A stretch of 64,000 bases of DNA from Marinomonas profundi (GTDB lineage Bacteria > Pseudomonadota > Gammaproteobacteria > Pseudomonadales > Marinomonadaceae). Location: NCBI RefSeq assembly GCF_020694005.1, contig NZ_CP073013.1:2366578-2430577 (forward strand), read 5' to 3'. Every line of letters begins with the position of its first letter. Within the stretch, counting starts at the first letter, position 1. This document shows positions 1 to 64,000 of the stretch, one piece after another. The position numbers and the translations under genes are program-made. A model generated the notes under the pieces. That model made no database searches. It saw only the letters and a program-made list of their open reading frames with translations, and was not told the origin of the DNA.

Positions 1-291
1 GCTTTCCACAAAGAAGTCGAATGGATTAATCACCGTCATGTCGGCGATGACTTCCACATAAAACTCTAGCTTGTTGGTTTTTTCTGGAAACACTAAGCGC
101 GTTTGAAAGTTACCAAACGGGTCTTGCTGAACATTGACGAAGTGGGTTTCCGGCAGCACCTTGAGTGAGTAGGCGTGAATTTTCGTACGAGAATGTGCGG
201 CAGGTTGCAGTCTTAGAACATGGGGTGCCACATTGATAAAACGGTCAAACTCGTAGGTCGTCTTGTGCTGTATTGCAACTCTAATGGTCAT
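1..291 (-). CDS. Transglutaminase-like protein, N-terminal part (cut by window edge)
   Basis: Reading leftward from an ATG at 289-291, the frame stays open to base 1 and gives 97 residues starting MTIRVAIQHKTTYEF. The pattern HKTTYEFDR followed by a proline/arginine-rich segment (APHVLRLQPA) is typical of the N-terminal beta domain of bacterial transglutaminase-like proteins; the Cys-His-Asp catalytic core would lie beyond the left edge. Its ATG overlaps the TGA of the alpha-E gene by four bases (ATGA at 288-291), so it is the third gene of the operon ATP-grasp, alpha-E, transglutaminase. The family is recognised from this N-terminal part only; whether catalytic residues are present cannot be seen here. 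Confidence 0.75.
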   Translation of the reverse strand, partial: MTIRVAIQHKTTYEFDRFINVAPHVLRLQPAAHSRTKIHAYSLKVLPETHFVNVQQDPFGNFQTRLVFPEKTNKLEFYVEVIADMTVINPFDFFVES

Positions 292-1232
292 GCCGCGTCT
301 CCTTGCCGAAAATGGAACCAGTTTTGGGTGATCTGGTGATTGATGTCGATGATGGCTATTTGCAGATCGTTTAAATGATTGTGAAAATCTTCGTCCAAAT
401 CTTCTGAACTGATAAGCGGATAATCGAACTGAAGAATTTTATCGACTTTAGCGGTAATTAATCCGGCTCGTGGCAATTTTGTTGCCGCTTCGCCTATTTG
501 CCCAAAACAATAGGCTAGGGTGCGAGGAAAGCAGGGGTCATTCATTAAAAAGGTCACGGCTTTGGCCCCATTGATGGAGGTTCGGATGGTGCGGCGATAG
601 TCCATGTAGGCGCTTTGTGATTTTAATACTTTTGACCAGGTTACTTGACCAAGTTGAATTCTGGCTTCCGGTTCGGATTCCAACATCAGCGACACCGCCG
701 CATCCAGAATACGTGTGCCCATGTCGGCACGCTCTAAATAACGGCCCATGATGAGGAAGTGCCAGCCACAATCTCGACTCATGGCGCCGGCAAATAGCCC
801 GATGATTTTCTGGCAACCTTCAATAATGGTGTTCAAAAAGAGATGACGTTCTGAACGGTTAATGCCTTGCTTGATGTTTTGTTGTGCGTATAAATCCAGT
901 TCGTTAATCAGTTCCCACGTTTCCTTTGGCACCACATCTCGGGTGGTACGAATGTTTTCGCGGACCATTTTCAAGGACGATAACATAGAGCTGGAGTTGG
1001 TGTCGTCGGCTAACAGAAATTTGACCACATTGCGTTCGTCTTTGACTTTATAGCGTTGTTCAAACCCTTCTTCGCCACTTAATATTTCGATGAGGTTGTA
1101 CCAAGACACTTTAATGTCTTTGGGAAGGTCGAACAGTAAATCGTCATACACACTGACCAAACGGGCGGTGTTTTCAACGCGCTCCAAATACCGGGCGCTC
1201 CAATATAAGCGTTCTGCGACTCTAGATAACAT
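288..1232 (-). CDS. Alpha-E domain protein (DUF403)
   Basis: This 314-residue protein is all-helical by composition and has the two family hallmarks: MLSRVAERLYWSARYLERVENTAR at the N terminus and GWHFLIMGRYLERADMGTR near residue 165, both with the Y-L-E-R core. No signal peptide or membrane segment is seen. The function of alpha-E proteins is not established; they are almost always coded with a circularly permuted ATP-grasp protein and a transglutaminase-like protein, as here. The gene starts 5 bases after the ATP-grasp gene ends and overlaps the transglutaminase start by four bases, so translation of the three is probably coupled. Assignment to the family is firm; any activity is unknown. 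Confidence 0.9.
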   Translation of the reverse strand: MLSRVAERLYWSARYLERVENTARLVSVYDDLLFDLPKDIKVSWYNLIEILSGEEGFEQRYKVKDERNVVKFLLADDTNSSSMLSSLKMVRENIRTTRDVVPKETWELINELDLYAQQNIKQGINRSERHLFLNTIIEGCQKIIGLFAGAMSRDCGWHFLIMGRYLERADMGTRILDAAVSLMLESEPEARIQLGQVTWSKVLKSQSAYMDYRRTIRTSINGAKAVTFLMNDPCFPRTLAYCFGQIGEAATKLPRAGLITAKVDKILQFDYPLISSEDLDEDFHNHLNDLQIAIIDINHQITQNWFHFRQGDAA

Positions 1233-1237
1233 AATGA

Positions 1238-2689
1238 CTACCCCTTTGTTTCAACAATCCAAGTGTCTTTACTGCCACCACCTTGTGATGAATTAACCAC
1301 CAGTGAGCCTTTTTTCATGGCCACGCGAGTGAGGCCGCCAGTGGTGACGTAGGTCTCCTTGGCTTGCAAGATAAAAGGACGAAGGTCTAAATGGCGAGGT
1401 TCTAAGACACCTTTGGCAATAAGCGTGGGTGCGGTGGATAACTTTAAGGTTGGTTGCGCAATGTAGTTGCGAGGGTTTTTGGTAATAAGCTCGGCAAACA
1501 GTGCTTGTTCTTTTTTGGTTGAATGGGGCCCCACTAACATGCCATAACCGCCGGATTCGTTGGCGGGTTTGACGACCAATTTATCGAGATTTTCTAATAC
1601 GTAGGCGCGTTGTTCTGGGTCGTCGCACAAGAAGGTTTTGACGTTGTTCAGAATCGGCTCTTCGTTCAAGTAGTAACGAATAATAGCCGGAACATACGCG
1701 TACACTACTTTGTCATCGGCGACGCCAGCACCCGGCGCGTTTGCTAAGGCGACATTGCCTTTTCGCCATGCGCGCATGAGTCCAGCCACGCCCAACACAG
1801 ATTCAGGGTCGAATGCTTCGGGATCAATAAATAAATCATCAATACGCCGATAAATAACATCGACGCGCTCTGAACCGTCGATGGTTTTCATGTAAACGCA
1901 GTCGTCATCGCCGACAAATAAGTCGCTGCCTTCGACCAACTCGGCGCCCATTTGTTGTGCCAAGAAGGCGTGTTCAAAATACGCCGAGTTATAAATGCCA
2001 GGCGTTAATACGACAATTTCAGGCTTGTCTATGTCTCTTGGGGACAAGGCTGCCAAGGTATCAAACAATTGCGAGGTGTATGAATCGACTGGCAATATGG
2101 ATTCGTTTTCAAACAATTCCGGCAACACACGCTTGGTAATGGCGCGGTTTTCCAGCATGTAAGACACGCCTGAGGGCACACGTAAGTTGTCTTCTAATAC
2201 AAAAAAATCGCCATTTTCATCGCGTACCAAGTCGGTGCCACAAATATGCGCCCAAACACCGTAAGCGGGTGAGACACCGACGCATTCCGGTCGGAAGTTT
2301 TTGGAGTCTTTAATGATGTGTTCTGGAATGATGCCGTCTTTGATGACGTTTTGATCGTGGTAGAGGTCGTTGATGAAGAGGTTAAGCGCTTTGAGGCGTT
2401 GTTTTAAACCTGCTTCTGCGATTTTCCAATCTGATGCTTCTATGGTTCGGGGGACAATGTCGAAGGGCCAGGCTCTGTCTATGTTGCCTTCTTCGGTGTA
2501 AATCGTGAAGCTAATGCCCATTTCTTGTATGGTTGCTTCGGCGGTGAGACGCCTTTTTTCGAGTTCGTCTTCTGACAGGCTGTCTAAATACCCCAATAGT
2601 TGCGCTGCTGGGGCTCTTGGTGCGCCGTTGTTATCGATTAACTCGTCAAAAAAAATAGATGATTGGTATTGGCTCGTTAATTTTTCCAT
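1238..2689 (-). CDS. Circularly permuted type 2 ATP-grasp protein (DUF404/DUF407)
   Basis: This 483-residue protein carries the ATP-grasp elements in permuted order: LEDNLRVPSGVSYMLENR around residue 165, the YRRIDDLFIDPEAFDPES block near 280, KGNVALANAPGAGVADDK near 310, and a lysine plus glycine-rich loop (VVKPANESGGYGM) near 375, ending with a RHLDLRPF segment. ATP-grasp enzymes join a carboxylate to an amine or thiol through an acyl-phosphate; the substrate here is unknown. It is the first gene of the operon with alpha-E and transglutaminase-like genes. Related clusters have been predicted from genome context to make or attach short peptides. The start at 2689 leaves a 338-base gap to the divergent monooxygenase gene, which must hold the promoter. 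Confidence 0.88.
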   Translation of the reverse strand: MEKLTSQYQSSIFFDELIDNNGAPRAPAAQLLGYLDSLSEDELEKRRLTAEATIQEMGISFTIYTEEGNIDRAWPFDIVPRTIEASDWKIAEAGLKQRLKALNLFINDLYHDQNVIKDGIIPEHIIKDSKNFRPECVGVSPAYGVWAHICGTDLVRDENGDFFVLEDNLRVPSGVSYMLENRAITKRVLPELFENESILPVDSYTSQLFDTLAALSPRDIDKPEIVVLTPGIYNSAYFEHAFLAQQMGAELVEGSDLFVGDDDCVYMKTIDGSERVDVIYRRIDDLFIDPEAFDPESVLGVAGLMRAWRKGNVALANAPGAGVADDKVVYAYVPAIIRYYLNEEPILNNVKTFLCDDPEQRAYVLENLDKLVVKPANESGGYGMLVGPHSTKKEQALFAELITKNPRNYIAQPTLKLSTAPTLIAKGVLEPRHLDLRPFILQAKETYVTTGGLTRVAMKKGSLVVNSSQGGGSKDTWIVETKG

Positions 2690-3027
2690 GTGTACCTCGT
2701 TCTCTTTAATTCAAGCCGGAGGTGGGTGCCTTAAATAAGCACATTTTTAGTGTTCTTTTTTAGTGCGCCCGCCCTGTATTGGGGAGACTTCTTCACTATA
2801 AGGTTAAACCCAGTGGCGTGGTTGTTTGTCTATTGGGTCACGTTTAGTGTTTTCGCACTACTTGGGAAATAAAGCAAGGATCAAGCCATAGTATTTGAAA
2901 AGTAAAGCGCTCTTGTTTATTGGCTGTTTAGCGACACAGATCGGTTTTCTTCGAGCAAAAATTCGTTACTATGTTGCCTTTATCGGTGTCAATAATAGCC
3001 GCGTCATGAATAAAAGAGGAAAGGTGA
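2690..3027. other. Divergent intergenic region, no clear site
   Basis: This gap separates the ATP-grasp operon (leftward) from the monooxygenase gene (rightward) and should hold both promoters. I see a short direct repeat of TTTTTAGTG around 2745-2768 and an imperfect dyad (GTGCC-TTAAATAA-GCAC) at 2726-2742, but no convincing -35/-10 pair. A purine-rich ribosome binding site (AGAGGA, 3015-3020) precedes the GTG start at 3028. Short open frames here have no family features and are not called. Confidence 0.4.
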
Positions 3028-4236
3028 GTGAGTCAGGTAAATCGGGTTGTGATTGCGGGCGCTGGGATTGGCGGCTTGTGTACCGCGCTTGCTTTGGCTA
3101 AGCAAGGCATTCAAGTGGTGGTGTGTGAACAAGCCCCGAGCCTTGGCGAAGTCGGGGCGGGTCTGCAGATGAGCCCTAATGCCTTAAAGGTGTTACGCCA
3201 ACTGGGGTTGGAAGCTGACTTAAGCCACTTTGCTTTTGTGCCCCAACATGCCGCTATCCGAGACTATAAAAGCGGCGAGTATTACCTCAAATCGCCTTTA
3301 GGCACGCTGGCTGAGGCGCGTTATGGTGCGCCTTATTGGCATTTGCATCGTGCTGATTTGCATCGAGTTTTAGCGGATTCATGCAAGCGAGCAGGCGTTG
3401 AATTGATATTAAAGGCTGCTGTGACGGGGTATCGTGAGGATCCAGAACGCAATCAAGTGTTTTTATGCTTAGACGATGGGCGTGAGTTTGGTGCGGATTT
3501 ATTAATTGGCGCAGACGGTATTCGTTCAAAAGTACGTGAACAAATGCTGGGGCAAGAACAGCCACGCTTTATGGGGCAGGTGGCGTGGCGCGGCGTGATT
3601 CCGGTCAGCGATCTAACGGTGGCGGTTAAGCCCGATGCGTGTGTTTGGGCGGGACCTGGGCGGCATTTTGTCAGTTACTATTTGCGTGGCGGTGATTATG
3701 TGAATTTTGTCGCCGTAGAAGAGCGCAGCGATTGGCAATCTGAATCATGGCGTGAAGAGGGCGACGTGGAAGAATTAAAACGTGCTTTTGCTGGTTGGCA
3801 TCCTGAAGTGAGTGATTTACTTAACGCGGCGAGCAGTGCCTTTTTGTGGGCGTTGAATGGCCGTGATGCACTGCCCACTTGGCATCAAGGTCGAGCGGTT
3901 TTATTGGGCGATGCCTGTCACCCGATGTTGCCTTTCATGGCGCAAGGTGCGGCAATGGCGATTGAAGACGCTTATGTTTTGGCTCAGTGTTTATCGCGCT
4001 ATCCATTGGCCGAGGCGTTAACAAACTATGAACGGGTTCGAAAACCACGAGCCACCCAGATACAGCAGCTGTCGAAAGGCAATGCTGGCTTGTACCATAT
4101 GCACGGAGGTGTGTTGGGTAAAATGAAATTAAACGCGCTTCAAGCCGCGGCTCGCCTTGCTCCAAGGGTCATTCAGTCTAAGCTAGACGCGGTGTATGGT
4201 TACGATGTGATAGCCGAATTCCCTCCTCTGCAGTGA
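3028..4236 (+). CDS. FAD-dependent aromatic-ring monooxygenase (salicylate / 3-hydroxybenzoate hydroxylase type)
   Basis: The 402-residue product has the three signatures of group A flavoprotein hydroxylases: the Rossmann GAGIGGLCTALALAKQG near residue 10 with the following acidic residue (VVVCEQAPS), the DG motif LLIGADGIRSKVRE near 158, and the GD motif RAVLLGDACHPMLPFMAQGAAMAIEDA near 295. Such enzymes use NAD(P)H and oxygen to hydroxylate an aromatic or related substrate in the cytoplasm. The sequence is closest in feel to salicylate 1-hydroxylase and 3-hydroxybenzoate 6-hydroxylase, but no ring-cleavage or other degradation gene lies nearby, so the substrate is open. The GTG start is chosen because AGAGGA sits 7 bases upstream and it places the nucleotide-binding strand close to the N terminus, as in the family. 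Confidence 0.82.
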   Translation: MSQVNRVVIAGAGIGGLCTALALAKQGIQVVVCEQAPSLGEVGAGLQMSPNALKVLRQLGLEADLSHFAFVPQHAAIRDYKSGEYYLKSPLGTLAEARYGAPYWHLHRADLHRVLADSCKRAGVELILKAAVTGYREDPERNQVFLCLDDGREFGADLLIGADGIRSKVREQMLGQEQPRFMGQVAWRGVIPVSDLTVAVKPDACVWAGPGRHFVSYYLRGGDYVNFVAVEERSDWQSESWREEGDVEELKRAFAGWHPEVSDLLNAASSAFLWALNGRDALPTWHQGRAVLLGDACHPMLPFMAQGAAMAIEDAYVLAQCLSRYPLAEALTNYERVRKPRATQIQQLSKGNAGLYHMHGGVLGKMKLNALQAAARLAPRVIQSKLDAVYGYDVIAEFPPLQ

Positions 4237-4328
4237 TGTGAAACGGTTAAACTAAGGAAAAATTTAGCTTCTTTTGTTATTTTATCGTCTATTCTTTTTC
4301 TTTTAGCATGGATCTTTTATCGTTGTCG

Positions 4329-4367
4329 GCGAGCGGGGCGACTATGCGATAGGGCGTCTCGCTTTTT
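4329..4367 (+). terminator. Possible Rho-independent terminator after the monooxygenase
   Basis: Outer arms GCGAG (4329-4333) and CTCGC (4358-4362) enclose an inner CTAT-GCG-ATAG stem, and five T follow. The internal loops are large, so it is moderate in strength. Position between two same-strand genes suits separate transcription of gcd. Confidence 0.45.
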
Positions 4368-4431
4368 ACTCAAGTATTAAGTTATTAACAATCAAACTAT
4401 TAAGCATTAAACGAGATAAGGATAGCGTTAT

Positions 4432-6771
4432 ATGATCGTTTTATCGGTTCTATTTTTTGTCATGGGTATCGCGTTGCTGCTGGGTGGTGGCTGGCTGGTG
4501 TCTCTCGATGGCAGTTATTATTATGCAATAGCGGGGGTGGCATTGATTGCGGTGGCTTTGTTGTTACGAAAACGTAATACAGTAGCCAATGTCATTTATG
4601 CTGTTTTGTTGGTCGGTACATTGGTTTGGTCGATTAGCGAGTCCGGTTTAAGCTGGTGGTCTTTGGCGACGCGTATGGGCTTGTTTTTAGTATTAGCCAT
4701 CCCTTTGTTGTTGTTTGCTTTGAGCAAACAGCGTGGTGGATTAAGTATTTTATTTCCGGCTTGGGTGGTGACAGCGTTAGTCACTCTTTCCCCTTTGTTT
4801 ATGATATCACCAAGCACGATAGAAGGTGAGTTAACGCGTTCTGTTACTGTGTCGAATGCCGATCTGGGCGACGTTGATCAAGAAGATTGGAATGCTTATG
4901 GACGCAGTAATTTAGGACAACGCTTTTCACCTTTGAGCCAAATTACGCCAGATAACGTGAATCAACTTCAGTTGGCATGGCAATATCAGACCGGCGATAA
5001 GAAAGGGCCGAAGGATATTGGTGAGACAACCTACGAAGCGACACCATTAAAATTGGGCAATGCGCTTTATGTTTGTACACCACATAATTGGGTTGTGGCG
5101 TTAGACGCCGACAGTGGTGAAGAAAAATGGGTATACGATGCCAAAGTGCCTGCAGATAGCCAGCGTCAACATCAGACTTGTCGAGGCGTCTCTTATTTAC
5201 CGCCGTCCGGTACAGATACGCTTCCGCCCGTTCAAACCGCGTCGGTTCCTGCTGAGAGCTTAAACAGTATGCAGTGTGATGCGCAGTTGTTTTTACCAAC
5301 GTCTGACGCACGCCTAATTGCCGTGGACCCAACAACCGGGGCGCGTTGTGCTAACTTTGCAGAAAATGGTGTGTTGGATTTAATGCACAATATGCCGTTT
5401 AAACAGTCGGGCTATTATTATTCTACTTCGCCACCACTGGTTGCCGGTGGTGTGGTGATTGTCTCTGGGTCTGTTAATGATAACTACGATATCAACTCTC
5501 CCTCTGGCGTGATTCGCGCTTATGATGTGAAAACAGGGGCGTTAAAGTGGAATTGGGATTCTGGCAATCCTGATGATACGGCTCCATTGGGGGCAGATGA
5601 GGTTTATGCGACAAGCTCACCAAACAGTTGGTCGGTGGCCAGTGCGGATGAAGCGTTGGGATTAGCGTATTTTCCGATGGGAAATCGTACACCGGATCAG
5701 CTTGGCATGTACCGTTCTCCAGCGGAAGAGAAGTACGCCACTTCTGTTGTCGCCTTGAGTTTGGATACAGGTGGCGTCGCTTGGGTACAGCAGTTTGTTC
5801 ATCATGATTTATGGGATATGGACACCCCGGCTCAACCTTCTTTATTAGATTTAGATACGCCATCAGGTAGGCAGCCAGCTTTGGTTGTGCCAACCAAGCA
5901 AGGTGATGTCTACGTGTTGAACCGAGCAACCGGTGAGCCTATTTTCCCGATTACCGAAGAGCCAGCACCACAAGGTGCTATTCCTGGAGATTATACGGCG
6001 AAAACGCAACCTACCTCGGCGTTGTCCTTTAAACCGGCCGATCTAACCGAAGCGGACATGTGGGGGGCGACGCCATTGGATCAACTACTGTGTCGTATTG
6101 AGTTTAAACAATTACGTTATGAGGGACGCTATACGCCGCCATCAGAGCAGGGTTCGATTGTTTATCCTGGCAATTTTGGCGTATTTAACTGGGGAAGTAT
6201 TGCGGTCGACCCCAAACGTCAACAAATGTTTGGCATGCCCTTGTATTTGGCATTTACCTCTACCTTGGTGGCAAAAGAAGGCTTGGACTTAAGTGAATCT
6301 AATAAAGGGGAGCAAGGTGTTAATGCAAATGAAGGGGCCGAGTTTGCCGTTCAGTTGCAACCTTTCTTATCTCCTCTAGGCGTACCTTGTCAGCAACCGC
6401 CGTGGGGTTATGTGGCTGGTGTGGACCTTAAAACGGGTAAAACAGCGTGGCAGCATAAAAACGGCACTATCGAAGATATGACGCCCTTTAAATTACCCGT
6501 CAGAATAGGCGTGCCAGGTATTGGTGGCCCGATTATTACGGATGGTGGCGTCGTTTTCATGGCGGCATCGGTTGATGATTATCTGCGCGCTTATGATTTA
6601 TCCAATGGCAAAGAATTATGGAAAGGCCGTTTGCCAGCGGGCGGACAAGCGACGCCAATGACCTACTTAAACAGCAAAGGCGAGCAAATGGTTGTTCAAG
6701 TGGCTGGGGGGCATGGCTCTATTGGTACGACCATTGGCGATTATGTCGTGGCTTATAAACTTAAAAAGTAA
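4432..6771 (+). CDS. gcd: Membrane-bound PQQ-dependent glucose dehydrogenase
   Basis: The 779-residue protein matches the usual length (about 796) of membrane quinoprotein glucose dehydrogenase. Residues 1-130 are hydrophobic with about five membrane segments; the rest is a PQQ beta-propeller starting DWNAYGRSNLGQRFSPLSQI. Visible key residues include the His/Cys segment QHQTCRGVSY, the Asp of HHDLWDMDTPAQ and the Lys of VVPTKQGDVYVLN, which correspond to the PQQ/Ca-binding and catalytic sites of the E. coli enzyme. It oxidises glucose and other aldoses to lactones in the periplasm and passes electrons to ubiquinone. No pqq biosynthesis genes lie in this window, so cofactor supply must come from elsewhere. 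The gene stands alone; AAGGA precedes the ATG. Relation to glk-zwf-eda at 48.9-52 kb is functional only. Confidence 0.92.
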   Translation: MIVLSVLFFVMGIALLLGGGWLVSLDGSYYYAIAGVALIAVALLLRKRNTVANVIYAVLLVGTLVWSISESGLSWWSLATRMGLFLVLAIPLLLFALSKQRGGLSILFPAWVVTALVTLSPLFMISPSTIEGELTRSVTVSNADLGDVDQEDWNAYGRSNLGQRFSPLSQITPDNVNQLQLAWQYQTGDKKGPKDIGETTYEATPLKLGNALYVCTPHNWVVALDADSGEEKWVYDAKVPADSQRQHQTCRGVSYLPPSGTDTLPPVQTASVPAESLNSMQCDAQLFLPTSDARLIAVDPTTGARCANFAENGVLDLMHNMPFKQSGYYYSTSPPLVAGGVVIVSGSVNDNYDINSPSGVIRAYDVKTGALKWNWDSGNPDDTAPLGADEVYATSSPNSWSVASADEALGLAYFPMGNRTPDQLGMYRSPAEEKYATSVVALSLDTGGVAWVQQFVHHDLWDMDTPAQPSLLDLDTPSGRQPALVVPTKQGDVYVLNRATGEPIFPITEEPAPQGAIPGDYTAKTQPTSALSFKPADLTEADMWGATPLDQLLCRIEFKQLRYEGRYTPPSEQGSIVYPGNFGVFNWGSIAVDPKRQQMFGMPLYLAFTSTLVAKEGLDLSESNKGEQGVNANEGAEFAVQLQPFLSPLGVPCQQPPWGYVAGVDLKTGKTAWQHKNGTIEDMTPFKLPVRIGVPGIGGPIITDGGVVFMAASVDDYLRAYDLSNGKELWKGRLPAGGQATPMTYLNSKGEQMVVQVAGGHGSIGTTIGDYVVAYKLKK

Positions 6772-6822
6772 CTTTTTTACAGTTCTTTTTTATCGATTAG
6801 CTATTTTATAGAGAGACTGTCT

Positions 6823-7016
6823 TTAATCTCTTTGGGTTTAATTCCCCGCAGCTTGCTGCGTAAATAGCTAAAATCCAGCGTTGTCATTCCCGCGAAGGCG
6901 GGAACCCAGTAAAGTGTCTAAATAAGGTTATTTTCGATGACCGTAAGGGCTTGATTCCCGCCTTCGCGGGAATGACACACTGATACCTCGCCCCTTGGGG
7001 CGGAGTTATTCATTAA
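6823..7016. repeat. Dispersed inverted repeat element, copy 1
   Basis: From 6823 the sequence TTAATCTCTT, then CCCCGCAGCTTGCTGCG, TAAATA-CTAAAATC, a hairpin arm ATTCCCGCGAAGGCGGGA, GTCTAAATAAG and TTTTGATGA-like bases match a second copy at 60492-60616 in the same order. Copy 1 continues into a near-exact inverted copy of the hairpin arm (TTCCCGCCTTCGCGGGAATGAC, about 6953-6975) and ends at CGCCCCTTGGGGCGGAGTTATTCATT (to about 7016). The whole can fold into one long hairpin. No open frame is coded. It resembles a MITE- or REP-type element placed downstream of a gene (gcd). Confidence 0.75.
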
Positions 7017-7028
7017 GTAACAACAAAG

Positions 7029-7077
7029 CCCAGTATTGAAGTAGTCAGAGAGTTGGCTATTTTAATAACTGGGTTTT
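7029..7077 (+). terminator. Long-loop hairpin with T-run upstream of the NhaC gene
   Basis: Arms CCCAGTATT (about 7030) and AATAACTGGG (7064-7073) enclose some 25 bases and are followed by six T. It could end transcription from gcd or act as a leader structure for the antiporter gene, which starts about 190 bases downstream. No known riboswitch class is recognised. Confidence 0.4.
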
Positions 7078-7270
7078 TTATCGCTTTAATATTTTATATA
7101 GCGATTATGTATAATGGCTTGTCTTATTTTCTATTTTTGTTATAACGTTTCGCGACAAATACATCACTATTAGTTATTGGCTTCGCCAATTGGTTTTTAC
7201 TATCATTTGCGCCTTTCTTCCTTCGACCACAAGTTGCGGGACTCACTTAACTCTGGAAACCTCAGACGAT

Positions 7271-8584
7271 ATGACTTCTAAATCTCCTCTGGCCTTGTTG
7301 CCTCTGTTACTTTTTCTTGTGCTTTTTGTCGGTAGTGGCCTTTGGTACCAGTCCGAAGGTGTGGACTTTGCCTTCTATCAAATATCGGCGCCTGTGGCTA
7401 TTTTGCCCGCGATTGCTTTGGCTATTCTATTAGGCAAAGGCCATTTTAATCAGCGCATTGAGACCTTTATTAAAGGGGTGGGTGATAACACTATTATTAC
7501 CATGATCCTGATCTATTTGCTGGCTGGCGCCTTTGCGAGCGTGGCAAAAAGTGTGGGCGGTGTGGACGCAACGGTGAATTTTGGCTTGAGCATTGTGCCG
7601 CCTTCGTTGCTGTTGCCTGGCTTATTTGTGATTACGGCGTTTGTGGCAACGTCGATGGGAACCTCCATGGGAACCATTGCAGCCATTGCCCCGATTGCGA
7701 TTGGTGTTGCCGAAGCGGCAGATTTACCTTTATTGCTGACGGTTGGTACTGTGATTGGCGGTGCGATGTTTGGTGATAACTTATCGATCATTTCGGACAC
7801 CACCATTGCGGCGACTCGCACTCAAGGTTGTGACATGCGAGATAAGTTTCGTATGAACTTCAAAATCGCCTTGCCTGCGGCGTTGGTTACCTTGGTGTGG
7901 TTGTTTTTCCAAAGCGGTGATGCGCACATTACGGACATTAAAGATTACGACTTAATTCTTGTGTTGCCTTACGTGGCGGTACTAGGCTTGGCGATCGCGG
8001 GTGTTAATGTCATGTTAGTGTTGTTCAGCGGTATTATTTTAGCGGGTGTGATTGGTCTGACCATGCAGGCAGATTATTCGGTCGCTTCTTGGTCTGCTGA
8101 TATTTATGCTGGTTACACAGGAATGCAGGAGATTTTGATTCTTTCCTTGTTGATTGGCGGTCTTGCTGCCTTGATGAAATCTCAAGGTGGATTGAATTGG
8201 ATTGTCGCTGCGATTGAACGTATTAGTCGCGCTTTGGGTGCGAAAGCGGGATCAACTCGAGCGGGTGAGCTGAGCATCAGCGCGGCGGTCGCATTAACCA
8301 ACTTATGTACGGCGAACAACACGGTTTCTATTTTAATTAACGGCTCTGTCGCAAAAAATATTGCTGAACGTTACAATGTTGATCCGAAACGCAGCGCTAG
8401 TTTGTTGGACATTTTTTCTTGTGTGGTGCAAGGCGTATTACCTTACGGCGCACAAATATTATTGGCGTCTTCTTTGGCGGCGGTCTCACCCTTTGCTTTG
8501 ATTGGCTATGTTCAGTACAGCTGGTTATTAGCGGTAGCGGCATTGATTTCGATTGTTATCGCTTGGCCAAAAGGTACGAAATAA
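7271..8584 (+). CDS. NhaC-family Na+/H+ antiporter
   Basis: The 437-residue protein has about eleven to twelve hydrophobic segments. The block TSMGTSMGTIAAIAPIAIGVAE and the following GAMFGDNLSIISDTTIAATRTQGC motif (near residue 170) are characteristic of NhaC-type transporters, with a second related motif, LTNLCTANNTVSILINGSVAKNIAERY, in the C-terminal half. These exchange Na+ for H+, in some members with an organic acid or amino acid; the exact ions are not shown by sequence. The ATG at 7271 is preferred over an upstream in-frame TTG at 7190, because the intervening 27 residues are not family-like and the hydrophobic N terminus begins after it. A terminator follows at 8615-8658. Confidence 0.85.
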   Translation: MTSKSPLALLPLLLFLVLFVGSGLWYQSEGVDFAFYQISAPVAILPAIALAILLGKGHFNQRIETFIKGVGDNTIITMILIYLLAGAFASVAKSVGGVDATVNFGLSIVPPSLLLPGLFVITAFVATSMGTSMGTIAAIAPIAIGVAEAADLPLLLTVGTVIGGAMFGDNLSIISDTTIAATRTQGCDMRDKFRMNFKIALPAALVTLVWLFFQSGDAHITDIKDYDLILVLPYVAVLGLAIAGVNVMLVLFSGIILAGVIGLTMQADYSVASWSADIYAGYTGMQEILILSLLIGGLAALMKSQGGLNWIVAAIERISRALGAKAGSTRAGELSISAAVALTNLCTANNTVSILINGSVAKNIAERYNVDPKRSASLLDIFSCVVQGVLPYGAQILLASSLAAVSPFALIGYVQYSWLLAVAALISIVIAWPKGTK

Positions 8585-8614
8585 GCCTTAACAACGCCAA
8601 GAAACTATCTTGAG

Positions 8615-8658
8615 AGCCTGCGTATCCAGTGGTAAAAGACTGGTCGCAGGCTTTTTTG
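8615..8658 (+). terminator. Rho-independent terminator
   Basis: Arms AGCCTGCG (8615-8622) and CGCAGGCT (8645-8652) with an inner CCAGT/ACTGG stem are followed by six T. It ends the antiporter transcript. Confidence 0.85.
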
Positions 8659-8762
8659 TTTTTACCGCGAGTTTGTTTTTTAATTGAGCGGTTTTTTGTG
8701 CGTCGATTTTTTTAGTGAGCGAGTCTGTTTGGCTTTGTTAACTTGACAGTAAGGATGATGGA

Positions 8763-9653
8763 TTGAAACAAGGTACTCATGTAAAGGCCGAGCTTATTCT
8801 GGTGTTGGTAACCATTTTGGCCGGATTTGGTTGGATATTTTCTAAGGAAGCCTTGGCAGGATTGCCACCGCTGTTTTTTATGGGGGTGCGTTTTATCATC
8901 GCGGGCTTTGTTTTGTTCTTAGCGGGGCAAAAGTATTTTAAAGGGCTGGATTGGCAAGACGTTAAGCAGGCGAGTTTAGTCGGTGTGGTCATGGGCATTA
9001 CCATGCTGTTTTGGGTGACGGGGTTAGATCAGGGTTCGAGCCTAGGGGTTGGGGCTTTTATTACTAGTCTTGGAGTGGTGTTGGTACCAGTGGTTGCGCG
9101 GTTTATGTTTGGTGCCCGGCCACCGTTAAGTATTTGGCTGGCCTTGCCTATTGCCGTTGTTGGGTTAGGTTTTTTAGCCTTGAATAATGGCTTGAGTTTT
9201 GAATTTGCGCATGTGTATTTTTTGGGAACGGCAGTGTGCATGGCGTTTCAGTTGAATTTATTGTCACGCTTTTCAATGCGCATGCATGCCTTGGTATTAA
9301 CCGCGATACAGTTGAGTATGGCGGGTTGTTTGCTGCTTTTCTTATCGCTGTTAACGGAAACCTTGCCTCATAGTATTAGCATTGAAGTCGCTGGGTGGCT
9401 TTTGGCTAGTACCTTGATCGCCACTAGTCTGCGGTTTTTATTGCAGACGTATGGCATGAGTTTAACGCCTGTCAGTCATGCCGCGGTGATTATGAATTTA
9501 GAGCCTGTTTGGACGGCTATTTTTGCCATTCTTTGGTTTAGTGAGTCTATGGGGTTGGGTCAAGTGGTTGGCTGTTTGTTGATTTTCATCGCTATGTTGG
9601 TGAGTCGCTGGCCACAAATAAAAGCGATTTTCAAACCTTCTCGCTCGTCTTAA
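8763..9653 (+). CDS. EamA/DMT-family transporter
   Basis: The 296-residue protein has about ten hydrophobic helices in two homologous halves of about 140 residues, the size and layout of drug/metabolite (EamA) exporters. Each half carries a recognisable EamA pattern: the first begins LVLVTILAGFGWIFSKEALAGLPPLFFMGVRF, and the second includes SLRFLLQTYGMSLTPVSHAAVIMNLEPVWTAIFAI. Substrate is not predictable; amino acids and their analogues are common. The TTG start at 8763 follows AAGGA (8751-8755) at good spacing; the two ATGs just upstream run directly into a stop in another frame. The gene converges on the TetR gene with only 30 bases between them. Confidence 0.83.
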   Translation: MKQGTHVKAELILVLVTILAGFGWIFSKEALAGLPPLFFMGVRFIIAGFVLFLAGQKYFKGLDWQDVKQASLVGVVMGITMLFWVTGLDQGSSLGVGAFITSLGVVLVPVVARFMFGARPPLSIWLALPIAVVGLGFLALNNGLSFEFAHVYFLGTAVCMAFQLNLLSRFSMRMHALVLTAIQLSMAGCLLLFLSLLTETLPHSISIEVAGWLLASTLIATSLRFLLQTYGMSLTPVSHAAVIMNLEPVWTAIFAILWFSESMGLGQVVGCLLIFIAMLVSRWPQIKAIFKPSRSS

Positions 9654-9683
9654 TCAAACGGTGATGACGACGAGGGTGTGGCG

Positions 9684-10259
9684 CTAGTAATCGGGCAAAA
9701 TAGCATCCAATGCTTGGCGATAAATCTGCTGCGTTTCTTGGTTGAAGGGGCGGGTTTGAAAATCCCAGCGCGCCAGCAAGCCTTCAGCGAGCGTCACCAG
9801 CATTTCAATGCGCGCAATGGCCTCATTTTTTGTTATGGTCGGATAGCGCGACTGTAAAATGCCGATTGCTCTGTCTTGTAAGCGATAATGTGACTCGATA
9901 TGGATTTTGGCAACAACAGGGTTGCGTGTGGCTTCGGCTTGAATTTCTGTGTGCATGATCCTCATGTTGTGAGTGTCTTGATTTTCTTCTGAAAAATGTC
10001 GTTCCAGCCAGTCTTTTTTGTCCAAAAAAGACGCCATAAACTGTAATCTTGTTTGGGTAAACTGCTCGACCAATGCGCAAATAATGTCGTCTTTGTGAGC
10101 AAAGTAACGGTATATTTGTCCCACACTTAAGCCTGCTGATTTAGCAATCTCACTCATGCTTGCCTTGTGGAAGCCTTTGATTAAGACGTGTTGTTCCATG
10201 GCATCAATAATGCATTGTTTTCGTTGAGCGCCATTATAGGGTAATTTACGAGTTCTCAT
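9684..10259 (-). CDS. TetR-family repressor of the adjacent RND pump
   Basis: The 191-residue protein has a TetR helix-turn-helix in residues 15-60 (MSEIAKSAGLSVGQIYRYFAHKDDI), followed by a variable all-helical ligand domain. It is divergent from the RND adaptor gene with a 93-base gap that contains a perfect 12-base dyad, GAATGATCATTC. Local repressors of AcrAB/MexAB-type pumps are usually arranged this way, so repression of the pump and of itself, relieved by a toxic compound, is a reasonable inference. The inducer is unknown. Confidence 0.85.
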   Translation of the reverse strand: MRTRKLPYNGAQRKQCIIDAMEQHVLIKGFHKASMSEIAKSAGLSVGQIYRYFAHKDDIICALVEQFTQTRLQFMASFLDKKDWLERHFSEENQDTHNMRIMHTEIQAEATRNPVVAKIHIESHYRLQDRAIGILQSRYPTITKNEAIARIEMLVTLAEGLLARWDFQTRPFNQETQQIYRQALDAILPDY

Positions 10260-10301
10260 TTATTTGCACGTTTTTTGATGTATTAGGTGTAGAGCTTAGA
10301 T

Positions 10302-10325
10302 TATAGTGTTAATGAATGATCATTC
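10302..10325 (+). promoter_or_regulatory. Probable TetR operator and -10 element of the RND operon
   Basis: GAATGATCATTC at 10314-10325 is a perfect palindrome, placed just downstream of a TATAGT -10-like hexamer (10302-10307) and 28 bases before the adaptor ATG. A bound TetR dimer here would cover the transcription start. The -35 is not clear. Confidence 0.5.
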
Positions 10326-10352
10326 TCAATATTTGTAAAGGACGTTTCCTCA

Positions 10353-11543
10353 ATGTTGTCTAAATTTAAATATGTTCCAAGTGTGTTGCTGGTTGTGTTG
10401 CTGGCAGGGTGCCAAGAGGCGGGCTCCAAGTCTGCTGAAGCGCCTGCTGCACCCAAAACTCAAGTGGGTATTGTAACTATTGAGCCTGAAAAAGTCGATT
10501 TGATTACCGAGCTTCCGGGGCGCACAACGTCAAGTTTAGTCGCAGAAATTCGTCCTCAAGTTGGCGGTATAGTAAGAATGCGCTTTTTTGAAGAAGGGCA
10601 GGACGTCAAAAAGGGAGACCTACTTTATGAATTGGATGACTCGACTTATGTTTCTTCCTATAAGCAGGCACAAGCCGATTTGGAATCAACTAACGCCAGT
10701 TTAAAATCTGCGCAATTAAAATATGAGCGCTACACCCAGTTACGCAAACAGAATAATGTTTCACAGCAAGATCTTGATGACGCACAAGTGGCGTATTTAG
10801 AAGCAAGAGCCAGACAAAAAGGCTCTGAGGCGGCATTAGAAAGCGCCAAGATCAATTTAGATTACACCAAAATCAAATCCCCAATTGATGGCCGTATCGG
10901 CATTTCACAAGTTACCGTCGGTGCCTTGGTAACCGGCAGCCAAGCGACGGTGATGACGACGGTGCGGTCACTTGATCCCATCTTTGTTGATTTGGCACAA
11001 ACCAGTTTAGATCAGCTTAAACAACGCACTTTTTTGGCCTTGGAGGATGTTGATAAAGGCTCTAATAAAGTCGCTTTAATATTGGAAGATGGCAGCAAAT
11101 ATCAAGACGAAGGCACCTTGAAAGCCCGTGAGGTAAGTGTGAATGAGTCGACTGGCAGTGTCACGCTTCGAGCAGAATTTCCTAATCCGGATAACTTGTT
11201 GCTTCCTGGTATGTTTGTGCGTGGTTTGATTCATGAGTTAACACACAATGCTGCACTTCTGGTGCCACAACAGGGTGTGTCGCGAGATGTTAAAGGCAAC
11301 CCAATCGCGTATGTTGTTAATGCAGATAATGTGGTGGAAAGCCGAATTCTAACGGTTGAGCGCGCTGTTGATAACCAGTGGTTGGTCACGGACGGTATTA
11401 AAATGGGTGATAAAGTTGTGGTAGAAGGTTCTTCGAAAGTGAGAGCGGGAAGTGAAGTGACCACTGTCAATATGAAGCGTGATGATAAAACGGGCGCCAT
11501 CGTTGCCGATGCAGCTAGTGACTCTTTGGCCCAAGGAAATTAA
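10353..11543 (+). CDS. RND efflux periplasmic adaptor lipoprotein (AcrA/MexA type)
   Basis: The 396-residue protein opens with a lipoprotein signal (hydrophobic stretch then LLAGC, Cys about residue 20), so it is lipid-anchored to the inner membrane facing the periplasm. It then shows the membrane-fusion-protein order: a lipoyl half (EIRPQVGGIVRMRFFEEGQDVKKGDLLYELDD), an alpha-helical hairpin (residues about 105-165), the second lipoyl half (LDYTKIKSPIDGRIGISQVTVGALV) and the beta-barrel/proximal domain. It links the RND pump to an outer-membrane channel of the TolC type. Only three bases separate it from the pump gene. No outer-membrane factor gene follows, so a channel coded elsewhere must be shared. 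Confidence 0.92.
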   Translation: MLSKFKYVPSVLLVVLLAGCQEAGSKSAEAPAAPKTQVGIVTIEPEKVDLITELPGRTTSSLVAEIRPQVGGIVRMRFFEEGQDVKKGDLLYELDDSTYVSSYKQAQADLESTNASLKSAQLKYERYTQLRKQNNVSQQDLDDAQVAYLEARARQKGSEAALESAKINLDYTKIKSPIDGRIGISQVTVGALVTGSQATVMTTVRSLDPIFVDLAQTSLDQLKQRTFLALEDVDKGSNKVALILEDGSKYQDEGTLKAREVSVNESTGSVTLRAEFPNPDNLLLPGMFVRGLIHELTHNAALLVPQQGVSRDVKGNPIAYVVNADNVVESRILTVERAVDNQWLVTDGIKMGDKVVVEGSSKVRAGSEVTTVNMKRDDKTGAIVADAASDSLAQGN

Positions 11544-11546
11544 TCT

Positions 11547-14500
11547 ATGTTTGCGCAATTTTTTATTAATCGACCGGTCTTTGCATGGGTTATTTCCATT
11601 GCCATTATGCTGGCAGGTCTTGCTTCTATCATGGCTTTGCCAATCTCTCAGTATCCAAACGTAGCACCACCGACCATTAGTATTTCGGCCACCTATTCAG
11701 GGGCGTCTGCAGAAACGGTTGAAAACAGTGTGACGCAAATATTGGAACAGCAGCTGACAGGGCTTGATGGTTTGTTGTATTTCTCGTCTTCGAGTAGTTC
11801 GACCGGTCGTACCAGTATTAATGTGACCTTTGAGCAAGGCACGGATGCGGACATTGCTCAGGTTCAAGTGCAGAACAAGATTCAGCAAATAACCTCTAAT
11901 TTACCGACCTCAGTACAGCAAAATGGTGTGATGGTTAGGAAATCAAACTCTGATTTCTTAATGGTCGCGGCGGTTTATGACGAAACAGATAAAGATACTG
12001 CGAATGATATTTCTGACTTTTTAGTGTCGAGTATTCAAGACCCTGTTTCTCGTGTCGAGGGTGTCGGTAGTATTCAGGTATTTGGTGCTGAGTATGCGAT
12101 GCGAATCTGGTTGGATCCGCTGAAATTAGCCTCTTATAAATTGATGCCTTCGGATATTTCCAGTGCCATCAAGGCGCAGAATACTCAGGTCGCTGCGGGC
12201 AGTTTAGGCGCTTATCCGGTTGTGCCAGGACAAGAGCTTAATGTCACGGTGACAGCGCAATCTAAACTGCAAACAGCGGAAGAGTTTCGCAATATTATTC
12301 TGGCTTACGATGATAGCGGTGCGACGGTTCGGCTAAGTGATGTAGCCAAAGTGGAGCTAGGCAGTGAATCTTATGGCTATATTCCACGTTTAAATGGTCA
12401 CCCTGCTTCTGGGATGGCAATAATGCTGGCGCCTGGTGCGAATGCATTGTCGACCTCTGAGGCGGTTAAAGGCGTATTAAATGGTTTGTCTGGTAGCTTA
12501 CCAGATGGTTATAAACTTTCGTTTCCTGTTGATAACACCAGCTTTATTCGGATCTCAATCGAAGAAGTGGTGAAAACGCTGTTTGAAGCCATCGCCTTAG
12601 TTATTATCGTGATGTTTATCTTCTTACAGAACTGGCGTGCGACGTTAATTCCTGCCATTGCCGTACCTGTGGTGTTATTGGGTACATTTGGTATTTTGGA
12701 GTTGTTTGGTTATTCGATCAATACGCTGACTATGTTTGGGGTTGTGCTGTCGATTGGTTTGCTGGTAGACGATGCGATTGTGGTGGTCGAAAACGTAGAG
12801 CGCGTCATGGCGGAAGAAAAATTGTCGCCGAAGGAAGCGACGATCAAATCGATGAAAGAAATTACCAGTGCCTTGATTGGTATTGCGGTCGTTTTGTCGG
12901 CGGTGTTTTTGCCCATGGCCTTCTTCAGTGGTTCTACCGGGGTTATTTACCGTCAGTTTTCTATTACTATCGTGGCGGCAATGAGTTTGTCTGTGTTGGT
13001 CGCATTAACGTTAACCCCTGCTTTGTGTGCCACTTTCTTGAAGGCAAACCATGAAACCAGCCAAAAAGGTTTGGGAGGCTGGTTTAACCGCAATTTTGAT
13101 CGCGCAACGAACAAATACTTTGGCGGTATCAGTCGACTGATTAAAAAGCCAGTGCGTTGGATGCTTGTTTACGGTGCGATTGTGGCAGGTTTGGGCGGTT
13201 TGATGATGAACTTACCGTCAGGCTTCTTGCCCACAGAGGATCAAGGGCGAGTGATGGTGATGGTGTCTTTGCCGGAAGGGGCTTCGATGTCTCGTACCGA
13301 TAAAGTCATGCGAGAAGTCGAGCGTTATTTCCTCGAACAAGAAAAAAGCAATGTTGATGCTATTTTTACTATTTCTGGCTTTAACTTTATGGGCAGCGGA
13401 CAAAATGCCGGTATGGCGTTTGTTGCGCTAAAAGAGTGGGATCAACGTGAAGGGCCTGCGAACAGCGCCAGTGCCATTGTCGGCCGTTCATATGGGGCTT
13501 TTGCTGGATTGCGTGATGCTCAGATCTTTTCATTGATTCCGCCGTCTATTCAAGGTTTGGGACAAAGCAGCGGCTTTACTTTCCAGTTACAGGCAACGGG
13601 TAACACCGACCGAGCGACGTTATTGGAAATGCGTGATGCCTTATTGGCCAATGCCAACGCTAGCCCATTGTTGACCGGGGTGCGTCTTGGTTCTGATTCT
13701 GAAGCGCCGCAGTTGCATATTGATATTGACCAAGAAAAAGCGTCGGCGCTCGGTTTGTCTCAGGCGGACATTGGTGCCACTTTAAGCAGTGCTTGGGCGG
13801 GTTCTTACGTCAACGATTTTGTCGATCGTGGTCGAGTGAAAACGGTATACATGCAAGGTGAGGCGCAATATCGCTCTTCTCCGCAAGACTTACAGCATTG
13901 GTATGTGCGTGGTAACGATAATACCATGACACCTTTTTCGGCTTTTGCTGAGAGTGAATGGACGTATGGGCCAAAGAGTTTGTCACGATTTAATGGCTTG
14001 GCGTCTTACGAAATTCAAGGCGCGGGTGCGGATGGCGTGAGTTCTGGTGAGGCAATGGATGAGCTACAAGGTATTTCCAATGAGCTACCCAGTGGCGTAA
14101 CAGGGGCATGGAGCGGCTTGTCTTATCAGGAACGCTTGTCCAGTGGGCAAACTCAATTGTTATACGCTATTTCCATTCTTGTGGTGTTTTTGTGTCTTGC
14201 GGCCTTGTATGAAAGCTGGACGGTGCCATTTTCGGTGATTTTGGTGATACCGCTTGGGGTCATTGGTTCCGCTGCTGCAGCGCATCTACGTGGTTTAGAA
14301 AACGATGTCTACTTCCAAGTCGCTTTGTTAACCACGATTGGTTTGTCGTCGAAAAACGCCATTTTGATTATCGAGTTTGCGGAAGCGGCTTACCGTCGAG
14401 GGCTTAACGTGTGGGATGCCGCCGCCCAAGCAGCACGCTTACGTTTACGTCCGATTATCATGACCTCTATGGCGTTCATGGTGGGTACACTGCCGTTGGC

Positions 14501-14675
14501 ATTGTCTTCTGGTGCGGGCGCCAACAGCCGAATCTCGATTGGTTCCGGGATTGTAGGGGGCACATTGACCGCAACGGTACTGGCAATTTTCTTCGTGCCA
14601 TTGTTCTTTGTGATTGTGCGCCGCATTTTCCCTAAACGCCCTGATGGGTTAGTTGAGCCCCACAATATCGATTGA
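11547..14675 (+). CDS. RND multidrug efflux pump, inner-membrane transporter (AcrB/MexB type)
   Basis: The 1042-residue protein has the standard length and topology of hydrophobe/amphiphile RND pumps: FFINRPVFAWVISIAIMLAG at the N terminus, two large periplasmic loops and twelve helices. The proton-relay residues are visible: the double Asp in GLLVDDAIVVVENVERVM (about residues 405-420) and the Lys of GLSSKNAILIIEFAE in helix 10. It uses the proton gradient to export drugs, detergents or similar compounds through the adaptor coded just upstream and an outer-membrane channel. Sequence does not define the substrates. A strong bidirectional terminator follows. Confidence 0.94.
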   Translation: MFAQFFINRPVFAWVISIAIMLAGLASIMALPISQYPNVAPPTISISATYSGASAETVENSVTQILEQQLTGLDGLLYFSSSSSSTGRTSINVTFEQGTDADIAQVQVQNKIQQITSNLPTSVQQNGVMVRKSNSDFLMVAAVYDETDKDTANDISDFLVSSIQDPVSRVEGVGSIQVFGAEYAMRIWLDPLKLASYKLMPSDISSAIKAQNTQVAAGSLGAYPVVPGQELNVTVTAQSKLQTAEEFRNIILAYDDSGATVRLSDVAKVELGSESYGYIPRLNGHPASGMAIMLAPGANALSTSEAVKGVLNGLSGSLPDGYKLSFPVDNTSFIRISIEEVVKTLFEAIALVIIVMFIFLQNWRATLIPAIAVPVVLLGTFGILELFGYSINTLTMFGVVLSIGLLVDDAIVVVENVERVMAEEKLSPKEATIKSMKEITSALIGIAVVLSAVFLPMAFFSGSTGVIYRQFSITIVAAMSLSVLVALTLTPALCATFLKANHETSQKGLGGWFNRNFDRATNKYFGGISRLIKKPVRWMLVYGAIVAGLGGLMMNLPSGFLPTEDQGRVMVMVSLPEGASMSRTDKVMREVERYFLEQEKSNVDAIFTISGFNFMGSGQNAGMAFVALKEWDQREGPANSASAIVGRSYGAFAGLRDAQIFSLIPPSIQGLGQSSGFTFQLQATGNTDRATLLEMRDALLANANASPLLTGVRLGSDSEAPQLHIDIDQEKASALGLSQADIGATLSSAWAGSYVNDFVDRGRVKTVYMQGEAQYRSSPQDLQHWYVRGNDNTMTPFSAFAESEWTYGPKSLSRFNGLASYEIQGAGADGVSSGEAMDELQGISNELPSGVTGAWSGLSYQERLSSGQTQLLYAISILVVFLCLAALYESWTVPFSVILVIPLGVIGSAAAAHLRGLENDVYFQVALLTTIGLSSKNAILIIEFAEAAYRRGLNVWDAAAQAARLRLRPIIMTSMAFMVGTLPLALSSGAGANSRISIGSGIVGGTLTATVLAIFFVPLFFVIVRRIFPKRPDGLVEPHNID

Positions 14676-14694
14676 TGTTCTAAAAAACGCAGAC

Positions 14695-14726
14695 AAAAAA
14701 AGGAGCCCAAAGCGGGCTCCTTTTTT
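14695..14726. terminator. Bidirectional terminator between the RND and phn operons
   Basis: GGAGCCC (14702-14708) and GGGCTCC (14714-14720) form a 7-bp stem with a five-base loop, flanked by A-run and T-run on each side, so it works for both converging operons. Confidence 0.92.
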
Positions 14727-14746
14727 ATTGTCTAAATTACAATGAT

Positions 14747-15544
14747 TTAAATAAGTCGTTTACGGACATTCACCACTAGAATTTCGGCGAGAATCACAAT
14801 AACGAAAATAGCCAAAAGGGACACGGCCACTCGATCCCATTGAAATAAGTTCATCGAGTCATCCAACACTACACCAATGCCGCCAGCACCGACTAAACCA
14901 AGCACGGCGGATTCTCGGACATTAATGTCCCAGCGAAAAAGTACAATGCTAAAAAAGGCCGGTAATACTTGTGGCCAGTAACCTTTTAATAAAATCGATA
15001 GCCAAGACGCTCCCGTGGCTTTTAGGGCTTCAATTGATCCCATATTCACTTCTTCTAGTGCTTCTCCCAAAAGCTTGCCAACAAAGCCAATCGAACGAAA
15101 GGCGATTGCCAGCACGCCAGCGATAACACCCGGACCAAAAATGGAGACAAAAAGCAGCGCCCAAACCAAAGAGTTGACTGAACGAGAAGACACTAGGAAA
15201 AACCGTGAAATCCAATGACACCACACTGAGCTGACAATATTACTGGCATTCATCAGCGCCAAAGGAATAGCAAAAATCAAGGTGATTAATGTTCCCAATG
15301 TGGCGATGTTGAGCGTTTCAACCATGGCGTCATGGACAGCGGTTGGGTAGTAGGCAAAATCCATTGGCCACATGCGAGAAAACATATCGGCCATTTGTTC
15401 TGGCGCATCCAGTAGGAATTCGGGAATGACCTCAACCGATTGAATCGACTGAACAAAGGCCATAACAATAACCAGATAAACGGCATAACGAGATAGCTTC
15501 TGTTTTAAGGTAAAGCGTTGCCAGTGGTGATCTATTGTGTTCAT
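14747..15544 (-). CDS. phnE: Phosphonate-type ABC transporter permease (second PhnE)
   Basis: The 265-residue protein has about six hydrophobic segments and the BPD_transp_1 fold, with the PhnE-type coupling motif LGEALEEVNMGSIEALKATGASWLSILLKGYWPQVLP, followed by RESAVLGLVGAGGIGVVLDDSMNLFQWDRVAV, which is strongly characteristic. It is the last gene of phnD-C-E-E and follows the first permease by 15 bases. The two permeases would pair as a heterodimer with two copies of the ATPase. Confidence 0.88.
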   Translation of the reverse strand: MNTIDHHWQRFTLKQKLSRYAVYLVIVMAFVQSIQSVEVIPEFLLDAPEQMADMFSRMWPMDFAYYPTAVHDAMVETLNIATLGTLITLIFAIPLALMNASNIVSSVWCHWISRFFLVSSRSVNSLVWALLFVSIFGPGVIAGVLAIAFRSIGFVGKLLGEALEEVNMGSIEALKATGASWLSILLKGYWPQVLPAFFSIVLFRWDINVRESAVLGLVGAGGIGVVLDDSMNLFQWDRVAVSLLAIFVIVILAEILVVNVRKRLI

Positions 15545-15559
15545 AAAGTAGGCTCCAAA

Positions 15560-16369
15560 CTAGCGAAAAATACGGCGGACAATGTTGGACAGAAACTCGC
15601 CAAACATGATCAGTGCGATAATGACGATTAAAATAGCCGCAACAAAGTCATAATCAAAACGTTGGAAAGCAGAAAATAGCGTGCCGCCCAAACCCCCCGC
15701 ACCGACTATGCCGACCATGGTTGAATTGCGTAAATTCGAGTCGAGTTGATAGGTTGAAAAGCCGATAAAACGGGCAAAGACTTGTGGCATGACGGAAAAC
15801 AGAATGATGCTGGTAAAGCCTGCGCCCGTTGCTCGAATGGCTTCCACTTGTTTGAGAGAAATCTCTTCAATCGCTTCGGCAAAGAGCTTAGCGATAAAGC
15901 CTATTGACGCTACGATGAGGGTGAGAATGCCCGCCAACGCGCCAAAACCGACGCTTTTGACGAACAAAATAGCAATGATGACGGGATGAAAAGTACGACA
16001 CAAGGCGATCAACGTACGTACTGGTGTACTAACCCAGCCCGGCATCAAATTACGGGCGGCAAATAAACCTAAAAATAGAGAAATGAAAATCCCGCAAATG
16101 CTGGAAATCACGGCAATCTCTAGGCTTTCTATGAGGCCGCTTAACAACAAAGACCAGCGGCTAAAGTTGGGTGGCACCATTCGAGCTAATAGATCACTGG
16201 CGTGTCCTAAACCGCTGTGAATGCGCCCCCAGCTCAGATCCATGGCATCAAAGGAATACACCACATAACAGACGACAAGCAGCCAAAGTGCGCTGACAAA
16301 CCAGTTATGTTTGAATGGGTTTTCTCTGTCTTTAGTGGAATGTAAGCGAGTAGAATTTAAGCCAGCCAT
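15560..16369 (-). CDS. phnE: Phosphonate-type ABC transporter permease (first PhnE)
   Basis: The 269-residue membrane protein carries the same landmarks as its neighbour: [40 protein letters not shown] (EAA-type loop touching the ATPase) and [34 protein letters not shown]. Its N-terminal 30 residues are polar, then the first helix starts. The ATG lies inside the end of the phnC gene (13-base overlap), pointing to coupled translation. The substrate could be a phosphonate, phosphite, hypophosphite or another small anion. Confidence 0.88.
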
Positions 16370-17142
16370 GATTCACCTCCGTATATTTGTTTGAGATGTT
16401 CGTCAGTGATGCCTTCTGGTGGGCCGTCGTAGACGACAACGCCGTCACTCATGCCGATCATACGTTTCGCAAAACGACTGGCGAGTTTTACGTCGTGAAT
16501 ATTAACCAGCGCAGGGATGTTTTTTTCTTGTGAAAAACGCTCTAAAAGCTCCATGATTTCGACCGCGGTTTTTGGGTCAAGAGAGGAGGTCGGTTCATCA
16601 GCCAACAGGATTTTAGGGTTTTGCATCACTGCTCTGGCAATACCAACGCGTTGCCGTTGACCGCCAGACAAACTGTCAGCACGCTTGCTAGCATGTTCCG
16701 TCAAGCCAACGGCATCGAGTAATTCAAAAGCGGTGTTAATGTCTTGTTGACTGAATTTTCGTCGCCATGCTTGCCAGGCTGACATATAGCCAAGGCGTCC
16801 AGTGAGTACGTTTTCAATCACAGTGAGGCGTTCGACAAGATTATACTCTTGGAACACCATGCCGACTTGGCGGCGCAGTTTACGCAGTTGCGCGCCTTTG
16901 GCTAAACACAGGTCTGCATTATCAAATAAAATTTGCCCTTCTGTTGGGTCAATTAAACGGTTGATACAGCGTAATAGGGTGCTTTTCCCTGTGCCAGAAG
17001 GGCCGATGATGGCCACAATGCCAGGTTCTGTGATGTGAATGTCTATGCCTTTTAGAATAGGGTTTCCTGCGGTGTATTCCTTTTTTAAGTTGCGAATTTC
17101 GAGAAAATTTGACGGTTGCGCTGTGGTTTGAGTGACAGACAT
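16357..17142 (-). CDS. phnC: Phosphonate-type ABC transporter ATP-binding protein
   Basis: The 261-residue ATPase has Walker [14 protein letters not shown] (near residue 47), the Q-loop [16 protein letters not shown], signature [15 protein letters not shown] (near 160), Walker [14 protein letters not shown] and the H-loop VNIHDVKLA. The wording of the Q-loop and of [15 protein letters not shown] is typical of PhnC. It powers import together with the two PhnE permeases. It follows phnD after a 105-base gap that contains a perfect 11-bp hairpin. Confidence 0.92.
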
Positions 17143-17168
17143 GATGTTTTCCTACAGGCGAATAGGTC

Positions 17169-17194
17169 TAACAGCCAGATTATTCTGGCTGTTA
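17169..17194 (-). other. Intercistronic hairpin between phnD and phnC
   Basis: TAACAGCCAGA (17169-17179) and TCTGGCTGTTA (17184-17194) are perfect 11-base inverted arms around four bases. On the transcribed (minus) strand the hairpin is not followed by a T-run; the T-run lies on the other side. It therefore looks like an mRNA 3'-end stabiliser that raises binding-protein expression over the permease genes, rather than a full terminator. Confidence 0.65.
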
Positions 17195-17247
17195 GTGTTT
17201 TTTTAAATGAGTCTTTTAAGATGAACTAAACGATTAAAATGTGCCGC

Positions 17248-18291
17248 TTATTGAGCTTTACTGGCGGCTTCTTTTTTGCGTTTATCTGCGGCGGCTTTTG
17301 CAGCATCGGCTTCGGCGAGCTGTTTAAGGCCTGTTTTTGTGTAAGCGGTGCCAGAAGCATGGGCGATATCGCGGATAACTTGCCAATCTTCTTTGTAGGT
17401 AATGGGGAAGAAACGATCAGCGCCACCAAAGGTTTTTTGCATGTCGGCTGGGAAGCGGAAGGTGAAAAAGGCGTGTTTAATTTTCTCCACCAACTCTGGG
17501 TTTAGATCATAAGCATAGCCAAATGACGATGTTGGGAAGCGAGGGCTAGTGTAGATAATACGGAAATCCTCTTTATCGACGCGTTTAGCATCAACCATAC
17601 GTTTTAGAACGTCTGAAGCAACCGGAGCGGCATCGTAATCTCCTGATAGAACGCCCATCACTGACTGATCGTGCTTGCCTGAGTATTTCACTTCATAGTC
17701 TTTGTCCGGCGTGAGTCCTAATGCGGGGAAAATAGCCCGTGGCGCTAGGTTTCCTGAGTTTGACGACGCCGATGTGTGGGCCACGACTTTACCTTTTAGG
17801 TCCGTCATTTTCATGATGTTGCTGTCTTTTCGGACGATGGTGACTAAGTTGTAGCCTTGAAACGCTTCTTCTGTGCCTTTTACGGCAATAGGAACCAAGC
17901 CACCTAGATTAACGGCGTAGCCTGTTGGACCTGTGGAGAAACCAGCAATGTGCAATCGACCTGAACGCAGCGCTTCGACTTCAGCCGCATTGGAGTGAAC
18001 TGTGTAATAGACGACTTTTTTACCGGTGACGTCACTCAGGTATTTCTGAAAATCACTGAAGGCATCTTTATACACGGCTGGGTCTTCTACTGGTGTATAA
18101 GTAAAGACCAGTGTGCTGGGATCACTCCATTGACTTGAATCTTTTGGCAGATCGGCGACTAGGTCGTAGTTTTCGTCACAGAACTTATCGTCCAATACGC
18201 CACGGTAGCGACAATCATCCGCTAAAGCAGCATTGCTACCTATCAGTAATGAACCAGAGAGCACTAAACCAGTCAGTAATTTAATAGACAT
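17248..18291 (-). CDS. phnD: Phosphonate-type ABC transporter substrate-binding protein
   Basis: From the ATG at 18291 the product has 347 residues: a signal peptide (MSIKLLTGLVLSGSLLIGSNAALA) cleaved before DDCRYRG, then a PhnD-type binding protein (VEDPAVYKDAFSDFQKYLSDVTGKKVVYYTV, AEVEALRSGRLHIAGFSTGPTGYA, DLKGKVVAHTSASSNSGNLAPRAIF). Two cysteines near the mature N terminus (DDC and KFC) could form a disulphide. The C terminus is an unusual Ala/Lys-rich tail (AAKAAADKRKK). The internal ATG is chosen over one at 18429 because it starts the signal peptide and GAGG lies just upstream. It delivers a phosphonate or related anion to PhnE/PhnC. No phosphonate-breakdown genes are nearby, so the ligand is not fixed. 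It is controlled by a sigma-54 promoter at 18394-18409. Confidence 0.85.
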   Translation of the reverse strand: MSIKLLTGLVLSGSLLIGSNAALADDCRYRGVLDDKFCDENYDLVADLPKDSSQWSDPSTLVFTYTPVEDPAVYKDAFSDFQKYLSDVTGKKVVYYTVHSNAAEVEALRSGRLHIAGFSTGPTGYAVNLGGLVPIAVKGTEEAFQGYNLVTIVRKDSNIMKMTDLKGKVVAHTSASSNSGNLAPRAIFPALGLTPDKDYEVKYSGKHDQSVMGVLSGDYDAAPVASDVLKRMVDAKRVDKEDFRIIYTSPRFPTSSFGYAYDLNPELVEKIKHAFFTFRFPADMQKTFGGADRFFPITYKEDWQVIRDIAHASGTAYTKTGLKQLAEADAAKAAADKRKKEAASKAQ

Positions 18292-18393
18292 TATTGTTTT
18301 CCTCGAGATGTATTTTTTATTGTTATCACCGGTCGGGAGGTTCCGTTGTCGGAGATGAGTCATCCTGCCAGTTAGTAGGATTGACTTAGATAA

Positions 18394-18409
18394 AGCAAAG
18401 CAAATGCCA
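18394..18409 (-). promoter_or_regulatory. Sigma-54 (-24/-12) promoter of the phn operon
   Basis: On the minus strand 18409 to 18394 reads TGGCAT-TTGCT-TTGCT, which fits the sigma-54 consensus TGGCAC-N5-TTGCA, with GG and GC exactly ten bases apart. It lies about 100 bases upstream of the phnD ATG and about 110 bases downstream of the end of an NtrC-type activator gene. Activator binding sites should lie between 18411 and 18517; I could not identify a clear repeat there. Confidence 0.75.
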
Positions 18410-18517
18410 AGAATTAAAAGTTTATACAAAACATGTGCTTAGCGTATTTTTTAGTTTGTTCTTTATTTTTCCCCTTGTCTTTGGGACTTTTAGGTCTTAT
18501 GAAAACAGCAAAATGGG

Positions 18518-19882
18518 TCATTCTTGTCCATCATCGAATGCTTTAAATTGCTGCTTGTCTAGCTGGTGTTTTTTCATTTTTCGATACAGTGTCTTACGCG
18601 ACATATCCAGTAGCTCGGCCGCTTCATTTAATTGCCCATTTGTTACCCTGAGTCCTTCTTCTATGATGTGGCGCTCGAACTGCTCCATGCGTTCTTCGTA
18701 ACTGCCGTTGATATCGTCTTCGCGTTTAATAGAGGCTAGGCTGGTTTCACTGATGCCCAGCACAAAACGGTCGGCGGCGTTTTTGAGTTCGCGCACATTG
18801 CCCGGCCATGGGTGTTGTATCAAGTATTCTAAATACCTTGGGGTGATTAACGGCAAGGGTTTGGAGAAATGGGCTGCGGCTTTGCGAGCATAGTGATGGA
18901 ATAGGGGAAGAATGTCTTCTGGACGATCCCTGAGAGGTGGAATGGTTAAACTTGCCACGTTGAGCCGATAAAATAGATCTTTGCGGAACTTTCCTTCTTC
19001 GCCTAATTGGGCAAGATTGTCCTTGCTGGCGGCAATAACAGTCAATTCAACGGGAATAGGCTGAGTGCTACCGACACGCTCAATGGTGCGCTCTTGTAAT
19101 ACTCGCAGTAATTTAATTTGCACTGGCAGTGGCATGGTTTCGATTTCATCGAGAAATAAGGTGCCGCCATTGGCGGCTTCTATTTTGCCTATATGACGTT
19201 TATTGGCGCCAGTAAAAGACCCTGCTTCGTGACCAAACAGCTCGCTTTCAATCAGACTTTCGCTAATGCCGCCGCAATTAATGGCGATGAATCGACCTTT
19301 ATTTCTAAGGCTAAACTGATGTAAGGCTCGAGCAACAACGTCTTTTCCACAGCCGGTTTCGCCATAAATAATGGTGTCGATATTGGCCTGCGCTAAGGAA
19401 GAAATATGCTGACGAATGCTTTTTATGGCGGCTGATTCGCCAATAATAAGGGCTTCTAAGCCTGTTTGTTGGGCAATGTTTTGCTTTAGTTTGCGGTTTT
19501 CTAATACTAATTGTCTTTTTTCTGCCGCGCGTTGCAGTTGGTTAATCAGTTGCGCGGGCTGCAATGGTTTTTCAAGGAAATCATAAGCGCCTTCTTTCAT
19601 GGCTTCGATTGCCATAGGAATATCACCATGGCCACTCATAAGGATAACCGGTAGTTCGTTATCTAGCGCACGAAGGCGTGCTAACAGGCTTAATCCATCC
19701 ATTTTGGGCATTCTGACGTCGCTTAAAATCACGGCGGTGCTGTGATGATCTAATGCCAAAATGGCTTTTTCGGCGCTGAAGTAGCTGGTTATTTGAAAAC
19801 CTTCAAGCTCTAGCATCTCGGTTAATGCTTCGATAATGGTTTGATCGTCGTCAATAATGACCACTTTTATGATATTTCCCAT
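18518..19882 (-). CDS. Sigma-54-dependent NtrC-family response regulator (DctD/PgtA-like)
   Basis: The 454-residue protein has three parts. The receiver domain (residues 1-120) has the acidic pair DDD at 11-13, the phospho-acceptor Asp55 in LSDVRMPKMDG, and Lys105. The AAA+ domain has Walker A GETGCGKD (174-181), the L1 loop GSFTGA (221-226) and Walker B TLFLDEI (241-247). A C-terminal Fis-type helix-turn-helix (NEAAELLDMSRKTLYRKMKKHQL) follows. It activates sigma-54 RNA polymerase when phosphorylated. The L1 loop reads GSFTGA instead of the usual GAFTGA, a conservative change in the part that touches sigma-54. The gene begins directly after the kinase gene with no gap and is followed by the sigma-54 promoter of phnD, which makes the phn operon its most likely target. 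Confidence 0.9.
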   Translation of the reverse strand: MGNIIKVVIIDDDQTIIEALTEMLELEGFQITSYFSAEKAILALDHHSTAVILSDVRMPKMDGLSLLARLRALDNELPVILMSGHGDIPMAIEAMKEGAYDFLEKPLQPAQLINQLQRAAEKRQLVLENRKLKQNIAQQTGLEALIIGESAAIKSIRQHISSLAQANIDTIIYGETGCGKDVVARALHQFSLRNKGRFIAINCGGISESLIESELFGHEAGSFTGANKRHIGKIEAANGGTLFLDEIETMPLPVQIKLLRVLQERTIERVGSTQPIPVELTVIAASKDNLAQLGEEGKFRKDLFYRLNVASLTIPPLRDRPEDILPLFHHYARKAAAHFSKPLPLITPRYLEYLIQHPWPGNVRELKNAADRFVLGISETSLASIKREDDINGSYEERMEQFERHIIEEGLRVTNGQLNEAAELLDMSRKTLYRKMKKHQLDKQQFKAFDDGQE

Positions 19883-21775
19883 TTATTTTTCTGCCTTATT
19901 TAATGCTAAGGTAAAACGGCTGCCTTTTTCGGGTATCGATGTGACTTTAATGTGACCGCCAAAATCTTGGACTATGTTGTAGCTAATGGATAAGCCCAGC
20001 CCAAGACCTTGTCCTACTTCTTTTTGAGTGAAAAAGGGGTCGAATATCTGCTCTATTTGGTCGGATTCTATGCCTGTCCCTGTGTCACTTACTTCGATCA
20101 TGACTTTATCGCCGTGTTGGTATACCGCAATACCGAGCTGCTTGACTGGAGAGCTGGATAGGGCGTCAACCGCGTTGCTAATGAGGTTGACCATGACTTG
20201 TTCTAGGCGAATAGGTTCGGCAAGAACATAAAGTAAGGCGTCACTTGCTTGGTAGTTGAGCGTGCAATGCTGCTCATGGATTTGGCTAGACATCAATTCG
20301 ATCGCCTCTTCTATGACGCTTGCTAAGCAAACTGGTGTGAGCTCAGTCCCTGCCACACGAGCGAAGGCTTTAAGGTGTTTGGTAATGCGAGTGATTTTTT
20401 TAAGCAGTTGGCTGATTTTATCTAGACTGTTGTGCGCTTTGTTTAGTTGGCCTTGTTCCATATGACGTCCAGCGGTATGTAGGTGACTGGCAATGGCGGT
20501 TAAAGGCTGGTTTATTTCGTGGGTGATGCCGACGCCAAGTTGCCCTAAGGCGGCGAGTTTACCGGCTTGAACTAGTTCATTCTGTGTGGCTTTGAGTTGT
20601 GCTTCTGCCGCGACTCGTTCGTCTATTTCGGCGGCAAGTTTTTGGTTGGTGCGCTCTACTTCAATGGCGGTTTTTTGAAAATAGCACAGGTCTCTTGCCA
20701 TGCTGGAAACTTCGTCATTACCGACGATGCGAATTGGCGTGTCTAACTGAGAGCTGGCAATGGCGCGCATGTTTTGCTGTAACTCGATAATGCGTTGTAG
20801 CACATTGCGACGGACATAAAACCAAGAAATGGCGCAGGCGATGCTTAGGCTAATGAGAGACAGCAGCAAAATATTACGAATGCTGCTGTTGATGGACTTA
20901 ATGGCGCCTTCTAACGAACCGCGAATACTGGTGTTGGTGTCGTTGGTATATTGATTGATTTGTGCCGCCAACTGTTGAATATGCTGTTGGCTGTTTTCGA
21001 GCAGAAAGCTTTGTTGATAAAGCAAATCCAATTCTTCGTTTTTGAGTTGGAAAAGCTCGCCTTGTCGAGAGCTCATACTCAGCAAATTCAGTAGGTTTTG
21101 TTGCAATATCGGCGGAATTTGCGCTAGTGAGGTTGGGTATTGAGCGATTTCTCTCCCCAATTTTTCCAAGCGTAAAAAGGTGTAATCTAACTCGTTAAAC
21201 GAGGCGTCATTGCTGATTTTTTCCATTAAAGCTGAAAAATAATACAGCCGATTGATGACGTGTTCTCGTCCCGCGTTTCGTTCTAATTGCTCTAACTGCT
21301 GAATAAGTGTTTCAAACAGAGGGAAGATGAGTAGAGAGGTTTGTGCTAACTCGCGTTTGATGACTTCTCGGCGTTCAACACTTTGATTCAATAGGGTTAA
21401 GCTGTTTTGAATTTGAGTAATGAGTTCCAGAAAATAGCGAGTGTAATCTGGCAAATTGCGCATTAAGGCGTCCATCTCACTGATCGCCAAACTGAGCTCG
21501 GCCATGGTTTGTTCTCTGGACGTGGCGGCATCGCTAGTAACCAGCAATGGTGCTGTGGCCACAATCAGTCGGCTTTTATCATTTAACCTCGCTGCTGCAT
21601 CTAAACCGGGAATATCTTGGTACTTTAACAATAACAAACGATCGCTCAATTGCAGATACGTATTGGTTGCCAAGCCGCTTGCCACAATCGTGATAGAAGA
21701 AATTAGCACAAAGGCGAGAAAAAGCCGGCCGCCAATACCGATATGGCGAAGCCAGTGAAATGTGGGAATGCCCAT
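19883..21775 (-). CDS. Membrane sensor histidine kinase (DctB/PgtB-like)
   Basis: The 630-residue protein has a membrane helix at about 17-37, a long helical periplasmic sensor region (about 38-298), a second helix at about 301-320 and a HAMP linker (about 321-375). The kinase core has His419 in GVGITHEINQPLTAI, the N box NLISNAVDAL (Asn534), and G boxes DTGTGIESDQIEQIFDPFF and GQGLGLGLSIS. The H box resembles DctB- and PgtB-type kinases, which sense small acids or phosphate esters outside the cell. It partners the response regulator coded immediately downstream; together they probably sense the substrate of the phn-type transporter. What it binds is unknown. Confidence 0.9.
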   Translation of the reverse strand: MGIPTFHWLRHIGIGGRLFLAFVLISSITIVASGLATNTYLQLSDRLLLLKYQDIPGLDAAARLNDKSRLIVATAPLLVTSDAATSREQTMAELSLAISEMDALMRNLPDYTRYFLELITQIQNSLTLLNQSVERREVIKRELAQTSLLIFPLFETLIQQLEQLERNAGREHVINRLYYFSALMEKISNDASFNELDYTFLRLEKLGREIAQYPTSLAQIPPILQQNLLNLLSMSSRQGELFQLKNEELDLLYQQSFLLENSQQHIQQLAAQINQYTNDTNTSIRGSLEGAIKSINSSIRNILLLSLISLSIACAISWFYVRRNVLQRIIELQQNMRAIASSQLDTPIRIVGNDEVSSMARDLCYFQKTAIEVERTNQKLAAEIDERVAAEAQLKATQNELVQAGKLAALGQLGVGITHEINQPLTAIASHLHTAGRHMEQGQLNKAHNSLDKISQLLKKITRITKHLKAFARVAGTELTPVCLASVIEEAIELMSSQIHEQHCTLNYQASDALLYVLAEPIRLEQVMVNLISNAVDALSSSPVKQLGIAVYQHGDKVMIEVSDTGTGIESDQIEQIFDPFFTQKEVGQGLGLGLSISYNIVQDFGGHIKVTSIPEKGSRFTLALNKAEK

Positions 21776-21870
21776 TATATATGTCCTATTGTTTTTATTA
21801 TCAAATAACCTAATGAAAGATTAATGCCAACTTTTATTCCGCTGGTTATGGGGCTTTTGACTTATAATGA

Positions 21871-21884
21871 GGACATAAATGTCC
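21871..21884. promoter_or_regulatory. Perfect dyad upstream of the histidine kinase gene
   Basis: GGACAT-AA-ATGTCC is a perfect 6-2-6 inverted repeat about 95 bases upstream of the kinase ATG, in a 288-base gap. It could be an operator; no factor is suggested by the sequence. Confidence 0.3.
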
Positions 21885-22019
21885 CATTCGAAAGTGCTGA
21901 GGAATTAATCTCATCGAAATATATCATGATACTTATGATTGGGGATGGGGCGTTTGGAAATACTATTGTTTTGATTTTTTTGATTTTGGTAGCGAGTGAA
22001 AAATGCTTTCTAAGGGAGA

Positions 22020-22050
22020 ACCGCCTCACTTTGCTCGGCAATGAGGCGGT
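22020..22050 (-). terminator. Hairpin after fhuB
   Basis: ACCGCCTCA (22020-22028) and TGAGGCGGT (22042-22050) form a 9-bp stem just past the fhuB stop. The transcribed strand then reads TCTCCCTT, with only a poor T-run, so termination may be partial. Confidence 0.5.
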
Positions 22051-22063
22051 GACAGATGTTTTG

Positions 22064-24040
22064 TTAGAGCCTTCTTAGCCCCCACATCAGATAGAGTCCA
22101 CCGATAATAGAAGCGACCATTCCTGTGGGTATGTCCTGCGGGTAGAGTAGTTGACGCCCCAGCCAATCGGCAAACAACATTAAACTACAGCCGACTAAAA
22201 TAGCGCCTATGAGGTGTTCTTTGGCTCGGCTAAAGCCTAATAAACGCGCTAAATGGGGGGCCATCAGTCCGACAAAACTGAGAGGGCCGACGACCAAGGT
22301 GGCGCTGACGGTTAACCCCGCAACCAGTAAAAGCAACCACATTCGTGATCGAGAAACGTTCATGCCTAAGGCGTGGGCGCTGGCTTCGCCTAAGGGCAAA
22401 ATATCTAACCAACGATGGCAGACAAAGGCGATTGACAGCCAGACTAGCGTGGCTATTGCCAGAGGAATCAGCGCACTGCTGGTGACGTAATAAGTGGTTC
22501 CGGCTAGCCAAGCAAGTAGTTGGTAGCTACGAGGATCGCCCCCTGCCAGCACAATACTTTGTACGGCGCTCATGAGAGCGGTGATCGCGATGCCTGTTAG
22601 TAAGACTCTTTCTGGTTGAAAGCCGGTTTTTCGATTCAGTAAGAAAATGATACCAACGGTCGATAACGCGCCGACAAAACCGCCGATGTACATGCCAACT
22701 AGGCTAGAGCTTAGCCCAGAGAAGAGCGTCACAATGAGGCCAAGGGCCGTGCCTGAACTGATGCCGATCACTTCTGGGCTGGCCATTGGATTGCCGCTTA
22801 AGCGCTGCATGATGGTGCCAGCGGTTGCTAACATGGCGCCAGCTAACAGTGCTGCTATTAAGCGGGGCAAGCGCCATTCGAGTACGGACCAGTTGCCATC
22901 ACTAACTATCCAGCTCCAACCTTGATTGCCAATCGACACACTAGAGAAAATCAATAGCCCTAGGAATACAGCAACTAACGTTATCCAAATAGTGTGCTTG
23001 CTTAGTTGGCGGCTGTGCTCACTGTGGCGCGTTAAGGTGGTTTGAGTTTGGGTTTGACTGTGCAGGGCCAGTTTGGGCAATAGCCATAACATGAGTGGCG
23101 CGCCCAATGCCGCCGTGGCGGCGCCGGTTGGGATCATCGCAGACATCAACCCCGGCAGTTGCTGAATAATAAGATCCGTGAGCGTTAAGAGTGCGCCGCC
23201 TATCACCATGGAGACAAGAAACTTAGGCAGTAAACGCTTGATACCTATCAAGCGTGTCAGAGCGGGAGCCGCCAAGCCAACAAAGCCAATAATACCCACG
23301 GTTGCAACGACTAACGCCGTTAATAGAACGGCCAGCCCTAAGCAAACAATACGCAACTTGGCGAGGGATACCCCCAGACTTTTGGCGCCCGATTCTGACA
23401 ATTGCAGTAGGGTTAACGGTTTGATGAAAAGAAACGCGATAATGACAACGGCCGCCACTCTTGGGGCGAGATAAATAACATTGCCCCAGCCTGTTTGCAC
23501 TAAAGAGCCAGCGCCCCAGATCATTAGCCCTTCGAGTTTTTCCTGATTCATGATCAGTAATACGCTACTGAATGCACCAAAGTAGAGGTTGAGTACCATT
23601 CCCGAAATAACCACTATGGTGGGAGAGAGTGCTCGTCGCCAAGACAGCGCAAAAACAAGCCCCATGGCGATTAATCCCCCTGCCATGGCGACCAGACTGT
23701 AGGAGAGTTCAATTAACCAGGGCGCATAAAGCGTTGCCATCATTAAGCTGAAGCTGGCACCACTGGCTACCCCTAATGTGGTTGGTGAGGCAAGGGGGTT
23801 TCTTAATACTTGTTGCATTAATACCCCAGCAACGGCTAACGCTGCGCCACAGAGTAAGGTGGTGAATAAACGAGGCCACCAGGTTAGATGTAACTTTACT
23901 GAGGTGTCGGATAGCCAATTAGGTTGTAATAAGCTGTGAATATTGTTTGCTATGGTGCCATGGAGCGACAGCTGCCAGCCCATTAGTAGCGCAATGCAGG
24001 CGATTAACATCACAATAAAGCTGGCTGGAAAAACGCGCAT
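22064..24040 (-). CDS. fhuB: Ferric-hydroxamate ABC transporter permease, fused double-length
   Basis: The 658-residue protein is two BtuC-type permease halves in one chain, the hallmark of FhuB. Each half repeats the family motifs: [19 protein letters not shown] and [21 protein letters not shown] in the first, [21 protein letters not shown] and [23 protein letters not shown] in the second. It forms the inner-membrane channel for ferric hydroxamate siderophores such as ferrichrome. Its ATG overlaps the fhuD stop by one base (TAATG), indicating translational coupling. Confidence 0.93.
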
Positions 24041-24960
24041 TATGGATTCTCCTGCGAATGGGGTTGGGTCAGTAGGGCGGCGCTAAGTTGTTCCGCAAAA
24101 CGTACGGTAGAAGGGATTGCGCCGAAGCTCCAAGTAGGGTCTAGCATTAAGGCGGGTCGTCCTGTTTTGTTGACCAAATACTGCCAGTATCTATCTTGTT
24201 GTAAGTTGTCTGCCACGCCAATGGGCAGTGGTTTAATAATGACAATCTGGCTGTCTAGTCCAATCAACTCGTCGATTCCGACAAGGGAAAACCCCCATGC
24301 ATTGGTTTCATTTTGCCAAGCGCTTTGTAAGCCCAGTTTATTGGCGGCGATTTTGTAGATACTGTTGGCGCCAAAGACTCTGACGTGGCGGCTGTCCATA
24401 AATTGAATCATTAACAGCGGTGGCGTATTTTGGGGTGTTTTGTTCGCTAAGTTATTAAGCTGCTGTTCACTTTTGTGGATAAGGTCTTCAGCGGCTTGTG
24501 GCTTATTGACGTCTTGGGCGAGGGTGCGGGTGAAGGTTTTTAATCCGTCCCAAGTGATATTGCCCTGTTTGTAAAGCGTGATTTCAGTGACGGGGGCGAT
24601 TTTCGAGAGCTTGGGAGTGAGGGGGCGAAACATGGGCGAGATAAAAATCCGCTCGGGTTGTAGCTCTGTTAACCGTTCTAAATTCGGTTGTGAGCGCAAG
24701 CCAACGTCTTCGGTTGTATCGGGAATGGCGGGGGCTTTCACCCATGAGTCGTAGCCGGACTTTTGCGCCACGGCGATCGGCTGAATGCCAAGTGCAAGCA
24801 GCGTTTCTGTTTGGGTCCAGTCAATCGACATCACTCTAGGCGATGGCTTTTCTGTGGGTAGCGATTGGGTGTGTAGAGACGTAAAAAACGTCGCCATACA
24901 GAGCATTAAAAAGCCAATTACACGATATAAGTGGGTAGAAGTCATGAACCTTTGTCTCAT
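24040..24960 (-). CDS. fhuD: Iron-siderophore binding protein
   Basis: The 306-residue protein begins with a signal sequence (hydrophobic [18 protein letters not shown] after a basic start). It continues as a type III periplasmic binding protein: [57 protein letters not shown] near residue 85, and a C-terminal [22 protein letters not shown]. It carries hydroxamate-bound iron to FhuB. The ATG overlaps the fhuC stop by one base; an alternative ATG five codons later (24945) is equally possible. Confidence 0.88.
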
Positions 24961-25724
24961 TAGTAAGGCATGGCAACAGGATAGCCTGCGGGGTGGCGGG
25001 TAATGTGCATGTTAATGCCATAGATTTGTTGTAATTGCTCTGCGGTAAACACATTTTCTACCGAGTTTGAGGCGATCATTTTTCCGCTGTGAAGCGCCAC
25101 AATATGATCACAAAAACGCGCCGCCATATTGATGTCATGAATAACAATAATGACGCCAAGATTTAACTCTCTGCTGAGTTTTTTAATCAGGGTGAGCATG
25201 TCAATTTGATGAGCGATGTCCAGCGCAGAAAGGGGTTCATCGAGTAATAGGTATTGAGTCTTTTGGGCCAGTAACATAGCCAGCCACAAGCGTTGACGCT
25301 CGCCACCGGATAAAGTGTCCACTAGGCGATCAGCGTAATCCGTGGTGTCGGTTAGCGCCATTGCTTCGTCAATATACTGCCTATCGTTACTGTTTAAGCG
25401 GCCTAATAATCCGTGCCATGGGTAACGGCCAAAACTGACCAGATCTCTGCCCGACAAGCTGTCCGTGGCTGGGGTTTGTTGGGGCAGATAGGCAATTTGC
25501 TGAGCAAATTTTTTGTGTGGCCATAGGGTAAGCGGTTTGTTTTTCAGTAGTATGCTGCCGCCTGTGGGCTTTTGTTGCTGGGCAAGTAATTTCAACAGCG
25601 TTGATTTACCTGAACCGTTGTGACCGACCAATGCGTAAATTTTGCCTGGTTCAAAGGTCATTGAAAAGTCTGTTAATAGCGCGCTGTTGCCAATACTAAA
25701 CTGCAGTTTTTTAGACTCTATCAT
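24960..25724 (-). CDS. fhuC: Ferric-hydroxamate ABC transporter ATP-binding protein
   Basis: The 254-residue ATPase has Walker A GHNGSGKSTLLKLLA (near residue 34), signature LSGGERQRLWLAMLLAQ (near 137), Walker B LLLDEPLSALDIAHQ and the H-loop IVIHDINMAARFCDHI, all typical of FhuC/FecE proteins. It is the first gene of fhuC-D-B; the order C-D-B matches enterobacteria, but the outer-membrane receptor fhuA is missing here. Confidence 0.92.
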   Translation of the reverse strand: MIESKKLQFSIGNSALLTDFSMTFEPGKIYALVGHNGSGKSTLLKLLAQQQKPTGGSILLKNKPLTLWPHKKFAQQIAYLPQQTPATDSLSGRDLVSFGRYPWHGLLGRLNSNDRQYIDEAMALTDTTDYADRLVDTLSGGERQRLWLAMLLAQKTQYLLLDEPLSALDIAHQIDMLTLIKKLSRELNLGVIIVIHDINMAARFCDHIVALHSGKMIASNSVENVFTAEQLQQIYGINMHITRHPAGYPVAMPY

Positions 25725-25866
25725 GCTGTCAACCCAATAAAGAGAAGTAGTGCGAGGTTGTTGCGAGATGGCATCACTGATGGACTAGGGTGATGCCTTT
25801 TATGTGCAAGAAGCTCGGAGTGTTTGTTGAGCTACTTGTATCAACTCAAGCGGACGTTATTTTATT

Positions 25867-25916
25867 AGGATTGATAGTATTAATGCAAACTGTTTGCAAA
25901 ATGAAATGATTTTCAT
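25867..25916 (-). promoter_or_regulatory. fhuC promoter with Fur-like dyad
   Basis: ATGAAA-TGAT-TTTCAT (25901-25916) is a 6-4-6 dyad that resembles a Fur box. Downstream on the minus strand lie TTGCAA and, 17 bases on, TATCAA, a fair -35/-10 pair. A second perfect dyad, TGCAAACTGTTTGCA (25884-25898), overlaps the -35 region. The leader to the fhuC ATG is about 140 bases. Iron repression by Fur is expected for this operon; the site match is only moderate. Confidence 0.5.
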
Positions 25917-26138
25917 CTATTGGCTTTTGACCGTGTGGAAAAAGCAGAGAAAGAAATTAAAGTGTTGATAAGTCGAATCGTGATTTATTCCTGTGGCATT
26001 GATTGTGTATAACGCTAAGATCAGCGAAAATAGCGCCAAACTTAATTACGATTAACATGACGGGGTTGTCAGCAGTAGGCTTTACTTTACTGGTCTTTAA
26101 TGAATACAACACCCGCGTATAACCTAAAAGAATTTTTC

Positions 26139-27725
26139 ATGACAAATCAACATTTTCTCAATGAAGTAAACGAGCGAAGAACTTTCGCAATCATATCGCA
26201 TCCGGATGCCGGTAAAACCACCATCACGGAAAAGCTGTTGTTGCTTGGTCAGCTAATCCAAACGGCGGGTTCGGTTAAAGGTCGAAAAGGCGACAAACAT
26301 GCCACGTCGGACTGGATGGCGATGGAGAAGCAACGGGGTATCTCGATTACCTCTTCGGTCATGCAGTTCCCTTATCGAGACCGTACGGTTAATTTATTGG
26401 ATACGCCCGGACACGAGGATTTCTCGGAAGATACTTACCGAACACTGACTGCGGTTGACTCTGTCTTGATGATTATTGATGGCGCGAAAGGGGTTGAGGA
26501 CCGTACCATCAAATTGATGGACGTTTGTCGTTTACGTGATACGCCGATTTTGACTTTTATTAACAAAATGGACCGAGATATTCGTGATCCGATTGACTTG
26601 TTAGATGAAGTGGAAGACGTGCTAAAAATCGCTGCGGCGCCTATTACTTGGCCGATAGGCATGAGCACCTTCTTTAAAGGGGTGTATAACCTTTATACTG
26701 ACACTATCCATGTTTTTGTGCGTGGTCGTGGTCATACCTTGATGGACGATATTCGCATTGAAGGCTTGCAGTCTGATGAAGCAAAAGAATTGCTTGGTGA
26801 TGATTGGGAAGCCTATGTGGATGAAATTGAACTGGTGCGTGGCGCCAGCCATGAGTTTGATCATGCGGCTTACTTGGCGGGCGAATTGACCCCGGTTTTT
26901 TTCGGTACAGCACTGTCTAACTTTGGTGTGCGTGAAATGCTAGATGGTTTTGTCGAGTGGGCGCCGTCGCCGATAGACCGTGAAACCAATGGTCGCAAAG
27001 TGTCGGCGGTGGAAGAAAAATTTTCTGGTTTTATCTTTAAAATCCAAGCCAATATGGACCCTAAACACCGTGACCGTATTGCGTTTATGCGAGTGTGTTC
27101 AGGAACTTACAGCCGTGGTATGAAAATGCGCCATTGTCGTCTTGGTAAAGACATTAAAGTCACCGATGCGGTGTCTTTTACGGCGGGTGATCGCGAAGGA
27201 GTTGAAGAGGCCTTTTCTGGCGATATTATTGGTTTGCATAACCATGGCACGATTCAGATAGGGGATACTTTTACCGAAGGTGAAGATTTAAAATTTACTG
27301 GCATTCCGCACTTTGCGCCAGAATTGTTTCGTCGTGTGCGCCTAAAAGATCCGATGAAAATGAAAGCCTTACAGAAAGGCTTGCAGCAGCTTTCAGAAGA
27401 AGGCTCTACCCAATTGTTTATGCCGCAACGTAATAACGAACTGATTGTGGGTGCTGTCGGTCAGTTGCAATATGAAGTGGTGGCGTATCGCCTAAAAGAC
27501 GAATACAAGGTTGAATGTATTTATGAGGCAGTGAACGTCAATACCGCGCGTTGGGTGGATTGTGATGATGCCAAGAAATTTGAAGAATTTAAGAACAAGT
27601 GCCGTGATAATCTAGCGATTGATGGCGGCGGCCACCTCACTTATTTGGCGCCAACCCGCGTAAATTTGATGATGGCGGAAGAAAAGTGGCCCCAAGTTCG
27701 TTTCCGCTCAACACGAGAACATTGA
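26139..27725 (+). CDS. prfC: Peptide chain release factor 3
   Basis: From ATG 26139 the protein has 528 residues, equal to E. coli RF3 (529), and follows it throughout: P-loop [35 protein letters not shown] (G3), [10 protein letters not shown] (G4), and the C-terminal QFHQTREH-like [11 protein letters not shown]3 is a GTPase that removes RF1/RF2 from the ribosome after peptide release. An upstream ATG at 26100 would add 13 residues not seen in the family, so the internal ATG is chosen. The gene stands alone between fhuC (divergent) and erpA. Confidence 0.95.
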
Positions 27726-27728
27726 TCA

Positions 27729-27762
27729 ATACTTGACTAAATTACTAGGTTAAGCGGATAAT
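27729..27762 (+). promoter_or_regulatory. erpA promoter with IscR type 1-like site
   Basis: 27729-27753 begins ATACTTGACT, continues AAATT and ends ACTAGGTTAA. This closely follows the type 1 IscR motif that in E. coli controls iscRSUA, erpA and nfuA. It contains the -35 TTGACT (27733-27738), with a -10 GATAAT at 27757-27762 (18-base spacer). A bound [2Fe-2S]-IscR would block RNA polymerase, tying ErpA level to Fe-S demand. Confidence 0.6.
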
Positions 27763-27795
27763 CTGTCCATCGAGAATAGTTATAGTGGTGTCAAA

Positions 27796-28143
27796 ATGAG
27801 CATGGTTGAATCGATTGATCCTATCGAGTTTACAGACGCAGCGGCGGCAAAGCTGCAATCTTTGATCGAAGAAGAAGAGAATGATCGGCTCATGTTACGT
27901 GTTTATGTGACGGGAGGCGGTTGTTCTGGTTTTCAGTATGGTTTTACTTTTGATGAAGAGCATCAAGAAGACGATACCGAAGTAAAGCGCAATGGAGTGA
28001 CTTTGGTTGTCGATCCATTGAGTTTTCAATATTTGGTTGGGTCGGAAGTGGATTACAAAGAAAACCTAGAAGGTTCGCGCTTTGTGGTACAAAACCCGAA
28101 CGCCACGTCGACTTGTGGGTGTGGCGCGAGTTTTAGTATTTAG
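27796..28143 (+). CDS. erpA: Iron-sulfur cluster insertion protein ErpA
   Basis: The 115-residue protein is an A-type Fe-S carrier with the three invariant cysteines: [11 protein letters not shown] (Cys about 43) and the C-terminal [10 protein letters not shown]. The ErpA subtype is favoured over IscA by the sequence around [12 protein letters not shown] and [11 protein letters not shown], and by the solitary position outside an isc operon. It passes clusters to apo-enzymes such as those of isoprenoid synthesis and respiration. An IscR-like site lies in its promoter. Confidence 0.9.
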
Positions 28144-28208
28144 CCAGCTGTTAATGTTTAAAGTGTTCTAGCGTCTAAAGTGCTTTAGTCGTGGAAGCAT
28201 CAAGATAA

Positions 28209-28245
28209 GCCCTTTGCATAGAAGATTGTGTAAAGGGTTTTTTTA
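28209..28245 (+). terminator. Terminator after erpA
   Basis: GCCCTTTGCA (from 28209) pairs with TGTGTAAAGGG (to 28237), followed by seven T. It ends the erpA transcript. Confidence 0.8.
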
Positions 28246-28251
28246 TGGGCT

Positions 28252-28340
28252 GTACTTTTGTAAGTGTGTTGTGTCTTTGCAAATGTGCTGTGTCTTTGTA
28301 AATGGATTATGCCTTTGTAAATGCACTATGCCTTTGTATA
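28252..28340. repeat. 19-bp tandem repeat, four to five copies
   Basis: The core TGTCTTTG or TGCCTTTG recurs at 28272, 28291, 28310 and 28329, exactly 19 bases apart, with a degenerate copy near 28252. Units look like TGTCTTTGTAAATGGATTA. The last copies run into the 3' end of the minus-strand gene at 28326-29174 and supply its last codons and stop. Confidence 0.8.
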
Positions 28341-29174
28341 AAGATTACTGGCTTGGCGGGCTTTTTCTTCTGCGCTGATCGGGTTGCCTTCCAGCGGTTG
28401 GTAATGGCCGATGAAGAGTAGGCCTATTTGTTTGTCCCCAAGCACAACAGGGGTCAGTGTGTTGTTTTTCGCGCGCCAAATTCTTAAGCCGAATAAGTGA
28501 GCTGGGAGAGAGCCTTCGTTTTCTATGCGGCTTTGATTGATGTGAGAGTAAAGTGGCGACAGCTGATCAAGTTCACCGTCTTGATCAAGCAATATGTGGT
28601 AGTAGCTTGCTTGTTGTTCTAAAAACTCGGGTGAATATGGCGTGCGCAGTATCGGTAGCCAGCTTTCTTTTGCAAAGGTGTGAAATAAATTAGGCGTTTC
28701 TGGTGACCCATTGTGTGGTGAGACTAATAGCGTCATTTCCACTGGGATGCCATAAGATGGTTTGACTGGTATGTGAAAGATAAGTTGCTTTGCCGGTGGG
28801 CGCTGATGGATTTCTGGCGCGATGGCGATGTAGTCGTCTGTTTTTTTGTTTTTATCTCTGTTTATGGGTGGGACTTGTAAAAACAGCTTCCATTCTTTTA
28901 TGTCCAGATTGAGTTCTTCTGGTGAGTGTAGGTGCAGATTGGTGTTGAAGGCGTGGCTCAATACGTGTTCGATAAGGTTGGCAAAAATGCTGGTGGAGGC
29001 GGTAAGCGCAGTTTTTGCTTGGCTGTCTAGATGGATTTCTTTTACTTGGTGTGCGACAGGGCTTAAGTCTACGGAGTCTTTGTTGCTAATAATAGGGCGA
29101 TACTTTGCCTTTGAGATTAGTTTCTTCTCATTGGGTTGCGTGCTGGTTCTGTGCAATGCCTCTATAAATAGCAT
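28326..29174 (-). CDS. Uncharacterised cytoplasmic protein, 282 residues
   Basis: I do not recognise this protein. It has no signal peptide, membrane helix or catalytic motif that I can name. The N-terminal 60 residues are polar and basic, a central part (about 60-100) looks helical, and the rest alternates short hydrophobic strands (LIFHIPVKP, VEMTLLVSP, LFGLRIWR, IGLLFIGHY), suggesting a beta-rich C-terminal half. Codon use is like its neighbours, and the frame is the only long one in the gap between erpA and yhbY, so it is probably real. Its last residues fall in a 19-bp tandem repeat. It is upstream-isolated, with a 100-base gap to yhbY on the same strand. Confidence 0.6.
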   Translation of the reverse strand: MLFIEALHRTSTQPNEKKLISKAKYRPIISNKDSVDLSPVAHQVKEIHLDSQAKTALTASTSIFANLIEHVLSHAFNTNLHLHSPEELNLDIKEWKLFLQVPPINRDKNKKTDDYIAIAPEIHQRPPAKQLIFHIPVKPSYGIPVEMTLLVSPHNGSPETPNLFHTFAKESWLPILRTPYSPEFLEQQASYYHILLDQDGELDQLSPLYSHINQSRIENEGSLPAHLFGLRIWRAKNNTLTPVVLGDKQIGLLFIGHYQPLEGNPISAEEKARQASNLYTKA

Positions 29175-29279
29175 GGTCGACTCCTTTGTTTGCTGTCAAA
29201 GTTATCGGCTGTGTTTGGCAAGAGTTTAGAGAGGGTGGTCTTTTTTGTGCAAAAAAACCACCCTCTGTGTTTGTGCTGT

Positions 29280-29582
29280 TTAACGCAGTAAGTTCGAAAG
29301 CTTTGGGTTGGGCTTTAGTGCGGCACGATAAAAAAGCGCCACTTTGCCAATAGTTTGGACCGTCTCACATTTCATTATCTTGCTGATTTCTGCAATTAAT
29401 GCGTTGCGAACCTCGCGATCAGTGATGCTGATGCGTATTTTAATTAGCTCGTGATCTTCGAGTGCGCGATCCACTTCTGTTAAGACGGCTTCTGTTAGGC
29501 CGTTGCCCGCAATCATAACCACTGGATTAAGGGCGTGGCCGATTAGGCGATATTGCTTTTTTTGGGCGTTTGTAAGACTCAT
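29280..29582 (-). CDS. yhbY: Ribosome-assembly RNA-binding protein YhbY
   Basis: The 100-residue protein is a single CRS1-YhbY domain: LTNAQKKQYRLIGHALNPVVMIAGNGLTEAVLTEVDRALEDHELIKIRI, with the GNGL turn that replaces a GxxG RNA-binding loop. It binds pre-50S particles. It is divergent from rlmE, the arrangement of E. coli and many gammaproteobacteria. Confidence 0.93.
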   Translation of the reverse strand: MSLTNAQKKQYRLIGHALNPVVMIAGNGLTEAVLTEVDRALEDHELIKIRISITDREVRNALIAEISKIMKCETVQTIGKVALFYRAALKPNPKLSNLLR

Positions 29583-29681
29583 AGTAAAATTTTCTCATAT
29601 TAGTTGACCCTCTTTATTGGAGGCTGAAGAGGTTAAGCGATATTATAGCGGAATATTGACTGATTTAGGTATGATGAAAAC

Positions 29682-30302
29682 GTGGCAAGATCAAAAAGTA
29701 GTAATAATTGGATGAAGGAACATTTTGACGATCCGTATGTCAAACGATCCCAACAAGATGGTTATCGCTCTAGAGCCAGTTATAAATTGTTAGAAATTAA
29801 TGACAAGGATAAACTGTTTCGTCCCTCTATGCGTATTGTTGATTTAGGTGCTGCTCCGGGAGGTTGGTCTCAAGTGGCGGCGAAATTGGTGGGCGATAAC
29901 GGTACTGTTGTTGCCTCAGATATTTTAGAAATGATGCCATTGGCTGGGGTGCGTTTTGTTCAGGGGGACTTTACTGAACAAGAAGTGTACGAGGCGATTT
30001 TGGCGGAGATTGGCAATGAAAAAGCCGATCTTGTAATTTCTGATATGGCCCCCAATATGAGTGGTAATAGTTCTGCAGATCAGCCACAAGCTATGTATCT
30101 TGTAGAGCTTGCCTTAGATATGGTGGCCCAGGTGCTGCGCCCAGGTGGGAATTTTTTGGTTAAGGTGTTTCAGGGAGAGGGGTTTGAAGAGTACCTCAAA
30201 ACGATGCGGTCTCAGTTTGATTCCGTCGTAACACGTAAACCGGATGCTTCGCGGGCAAGAAGTCGCGAGGTTTATTTATTAGGAAGACAATATAAGGGTT
30301 AA
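29682..30302 (+). CDS. rlmE: 23S rRNA (uridine-2'-O) methyltransferase RlmE
   Basis: The 206-residue protein matches RlmE/FtsJ (E. coli 209): [30 protein letters not shown], the SAM loop [25 protein letters not shown] with the catalytic Asp, and the Lys of [11 protein letters not shown]. It methylates U2552 of 23S rRNA on the 50S particle. The start is GTG at 29682; the upstream ATGs are in another frame. It heads the rlmE-ftsH-folP-glmM cluster. Confidence 0.95.
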
Positions 30303-30363
30303 TGGGGATATGTTCTGGTATCATTACCGGAGATATTAAAAATAACCGTTAAGAGGTGTGCTC

Positions 30364-32331
30364 TTGAACGATATGCTGAAAAATATACTGTTGTGGTTAG
30401 TCATTGCTGCCGTGCTGCTGACTGTGTTTAATAACTTTAATACGCCTGCTGAGACGAATCGGGTTTCATACTCTGCGTTTGTCAAAGAAGTGCAAGATGG
30501 TCGTATTGCGAAGGTCATAGTGGATGGTCATACCATCAGTGGTAGTCGCACTAGCGGCGATACGTTTGATACTGTGCGTCCTGCAGCAGCAGACCCAAAA
30601 ATTATGGATGATTTGTTGAGCAATGGTGTTGTTGTAGAAGGGCGTATGCCTGAGCAGCAAAGCATTTGGACTCAACTGCTAGTAGCCAGTTTTCCTATAC
30701 TGTTAATACTTGCCATTTTTATGTTCTTTATGCGCCAAATGCAAGGCGGTGCAGGTGGTAAGGGCGGTCCTATGTCTTTTGGTAAATCCAAAGCACGCCT
30801 TTTGCCAGAAGATCAAATTAAAACGACCTTTGCCGATGTGGCGGGTTGTGATGAAGCAAAAGAAGACACCGAAGAATTGGTTGATTTTTTGCGCGAGCCG
30901 AGCAAGTTTCAACGCCTTGGCGGTAAAATTCCCCGTGGTATTTTGATGTGTGGTCCTCCAGGGACAGGTAAAACCTTGCTGGCTAAAGCCATTGCGGGTG
31001 AGGCGAAAGTGCCTTTCTTTACCATCTCGGGTTCAGATTTTGTGGAAATGTTTGTCGGTGTGGGTGCGTCTCGTGTCCGTGATATGTTTGAACAAGCGAA
31101 AAAACATGCACCTTGCATCATCTTTATTGATGAGATCGATGCGGTTGGTCGTAATCGTGGTTCCGGTATGGGCGGTGGTAATGATGAGCGCGAACAAACA
31201 TTGAACCAACTATTGGTTGAAATGGATGGTTTTGAAGGCAATGAGGGAATTATCGTTATTGCCGCGACAAACCGTCCCGATGTATTGGACCCTGCATTGT
31301 TGCGTCCCGGTCGTTTTGACCGTCAAGTGCAAGTAGGTTTGCCAGATATTCGTGGTCGCGAGCAGATTTTAAAAGTGCATTTGCGTAAAGTGCCTTGCGA
31401 TGATGATGTTGAACCAAAAAACATTGCTCGTGGTACGCCTGGTTTCTCTGGTGCGGACTTAGCGAACTTGGTTAACGAGGCGGCATTGTTTGCGGCTCGC
31501 TCTAATCGTCGTTTGGTAAACATGGAACAGCTTGAGTTGGCGAAGGACAAAATCCTTATGGGTGCCGAGCGCAAAACCATGGTGATGAGTGACAAAGAGA
31601 AGCTTAATACGGCTTATCATGAAGCGGGTCACACTATTATTGGTTATTTGATGCCGGAACATGACCCTGTGTATAAAGTGTCTATTATTCCTCGTGGCCG
31701 CGCGTTGGGTGTCACTATGTACTTGCCAGAAGAGGATAAGTACAGCATCAGTAAACGTGGTCTTGAAAGTCAAGTTTGTAGCCTATATGGCGGTCGTATT
31801 GCCGAAGAAATGATCCATGGTTTTGATGGGGTTTCGACGGGTGCATCAAATGATATTGAGCGAGCGACGAGTATCGCACGTAACATGGTGACCAAGTGGG
31901 GCTTGTCAGAAAAATTGGGCCCATTTGCCTATGAAGAAGACGATAATAGCGGTAGTTTCATTACTGGCCCTACAGGCAGTAAGGCAAACTATTTCTCTCC
32001 TGAAACCGGTAAGATTATTGATGCCGAGGTTCAGGGTATTATCAGTCGCTGCTACGCCAAAGCGACACAGATCTTAGAAGAAAATCGACCTAAGCTGGAT
32101 GTGATGGCGGAAGCCTTGATGCAGTATGAAACGATTGACTCAAAACAGATCAAAGAGATTATGGATGGTAATAAGCCTTCTGCGCCAGAAGGTTGGTCTG
32201 ATCCTAGTGCTAATGCAGCAAAAGGCGAAGAGACTGATGTGGTTGCTGATACCGCGCCACCGTCTCAGAGTGATGCTGATGATGGTGAGGTTAGCGCCAA
32301 TCCGACCGCGCCTAAGACGTCAGGTGAATAA
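30364..32331 (+). CDS. ftsH: ATP-dependent membrane zinc metalloprotease FtsH
   Basis: The 655-residue protein has two N-terminal membrane helices ([15 protein letters not shown] and [18 protein letters not shown]) around a periplasmic domain. The AAA domain carries Walker [19 protein letters not shown], Walker [13 protein letters not shown] and the second region of homology [22 protein letters not shown]. The protease domain carries HEAGH. The hydrophilic tail ends in Ala/Pro/Thr-rich sequence. It degrades membrane proteins and regulators such as LpxC and sigma-32. I place the start at TTG 30364 ([12 protein letters not shown]): AGAGG lies 7 bases upstream and relatives begin MNDMAKN. GTG 30358 and ATG 30373 are alternatives. 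Confidence 0.95.
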
Positions 32332-32365
32332 CCTTTTACTGTTAATTTTTTGATATGGTTTTGTC

Positions 32366-33199
32366 ATGTCGTTGATGTTATTCGGGGACAAGTCGTTAGA
32401 CTTGTCCCTTCCTCATGTTATGGGGATATTAAATGTAACGCCCGATTCCTTTTCGGATGGTGGGGCGTTTGATTCCTTAGAGGCGGCCTTGCGTCAATCA
32501 GAAAAAATGATTGAAGAGGGCGCTAGTATTATCGATGTTGGCGGTGAGTCAACTCGTCCTGGCGCGGCCCCTGTTTCTACTCAGCAAGAAATTGATCGAG
32601 TTTTACCCGTCGTTGAAGCGATTAAAAAACGTTTTGATACCATAGTGTCTGTTGATACCAGTACGCCCGAGGTTATTCGAGGTGCGGCGCTTTTGGGCGC
32701 TGGCTTGATTAATGATGTTCGTGCGTTGGAACGCGAAGGGGCATTACAAGCGGCGGTTGAAACCTTGCTACCGATTTGTTTGATGCATATGAAAGGTGTG
32801 CCGCAGACAATGCAACGTCAGCCGGATTACGCCGCCGTAGTGGACGATGTGATGCAATATCTGCTGTCTCGTGTGGCTGAGTGTAGTGCTGCAGGTATCG
32901 ATAAGTCGCGTCTTATTCTTGACCCTGGAATTGGGTTTGGAAAAAATCTACCTCATAATTTATCTTTGCTTCATCACACCGAGAAATTCAAGGCGTTAGG
33001 TTTTGAGATTCTTATTGGGCTTTCAAGAAAGACCATGATAGGTGATGTGTTAAATTTACCAGTTGAAGAGCGTCTCTATGGCACGATGGGAGCGAATGCT
33101 TCTGCTTACGCAAAAGGCGCTCGTATCTTTAGGGTTCATGACGTTAGACCGCATGTTGAAATGCTGGCGCTAATGTCTCGTATTGAGAGAGAAGTTTGA
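32366..33199 (+). CDS. folP: Dihydropteroate synthase
   Basis: The 277-residue protein has the family signatures [19 protein letters not shown] (near residue 17), [13 protein letters not shown] (near 55), [16 protein letters not shown] and [10 protein letters not shown]. It condenses p-aminobenzoate with dihydropterin pyrophosphate in folate synthesis and is the sulfonamide target. It sits between ftsH and glmM, as in E. coli; its TGA overlaps the glmM ATG (TGATG). Confidence 0.95.
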
Positions 33200-34545
33200 T
33201 GCGTAAGTATTTTGGTACAGATGGAATTCGTGGCAAGGTTGGAACAACGCCCATTACGCCTGAGTTTATGCTTAAGCTCGGTTGGGCAGCTGGGCAGGTT
33301 TTTAAAGAAAATGATAAAAAAATCTTGATTGGTAAAGATACGCGTATTTCTGGTTATATGTTTGAGTCTGCGCTTGAGTCCGGGATTGTTGCGGCGGGTG
33401 CTGATGTTCGTCTGGTGGGGCCAATGCCAACACCTGCGATTGCCTATTTGACGCGCACCTTTCGAGCCAGTGCGGGAATCGTTATCAGCGCTTCTCATAA
33501 TCCTTATACGGATAATGGTATTAAATTCTTTTCGGCAGAAGGCGGTAAGATCTCTGACGAAATAGAAGAGCGCATTGAGTATTTTATGGAGCAACCCATG
33601 GTAGTGGTTGAGTCTAGCCTTATTGGTCGCGCTAAGCGTATTGATGATGCTGCTGGGCGTTACATAGAATACTGTAAAGGAACTTTCCCGATTGGTTTGC
33701 AGTTAAGTGGCCTGAAAATTGTTGTCGACTGTGCCGATGGCGCTACTTATCACGTTGCTCCTCGCGTCTTTTCTGAGCTGGGTGCAGAGGTTATTGCTAT
33801 CGGTGTAAACCCAGACGGCTTGAATATTAATGAGTTTAGCGGGGCGACCAAACCTGAATTGTTGCGTAAAAATGTCTTGGCGGAAGGGGCGGATTTAGGT
33901 ATTGCCCTAGACGGTGATGGCGACCGATTGATCTTGGTGGATCGTCATGGTGTGGTTCGTGATGGGGATGATATTCTTTATATTATTGCGAATCATCTGA
34001 TGCGTACCGGGCGTTTTAGTGGTGGTGTCGTTGGTACTCTGATGAGTAATTTTGGTTTGGAATTGGCGTTTTCCGAAACGGGCATCGGCTTTAGTCGAGC
34101 GGCGGTGGGAGATAGATACGTTAATGAGAAGCTGATGCAGCATGGCTGGGTGCTGGGTGGTGAGCCATCTGGGCATATCGTTTGTCGTTCTATTACCACG
34201 ACAGGGGATGGTATTATTGCGGCTTTGCAGGTGCTTCGCGCCATGGTTGAAGAAGGGAAGACGCTCGATGAGCTTTTGGTTGGTTTGGTTAAATTTCCGC
34301 AAAAACTAAAGAATATTCGCGTCGCTAAGCGCTTTATTCCCAATGAAGAGCCTGCGCTGCAAAAAGCGATTGCTGTTGCAAACGAGCGCCTTAATGGCTT
34401 GGGTCGTGTGTTGTTAAGAGCTTCAGGGACTGAGCCTCTAATACGTGTCATGGTGGAAGGCCGAGACGATGATACGGTTGATGAGCTGGTTGATTACCTG
34501 GTGGAAGAGGTGAAATCGGTTGTTTCGGCAAAAATGCACTCGTAA
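33199..34545 (+). CDS. glmM: Phosphoglucosamine mutase
   Basis: The 448-residue enzyme shows [11 protein letters not shown], the phosphoserine loop [19 protein letters not shown] (Ser about 101), the Mg loop [18 protein letters not shown] and the phosphate-binding [15 protein letters not shown]. It turns glucosamine-6-P into glucosamine-1-P for peptidoglycan and lipopolysaccharide precursors. The ATG at 33199 overlaps the folP stop; an in-frame TTG one codon earlier is not needed. Confidence 0.96.
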
Positions 34546-34578
34546 AATGAGTTTTATGTGTCCATTAAAAATAAATAC

Positions 34579-34607
34579 TTGAAACCAAAGGGGGCTTTCC
34601 ATAGAAT
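34579..34607 (+). promoter_or_regulatory. Sigma-70 promoter of tpiA-secG-tRNA-Leu
   Basis: TTGAAA (34579-34584) and TAGAAT (34602-34607), each five of six to consensus, are spaced by 17 bases and lie 28 bases upstream of the tpiA ATG. This splits tpiA and following genes from the ftsH-glmM transcript. Confidence 0.7.
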
Positions 34608-34634
34608 GGGCGCCTCGAATTTAGGGGTTGGAAT

Positions 34635-35384
34635 ATGATTCGTCAAAAAATAGTAGCTGGTAACTGGAAAATGAATGGCTCTAAGGAGTCTATTGTTTCA
34701 CTGATTAACGGTTTACTAAAGATGGAGCGTTCTAACTCGGAAGTTGTTATTTCCCCTTCTTTTCCTTACTTGTCTCAGGTCTCTGACTTGATTGATGGTA
34801 CAGGTCTTGTACTGGCGGCTCAAAATGTCAGTCAGCAAGTAAAAGGCGCTTATACAGGTGAGGTTTCGGCTTCTATGTTGGGCGACTTTGGGGTGAAGTA
34901 CGTATTGCTTGGGCATTCGGAGCGTCGTTCACTTTATGGTGAGACGGATCAGCTTGTCGCGGATAAGGTTAAGGCAATCTTAGATTTTGGCCTGTTTCCT
35001 ATGTTATGTATCGGTGAAACATTGACTGAGCGGGAATCAGGAAAAACACTTGAAGTTTGTCAACGTCAGCTTCAGGTTGTTGTTGACGCCGTTGGCATCG
35101 ATGCATTTGAGAAAATAGTGATTGCTTATGAGCCGGTTTGGGCGATAGGTACTGGCCTATCAGCCAGTGCGGAGCAGGCTCAAGATGTGCATCAATCGAT
35201 TAGGGCTTTTTTGGCTAAAGCGTCAGGGTCTGTGTCTCAGAAAGTACAGATTTTGTATGGTGGTAGTGTGAAGGCATCAACTAGTTCAGCATTGTTTGAA
35301 ATGGCTGATGTGGATGGTGCTCTTGTTGGTGGTGCATCTCTAGATGCAGAAGAATTTATAGCGATAGTAAAGGCAGCAGGTTAA
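34635..35384 (+). CDS. tpiA: Triosephosphate isomerase
   Basis: The 249-residue TIM barrel carries all catalytic landmarks: GNWKMNG (Lys), LLGHSERRSLYGE (His), IAYEPVWAIGTGL (Glu), and the phosphate loops LYGGSVKAST and GALVGGASL. It interconverts dihydroxyacetone phosphate and glyceraldehyde-3-P. Its location between glmM and secG is as in pseudomonads rather than enterobacteria. Confidence 0.97.
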   Translation: MIRQKIVAGNWKMNGSKESIVSLINGLLKMERSNSEVVISPSFPYLSQVSDLIDGTGLVLAAQNVSQQVKGAYTGEVSASMLGDFGVKYVLLGHSERRSLYGETDQLVADKVKAILDFGLFPMLCIGETLTERESGKTLEVCQRQLQVVVDAVGIDAFEKIVIAYEPVWAIGTGLSASAEQAQDVHQSIRAFLAKASGSVSQKVQILYGGSVKASTSSALFEMADVDGALVGGASLDAEEFIAIVKAAG

Positions 35385-35387
35385 TTA

Positions 35388-35744
35388 ATGGAAACGCTTA
35401 TTTTAGTTTTGCACGTGCTGGCGGCGATCATAATCATCGCGTTAGTTCTGTTGCAACAAGGTAAAGGTGCGGACGCTGGAGCTTCTTTTGGTGGTGGTGC
35501 ATCTCAGACTGTATTTGGTAGTCAAGGTGGCGGTAGTTTTTTTGGTAAAATGACGGCGCTTTTCGCATTGGTTTTCTTTTTGACAAGTTTTGGTTTGGCT
35601 TATTATGCCAGCGAACAAGCAAAAAGCGTTTCTGGTTCACTTGATTTTGTTCCTTCAGCTCCTCAAGTTGAAGAAACGATTGGATTGCCTGAGCTGGGTG
35701 GTAGTACGAAATCATCATCATCGGATTTGCCAGTCACTGAGTAG
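35388..35744 (+). CDS. secG: Preprotein translocase subunit SecG
   Basis: The 118-residue protein has two membrane helices (residues about 2-20 and 52-72) with the conserved loop LLQQGKGADAGASFGGGASQTVFGS and GGGSFFGKMTA between them, then a polar tail. It is an accessory part of the SecYEG channel. Three bases separate it from tpiA, and tRNA-Leu follows, as in E. coli. Confidence 0.93.
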   Translation: METLILVLHVLAAIIIIALVLLQQGKGADAGASFGGGASQTVFGSQGGGSFFGKMTALFALVFFLTSFGLAYYASEQAKSVSGSLDFVPSAPQVEETIGLPELGGSTKSSSSDLPVTE

Positions 35745-35824
35745 TGTTTGAGTAATGGCGTTTTTGTTTGAATAATAAAGTTTGTTATTTAAATGATAGT
35801 GTTTGTTGTTTAAGTAAAGAGTTT

Positions 35825-35910
35825 GCGGATGTGGCGGAATTGGTAGACGCGCCATCTTGAGGGGGTGGTGAGCAACGCTCGTGGGGGTTCGATTCCCCCC
35901 ATCCGCACCA
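35825..35910 (+). tRNA. leuU: tRNA-Leu (anticodon GAG)
   Basis: The acceptor arms GCGGATG and CATCCGC close the molecule and CCA is encoded. The D-arm contains GGAATTGGTAGACGC. The anticodon stem CCATC/GGTGG holds the loop TTGAGGG, anticodon GAG at 35859-35861. A long variable arm (GAGCAACGCTC) and TTCGATTC T-loop complete a class II leucine tRNA of 86 bases. Its place between secG and rimP is conserved in gammaproteobacteria. Confidence 0.97.
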
Positions 35911-36129
35911 ATCTTGAATTGATGTTGTATTTTGTGTATGATATCGCAATGTTAGTGCAGAATGATCTGGCCTGATTGACAGTGTTTTTTTAGGGTCTAT
36001 TTTCTTAAGAAGATGTTGTTGGAATCGCTTATTTTTAAGCGCTTTTATCGGATTGTTCTTAGAGTTGTCAGGATTGATAATCTTCTTTTAGAAGTATGCT
36101 CTCTCGGTTTAATGGAGTTGAGCGCTGAG

Positions 36130-36152
36130 AACCCCTTTATGGGGTTTTTTCT
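36130..36152 (+). terminator. Terminator downstream of tRNA-Leu
   Basis: ACCCC and GGGGT arms with a TTTAT loop are followed by six T. It lies about 220 bases after the tRNA in a 336-base gap before rimP. I see no other gene in that gap; a short open frame at 36013-36195 has no family features. Confidence 0.75.
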
Positions 36153-36186
36153 TATCTGTACTGTCGCTCTGTATTTAAATAAGAAT

Positions 36187-36207
36187 GGGCCTTGAGCCCG
36201 TTTTTTG
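36187..36207 (+). terminator. Second hairpin just upstream of rimP
   Basis: GGGC-CTTGA-GCCC followed by G and six T forms a compact terminator-like hairpin 40 bases before the rimP start. With the hairpin at 36130 it makes a tandem pair. It may act as an attenuator for the rimP-nusA-infB operon, whose leader is regulated in E. coli. Confidence 0.6.
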
Positions 36208-36246
36208 TTTCTGCGTTTTACAAAAATTGGTTTTCGGAGAAAACGA

Positions 36247-36708
36247 TTGTCAGCAAAATTTACGATTTTAGAGGACCTTATTCGACCCGTGGTTGAGGGG
36301 TTGGGGTTTGAGTTTTGGGGGATGGAGTATTTGTCTTTAGGCAAGGATTCTGTGCTTCGTATTTTTATTGAAACGGATGCTGAAAAAGGGATTGATGTCG
36401 AAGACTGTGCCCGAGTGAGTCGACAAGTTAGTTCCATTTTAGATGTTGAAGATCCTATTACAGGCGAATATAGCCTAGAGGTATCGTCGCCGGGCTTGGA
36501 TCGGCCGTTATTTAATTTAGCCCAGTATCAGGCATATATCGGTTCTGTTGTTGCTTTGCGTTTGCGAGTGCCTTTTGATGGGCGTCGCAAATTTAAGGGA
36601 CAACTAATGGGGATCGAGGGTGAAGATGTTGTTATTCGCGTCGATCAAGAAGAATACTTGTTGCCTATTGATTTAATCGATAAAGCAAATGTTGTTCCGC
36701 AATTTTAA
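36247..36708 (+). CDS. rimP: Ribosome maturation factor RimP
   Basis: The 153-residue protein equals E. coli RimP in length and shares [12 protein letters not shown], the block [21 protein letters not shown] and [15 protein letters not shown]. It helps 30S maturation. The start is TTG at 36247 (MSAKF), with GGAG 6 bases upstream; longer versions starting near 36205 would run back into the attenuator T-run. It leads nusA, infB, rbfA and truB. Confidence 0.93.
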
Positions 36709-36736
36709 AAATTAACCTTAAAGAGAGGCTAAAAGG

Positions 36737-38227
36737 ATGAGCAAAGAAATTCTTTTGGTAGTGGAAGCCGTTTCCAATGAAAAAGATGTTTCGAAACAAG
36801 TTATTTTCGAAGCCGTTGAAATTGCTTTAGCAAGTGCTGCCAAGCGTCGTTTTGAAGACGATGCGTTAATTCGTGTTTCTATTGACCAACGTACCGGTGA
36901 CTACAAAACGTATCGCCAATGGAATATTGTTGCCGATGAAGATTATTCTACGCCAGCGTCAGAGTTGACCATAGACGATTCTGAAGAGCAAAGTCTGGGG
37001 TTGGGTATTGGCGAGATTTACGAAGAAGAAGTTGAATCAGAAGTGTTCGGACGTATTGCTGCGCAAACGGCAAAACAAGTGATCGTGCAAAAAGTACGTG
37101 AAGCTGAACGTGCTAAAATGGTGGCGCTTTATACTGAAAGAGTGGGCAAACTGGTTCACGGTCAAGTGAAAAAAGTGACCCGTGATAGCTTGATTATTGA
37201 TTTGGGCGAGAATGCTGAAGCATCATTGCCAAAAGATCAGTTGATTGCTCGCGAAAGTTTTAGAATGAACGATCGAATTCGTGCATTACTGCTTGAAATC
37301 CGTGAGGACAATCGCGGTGCGCAATTGATTTTATCTCGTAACGCACCTGAGTTTATGATTGAGCTATTCCGTTTGGAAGTGCCAGAAATCGCAGAAGAAA
37401 TGATCGAAATCCGTGGGGCGGCTCGCGACCCTGGCTTGCGTGCAAAAATTGCCGTTAAGACAAACGACCGTCGTATTGATCCTATCGGTGCGTGTGTCGG
37501 TATGCGTGGTGCTCGAGTTCAGGCGGTGTCTAATGAAATGAATGGCGAGCGTGTTGATATTGTGTTGTGGGATGATAACCCGGCGCAGTTGGTGATCAAT
37601 GCCATGGCGCCAGCCGAAGTAGACTCGATTGTTATCGATGAAGACGCTCATTCTATGGATGTGGCTGTGAAAAGCGATAACTTGGCTCAGGCGATTGGTC
37701 GTAATGGTCAGAATGTTCGTTTGGCATCGACTTTAACGGGTTGGTCCTTAAATGTGATGACCAGCGAAGATGCGGAAGCAAAACAGCAGGAAGAATCGCA
37801 AAAGCTGATTGACCTTTTTGTTTCTGGGTTAGATATCGATGATGATTTAGCGATTCAAATGGTTGATGAAGGCTTCTCTTCTCTAGAAGAAGTGGCTTAT
37901 ATCCCAATGGAAGAAATGTTAGATATTGATGGATTTGATGAAGATTTAGTAAACGAGTTGCGTGCTAGGGCAAAAGAAGCCCTGTTGAATCAAGCACTTC
38001 AAGCCGAAGAACAATTAGATGATGCGAAGCCTGCTGCCGATTTATTGGCAATGGAAGGCATGGATAATCATCTTGCTTTGGTCCTTGCATCGGTTGGCGT
38101 TGTAAGTATGGAAGATTTGGCAGAGCAATCTGTCGATGAGTTGCTTGATATTGATGGCATGACGGAAGCGCGTGCAGCGAGTCTTATTTTGACTGCTCGT
38201 GCACCTTGGTTTGCTGAATCTGAATGA
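36737..38227 (+). CDS. nusA: Transcription termination/antitermination factor NusA
   Basis: The 496-residue protein has the full NusA layout: N-terminal polymerase-binding domain (1-125), S1 domain (about 133-200, [20 protein letters not shown]), two KH domains (about 230-345, [17 protein letters not shown] and [13 protein letters not shown]) and two C-terminal acidic repeats ([21 protein letters not shown] and [20 protein letters not shown]). It modulates pausing, termination and rRNA antitermination. It sits between rimP and infB. Confidence 0.97.
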
Positions 38228-38255
38228 AAATCTGAGTACATATAGGGGGAACTTA

Positions 38256-40826
38256 ATGACAGTTCAAACCGTAAAGATACTATCCGAGCTGGTAAATACA
38301 CCAGTCGATAAGCTACTAGCTCAGATGAAAGATGCTGGCTTACCTCAAACGAGTGCAAGCCAAGAAGTCTCTGATGTTGAAAAACAAACACTGTTAAATT
38401 ATTTGAAACGTCAACACGGCGAAGAAGGTGATGACAGTCAGCGTATTACGTTGCAACGTAAAACAACCAGCACCTTATCTCGTGGTGATGGCGGTAAAGC
38501 CGTTAATGTTGCGGTGAAGAAAAAACGTACTTACGTGAAGCGTGATGGCACTGATGATGAAGCTCAAAAACAAGAAGAGCTGGCGAAACGTCTTGCAGAA
38601 GAGCAAACTCGTTTAGCGGCAGAAGAACAAGCTCGTTTAGACGCTGAACATAAGATTGAAGAAGAGAAGGCGGTCAAAGCGAAGGCTGAGGCTGAAGAAA
38701 AAGCGCGTCAAGAAGCAGCGATGAATGCCGTTGTAGCGGATACTGGCGCGGTCAATGAAACGGAGCAGTATGTTTCCGGTATAGGAGCGGCAGAACCCGT
38801 GGAATCTCTCAAGCAGCCAAAAGCGGCAAAAAAAGTATCTCAACCAGCAGCGGACAACAAAAAGCCAGCAGCAGCGCCAAAAGGCAAGAAAAGTCCACCA
38901 CGATACGAGAGCGACAAAGACAAGCCTCGTGGTCGTGTTAACCCAGATAACAAACGTACGTCTCGCGTCAATGTAAACGACGAAGACGAATTTACCCGTC
39001 GCGGTAAGTTGGGACGTAAAGGTAAGAAGCCGACGAAACAAGAGCATGGTTTCCAAAAACCAACGGCTAAAATGATTCATGAAGTTGCCTTGCCGGAAAG
39101 TATTTCAGTTGCGGATCTTGCCGAAAAAATGGCAGTGAAAGGCGCGGAAGTAATCAAGATCATGTTTAAAATGGGTGCAATGGCGACCATTAACCAAACG
39201 ATTGACCGTGATACCGCAACGCTGGTTGTTGAAGAAATGGGCCATACGGTTAAATTCATCGATGAAAACGCCGTTGAAAATGACATGATCGAAGCCATTG
39301 ATTACCAAGGTGAAGCCATTAAGCGCGCACCTGTAGTCACGGTAATGGGTCATGTTGACCATGGTAAAACATCGTTGCTGGATTATATTCGTACTACTCG
39401 TGTTGCGGCAGGAGAGTCTGGTGGTATCACCCAGCACATCGGTGCTTACCATGTAGAAACGCCTCATGGCATGATTAGCTTTTTGGACACACCGGGACAC
39501 GCGGCGTTTACGTCTATGCGTGCTCGTGGTGCCAAGGCAACAGACATCGTTATTCTGGTCTGTGCAGCGGATGATGGTGTCATGCCTCAGACGATTGAAG
39601 CCATTCAGCACGCCCGCGCAGCAGGCGTACCTATGGTGGTTGCGATAACCAAAATAGACAAAGAAGGCGCGGATATCGATCGTGTTAAAAACGAATTGGT
39701 AGCGCAAGAAGTTGTGCCTGAAGAATGGGGCGGTGACGTCCAGTTTGTTGGTGTATCGGCGAAGTCTGGTGAAGGTTTTGAAGCGCTTTTAGAAGCCGTC
39801 TTGTTGCAATCTGAAGTGCTTGAATTGACAGCCGTTCCAAGTTCGCCAGCAAAAGGTGTGGTGGTTGAAGCTCGTCTGGATCGTGGTCGTGGTTCTGTGG
39901 CAACCTTGTTGGTTCAAAACGGGACTCTGAAGAAAGGCGACATCGTATTAGCCGGTCTACAAATGGGACGTGTGCGTGCTTTGTTGGATGAAACTGGCAA
40001 GGCAATTGATTCTGCTGGGCCTTCTATTCCGGTTGAGATTTTGGGTCTTGACGGAACGCCAGAAGCCGGCGAAGAGTTCATCGTCGTTGCAGATGAGCGT
40101 AAAGCTCGTGAAGTGGCTAACTTCCGTCAAGGCAAATACCGTGAAGTGCGTTTTGCTCGTCAACACTCTGCTAAATTGGAGAACTTGTTCTCTGAAATGG
40201 GTAAAGACGAAGTACGTACTTTGAATGTGGTTCTTAAAGCGGATGTTCGTGGTTCTCTTGAAGCCTTGATTAAGTCTTTGACTGACATGAACACAGACGA
40301 AGTAAAAGTGAATGTGGTGTCTAGTGGCGTTGGTGGTATCACCGAAACAGATGCGACTTTGGCGCTAGCGTCCGATGCGGTTATCTTTGGTTTCAACGTG
40401 CGTGCAGATAACTCTGCGAAGCAGTTTATTGAGCGTGAAAGCATCGATCTTCGTTATTACAGCGTGATCTATAACATCATTGATGATGTTAAATCGGCCT
40501 TGTCTGGTATGTTGTCACCGGATCTTCGTGAAGATATCAAGGGTACGGCTGAAGTACGTGATGTGTTCCGTTCGCCTAAGTTTGGCTTGATTGCTGGCTG
40601 TATGGTTATTGAAGGAACGGTTTACCGTAATAAGCAGATCCGCGTATTGCGTGATGATGTGGTTATTTACGAAGGTGAACTTGAGTCTCTTCGTCGCTTT
40701 AAAGACGCGGTGAGTGAAGTGAGCCGTGGTATGGAATGTGGTATTGGTGTGAAGAACTATAACGATGTCAAAGTAGGCGATAAGATCGAGGTTTTTGAAA
40801 CCGTCGAAGTAGCGCGTACGCTTTAA
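38256..40826 (+). CDS. infB: Translation initiation factor IF-2
   Basis: From ATG 38256 the protein has 856 residues. The N-terminal IF2 domain ([25 protein letters not shown]) is followed by a long charged Ala/Lys/Glu linker (about 95-290), then the G domain with [35 protein letters not shown] and [10 protein letters not shown], then domains II-IV. It brings initiator tRNA to the 30S subunit. The start has AGGGGGA just upstream; a longer frame from 38199 overlaps nusA and lacks support. An alternative inner start giving a shorter IF-2 isoform is common in the family but not judged here. Confidence 0.97.
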
Positions 40827-40838
40827 TAGGACAAGATC

Positions 40839-41228
40839 ATGGCAGGCGAATTTAGTCGTACTAGTCGGATTGGTGACCAGCTCCAAAAGGAGCTGGCGTC
40901 CTTGATCCAGTTTGAAGTAAAAGACCCACGTTTAGGGTTGGTTACTGTCAACGAAGTGCGTGTAGCAAAAGATTTAGGCTATGCGGATATTTATTACACC
41001 GTGTTAGGTAAAGACGATCAGCCAGAAGTATTGGCTGAGAACCAAGCAGCACTAGACAGTGCCAAAGGGTTCTTACGTCGTCGTTTGGCACAAGAAGTCA
41101 AACTTCGTGTTATGCCGCATTTGCGTTTTCATTATGACCAGAGTGTGGTCAATGGTTCGCGTATGTCTGCTCTCATCGACGAAGTCATTCGTGACGATGA
41201 GAAGAAAAACGCTAACGAAGACGAGTAA
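40839..41228 (+). CDS. rbfA: Ribosome-binding factor A
   Basis: The 129-residue protein has the single KH-like RbfA fold: RTSRIGDQLQKELASLIQFEVKDPRLGLVTV and the C-terminal LRVMPHLRFHYDQSVVNGSRM. It assists 16S processing and cold-adaptation of 30S assembly. It lies 12 bases after infB. Confidence 0.95.
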   Translation: MAGEFSRTSRIGDQLQKELASLIQFEVKDPRLGLVTVNEVRVAKDLGYADIYYTVLGKDDQPEVLAENQAALDSAKGFLRRRLAQEVKLRVMPHLRFHYDQSVVNGSRMSALIDEVIRDDEKKNANEDE

Positions 41229-41237
41229 TAAGTTCGT

Positions 41238-42164
41238 ATGGTTAAAGCAAAATGGCGTTCAGTAGACGGTATTGTTCTACTGAACAAGCCGATAGGTCTC
41301 AGTTCGAACCAAGCGTTGCAGCGTGTCCGTCGCCTCTATCAAGCGGCGAAAGCCGGTCATACTGGCGCGCTTGATCCTTTGGCGACAGGGATGTTGCCAT
41401 TGTGTCTTGGCGAAGCGACAAAGTTCTCTCAGTATTTATTGGATGCAGATAAGCGCTATTTAACCTGCATTCAGTTGGGGAAAAGAACCACCACAGGCGA
41501 TCGTGAGGGTGAGGTATTGACAGAAGCTTTGATACCTAACCTTACTGATGAATCGCTTGAGTTGGTGTTAGACGCGTTTCGTGGCGAGATAGAGCAAATA
41601 CCTCCCATGTACTCTGCTTTGAAGCACGAAGGTAAGCCTTTGTATGAATACGCTCGTCAGGGCATTGTCATCGAAAGGAAACGTCGTCGCGTTACTATTT
41701 CAAATCTTACGCTTATTTCAAGAACTGAAAACACGCTAACGCTTGATATTCAGTGTTCTAAAGGGACCTATATTCGAACCATTGGTGAAGATATCGGTGA
41801 GGCGTTAGGTTGTGGTGCGCATCTTCATTCTTTGCATCGAATTTCGACGGCGGGCTATTTGCCAGAGAATATGATGACGTTGGAGGAATTTGAGGCGATA
41901 GCAGAGCAAGGTTATGCCGCCTTGGATGCTCATTTAATCTCGATGGACACAGCGGTAGAGCATTTTGTAACGGTCAATTTGCCGGAGGCGGATACACTGG
42001 ATATGATGTTTGGTCGAACCATTCCCAGCCCTGTTTCATTAGCCCATGAAACCGTGGTAAGAATGTACGATCATGGCTCACAGCGGTTCTTAGGTCTTGG
42101 GCAAATAAAAGGGGCGTTTATTCGTCCTTATCGATTGGTCAATACCAGTGAGTTCTCTTTATAA
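41238..42164 (+). CDS. truB: tRNA pseudouridine-55 synthase
   Basis: The 308-residue protein has GIVLLNKPIGLSSNQALQRV, the catalytic block AGHTGALDPLATGMLPLCLGEATKF with the active Asp, YSALKHEGKPLYEYAR and CSKGTYIRTIGEDIG, followed by a C-terminal PUA-like region. It makes pseudouridine 55 in tRNA T-loops. It starts 9 bases after rbfA. Confidence 0.96.
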   Translation: MVKAKWRSVDGIVLLNKPIGLSSNQALQRVRRLYQAAKAGHTGALDPLATGMLPLCLGEATKFSQYLLDADKRYLTCIQLGKRTTTGDREGEVLTEALIPNLTDESLELVLDAFRGEIEQIPPMYSALKHEGKPLYEYARQGIVIERKRRRVTISNLTLISRTENTLTLDIQCSKGTYIRTIGEDIGEALGCGAHLHSLHRISTAGYLPENMMTLEEFEAIAEQGYAALDAHLISMDTAVEHFVTVNLPEADTLDMMFGRTIPSPVSLAHETVVRMYDHGSQRFLGLGQIKGAFIRPYRLVNTSEFSL

Positions 42165-42198
42165 ATAGCAGTGAGTTCTGTTTAAAAGAGTGGTAAAC

Positions 42199-42228
42199 TT
42201 GCTGGCTTAGGATGACTGAAAATATGCT
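42199..42228 (+). promoter_or_regulatory. Possible rpsO promoter
   Basis: TTGCTG (42199-42204) and TATGCT (42223-42228), spaced by 18 bases, lie about 50 bases upstream of rpsO in the 111-base truB-rpsO gap. Confidence 0.4.
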
Positions 42229-42275
42229 CGGCTATCCTTTACTTTTAATAGCATATTAATTTGGAGATTAAGATT

Positions 42276-42545
42276 ATGGCATTGTCTGCAGAATCAAAAG
42301 CAGCGTTGGTTAAAGAGTTTCAAGTAGCGGAAGGCGACACGGGTTCTCCTGAAGTTCAAGTAGCATTGTTGACTAAGAACATCGAAGGTCTTCAAGGTCA
42401 CTTTAAAGCTCATATCCATGACCATCATTCTCGTCGCGGTCTAATCCGCATGGTAAACCAGCGTCGTAAGTTGTTGGATTACCTTAAGCGTAAAGATGCA
42501 GCTCGTTACACTAGTTTGATCAAAAAACTAGGTCTGCGTCGCTAA
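42276..42545 (+). CDS. rpsO: 30S ribosomal protein S15
   Basis: The 89-residue protein is full-length S15: [59 protein letters not shown]. It binds the central domain of 16S rRNA early in assembly. The ATG at 42276 follows GGAG and matches the known N terminus; a frame beginning 5 codons earlier is not needed. A terminator and then pnp follow. Confidence 0.97.
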
Positions 42546-42553
42546 GACTGAGA

Positions 42554-42588
42554 AAGGGCCATAAGTTATTATGGCCCTTTTTTTATTG
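42554..42588 (+). terminator. Terminator after rpsO
   Basis: AAAGGGCCATAA and TTATGGCCCTTT form a strong stem with a very short loop, then a T-run. It separates rpsO from pnp, as in E. coli. Confidence 0.88.
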
Positions 42589-42607
42589 GTCTCCCAAGGG
42601 ACAGCCT

Positions 42608-42666
42608 GTACTTCATATGCACTTTTGGTCTTCAGATGAAGGATAAAAAAGAGTCCATATGAGTAC
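42608..42666 (+). promoter_or_regulatory. Long hairpin in the pnp leader (RNase III-like target)
   Basis: GTACTTCATATGCACTTTT (from 42608) pairs with AAAAGAGTCCATATGAGTAC (to 42666), with only single-base bulges and mismatches, capped by a small TTCA-GA-TGAA hairpin. In E. coli the pnp leader folds into a long stem that RNase III cuts and PNPase then destabilises; this looks like the same type of control. Identity is by position and shape, not by sequence. Confidence 0.6.
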
Positions 42667-42720
42667 TGGCTTAAAAAGAGGTCTTTGGGAGAAGAATTTT
42701 TTTTAATAAAAGGAATACGT

Positions 42721-44829
42721 GTGAGTATTACGACAAAAACTTTCCAGTTCGGTAATGATACCGTAACGCTAGAAACAGGCCGCATTGCGCGTCAAGCAAC
42801 GGGTGCTGTTCTTTGTACCATTGGCGATGCACAAGTGCTTGCTACGGTTGTAGGGGCTAAATCAGCGAAACCGGGTCAAGACTTTTTCCCATTGTCTGTT
42901 TTTTACCAAGAACGTGCTTACGCAGTGGGTAAAATTCCAGGTGGCTTTCTAAAACGTGAAGGCCGTCCTTCTGAAAAAGAAACCCTGACCTCGCGTTTAA
43001 TCGACCGTCCAATTCGTCCATTGTTCCCGAAAGGTTTCATGAACGAAGTGCAGGTTGTTTGTACCGTTATGTCGACTAACACGAACTTAGACGCAGATAT
43101 TGCGGCTATGTTGGCAACGTCTGCTGCATTGACTATTTCTGGTATTCCATTCAATGGTCCAATCGGTGCGGCTCGCGTTGGTTTTAACGATGAGTCTGGT
43201 TACGTTCTTAACCCAAGCTACTCTGATCTAGATGGTTCTTTGCTAGACATGGTGGTTGCGGGCACGAAAGACGCAGTATTGATGGTTGAGTCTGAAGCGC
43301 AAGAGTTGACTGAAGACGAAATGCTAGGTGCGGTTCTTTTTGCTCATAAAGAAATGCAATCTGCGATTACAGCTATCACGGAATTCGCAACTGAGTGCGC
43401 TAAGCCTCGTTGGGAATGGCAAGCGGAAACGGCGAATGTCTCTTTGGTTGAAGCACTTCAATCCGGTTATGCTGATCAAATCGAAGAAGCATACGGTATT
43501 AGTGAAAAAATGGCGCGTTACGCTCAACTAGGTGTGGTACGTGATGCGGCGGTTGCAGCATTGGTTACTGAAGAGGGCGAGTTCTCTGAAGAGGACGTGA
43601 CAGGCGCTTTCTCTAAACTAGAAAAACGCATCGTTCGTCGTCGTGTTATCGATGGCAAATCACGTATTGATGGTCGTGATAACAAAACAGTTCGTCCAAT
43701 CAACGTTGAAGTGGGTCTATTAAGCAAAACTCATGGTTCTGCTTTGTTTACTCGTGGTGAAACGCAGGCGATTGCGACTTGTACACTAGGTACGAGCCGT
43801 GATTCACAAATGTCTGATGGTTTGACTGGCGAAAGTAAAGACAGCTTCATGCTTCATTACAACTTCCCTCCATACTCTGTCGGTGAATGTGGTCGCATGG
43901 GTGGTGTGGGTCGTCGTGAAATTGGTCACGGTCGTCTAGCACGTCGCGGTGTTCAGGCAGTATTGCCTTCTGAAGATGAATTCCCATACACCATTCGTAT
44001 CGTGTCTGAGATTACTGAATCTAACGGTTCAAGCTCGATGGCGTCTGTATGTGGTGCGTCTTTGGCGATGATGGACGCTGGTGTACCTCTGAAAGCACCT
44101 GTTGCGGGTATCGCAATGGGCCTTATCAAAGAAGACGACGGTTTTGCTGTACTAACGGATATCTTGGGTGATGAAGATCACCTTGGCGACATGGACTTTA
44201 AAGTAGCGGGTACGGCAGAAGGTATCACGGCGCTTCAAATGGACATTAAAATTGAAGGCATCAATGAAGAAATTATGGATATCGCCTTAAGCCAAGCGCT
44301 TGAAGCTCGTACTCATATTCTTCGTGAAATGGCGAAAGTGATTGGTTACGCGCGTCCAGAAGTGTCTCCAAATGCGCCTTCTATGGCAACGATCAAAATT
44401 GATCCAGAAAAAATCCGTGACGTTATCGGTAAAGGTGGTGCGATGATTCGCTCCATTACTGAGCAAACGGGTGCTTCTATCGATCTAGACGACGATGGTA
44501 CGGTGCGTATTTACGCAGCGGATAAAGCGTCTTCTGATGCGGCTTTGTTGAAGATTCATGAAATCACAGCAGAAGCGGAAATCGATAAACTTTACAAGGG
44601 TAAAGTGGTTCGTTTGGCGGAGTTCGGTGCCTTTGTAAATATCTTACCTGGTAAAGATGGCTTGGTGCATATTTCTCAAATCGCTGAAGAACGTATTCGT
44701 GCCGTTACGGATTTCCTAGCTGAAGGTCAGGACGTTATTGTTAAAGTGCTCGATGTTGATGCTCGTGGTCGTATCAAATTGTCTATGAAAGATGTGACTG
44801 AAGAAGAAAAAGCCGCTTACACTGAATAA
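42721..44829 (+). CDS. pnp: Polynucleotide phosphorylase
   Basis: The 702-residue enzyme has two RNase PH domains ([31 protein letters not shown] in the first, [20 protein letters not shown] and [23 protein letters not shown] in the second), a KH domain ([21 protein letters not shown]) and an S1 domain ([31 protein letters not shown]). It degrades RNA 3' to 5' with phosphate. The start is GTG at 42721 ([11 protein letters not shown]), with AAAGGA 7 bases upstream; an ATG at 42685 would add a non-family leader. Confidence 0.97.
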
Positions 44830-44852
44830 TTTTTCAATGTGAAAGGTGACAG

Positions 44853-44882
44853 AAGGTGCTAATTTTTAGCACCTTTTTTTTA
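44853..44882 (+). terminator. Terminator after pnp
   Basis: AGGTGCTAA and TTAGCACCT form a 9-bp stem over TTT, followed by eight T. Confidence 0.92.
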
Positions 44883-44979
44883 TTTTTAATTTGATCATTA
44901 GACTAGAATAAAGGCATCATAGAAGCATAATTCAGTTATGTTGGGCCGTTCCCGTGTCGCTTATAGAAAGGAAAAAAAC

Positions 44980-45570
44980 ATGATGTTTAAAGTAGTAAGT
45001 GTGTTAGTGGCGAGTGTTGTGTTAACAGCTTGCAGTAAGGATGTCATCAACACGCCGGTGGCCGCGATTCCTGATTGTGTGTTTGCTGATGGGTCTAATC
45101 AAGCCGCACCAGATTGGGTCTGTGGCGCGCCTATTGAGGGTGTTGCTTTATCTGCGGTTGGCTACAGTGAAAAATCGGCGGCAGGCCCCAATTATATGAA
45201 GCAAATGGCCGCCACGTCAGCGCGTGTTGAGTTGGCTCAAGTGCTGAGTGTTGATTTGCAAAATATGGTGAAGCAGTACGTTGAGACAACGGGTGCGGGC
45301 GATGCTGAAACCGTTGACCGTGTGAATAGTGTGGTGACTAAACAGGTAACAGAGCAGCAATTAATTGGCTCTAAAGTGGTTCGCCAAATGCCAACGCCTT
45401 CGGGTGGCTTGGTCGTCTTGGTGGGCTTGGATCCTGCTCAAGCGGAAGACGTGGCTGAAAGTATTTTGCGCTCTTCGATGAGAAATGAAGCGGCGTTATT
45501 TCAAAAGTTAGAGGCAGAAAAGAGCTTTGATGAACTGGCCTCTGAAATTGCTAAGCGTCGAATGAATTAA
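44980..45570 (+). CDS. LPP20-family lipoprotein
   Basis: The 196-residue protein starts with a lipoprotein signal (FKVVSVLVASVVLTAC, Cys about residue 18). The segment PDWVCGAPIEGVALSAVGYSEKSAAGPNYMKQMAATSARVELAQVLSV is typical of LPP20-type lipoproteins, in which a SH3-like fold follows. The function is unknown; relatives are surface or periplasmic lipoproteins. The ATG at 44980 follows AAAGGA by 7 bases; a longer frame from 44938 is less likely. It stands between pnp and a convergent thioesterase gene. Confidence 0.7.
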   Translation: MMFKVVSVLVASVVLTACSKDVINTPVAAIPDCVFADGSNQAAPDWVCGAPIEGVALSAVGYSEKSAAGPNYMKQMAATSARVELAQVLSVDLQNMVKQYVETTGAGDAETVDRVNSVVTKQVTEQQLIGSKVVRQMPTPSGGLVVLVGLDPAQAEDVAESILRSSMRNEAALFQKLEAEKSFDELASEIAKRRMN

Positions 45571-45576
45571 GGCTAA

Positions 45577-45613
45577 GCTAATGAGTAACCGCTTTTCGCT
45601 GTTACTCATTAGC
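45577..45613. terminator. Hairpin between convergent genes
   Basis: GCTAATGAGTAAC (45577-45589) and GTTACTCATTAGC (45601-45613) are perfect 13-base arms with an 11-base loop. Neither side has a T-run, so it may protect 3' ends or work with Rho. Confidence 0.65.
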
Positions 45614-45631
45614 AGATTGCCGAGCAATGGA

Positions 45632-46042
45632 CTAATTGTTTGTCTCTTCATCAAAAATCGGCGTTGGTTTTCTGTTGCTGTCTACGGCGACAAAATTGAA
45701 ATGCCCTGTCACCGCCTTGGTGCGTTTATCGCTGTCTAACTGCTCAAGAAAAATAGACACTTCTACTTTTAGTGACGTGCGGCCTACATGAACGACGCGC
45801 GCAATCAGCTCCACCAAAATACCGGAAGGGATAGGTTGCTTAAAGTCGACTTGTTCGGTTGAAATCGTCATCATGGTTTTTCTGGCAAAGCGAGTGGCGG
45901 CAATGTAAGCCACTTCGTCCATCCATTGTAAGGCTATACCGCCAAATAAAGTGTCGTAATGATTGGTCGTGGCGGGGAAAACCATTTTTGCCACACGGGT
46001 TTCTGAAATTTCTTCTCGTTTTTGGATGAGTAGCTTATTCAT
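45632..46042 (-). CDS. Hotdog-fold acyl-CoA thioesterase (YciA/BFIT type)
   Basis: From ATG 46042 the protein has 136 residues and a single hotdog domain: KMVFPATTNHYDTLFGGIALQWMDEVAYIAATRFA holds the helix and the Asp of the acyl-CoA hydrolase motif, and DFKQPIPSGILVELIARVVHVGRTSLKVEVSIF the second half. It hydrolyses acyl-CoA esters in the cytoplasm; chain-length preference is not predictable. An in-frame ATG at 46084 would add 14 residues. The start codon overlaps, on the opposite strand, the likely start of the DUF3080-type lipoprotein gene (CATG at 46040-46043). Confidence 0.82.
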   Translation of the reverse strand: MNKLLIQKREEISETRVAKMVFPATTNHYDTLFGGIALQWMDEVAYIAATRFARKTMMTISTEQVDFKQPIPSGILVELIARVVHVGRTSLKVEVSIFLEQLDSDKRTKAVTGHFNFVAVDSNRKPTPIFDEETNN

Positions 46043-47063
46043 GTTCGTAAAACCTTTTTTTTCTAAAATGCTGTTGGGCGTCATTATACTCCTTGGTGTG
46101 GGTAGTTGTGACTCTCGTTTTGACGTTGATGCCGTTTTATCTCAGTACATCATGGACCTGAGCCGCTCTTCGTCGCTGTCGTTTCCCACTGTGGCAATAG
46201 CGATGCCAGAAAGCCTGCCATCATCGCGCCATCGAAGGCAGGCTTTGAGTCAGTTTGATATTGGTTTGTTGGATTTTTTGTCTTTGCAGCAGTGCGATGT
46301 AGGGATTGTGGCAGGAAAAAAGAACAGTATTCTAGGCAAGGTGATGCCGGACAGTCAGCGCTTTTTGTATGAGTTGGATATTATTCGAGCGATTGAGTCT
46401 TGTGATATTCAAAATGACGAGTTGTCGAAAGAGTTACAATATGTCGCCCAGCAAAAGCGTGTTGAATTGCCGATTGCTTTTGGTAATGCCATTTTTAATG
46501 GTGTAGAGAGTGAGGCTTTTTTTAGTTTGTCTAATGGTTTTTTGCCGTTGAATTATTCCACGGCGCTGCAGCAAGAGATGCTGAGTGCTTTGAATCGATT
46601 GCTTGTTATTGGTGAGAATCTTGCTGCTCTACCCGTGATTGATGCCCATGTCTTTGAAAGCGATCTAAAAATACTGATGGACAGTGAGTACGCGGGTCGA
46701 TTGTTGTATTCACTAACGCAGATGACAGGTTATTTGAATCAGGTTTCTCGTCAGATTGGGGGGCTGGATGAGGGTGTTTGTGGTGCGCCGATGAGATATC
46801 TAAAGCAGCAGTTTGAGGCCAATTATGTGCAAATTATTCAGCCTTATATGGGCAGAGTAAACGCCAGTGCCTATCAGGTTTTGCCGCTTATTAATCGACT
46901 CGCGGTCTCAAGTGCGCCGCTCAGTGGAGATATGCAGGGTTTTATGCGGCAATTTTCAGTTGCCGACAGTGTTTGGTTACGTTATCAACAGGCTTCTCAG
47001 ATGCACGCTAAACACTGGAGTGCCTTGTTTGATGTGTGTTCGATATCGCTTCAAACACGCTAG
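46041..47063 (+). CDS. DUF3080-type lipoprotein
   Basis: The 340-residue product opens with a lipoprotein signal (FVKPFFSKMLLGVIILLGVGSC, Cys about residue 23) and is otherwise helical. It resembles the DUF3080 family of gammaproteobacterial lipoproteins, with features such as LDFLSLQQCDVGIVAGKKNSILGKVM and QRFLYELDIIRAIESC. The function is unknown. The start at 46041 gives the best signal peptide; ATG 46068 is possible. It overlaps the opposite-strand thioesterase at its 5' end and the opposite-strand 107-residue gene at its stop (CTAG at 47060-47063), so it is locked in with no space at either end. Confidence 0.65.
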   Translation: MFVKPFFSKMLLGVIILLGVGSCDSRFDVDAVLSQYIMDLSRSSSLSFPTVAIAMPESLPSSRHRRQALSQFDIGLLDFLSLQQCDVGIVAGKKNSILGKVMPDSQRFLYELDIIRAIESCDIQNDELSKELQYVAQQKRVELPIAFGNAIFNGVESEAFFSLSNGFLPLNYSTALQQEMLSALNRLLVIGENLAALPVIDAHVFESDLKILMDSEYAGRLLYSLTQMTGYLNQVSRQIGGLDEGVCGAPMRYLKQQFEANYVQIIQPYMGRVNASAYQVLPLINRLAVSSAPLSGDMQGFMRQFSVADSVWLRYQQASQMHAKHWSALFDVCSISLQTR

Positions 47064-47383
47064 ATACGTGTGTTGATCTGCTGCTCTAGGCTTTCAACCG
47101 CATCGTATTGGTAAGCTGGGCCTTCTGCTAGGGGTTCGAAACTTAAGGCTTTAAGTAAGGCGATATTAGCGATTGGGTTTGCGCCAATACTATGGGAAAA
47201 CTGCATTGGACGTGTCAATGCATGGGGTTGGTGAGCGCTTAATGTGTCGGGTGTGTCGATTAATGAGGGACCGGGTTGGTTAAATAGACTCATTAATAAG
47301 GCGAAATGAGCATTCCCCGAAACTGGTTGTCCCGCTTTACTGCTTTGGGTGACCTGTGTTTCAACAATGTCTCTTATGTTCAT
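47060..47383 (-). CDS. Small hypothetical protein, 107 residues
   Basis: I do not recognise this protein. It is soluble, with a segment GNAHFALLMSLFNQ and a mildly acidic, glutamine-containing C terminus (YDAVESLEQQINTRI), and no signal peptide or cysteines. It reads leftward from an ATG at 47383 and its TAG overlaps the TAG of the DUF3080-type gene on the other strand. Codon use is like neighbouring genes, which supports coding. Confidence 0.5.
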   Translation of the reverse strand: MNIRDIVETQVTQSSKAGQPVSGNAHFALLMSLFNQPGPSLIDTPDTLSAHQPHALTRPMQFSHSIGANPIANIALLKALSFEPLAEGPAYQYDAVESLEQQINTRI

Positions 47384-47703
47384 TGGTTTGCCTATTAAAT
47401 TGTCTACGATAACGCTATCGGCATAAGACTATTTTTCTTAAAGACTATTTTTCTTTTAAAAAACAGTGAATTAATTAAGGCACGGGTGGTGTGTTAGTCT
47501 CATGGTTTGTTGTTATTGTGAGCACAGGCTGGCGGGGTTGATAAATGTGGTTTTTTTGCGCGCTTGGCGATCAAAAATACCTCAATCTATGGCTCAAAGT
47601 GTGCAAGCATCGTACTATAATGCATAGAGAACGATTGTTTTAGGATCTGTTGCTTTTATTCAAAAAAGTAAACCGCTTAACCAAGCGCGGTGGGGCATCA
47701 TAC
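47384..47703. other. Intergenic region with a tandem duplication and a promoter
   Basis: AAGACTATTTTTCTTA (47425-47440) is followed directly by AAGACTATTTTTCTTT (47441-47456), a tandem 16-bp duplication. Further right TATAAT (47616-47621) could be the -10 of the GGDEF gene; its -35 is weak. Nothing else is recognised. Confidence 0.55.
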
Positions 47704-48768
47704 ATGCATGATATTAATGAATTGATTGACAACGTAAGACGCAATGAAGAGATTGCACGCAAATTTTTTGAAATAGAGCGTTGTATTCTTTCAATTGGGC
47801 GTTGTGATCAGTTTGTTTCAACGTTAACCAAAGAGGTGCAAAAACAGTTTAATGTGCCTTACGTTTGGGTAAATTTGATCAATGAAGCGCCTTTGTCTCA
47901 TCTGATTGAAAACTTGGAAAAAATGCCGGATCTGCGTGATCGGGTGTTGTTCACAAGGCGCCGCTCGATGATCGACATCATTAAATCCAGTAATAAAACC
48001 GTTTTGGTTAATACCAACTTGAGCCGGTGTTGGGAGATTATTCCAGCGGTTTACCGTGATATTATTTCTTCTGTAGCGATTTCCCCGCTCACCATTGATG
48101 GCGAATTAGTGGGCTTGTTTTGTCAGGCAGACGCAGACAGTACGCGTTATGATGCCACGACCAAAGACACTTTTTTGCTTGATCAACTGGCTATTAAAAT
48201 TTCAATTTGTTTGAGCAATGTGACCGCAAGAGAGAAGCTTGAATACTTGGCGACTCGTGATCCGTTAACGGGATTATTGAATCGACGGCAGCTTGAGTTA
48301 ATGCTGGACCGTGAGTTCGCTCGATCCAAACAGCAAGAGCGCGATTTAACGGTCGTATTTGTCGATTGCGATGCCTTTAAGTCAATCAACGATACGCTAG
48401 GGCATAATTGTGGTGATGAAGTGTTAGAATATATCGCCAAGCGCTTGTTAAAATATGTGCATAAGCAGGGCTTGGCGTTTCGCTTCGCTAGTGATGAGTT
48501 TGTCTTTGTGATGCCGGGGAAAAGTTATGAGCAGGCCATCATGGTGGCGGAATCTATTCAGGACTACCTTCAATCCAATCCGTTGAGATATAAATCTAAT
48601 CTTGTCCCAATTACTATTAGTTACGGTGGTGCTAGTGTGATGTCGGATGCGCCGAGTAATTATAAGCATTTGCTCAAAACAGCAGATGAGCGTCTCTATG
48701 ACTATAAAAATAACCGTAAGCGATCTGTGCCAACTAAAGTCTTTAAGTTTTTAAATAGACTGCGCTAA
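47704..48768 (+). CDS. GAF/DUF484-like plus degenerate GGDEF protein
   Basis: From ATG 47704 the protein has 354 residues. Residues 1-170 form a GAF-like sensor (DUF484-like start NEEIARKFFEIERCILSIGRCDQFVSTLTKEVQKQF; core SSVAISPLTIDGELVGLFCQAD). Residues 178-340 form a GGDEF domain: LATRDPLTGLLNRRQLE, FVDCDAFKSINDTLGHNCGDEVL and RFASDEFVF. The active-site signature is ASDEF (262-266) in place of GGDEF, and no RxxD inhibitory site precedes it. Cyclic-di-GMP synthesis is therefore uncertain; it may be a weak cyclase or a GTP-binding regulator. It has no membrane helix. An upstream TTG at 47650 is a less likely start. Confidence 0.8.
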   Translation: MHDINELIDNVRRNEEIARKFFEIERCILSIGRCDQFVSTLTKEVQKQFNVPYVWVNLINEAPLSHLIENLEKMPDLRDRVLFTRRRSMIDIIKSSNKTVLVNTNLSRCWEIIPAVYRDIISSVAISPLTIDGELVGLFCQADADSTRYDATTKDTFLLDQLAIKISICLSNVTAREKLEYLATRDPLTGLLNRRQLELMLDREFARSKQQERDLTVVFVDCDAFKSINDTLGHNCGDEVLEYIAKRLLKYVHKQGLAFRFASDEFVFVMPGKSYEQAIMVAESIQDYLQSNPLRYKSNLVPITISYGGASVMSDAPSNYKHLLKTADERLYDYKNNRKRSVPTKVFKFLNRLR

Positions 48769-48771
48769 TAT

Positions 48772-48786
48772 TGTAATTTTATTACA
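48772..48786. promoter_or_regulatory. HexR operator upstream of glk-zwf-eda
   Basis: TGTAATTTTATTACA matches the HexR box consensus (TGTAATTAAATTACA) at both half-sites, is a near-perfect palindrome, and sits 86 bases before the glk ATG. HexR represses glucose-catabolic genes and is released by the Entner-Doudoroff intermediate KDPG. A TATGCT hexamer just downstream (48788-48793) may be the -10, so binding would block the promoter. No hexR gene is in the window. Confidence 0.78.
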
Positions 48787-48871
48787 TTATGCTGGTGGTT
48801 TTTTTGGGCTTACGGTATTTTTCACCCAAAATATGTTGTAAAATTTCATAAAAATTAAATAGGGTTCGTTT

Positions 48872-49846
48872 ATGTCCCATGCTTTAATCGCCGATCTTGG
48901 TGGAACGAATGCGCGCTTTGCCTTGGTTCCCATTCATCAGTATGAGCCTCTCGAAGTTAGAGTGCTTCCTTGTAAAAATTATGAAGATTTCTTTGCTGCA
49001 GCAGCAGATTATATCGAGAATTGCAGTGTTGATATGGAAAATATCGATGCGGTGGTGCTCGCTATAGCGGGCCCTGTCAATCAAGCGGTGATCCGCTTTT
49101 CTAATAACCCATGGCATTTTACCCGTGACGAAGTGCAGTCTTATTTTGGTGATGATAAACCCGTTGCCTTGCTGAATGACTTTGATGCGGTTGGTTACAG
49201 TTTAGAGGTTCTCTCCACCAAGGATATGGTGGTTTTAGGAGAGCGTTCTACGGTAGACCCAAAAGCGCCTTGCTGGGTGGTGGGAGCGGGTACTGGACTG
49301 GGGATTTCCTGCGTTGTTCCCCAAGACAACGGCCCTAACATGGTGTTGCCAGGTGAAGGCGGCCATGTGGACTTATCGGCTTGCAATGACCTTGAAGATG
49401 ATATTCTGAAGTTCCTACGCACTCGCCATAAGCGCGTTTCGGCAGAACGAGTGCTGTCAGGAATGGGGCTTGAAAACTTATATGAAGCCATAGCGTTGCG
49501 GGAAGGAATAGAGCGACGTTTAACGGCACCTGAAATAGGCGAAGCGCTAAAGCAGGGAAATGATCCCATTGCAAACGCCGCATTAGAGCAGTTTTTTGTG
49601 TTCTTAGGTCGAGTGATTGGTGATCTTGTTTTATCGGTTGAGTCTCGTGGTGGTGTCTATATTGCGGGGGGGATTGTGCCTCGTTATGTAAATGAAATTC
49701 TTGAAAGCGGCTTTCGTGAGGCAATGCAAGATAAAGGTCGCATGAAAGAGTTTGTTTCACCTATTCCGACTTTTATTGTGATGTCTGAATACCCAGGGCT
49801 GATGGGGTGTGCTTGTTATGCATCTCATCTTGTGTCGAAAGCCTAA
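48872..49846 (+). CDS. glk: Glucokinase
   Basis: The 324-residue enzyme is a bacterial ROK-independent glucokinase: LIADLGGTNARFALVP (phosphate-1), ALLNDFDAVGYSLEVL, VVGAGTGLGISCVV (phosphate-2), LPGEGGHVDLSA with the sugar-binding Glu/Gly and YIAGGIVPRY (adenosine loop). It phosphorylates glucose with ATP, feeding zwf just downstream. It heads the glk-zwf-eda operon. Confidence 0.95.
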   Translation: MSHALIADLGGTNARFALVPIHQYEPLEVRVLPCKNYEDFFAAAADYIENCSVDMENIDAVVLAIAGPVNQAVIRFSNNPWHFTRDEVQSYFGDDKPVALLNDFDAVGYSLEVLSTKDMVVLGERSTVDPKAPCWVVGAGTGLGISCVVPQDNGPNMVLPGEGGHVDLSACNDLEDDILKFLRTRHKRVSAERVLSGMGLENLYEAIALREGIERRLTAPEIGEALKQGNDPIANAALEQFFVFLGRVIGDLVLSVESRGGVYIAGGIVPRYVNEILESGFREAMQDKGRMKEFVSPIPTFIVMSEYPGLMGCACYASHLVSKA

Positions 49847-49865
49847 ATAGTTGGAGAAAGAATAT

Positions 49866-51341
49866 ATGAAGGCCAGTTTAAAAGCCTGTGACGTTGTCAT
49901 TTTTGGTGGCGGCGGTGATCTTGCGATGCGTAAGTTATTGCCCGCTTTGTACCATTTGGATATGGATGGTTTGCTTGCTCCAACGACGCGCATTATTGGT
50001 GCTTCGAGACGGGAAGTGAGTACCGAAGAATATCAAACAAAGATTCGAGCGGCGCTTGATGAGTTTGTTCCTTCTAGTATCGGAGACGAAAAAACATGGC
50101 CGCGCTTTAAAGAGCGGTTAAGTTATGTGTCTGTGGATGCTCAGCAAGAAGCCGATTTTTCTCGTCTGAATGATCATGAAGTTGGTGGTGATAATCGCGA
50201 TGTGGTGTTTTATCTTGCGACTTCGCCTGATTTATTTGGCTCTATTTGTACTTCGTTGGCCGCTCACGGCTTGAATGCCGATCGTATGCGAGTGGTATTA
50301 GAAAAACCACTAGGTCGCGATTTGGTGTCATCTCGCGCCATTAACGACGAAGTGATGAAGAACTTTAGTGAACAACAAGCCTTCCGTATTGATCATTACC
50401 TTGGTAAAGAAACGGTACAGAATTTATTGGCTATTCGCTTTGGTAATACACTGTTTGAACCCTTATGGGACAGTGCGCATATTGATAATGTGCAGATTAC
50501 CGTTTCTGAAACGGTTGGTGTAGAAGGGCGCTGGGGTTATTACGATAATGCCGGTGCCATGCGTGACATGGTGCAAAACCATTTGATTCAGTTGTTATGT
50601 TTGGTGGCGATGGAGCCGCCTGGTCGAATGGATGCGGATTCCGTACGCGATGAAAAAATTAAAGTATTAAAAGCTTTGCGTCCTATCGCTGGAGCAAACG
50701 CTTATACCAAAACCGTGCGTGGTCAATATGCGAAAGGCATGATTAACGGTAAAGAAGTAAAAGGCTATTTCGATGAAGAGGGTAGTAACCCGACTTCAAG
50801 AACGGAAACTTTTGTGGCTTTACGAGCGGATATCGACAACTGGCGTTGGGCTGGCGTGCCTTTTTACCTTAGAACGGGCAAGCGTTTAGGTCAGCGTTAT
50901 TCTGAAATTGTGATTCAGTACAAGGCGGTTCCGCACAGTATCTTTAGTGATGAAAGCAACCGTCAACTACAGCGTAATCAGCTAATTATTCGTCTTCAGC
51001 CAGAAGAGAAAATCTCTTTGACGGTGATGAATAAAGTACCTGGTGCAAGCGAAGGAATGAATCTTCAGCCGGTTGATTTGAACTTAAGTCTAACCGAAGC
51101 CTTTAATGACAAGCGTAGTCCAGAAGCCTATGAGCGACTGTTGTTGGACGTGATGCGTAATGATGCCACCTTGTTCATGCGCTACGATGAAGTAGAAGCC
51201 GCGTGGAAATGGGTGGACGGCATTATGTCCGCTTGGAGCCAAACCAGCGAGCGTCCTAAAGAGTACGCTTCGGGTTCTTGGGGGCCTGCTGCGTCTATGG
51301 CGTTGCCGATTAAAGATGGCCGCAATTGGCATGACTATTAA
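49866..51341 (+). CDS. zwf: Glucose-6-phosphate 1-dehydrogenase
   Basis: The 491-residue enzyme has the nucleotide loop VVIFGGGGDLAMRKLLPALYHL, the EKPLGRD segment and the active-site motif FRIDHYLGKETVQN. It oxidises glucose-6-P to 6-phosphogluconolactone with NADP+ or NAD+. Start ATG 49866 follows GGAGAAAG; the frame from 49851 is not needed. It is 19 bases after glk and 22 bases before eda. Confidence 0.96.
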   Translation: MKASLKACDVVIFGGGGDLAMRKLLPALYHLDMDGLLAPTTRIIGASRREVSTEEYQTKIRAALDEFVPSSIGDEKTWPRFKERLSYVSVDAQQEADFSRLNDHEVGGDNRDVVFYLATSPDLFGSICTSLAAHGLNADRMRVVLEKPLGRDLVSSRAINDEVMKNFSEQQAFRIDHYLGKETVQNLLAIRFGNTLFEPLWDSAHIDNVQITVSETVGVEGRWGYYDNAGAMRDMVQNHLIQLLCLVAMEPPGRMDADSVRDEKIKVLKALRPIAGANAYTKTVRGQYAKGMINGKEVKGYFDEEGSNPTSRTETFVALRADIDNWRWAGVPFYLRTGKRLGQRYSEIVIQYKAVPHSIFSDESNRQLQRNQLIIRLQPEEKISLTVMNKVPGASEGMNLQPVDLNLSLTEAFNDKRSPEAYERLLLDVMRNDATLFMRYDEVEAAWKWVDGIMSAWSQTSERPKEYASGSWGPAASMALPIKDGRNWHDY

Positions 51342-51363
51342 GTCTTAATAAAAGGAAAATAAA

Positions 51364-51990
51364 ATGACTACTTCTTATACTGCTGAGCAGGTAATGACCG
51401 CGACGCCTGTCGTGCCTGTTATTGTTGTTGATAGCGTAGAGCAGGCTGTTGCATTGGGCAAAGCGCTGGTTGCTGGTGGCGTGCCTGTTTTGGAGGTGAC
51501 TTTGCGTACACCGGTCGCCTTAGAAGCGATTACGGCGCTTCGCAAGGAAGTTCCTGGGGCGATTGTGGGAGCTGGGACAGTTTGTTCTCGTGCCCAATAT
51601 ATTCAAGCCATCGAAGCGGGCTCCCAGTTTATTATCAGCCCAGGAATGACCGCTGACTTATTGGCGGTGGGCAAAGAGTACGACGTACCTTACTTGCCCG
51701 CCGTGGCAACCATTTCGGATATTTTGTTGGGGATGGAGTACGGTTATGACCGTTTTAAATTTTTCCCTGCTGAAGTGAATGGTGGCGTTAAGGCGTTAAA
51801 AGCCTTTGGCGGCCCATTGCCGCAAATCAAATTCTGTCCAACGGGCGGTATTGGTGCGAACAATTTCCGCGAATATTTGGCCTTGCCAAATGTGCTTTGT
51901 GTGGGGGGGTCTTGGATTGTGCCAACCGACTTAGTTCGTGCTGAGAAGTGGGCTGAGATTACGGAACTGGCGAAATCTGTGGCTCAGTAA
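51364..51990 (+). CDS. eda: KDPG (KHG/KDPG) aldolase
   Basis: The 208-residue class I aldolase has the Glu of [31 protein letters not shown] and the Schiff-base Lys in [10 protein letters not shown], then [14 protein letters not shown]. It splits 2-keto-3-deoxy-6-phosphogluconate into pyruvate and glyceraldehyde-3-P, the last step of the Entner-Doudoroff route. The lactonase gene pgl that often lies between zwf and eda is absent. Confidence 0.95.
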
Positions 51991-52033
51991 AAGTATTCTT
52001 CTGTTGATTTGAAACAAGAAGACTCGGTGTGAA

Positions 52034-52066
52034 AAAAGGGGAAGGGCGATTGCTCTTCCCCTTTTT
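52034..52066. terminator. Bidirectional terminator between eda and the PhoH gene
   Basis: AAAAAGGGGAAG and CTTCCCCTTTTT flank a 10-base loop; the A- and T-runs serve both converging genes. Confidence 0.9.
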
Positions 52067-52101
52067 AGTGCTTTCTTTTTACTTTTTTTAAGCTGTGTTG
52101 C

Positions 52102-53514
52102 TTATAGGTTTTCTTCGGCAAACTCAGCGAGTCGGCTTCGTTCTATACCGTTGACATGCATAATGCTGGCGTATTTGAAGGATTTGGATTTTTCAACTAG
52201 ATAGGTCAATCCAGATGTGAGTGGAGTAATGTATTTGTTGTCAATTTGAGCTAGGTTGCCTAATATAATGATTTTTGAGTTGCTGCCGACTCGAGTCACG
52301 ATGGATTTGAGTTGAAATTGCGTTAGGCCTTGAGCCTCATCAATAATGATTAAGGCATTATTGAAGGAGCGTCCACGCATAAAGTTTAATGACTTAAACT
52401 GAATGTTGGCTTTTTGCTTTACGTAATCAATGCTGCTAAAAGAGTGCTCGTCGGCGCCATGTAGGATTTCTAGGTTGTCGTCGAAAGCCGCCAGCCAAGG
52501 TGCCATTTTTTCTTCTTCTGTACCGGGTAGGAAGCCAATATCTTCTGCCATCGGAGGGGTTGATCTGGCCACGATGATCTTATTGAAACGTTTTTCTTCC
52601 ATGGTGACTTGTAAGCCATACGCGAGCGCTAAGAGTGTTTTGCCTGAACCTGCTGGCCCTGTCATTACCATCATGTCTGAATTGTCATGACGCAATAAAT
52701 AGAAAGCCATGGCTTGCTCTAAATTACGGGGCAAGATCCCCCAGAAGTTTTGATGCATCAAATGCTGTTTATTGATATCGAGTAAATAGACGTGTTCTTC
52801 GTCAAGATTGACGACAAAGCCGATGAAGTCCTCGTCGTCGATCACAAACATATTAAAATAGATGTTGGGTAAATGGCTTTTGCTAATGACGTGAACGGTA
52901 TGGCGTCCATGGGTTTCTGTGTTGACGCTGTCTATAGTCGACCAGAAACTGCCAGAAAACTGAATATAGCCTTTGCTCATTAAGTCTAAATCATCGAGTA
53001 CCTTGTCTTTTCGGTAGTCTTCTACGCGTTCTAGTCCAGACCCTTTTGCCTTGATGCGCATGTTAATGTCTTTTGTTACTAGGCAAACAGTAGAGCGTGG
53101 GTGCGTGGCTTGCAAACTTAAACCGACATTGATAATGCGGTTATCATTAGCATGATCATGGTTGCCATTTAGGAAAGGGATGTTATCGGTGAGGGTGATT
53201 TGTTGGTCTGGGAAGATCGCCAGCGTGCCTTCGTTGCGCTTTTTATCGGTGTTGTTGTCATCATCACTGCTGTCCATTACACGGATAGGAACGCCTGCTT
53301 GAAGCTCTCTGGGTGAGGCATTACTGACTATTTTGTCAATGGTGTTGATCGCAACGCGTGCTTCGCGGCTAACGTCTTTGTCTCTTCTGTCTTTAATGAC
53401 ATCCAGCTCTTCAAGGACGGTCATAGGAATAACGACTTTGTGTTCGGCAAAAGCATAAATGGCCAATGGGTCGTGCAATAACACGTTGGTGTCAAGAACG
53501 TAGATTTTTTCCAT
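52102..53514 (-). CDS. PIN domain plus PhoH-type ATPase
   Basis: The 470-residue protein joins an N-terminal PIN nuclease domain (KIYVLDTNVLLHDPLAIYAF and VTKDINMRIKAKGSGL, with acidic residues at the usual places) to a C-terminal PhoH ATPase (MMVMTGPAGSGKTLLALAYGLQ, Walker A; NALIIIDEAQGLTQFQLKSIVTRVGSNSKIIILGN, Walker B and sensor). It is the PIN-PhoH (YlaK-like) architecture, predicted to unwind and cut RNA; the cellular role is poorly known. It is monocistronic, convergent with eda. Confidence 0.9.
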   Translation of the reverse strand: MEKIYVLDTNVLLHDPLAIYAFAEHKVVIPMTVLEELDVIKDRRDKDVSREARVAINTIDKIVSNASPRELQAGVPIRVMDSSDDDNNTDKKRNEGTLAIFPDQQITLTDNIPFLNGNHDHANDNRIINVGLSLQATHPRSTVCLVTKDINMRIKAKGSGLERVEDYRKDKVLDDLDLMSKGYIQFSGSFWSTIDSVNTETHGRHTVHVISKSHLPNIYFNMFVIDDEDFIGFVVNLDEEHVYLLDINKQHLMHQNFWGILPRNLEQAMAFYLLRHDNSDMMVMTGPAGSGKTLLALAYGLQVTMEEKRFNKIIVARSTPPMAEDIGFLPGTEEEKMAPWLAAFDDNLEILHGADEHSFSSIDYVKQKANIQFKSLNFMRGRSFNNALIIIDEAQGLTQFQLKSIVTRVGSNSKIIILGNLAQIDNKYITPLTSGLTYLVEKSKSFKYASIMHVNGIERSRLAEFAEENL

Positions 53515-53583
53515 AGAGTATTACTCCCACAATAAGTATGTCGTGTGCTTTTGGATGGTGAATAAGCGAGCTTTTAATAGAGC

Positions 53584-53645
53584 AGAAAATAACAGGGTAA
53601 AAAATAACAAGATAGAAAGTAACGGGGTGAAAAGTAACAGATTCG
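53584..53645. repeat. 15-bp tandem repeat, four copies
   Basis: The core TAAC recurs at 53590, 53605, 53620 and 53635, exactly 15 bases apart, in units such as GAAAATAACAGGGTA and GAAAGTAACGGGGTG. The unit is a multiple of three and the minus strand is open across it, with a five-residue Leu/Phe-rich periodicity. Confidence 0.8.
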
Positions 53646-53823
53646 GCATGAGTCGACGAGGTGATGGATAGACCAACGAAGGGGAGATCGGGTTATATTG
53701 ATTACGGTTATGGCTTTTTGGCAAGTTAAACCTCACTGTCTTTATCCATACTCTAGCTTGAGTGTATGACAGTTTTGTTGCTTATGCTTGTTCTGAAAGG
53801 TTTTTTTAGTATTTTTTGGTTAT

Positions 53824-53854
53824 AAAAAAACCGCTGTTTATGGCAGCGGTTTTT
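53824..53854 (-). terminator. Terminator after rpoD
   Basis: AAAACCGCTG and CAGCGGTTTT arms around a 7-base loop end the macromolecular synthesis operon; A and T runs flank both sides. Confidence 0.88.
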
Positions 53855-53867
53855 AGGTCTACGAATC

Positions 53868-53939
53868 TTAGTTGTCCAAGCAGCGTTGCTTATCTAAGAC
53901 ACTTTAATCGTTAAAAGACACTTTAGTCGTCCAAGAAGC
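53868..53939. repeat. Imperfect duplication of the rpoD 3' end
   Basis: TTAGTCGTCCAAGAAGC, which holds the rpoD stop codon (53923-53939), is repeated as TTAGTTGTCCAAGCAGC (53868-53884), and GACACTTTA-TCGT occurs at 53898 and 53917, 19 bases apart. The region is a decaying tandem duplication of the gene's last codons. Confidence 0.65.
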
Positions 53940-55761
53940 TTCTTAGATGCTCGGAACGGCTAGGATGGCGTAGTTTACGCAGTGCTTTGGCTTCAATTTG
54001 GCGAATACGCTCACGCGTCACGTCAAACTGTTTACCCACTTCTTCAAGCGTATGATCGGTGTTCATATCAATGCCGAAACGCATGCGCAACACTTTGGCT
54101 TCACGGGCTGTTAGGCCAGCTAGTACCAGCGTGGTTGACTCGCGCAAACCTTCAATGGTGGCGATATCAATCGGTGACTCAGCGCCATCGTCTTCAATGA
54201 AGTCGCCTAGGTGAGAATCTTCGTCGTCACCGATAGGGGTTTCCATTGAGATAGGTTCTTTAGCGATCTTCAATACTTTACGAATCTTGTCTTCAGGCAT
54301 GTCCATGCGAGCGGCCAATTCTTCTGGCGTTGCTTCGCGCCCCATTTCCTGCAGCATTTGACGAGAGATACGATTCAGTTTGTTAATCGTTTCAATCATG
54401 TGCACTGGAATACGGATAGTGCGAGCCTGATCGGCAATCGAACGCGTGATTGCCTGACGAATCCACCAAGTAGCGTAAGTCGAGAACTTATAACCGCGGC
54501 GGTATTCAAATTTATCAACCGCTTTCATTAGGCCGATATTGCCTTCTTGAATAAGGTCTAAGAATTGTAAACCACGGTTGGTGTATTTCTTCGCAATAGA
54601 GATCACCAAACGTAGGTTGGCTTCGACCATTTCTTTTTTCGCACGACGAGCACGAGTTTCACCAATAGAAATGCGACGATTGATTTCTTTAAGTTCGGCG
54701 ATCGTTAGCCCTGTTTCTTTTGCAACGGCACGAAGTTTGCGCTGGCTGCGCATAAATTCCGCTTCGTTTTCTTCCAGCGAGGTCGCGTAATCGGCACCAG
54801 AAGCAATTTGCTCTTTAAGCCAATCTGGATTGGTTTCATTGCTTGGGAAACGCTTCAAAAACTCGGTTCTTGGCATGCCGGATTTACGCACGCAGACTTG
54901 CATAATAAGGCGCTCTTGATCGCGCACTTTTTCCATGCGAGAACGGACGCGGTCGATCAGATCATCAAACAGTTTAGGTACAAGCTTGATCGGTGCGAAG
55001 CTAATACTTAATTCTTCCTGCTTACTTTTAACCACAGGATCTTGGCGATCGCGGGTTTCTAGTAATGTGTTCAGTTCGATGTAGATGCGCTTGATGTCAT
55101 TGAAACGCAATGCGGTTTCTTCAGGGTCAGGGCCGTTATCGGTTTCTTCTTCGGTTGTCTCTGAATCGTCATCGTCGTCGTCATTGTCGGCGGTATCTTC
55201 ATCGATTACCGGCTCTTCGGTGACGGTTTCCTCAAAAACAGGCTCTTCGCCATCGCCATCGATAAAACCACTAAAAATATCGCTCAGACGACCTTCTTCT
55301 TCCTGTACTTTGGTGTAGGCATTAAGCAATACGTCTACGGCACCAGGGAAGTAAGAAATGGCCGCCATGACTTCACGTGTGCCTTCTTCGATGCGCTTTG
55401 CAATAGCAATTTCGCCGGCACGAGTCAGTAGCTCAACTGTCCCCATTTCACGCATGTACATGCGCACAGGATCCGTTGTTCTAGTAATGTCCCCTTCTAC
55501 TGCGGCTAGAGCGGCGGCGGCTTCTTCAGCGGCGGCTTCATCTGTCGCATCGCCTTCTTCCATAAGAAGGCTATCTTTATCGGGTGCAACTTCGGAAACC
55601 GTAATGCCCATGTCGTTGATCATGGCAATGATTTCTTCTACTTGCTCCGGGTCTGAAAGGTCATCAGGGAGGTGGTCATTAACTTCAGAAAAAGTTAGGT
55701 AACCTTGTTCTTTACCCTTGGTGATCAGCTCTTTGAGACGTGACTGTTGAGTGTCTGGCAT
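53923..55761 (-). CDS. rpoD: RNA polymerase primary sigma factor (sigma-70)
   Basis: The 612-residue protein has region 1.1 (residues 1-80), region 1.2 ([31 protein letters not shown]), an acidic non-conserved stretch rich in Asp/Glu (about 165-215), region 2 ([40 protein letters not shown]), region 3 and region 4 ([42 protein letters not shown]). It directs housekeeping transcription. It is last in rpsU-yqeY-dnaG-rpoD and has its own promoter at 55810-55838. Confidence 0.97.
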
Positions 55762-55809
55762 TCGACAACCTATCGTTAGAAATTCATTTGGGAGTTTAGC
55801 AAGCCGCGG

Positions 55810-55838
55810 ATTATAACAAAATCAATCACTTTTATCCA
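55810..55838 (-). promoter_or_regulatory. Internal promoter of rpoD
   Basis: On the minus strand TGGATA (55838-55833) and TATAAT (55815-55810) are spaced by 17 bases in the 115-base gap between dnaG and rpoD. It allows rpoD to be expressed apart from dnaG. Confidence 0.7.
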
Positions 55839-55876
55839 CCGAATCCTTTCTTTTGTGGGCGAAAATTAAGCAATCT

Positions 55877-57871
55877 TTATGATTTTTTCTGTCGAATTAA
55901 ATCCATCAGATTCCGTAGTTCTTGCTTGCTGCTGTTATCCTTTATGGATTCGTTTCCTTTGCTTTTCAACCGTGCGATGCTGCTATTTAGACCAAGATTT
56001 TTTTCTAATGCCAAGACAGTATCTAGCACTTCCTGCTGTGCGTTGGTTATTTTTTGCTTTGTTATCGCATCTTTGTGATTCAATAATGCGTAAATAGAAT
56101 CAATAATGATTTTATCTGTCGTTTCGCCCAGCAGGTGTCCGGTGTTTTTGTTTGGGTGTTTTTCGAAATATCGCCATATTTTGCAAAAAACTTGTAGCTC
56201 TTCATTGGCTTGATTAATGATGGGGTCGGGTAGCTCTATTTCGTGGGCTATGTGCGGATGCAGTAAAAGGCACAAAGAGGCCTGTTTTATTCGGCTGAGG
56301 CTAGGGGCGGCGGGCGGTAAAGCCGGTTCATCGTTGTAAAATTTACCCTTAGAAAAAGGTTTTTTACTAAATGGCTTTTTGAACGAGCCTTGTGTTTTTG
56401 GCTGAGTGGCTGGGCCAGCATGATCTGTGTAGTGGTGGAGGTCGTCATAATGGCCGTGGGATGGTTCATAGTCGTAATGACTTAAATCTGGCGTATCGCC
56501 ATCGTAATGCTGGATCTGTTGCGGTGGTTCTGCTTCATGTCCTTCTGTCGGTGTGTGTTGGCGTCGGGTCTTAAAAACGGTGTTGCCTAGGGTTTCGCTG
56601 TCTATGCCGGATTGATCGCTTAGTTGGCGAATTAAGACCGAGCGAAAGGTTAGCTCTTTGGGGATTTGCGTGATCATTTCCATGGCATTGCGGGCAAATT
56701 GAGCTTCGCCTTCTTCGTCGCCAAGCGTGACTTGATTTCGGGCATGGTCAAACAATACATGCGATAAAGATGAGGCATCTTCTAGGCGGCGATGAAAGGC
56801 GTCTTTGCCTTCTTTTCTGACCAGTGAATCGGGGTCTTCGCCTTCTGGTAAGAATAAAAAACGCACTTGTTTTTCGTCTTGCATAACCGGAAGGGAGGCT
56901 TCTAAGCCGCGTATGGCGGCGGCGCGACCGGCCTTGTCGCCATCAAAGCAAAGCACGACCTTGCTAACCAGCTTAAACAGCTTGCGTATGTGTTGGTTGT
57001 TGACTGAGGTGCCGAGCGTGGCGACGGCATTGGTGATGCCGTGTTGCGCCAGTACAATCACGTCCATATAGCCTTCGACCACAATGATTTGGTCGAGCAC
57101 GGGTGTGTTTTGCTTCGCTTCGAATAAGCCATAGAGCTCTTGGCTTTTTTGAAAAACAGGCGTTTCTGGTGAATTTAAGTATTTGGGCTTTTCGTCACCA
57201 AATGCGCGTCCGCCAAAGGCAATGACTCGGCCTCGTGAGTCTCGAATGGGGAAAATAATGCGATCACGGAAACGGTCATAATAGTGGCCTGGCTGATCTT
57301 TTTTCTCGATTAGCATACCGCCAAGCAAAAGTTGCTCTTGGCTTTCGGCGCGGGTGCCGATTTTTTTGAGGAGATTGTCCCATCCGGGTGGTGCGTAGCC
57401 GATGCCAAATACTTTGGCGATTTGGCCGGATAATCCACGGTCTTTGGATAAATAGTCGGTGGCTTTTTTCTTGTCTGGGTGTTGAGTTAACTGTTGCTGA
57501 TAAAATTGCGAGCTTTCAGACAGGCGTTTTAGTAATTCTGCGTTTTGCTCGTATCTGTCTGGTGCGCCTTGCTCTCTCGGGACTTCCATACCGGCGTCTT
57601 TGGCGAGCGCTTCAATCGCGTCGACAAAGTCTAAATGATCATGCTCCATCACAAATGAAATGGCGTTACCGCCAGCGCCGCAGCCAAAGCAGTAATAAAA
57701 CTGTTTGTTTGGATTTAAACTAAACGACGGGCTTTTTTCATTGTGAAAAGGACAAAGGGCGCTGTAATTTTGTCCGGTTTTTTTCAGGCTAATGCGAGAC
57801 GCAACCACATCGGTTAGGTCGGTCCGAGCTAAAAGTTCATCAATAAATTGATCAGGAATACGCCCCGCCAT
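55877..57871 (-). CDS. dnaG: DNA primase
   Basis: The 664-residue enzyme has the zinc-binding domain (CPFHNEKSPSFSLNPNK, then YYCFGCGAGGNAISFVM, residues 40-70), the RNA polymerase core with Toprim elements (IIVVEGYMDVI and LCFDGDKAGRAAAIRG) and a C-terminal DnaB-binding domain after a long Pro/His/Tyr-rich linker (about 430-510). It lays RNA primers for replication. The linker (HYDYEPSHGHYDDLHHY) is unusually His/Tyr-rich. Confidence 0.96.
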   Translation of the reverse strand: MAGRIPDQFIDELLARTDLTDVVASRISLKKTGQNYSALCPFHNEKSPSFSLNPNKQFYYCFGCGAGGNAISFVMEHDHLDFVDAIEALAKDAGMEVPREQGAPDRYEQNAELLKRLSESSQFYQQQLTQHPDKKKATDYLSKDRGLSGQIAKVFGIGYAPPGWDNLLKKIGTRAESQEQLLLGGMLIEKKDQPGHYYDRFRDRIIFPIRDSRGRVIAFGGRAFGDEKPKYLNSPETPVFQKSQELYGLFEAKQNTPVLDQIIVVEGYMDVIVLAQHGITNAVATLGTSVNNQHIRKLFKLVSKVVLCFDGDKAGRAAAIRGLEASLPVMQDEKQVRFLFLPEGEDPDSLVRKEGKDAFHRRLEDASSLSHVLFDHARNQVTLGDEEGEAQFARNAMEMITQIPKELTFRSVLIRQLSDQSGIDSETLGNTVFKTRRQHTPTEGHEAEPPQQIQHYDGDTPDLSHYDYEPSHGHYDDLHHYTDHAGPATQPKTQGSFKKPFSKKPFSKGKFYNDEPALPPAAPSLSRIKQASLCLLLHPHIAHEIELPDPIINQANEELQVFCKIWRYFEKHPNKNTGHLLGETTDKIIIDSIYALLNHKDAITKQKITNAQQEVLDTVLALEKNLGLNSSIARLKSKGNESIKDNSSKQELRNLMDLIRQKKS

Positions 57872-57875
57872 GATA

Positions 57876-58322
57876 TTAGCCTAATTGCGCTTTGACTTGT
57901 TTGCTGATCACGGCCATGTCGGCACGGCCTTGGACTTGCGGCTTAACAATGGCCATTACGGCTCCCATCTGCTGCATTGAGTTAGCGCCCGTTTCGGCGA
58001 TGGCGGCTTTGACAATCTCACCGACTTCATCGTCAGTCAAAGGGGTTGGCAAAAATTCGCTCAAAATAAGCATTTCTTCTTGCTCTATTTTGGCCAGGTC
58101 TTCACGATCGCCATCGATAAATTGTTGGTACGAATCTTTGCGCTGTTTGGTCATTTTATCCAAAACAGCCAAGACGCGAGCATCATCTAATTCAATGCGT
58201 TCGTCAACTTCGATTTTTTTGCATTCAGAAAGGATGGTGCGAATGACGGTAACGCGTTGCTTTTCTTTGGCACGCATTGCGGTTTTTAGTGTGTCTGAGA
58301 TGTGTTTTTTTAAGTCTGACAT
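57876..58322 (-). CDS. yqeY: GatB/YqeY domain protein
   Basis: The 148-residue protein is a complete YqeY domain: LKKHISDTLKTAMRAKEKQRVTVIRTILSECKKIEVDERIE, the helical KIEQEEMLILSEFLPTPLTDDEV and MGAVMAIVKPQVQGRADMAVISKQVKAQL. It is related to the tail of GatB and may act on tRNA amidation, but the role of stand-alone YqeY is not established. It lies between rpsU and dnaG, 4 bases before dnaG. Confidence 0.92.
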   Translation of the reverse strand: MSDLKKHISDTLKTAMRAKEKQRVTVIRTILSECKKIEVDERIELDDARVLAVLDKMTKQRKDSYQQFIDGDREDLAKIEQEEMLILSEFLPTPLTDDEVGEIVKAAIAETGANSMQQMGAVMAIVKPQVQGRADMAVISKQVKAQLG

Positions 58323-58350
58323 AGGGTCCTCTTTACTTTCGGGTAAGCAA

Positions 58351-58384
58351 AAAAAACGGCTAGTTGTTTAACTAGCCGTTTTTT
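58351..58384 (-). terminator. Internal terminator between rpsU and yqeY
   Basis: AAAAAACGGCTAGTT and AACTAGCCGTTTTTT form a near-perfect stem with a tiny loop. Here rpsU would be made in excess over dnaG and rpoD by partial readthrough, the arrangement of the E. coli macromolecular synthesis operon. Confidence 0.88.
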
Positions 58385-58455
58385 ATAAGCCTAAATGTTA
58401 GAAACGTCTAGGCAAGCATTTGTTTTCTAGCAAAGTGCCAAAACGGCAGATTGGC

Positions 58456-58671
58456 CTAGTACAAACGTTGGAATTTCTTCTGCTCGCGAGAAACTTTCTT
58501 AGCGTGGCGTTTAACAGCAGCGGCTGCAGCACGTTTGCGAAGAGTAGTGGGTTTTTCGTAGCATTCACGACGACGAACTTCAGCCAAAACGCCTGCTTTT
58601 TCACAAGAGCGTTTGAAACGACGTAGAGCGATGTCAAAGGGTTCGTTATCTTTTACTTTTACAGCTGGCAT
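58456..58671 (-). CDS. rpsU: 30S ribosomal protein S21
   Basis: The 71-residue basic protein is full-length S21: [42 protein letters not shown], then a lysine/arginine-rich tail. It takes part in initiation on the 30S subunit. It is the first gene of the macromolecular synthesis operon, with a strong promoter 60 bases upstream. Confidence 0.97.
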
Positions 58672-59089
58672 GTATTTACCTTCAATAATATTTTTTTAAC
58701 GTTTAAGTATTCACAAAAACGGCGTGAATCATACCCGTATTTAATGGGCTTTCAAAGCGCGCTTTTGTTGAACAGAGTGTGATCCAAGATGAATCGATTT
58801 TTCTAGGCTAATAAGGCCTAACCCTGAACAGACTGTTGTCGCGTCTGTAACGGTATTCATTTTTTAAGAGGGTGTTTGGATCGCCATTTTGCTTACATTG
58901 GAAGCTATGTGCCAAACGAGAAAAATCACCTGCCTTTTAATTTAAACATTTAAAACGCGCGCATTATAATGCTTTTGCCTTGCTGTGTCTAATGTCATTT
59001 GTTTGGTTCTTCAGGAATTGGCGCTTTACTCTGCAATGGCTGCAGTAGATAAGGTACAATGCGCTCAAATTATTGATGAGATTATTCTG
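58672..59089. other. Divergent region between rpsU and tsaD
   Basis: It holds the rpsU promoter on the minus strand (58728-58755) and a TATAAT (58965-58970) about 120 bases upstream of tsaD on the plus strand, whose -35 (TTAAAC at 58942-58947) is weak. Otherwise I see no gene or repeat. An in-frame extension of tsaD into this gap (from 58985) is rejected. Confidence 0.55.
58728..58755 (-). promoter_or_regulatory. Sigma-70 promoter of rpsU-yqeY-dnaG-rpoD
   Basis: On the minus strand TTGAAA (58755-58750) and TATGAT (58733-58728) are five-of-six matches with a 16-base spacer, the strongest promoter I see in the window. Confidence 0.75.
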
Positions 59090-60127
59090 ATGAAAGTATT
59101 GGGATTAGAAACCTCTTGTGACGAGACGGGGATTGCCATTTACGATACCGAGCATGGCCTGTTGGCGCACAAAATTTATTCTCAAATTGCTCAACATGCC
59201 GAATACGGCGGTGTGGTGCCAGAACTGGCTTCCCGCGACCATGTTCGCAAAACCTTGCCGCTAATTGATGAAGTGCTGCAAGCCGCGGGCATGAAAAAAT
59301 CGCAATTGGATGGAATTGCCTATACCAGCGGCCCGGGGTTAGTGGGGGCCTTAATGGCGGGGGCAACGATTGGTCGTTCTCTGGCGTATGCTTTGGGAAT
59401 TCCGGCGTTGGGCGTGCATCATATGGAGGGGCATCTTTTGGCGCCAATGCTAGAAGAGTCTCAACCTGAAATGCCGTTTATTGCTTTGCTGGTGTCTGGT
59501 GGCCATACCCAATTGGTTCGTGTGGATGGTATTGGTGAATATCGTCTGTTAGGTCAATCCCTTGATGATGCAGCGGGCGAGGCCTTTGATAAAGCGGCTA
59601 AAATGATTGGTTTGCCTTATCCCGGTGGGCCCTATATTGCGGCGTTAGCAAAACAAGGTAATCCCAAGTCAGGGTTGAAATTTCCTCGACCGATGACAGA
59701 TCGGCCCGGTTTAGATTTTAGTTTTAGTGGTTTGAAAACGGCGTTTTTGACGGCGGTTCATAATGCGCTAGATGACGATCGCTGTGATGAACAGTTTAAA
59801 GCCGATGCGGCGTTGGCATTTGAAACCGCAGTGGTGGATACCTTGGTGATTAAGTGTCGCCGCGCGTTAGAAGCGGAAGGTTTGAAGCGGTTGATTATCG
59901 CCGGTGGTGTGAGCGCCAATCAGCGTTTACGTGAACAGCTTGAAAGCCAGTTGAAAAAAATCAGCGCCAGTGTGTTTTATGCGCGACCAGAGTTTTGTAC
60001 CGATAACGGTGCGATGATTGCCTATGCGGGCGCTCAACGCTTAGTAAATGGCCAATCTTCTGAATTGAGTTTGTCGATCCGTGCCCGTTGGCCCTTGTCT
60101 GAGTTGCCACCGTTGAAGGAATCTTAA
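59090..60127 (+). CDS. tsaD: tRNA N6-adenosine threonylcarbamoyltransferase
   Basis: From ATG 59090 the protein has 345 residues, the family length. It carries [25 protein letters not shown], the metal-binding [33 protein letters not shown] and [12 protein letters not shown]. With TsaB, TsaE and threonylcarbamoyl-AMP it makes the t6A modification of tRNAs reading ANN codons. It is divergent from rpsU, as in E. coli; folB follows one base later. Confidence 0.96.
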
Positions 60128-60128
60128 G

Positions 60129-60494
60129 ATGAAAGACTTAGTGTTTATTGAGGGGCTAAAAACCCAAGCCGTGATTGGGGTTTATGAGTGGGAGAAAAAG
60201 ATTTGGCAAGACTTGGTGTTTGATTTGGAAATGGAGCACGATAACCGCGTTCCAGCACAGACGGATGATCTTGCCAAAACCCTAGACTATGAAGCGATCT
60301 CGAACTATATCTTAGCTTTTTGTGCCGAGCGTCAATTTGAATTAATTGAAACCTTGGCGGAGCATTTGGTGGGGGAGTTGATAGGGCAATTTAAATTGAA
60401 TGCCGTTACCTTAACCCTGCGTAAGCCTGGCGCAGTGGCAGCAGCTCAGGCGGTTGGAGTGAAAATCCACCGACAATCGGCGGTTACGCATTAA
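60129..60494 (+). CDS. folB: Dihydroneopterin aldolase
   Basis: The 121-residue protein matches FolB: DLVFIEGLKTQAVIGVYEWEKKIWQDLVFDLEM, AKTLDYEAISNYILAF, FELIETLAEHLVGELI and VTLTLRKPGAV, including the Glu22-type residue of VYEWE. It converts dihydroneopterin to hydroxymethyl-dihydropterin in folate synthesis. Its stop codon is the first triplet of the dispersed repeat copy 2, so the last few residues may have been set by insertion of that element. Confidence 0.93.
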   Translation: MKDLVFIEGLKTQAVIGVYEWEKKIWQDLVFDLEMEHDNRVPAQTDDLAKTLDYEAISNYILAFCAERQFELIETLAEHLVGELIGQFKLNAVTLTLRKPGAVAAAQAVGVKIHRQSAVTH

Positions 60495-60616
60495 TCTCTT
60501 AGAGTAAATCCCCGCCGCTTGCTGCGTAAATAACTAAAATCTAGCTATCCAGCTTTGTTATTCCCGCGAAAGCGGGAGCCCAGAGGCGTTGTCTAAATAA
60601 GCGTATTTTTGATGAC
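60492..60616. repeat. Dispersed repeat element, copy 2
   Basis: TTAATCTCTT, CCCCGCCGCTTGCTGCG, TAAATAACTAAAATC, the hairpin ATTCCCGCGAAAGCGGGAG, GTCTAAATAAG and TTTTTGATGAC follow the same order as copy 1 (6823-6940). It fills the whole gap between the convergent folB and cca genes and ends in the cca stop. The inverted second half of copy 1 is missing here. Confidence 0.75.
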
Positions 60617-61719
60617 TAAAAGGGTGAACAAATAAGTGGTGATGGCGTGTTATCGAGGGCATCGGCGCGTTTCTTTTTGAGTGCCTGACCAAGCTCAGGG
60701 CCAGTTAAGCCTTGCTTTATTAGGCTTGCTGCATTGATGCTGGCAATGGTATCTCGGAGTAACAGCCAGTCTTCACTTGTGCTGTTGGTAAGCCGTGTTA
60801 AAACCTCAATCAATAACACAAAGGGTTGTGGTTTTTTGATGGCGTTGACCGATGCTAGCCAGTTTTCCCATTGTGTTGCATGCATTGGAATCTGTTGGTT
60901 TTCTAGAAATCCTCGCGCTTGCTCAGCCAGTGTCTTGAATTGTTTTGGGCTGCGTATATGTTGGTGTAGCGATGCGAGCTCAGCCAGTGGCGTATGTTGG
61001 CAGAGGATGGCCCAGCGTTGGGCGGGGGTGAGTTCGGCCTGTTTTAGAACGTCTATATTGGCTTGGTTTTCTATCCAAACAAACCCTGGGAAGAGCGTGT
61101 TTAAGGCATTGGCTTTTTTTAATGTCGAAAAGAAAACATCCGCATGGCGAGTGTTGAGGGCTTTTTCGAGCTCTTTCCAAATACGTTCTGCGCTTAATGT
61201 GGACAGCTCGCCGGAGGCGCTAATGGTTTGCATTAAAGACAAGGTTTCGGGTGCGATGCTGAAGTCAAACTCATGGAAGCGAGCCGCAAAACGAGCCACG
61301 CGCAGTACGCGTAACGGATCTTCGACAAAGGCATCCGAGACATGACGAAATACGCGGCTGAGTAAATCTTGTTGACCATGAAAAGGGTCGACAAGACAGC
61401 CATTTCCATCTTGTGCAATGGCGTTGATGGTGAGGTCTCGCCGTTCTAAATCTTCTTCTAGGCGAATATCGGGGGAGAAATCACAAATAAACCCAGTGTA
61501 GCCTTCACCTTGTTTTTTTTCTTTGCGGGCAAGGGCGTACTCTTCTCTGCTTTTGGGGTGTAGAAAGACGGGAAATTGTTTGCCGACTTGTTGGTAGCCT
61601 TGTTGCTCAAGTTGTTCTGGTGTCGCCCCAGTCACGACCCAGTCGTGATCAATGACGGGTAAACCGAGTAGGGCGTCCCTTACCGCTCCGCCCACCAGAT
61701 AGGTTTGATATGCTGACAT
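60616..61719 (-). CDS. cca: CCA-adding tRNA nucleotidyltransferase (without HD domain)
   Basis: The 367-residue protein has the nucleotidyltransferase head [25 protein letters not shown] with the catalytic Asp pair (DHD), the [10 protein letters not shown] motif and the body [20 protein letters not shown]. At 367 residues it lacks the HD phosphohydrolase domain of the E. coli enzyme (412), like pseudomonad CCA enzymes. It repairs or adds the 3' CCA of tRNA. It is 4 bases after glpE. Confidence 0.93.
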
Positions 61720-61723
61720 GGTG

Positions 61724-62044
61724 TTATTGGCCTGTTTCGCACTGCTCTGGAAACATGGCGCTCCATTGGCTAAAGCCGCCGTTTAATGAATAGACATAGC
61801 TGAAGCCTTGTGACGCAAGGTATTCTGCTGCGCCTTTACTGCTGTTGCCGTGATAGCAGCAAACAATGACAGGTTGGCTTTTTTCTGTGCGATCAATAAA
61901 GTCTTGTAGGTTGTCGTTGGTTAGGCGAATGGCATTCGTCATATGGCTGTTCTGAAAGCTAGTTAAGTCGCGAATATCCACAACCACGGCATCATTTTCA
62001 ATGATTGGTAACGCGTCTGATATGTCAATGCAGGTAAAAGTCAT
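61724..62044 (-). CDS. glpE: Thiosulfate sulfurtransferase (rhodanese)
   Basis: The 106-residue single rhodanese domain has [23 protein letters not shown] and the active-site loop [17 protein letters not shown], with the CCYHGNSS wording of GlpE. It transfers sulfur from thiosulfate to cyanide or thiols. The ATG overlaps the apaH stop by four bases (ATGA), so it is coupled to apaH rather than to a glp operon. Confidence 0.92.
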
Positions 62045-62868
62045 GTCTTCTTCCGGTTAAGTGTGCAAGGTGTACTAAAGCGCTGTTTATCTTCTAAGCG
62101 TAAGGCGGTTAGGCTTCCTCCCCAAACGCACCCTGTATCCAGTGCATGGATGCGTGCTTGCTGGGTTTTTCCTTCCAATGCCGCCCAGTGACCAAAAACG
62201 ATATGGCAATCGTGCGGTACTTTTGTTGGGTAGTTAAACCAAGGGGCGTAGCCTTTTATGGCGGTGTTTACGCCTTCTTTTGACTCCAGGTCTAGCCGAC
62301 TGTTTTCATCGCAGAATCGCATGCGTGTTAAGTAGTTTGTGATGGTTCGAAGGCGATCTAAGCCCGTTAGCTCGTCGCTCCATTTATCTGGAGTATTACC
62401 ATACATGGTGGCAAAAAAATCATCAACACGGTCAGACTGAAGGATGTTTTCCACTTCATTCGCCAAGGTTTGTGTCTTGTGCAGGTCCCAGCAAGGCGGA
62501 ATGCCTGCGTGTGTCATGACGGTATTGAGTGATTCGTCGTAGTGGTAAAGTGGCTGTTTGCGCAGCCAGTCCATTAATTCGTCACGGTCTCTTGCGGTCA
62601 AAATTTCGGCCAGCGTGTCGCCGCGTTTTAGCTTGCCAAAGCCATGAGAAACCGCCAAAAGATGCAAGTCATGATTGCCCAGTACTATCTTGACTCTATC
62701 GCCTAATGACTTAATAAAACGCAGTGTTTCCAAGGACTCTGTCCCGCGATTGATGAGATCACCAGCAAACCAAAGGGTGTCGTGTTCTGGGTGGTATTGA
62801 ATTTGTTCTAACAGCTGCACTAAGGGTGAGAGGCAACCTTGTAGGTCGCCAATCGCATACGTTGCCAT
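62041..62868 (-). CDS. apaH: Bis(5'-nucleosyl)-tetraphosphatase, symmetrical
   Basis: From ATG 62868 the product has 275 residues, the ApaH length: ATYAIGDLQGCLSPLVQLL, the metallophosphatase motifs LWFAGDLINRG and VLGNHDLHLLAVS, MTHAGIPPCW and GHWAALEG. It hydrolyses Ap4A to two ADP. A longer frame from 62979 overlaps apaG and lacks support. It is 7 bases after apaG. Confidence 0.95.
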   Translation of the reverse strand: MATYAIGDLQGCLSPLVQLLEQIQYHPEHDTLWFAGDLINRGTESLETLRFIKSLGDRVKIVLGNHDLHLLAVSHGFGKLKRGDTLAEILTARDRDELMDWLRKQPLYHYDESLNTVMTHAGIPPCWDLHKTQTLANEVENILQSDRVDDFFATMYGNTPDKWSDELTGLDRLRTITNYLTRMRFCDENSRLDLESKEGVNTAIKGYAPWFNYPTKVPHDCHIVFGHWAALEGKTQQARIHALDTGCVWGGSLTALRLEDKQRFSTPCTLNRKKT

Positions 62869-62875
62869 AAATACC

Positions 62876-63250
62876 TCAGTGAACCTGATTGGGGACAGAG
62901 AGTGTGAAAGGGCGGATCGGCGCGTTGAATTCAGTGCCGTCGTCCGCCAGAAATTGATAACTGCCTTGCATGCTACCAACGACGGTGTCCATCACGGTGC
63001 CGCTGCTGTAATGGAAGGATTCTCCAGGCCCTAAATGCGGGTATTCCCCAATAACGCCGCTGCCTTTTACTTCTTGTACTTGCTCGTTGCCATCGGTGAT
63101 GATCCAGTGGCGGGTTTGAAGTTTGGCAGGTTCTGTTCCGCAGTTGGTGATAGAGATATGGTAAACAAACACATAGCGGGATTCTGCGGGTGTGGATTGC
63201 TTTGCTAGATATTCTGTACGAACAGAAACCACGACGTCATACTTTTGCAT
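62876..63250 (-). CDS. apaG: ApaG protein (Co2+/Mg2+ efflux-associated)
   Basis: The 124-residue protein is a fibronectin-III-like ApaG fold: VVSVRTEYLAKQSTPAESRYVFVYHISITNCG, then HWIITDGNEQVQEVKGSGVIGEYPHLGPGESFHYSSG. Its biochemical role is unsettled; the E. coli gene affects Co2+ resistance. It follows rsmA directly, the conserved order rsmA-apaG-apaH. Confidence 0.94.
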   Translation of the reverse strand: MQKYDVVVSVRTEYLAKQSTPAESRYVFVYHISITNCGTEPAKLQTRHWIITDGNEQVQEVKGSGVIGEYPHLGPGESFHYSSGTVMDTVVGSMQGSYQFLADDGTEFNAPIRPFTLSVPNQVH

Positions 63251-64000
63251 TTAGCCTTCCTTTTTGAGGACGTAGTTGGTGATTCGAACGAAGTCTTCTA
63301 CATCCAATCTTTCAGGGCGTAGCGTTGGGTCAATGTCCAAGGCCGCGAAATCATCATTGTCTAATACGCCTTTGTAGTTATTACGTAGGGTTTTTCGACG
63401 TTGTTGAAAGCCAATTCTGACCATGTCTTCTAGTTTTTTAATGTCGTCAACAGGATGTGGAAGTGTTTTGTGCGGCGTCATTCTAACAATAGCGGAATCG
63501 ACTTTCGGTGCCGGATCGAAGGATTCTGGCCCGACGATAAACAAGGATTCAACGGCGCAATAGTATTGCGCCATGACACTTAGACGACCGTATAAGCTGT
63601 CACCCGGACGCGCCGCTAATCGATCCACGACTTCTTTTTGCAACATGAAGTGCATGTCTTCAATGGCGCTTGCTTGGCTTAAAAGATGGAAAATAAGGGG
63701 CGTCGAAATATTGTAAGGTAGATTGCCCACTACGCGAATGTTTTGTGTTTCTGTGCACAGTGACGTGAAGTCAAACTTCATGGCATCGGCTTCGTGAACT
63801 GTCAGCTCAGGAAAACGAAACAGGTTCACTTTTAGAATTGGAATAAGATCACGGTCAAGCTCAACCACGTCCATGCGCTCAGTGACACTGATAATGCCTT
63901 CGGTTAAGGCGCCTTTACCTGGACCAATCTCAACAATACGTTGACCTTTTTTGGGGCCAATACAGGCTACGATGCGACGAATAACACCGTGGTCATGAAG
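63251..64000 (-). CDS. rsmA: 16S rRNA dimethyladenosine transferase (5' end outside window)
   Basis: The frame is open to base 64000, giving 249 C-terminal residues, so only the first few tens are missing. It shows the SAM site (VEIGPGKGALT), VVELDRDLIPIL, VVGNLPYNISTPLIFHLL (target adenine loop) and FQQRRKTLRNNYKGVL. It dimethylates A1518 and A1519 of 16S rRNA and acts as a late 30S checkpoint. Confidence 0.96.
   Translation of the reverse strand, partial: LHDHGVIRRIVACIGPKKGQRIVEIGPGKGALTEGIISVTERMDVVELDRDLIPILKVNLFRFPELTVHEADAMKFDFTSLCTETQNIRVVGNLPYNISTPLIFHLLSQASAIEDMHFMLQKEVVDRLAARPGDSLYGRLSVMAQYYCAVESLFIVGPESFDPAPKVDSAIVRMTPHKTLPHPVDDIKKLEDMVRIGFQQRRKTLRNNYKGVLDNDDFAALDIDPTLRPERLDVEDFVRITNYVLKKEG

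Follow-up and report, generated by a model that had tools for sequence, protein, structure and literature searches.

The repeat that occurs twice in the window (the whole 64,000-nucleotide stretch of Marinomonas profundi DNA analysed here) is very probably a non-autonomous member of the IS200/IS605 group, of the kind described as PATEs (palindrome-associated transposable elements), which would be mobilised as single-stranded DNA in trans by a Y1 (HUH) TnpA transposase. This reading is carried by the observed ends, target, copy number, insertion polymorphism and orientation of the copies, and by the exact boundaries of copy 1 with its missing target duplication. By the published mechanism of the family, TnpA supplied in trans would recognise the left-end (LE) and right-end (RE) subterminal hairpins on single-stranded DNA and excise the element strand as a circle; in the lagging-strand template the circle would then insert on the 3′ side of TTAAT, leaving the target unduplicated. 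The family is known in kind (PATE, IS200 group) and the member itself is new; no title or abstract opening in the literature searched describes it, which is no proof of absence.

Structure and insertion sites of the window copies

Several of the features proposed in a first-pass annotation are present as described. The four conserved blocks occur in both window copies in the same order (Table 1), the second, inverted hairpin of copy 1 forms an arm pair of 28 nt with 93% complementarity, and both copies lie directly downstream of genes. Copy 1 starts 56 bp past the stop codon of the ORF at 4432–6771, and the TTAAT target of copy 2 overlaps a stop codon, immediately 3′ of which the copy starts. 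Within the window the 18-nt hairpin core has three matches versus 0.09 expected (0 of 100 shuffles reach three), and GTCTAAATAAG by itself is close to chance, with three matches versus 0.98 expected at one mismatch and 6 of 100 shuffles reaching three. The single-stranded DNA fold of copy 1 (z = -6.2 versus 200 shuffles) contains the LE hairpin, a long pairing between the two REPs, and the RE hairpin.

Table 1. Features of the two window copies (coordinates are those of the window).
Feature	Coordinates	Strand	Basis
Target TTTAAT	6822..6827	+	In the empty site; other end without duplicate; gap-free G049 alignment
Copy 1, complete 187-bp non-autonomous IS200-type element (very probable PATE), CTCTTTGGG...TTATTCATT	6828..7014	+	Empty sites in relatives; 26 genome loci
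LE hairpin CGCAG-CTTG-CTGCG	6847..6860	+	DNA fold; stem co-varies in 116 left ends; same in the G031 IS200-type IS
CGTC-type REP: TGTC tag, 8-bp stem, 4-nt loop, CCA tail	6882..6908	+	Sequence; definition as given in PMC3733652
Spacer with GTCTAAATAAG (6916–6926), separating two inverted REPs	6909..6949	+	Layout shared by five G038 loci
Second CGTC-type REP, inverted (dimer, tags outside, HH type)	6950..6977	-	Arm pairing; dimer types as given in PMC3733652
RE hairpin CGCCCCTTGGGGCG	6989..7002	+	DNA fold; RE model R2; IS200-type RE in G031
Right terminal motif TTCATT, the last bases of the element	7009..7014	+	Compared copies; empty site
Copy 2, truncated: LE, one CGTC REP (core 60561–60578), GTCTAAATAAG (60591–60601)	60496..60622	+	RE lost; right limit approximate; absent in 8/8 aligned relatives

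The flanks of copy 1, when joined, give a gap-free match to an empty site in the relative G049 (...CTGTCTTTAAT|AAGTTACAAC...), so that copy 1 extends from 6828 to 7014, lies 3′ of TTTAAT, and was inserted without target duplication. The repeat reported at 6823–7016 is thus real but has different exact limits, and the suggested check for target duplications yields none at this site, the one site where the proof is gap-free. Usable rows were obtained for five relatives (G049, G056, G046, G018 and G053; a sixth row, G006, was left out as unusable), and all five lack copy 1; copy 2 is absent in all eight aligned relatives, the relatives in both cases coming from a search of 20 chosen genomes. A further copy, located between genes that we take by recognition to be pepP-like and ubiH-like, is absent in 16 of 16 aligned relatives (44 of 47 genomes had a match, and 30 loci were fetched). 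TTAAT lies directly 5′ of LE in 15 of 18 left ends, and two of the remaining three are truncated; insertion 3′ of a fixed short target in these flanks, with no duplication at copy 1, is as in PATEs. The first-pass annotation held that only two genomic copies, or no insertion polymorphism among relatives, would speak against a dispersed family; 26 loci were counted, and empty sites occur in relatives.

Copy number, ends and candidate transposases

The 3.65-Mb genome contains 26 loci after BLAST and model matches are merged, in line with the expectation of many per genome: 11 are two-ended (including a single-hairpin fusion at 2212195), nine have LE only and six have RE only. BLAST of copy 1 against the genome returned many partial copies, in separate left and right parts. 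Covariance models of the left end (R1; 18 own-genome matches) and right end (R2; 17 matches) were built mostly from these BLAST-found copies and so re-find them by construction; they added one locus (3615079–3615159), and two truncated left ends (656549 and 2762960) come from BLAST only. A hairpin-only row (2329819) and rows with E > 0.01 that lack a model match were excluded from the count. The two-ended copies that were measured span 404, 401, 350, 331, 238, 187, 170, 169, 79 and 43 bp, the last being a single-hairpin form, and this range leaves no room for a transposase gene, as in PATEs. Among 48 genomes of the genus, the own genome included, LE is found in 16 at E ≤ 0.1 (10 at E ≤ 0.001) and RE has a match in 11. 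Copy 1 matches four plasmid records, none over more than 50% of the query, and has no match among phage records.

The ends correspond to those of an autonomous element in another family of the same order. In genome G031 the left end of copy 1 is repeated at many contig edges, and two complete IS copies of ~0.6 kb encode a 156-aa TnpA (Pfam Y1_Tnp PF01797, E 4.9e-37) between ends that match those of the element (LE AATCTCTACGGGTCATATTCCCCGCAGCTTGCTGCG and RE GATACCCCGCAGCTTGCTGCGGGGTAGTTCATT). As in PATEs, the palindromes near the ends of the element thus resemble those of an IS200/IS605 transposon, and in complete copies LE and RE form two unlike hairpins rather than a matching pair of terminal repeats.

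Record titles and a pattern scan of named genomes place the left-end motif in many phyla. The scan gave at least 117 loci, and the classification, made at first for 80 of them, covers all 117. Among the 117 matches listed, 14 have TnpA downstream (three of these with a recognised RE, 529–616 bp from LE), 16 have LE and RE within 400 bp without TnpA, 59 have a left end only by the rules applied, 18 are cut by a contig end, and 10 are single-hairpin fusions of 46–48 nt counted from AAT (L273, L274, L282, L285, L327, L331, L346, L359, L382 and L389). The 5-bp LE stem is perfect in 95 of 116 left ends among the matches listed, versus 35.0 on average and at most 48 over 500 re-pairings; the stem keeps pairing through sequence changes.

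A search of the own genome for a transposase with matching ends, which the first-pass annotation had also suggested, found no such tnpA. Of two own-genome PF01797 matches, one has its own inverted repeats and the other lies near GTAG-type repeats. None of the 29 further PF01797 loci examined in the genus, a part of those with a match, has an LE-like sequence in the fetched stretch at up to four errors, and three have an RE-like pattern without LE. The copies would therefore depend on a trans-acting or lost transposase, and the family is probably stalled in its own genome since no tnpA with these ends was found there.

The surroundings of the two resident Y1 genes were recorded. A 233-aa Y1 transposase, TIRYT-like by description (L051:1310–2190), is flanked by GGGGTCAGATGAAAAT-type (GGGGTCAGATG-type) inverted repeats; a GGGGTCAGAT inverted repeat also adjoins a G018 copy (L065, L200). 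Near-identical GTAG-type repeat blocks (L052:100–200 and 1960–2080) flank a stretch with a 177-aa RAYT-like gene.

Internal REPs and a nested second element

The CCCGCGAA-GCGGGA hairpin, first taken as the REP-like part of the repeat, is indeed a CGTC-type palindrome, but it is internal cargo and not an element end. The stretch at 6882–6908 fits the CGTC-1 REP description in every part given in Table 1. Two inverted CGTC-type hairpins surround the GTCTAAATAAG spacer in copy 1 and in copy 826638, and copy 1066604 has a single hairpin; the two-hairpin layout is present in five of seven G038 loci and missing in two, and one of two G018 loci has it, the other having a single hairpin. Of these layouts, the one with two hairpins is probably ancestral.

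Neither a general link between these ends and CGTC hairpins nor confinement of the hairpins to PATEs holds. Among the 117 left-end loci listed, one has a CGTC hairpin within 300 bp (background 0 of 1400 windows around the first 80), so REP cargo is no general trait of these ends. Six CGTC-hairpin motif matches fall in four PATEs, but four split hairpins lie outside listed PATEs in the sampled stretches, and relatives have outside hairpins too. It is possible, though rather doubtful, that IS200-type ends serve as a vehicle for the CGTC REP or REP dimer and that deletions from hairpin to hairpin reduce PATEs to single-hairpin repeats; if true, this would provide a route from an IS to a REP-like palindrome, with PATEs as the carriers of CGTC-type REPs.

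A second element is nested in the CGTC-hairpin loop of 11 copies (433053, 678643, 871236, 1123949, 2180510, 2705535, 2762960, 2920386, 2938259, 3077599 and 3182482). These come from a loose search for the AGGTTGTCGCTAAACGA repeat near the 26 loci, which gave 13 left matches; the other two (746974 and 2222376) lie in flanking sequence and look like chance. Four nested elements with both sides have a 6-bp CGAAGG/CCTTCG duplication, perfect at 1123949 and 3077599 and with one mismatch at 433053 and 871236, and several contain GTAG-type TTGTAGGTCG palindromes. The strict nested-repeat motif has nine matches in the genome samples, six of them at a split hairpin, and four of those six lie outside listed PATEs (360711, 1450177, 2521162 and 3340861, where a AGGTTGTCGCTAAACGA-like repeat adjoins CGTC-like hairpin halves); the hairpin itself therefore looks like the target of the nested repeat. 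In G006 (L068), tandem GGGAATGACGGGGATACGC units lie next to CRISPR-array-like repeats (GCCGAATAGGCGGCTTAGAAA).

Orientation, alternative explanations and known systems

The LE-to-RE strand lies on the lagging-strand template in 24 of 26 copies (binomial 1.0e-5; Fisher 9.5e-6): the left replichore has 12 copies, every one of them minus, and the right replichore has 12 on the plus and two on the minus strand (2180510 and 3182482). dnaA is at 1,696,647, and GC skew (40 samples of 20 kb) stays below zero as far as 1.62 Mb, is above zero between 1.71 and 3.33 Mb, almost vanishes at 3.42 Mb and is below zero again at 3.60 Mb, which places the origin at about 1.69 Mb and the terminus at about 3.42 Mb. 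This bias is expected for single-strand (Y1) transposition but is partly confounded by gene direction, since in 22 of 26 copies the long ORF that lies closest on the LE side (genes being taken as long ORFs by a simple rule) is co-oriented. Against the leading-strand share of long ORFs (250 of 428 in 39 samples) the orientation p weakens to 1.6e-4. Four copies lie beside lagging-strand ORFs, and their orientation agrees with the replichore in three cases and with the gene in one; a further copy, 2180510, agrees with neither.

The same co-orientation is what would be seen if the repeat were a currently immobile, transcribed 3′-end module, a terminator or mRNA stabiliser selected downstream of genes, and the strong fold and a sub-threshold Rfam match of Wolbachia WsnRNA46 over the REP dimer (40.6 versus 65.3 bits, resting largely on the hairpins) point the same way. 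Such a module is nonetheless unlikely: orthologous sites are empty in aligned relatives, 15 of 26 loci are one-ended, and beyond the end of copy 1 comes another inverted repeat, which has a T-run. Spread of a REP/REPIN family by the resident RAYT-like (L052) or TIRYT-like (L051) gene would account for the CGTC-type core, and both Y1 genes are present in the genome. This is improbable, however, because the repeats around L052 are of GTAG type and those around L051 are GGGGTCAGATG-type inverted repeats, neither of which are the element ends, and because complete copies have distinct LE and RE where REPs are single hairpins. A GTAG REP/RAYT system has a GTAG tag at the foot of the hairpin and a RAYT gene with the repeat on its flanks; here LE and RE lack the tag and the L052 flanks differ.

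A MITE is bounded by terminal inverted repeats and, as a rule, by a target duplication. The original label of a MITE/REP-like family holds insofar as the repeat is dispersed, mobile, present in more than two copies and polymorphic in insertion, and it is also short and non-coding with inverted hairpins inside, as a classical MITE mobilised by a DDE transposon would be. The name MITE does not hold: copy 1 has no target duplication, the ends are subterminal IS200-type hairpins that differ from each other, and they match a Y1 transposon. The copy 1 empty site and the want of terminal repeats and duplication are the grounds for rejecting such an origin for the outer element, and a DDE-type MITE is accordingly a most improbable reading. 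As a non-autonomous IS200/IS605 member, the family offers a natural record of single-strand transposition, with empty sites, exact limits, a strand bias and a size series from 404 to 43 bp, in a genome that yielded no matching transposase.

Among known systems, the IS200/IS605 insertion sequences have a hairpin at LE and at RE, insert 3′ of a short target that is not duplicated, and show a lagging-strand-template bias, as described in PMC7290912 and PMC6006769, although among its own 22 Halanaerobium tnpA copies PMC7290912 reports that no such bias is seen; unlike them, the present element has neither tnpA nor tnpB and measures 43–404 bp where both ends are measured. The internal hairpins resemble Neisseria dRS3/RS units (NIMEs; ATTCCC(N8)GGGAAT as given in PMC3898611), here arranged as two inverted units with a spacer between them, and copy 1 matches an N. 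gonorrhoeae unit at 73% over 94 nt (E 2e-5), a match resting largely on the hairpins; homology of the spacer to Neisseria was rejected, as by itself it has no match in the plasmid collection. The hairpins are like CGTC-1 REPs in their tag, 8-bp ATTCCCGC stem, loop, tail and head-head dimer, and differ from those of PMC3733652 in being housed in a mobile element. The account in PMC3733652 reports no dedicated transposase for CGTC REPs, and for REPs whose spread has no known transposase the element is a testable carrier.

The closest likeness is to PATEs, which PMC3119063 describes as having near-terminal palindromes related to those of IS605-type transposons, without inverted termini, duplication or space for a transposase. 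Those of Haloquadratum walsbyi share with the present family the subterminal palindromes, the lack of terminal inverted repeats and duplication, the small size that leaves no coding capacity, the terminal-only forms, which measure 52 bp in the same account, and the small elements that sit inside their palindromes. Unlike them, the present elements are bacterial, with IS200-group ends seen across many phyla, and often carry a CGTC-type REP, single or as a dimer, as internal cargo. All testable PATE features fit the element family, for which mobilisation in trans is predicted.
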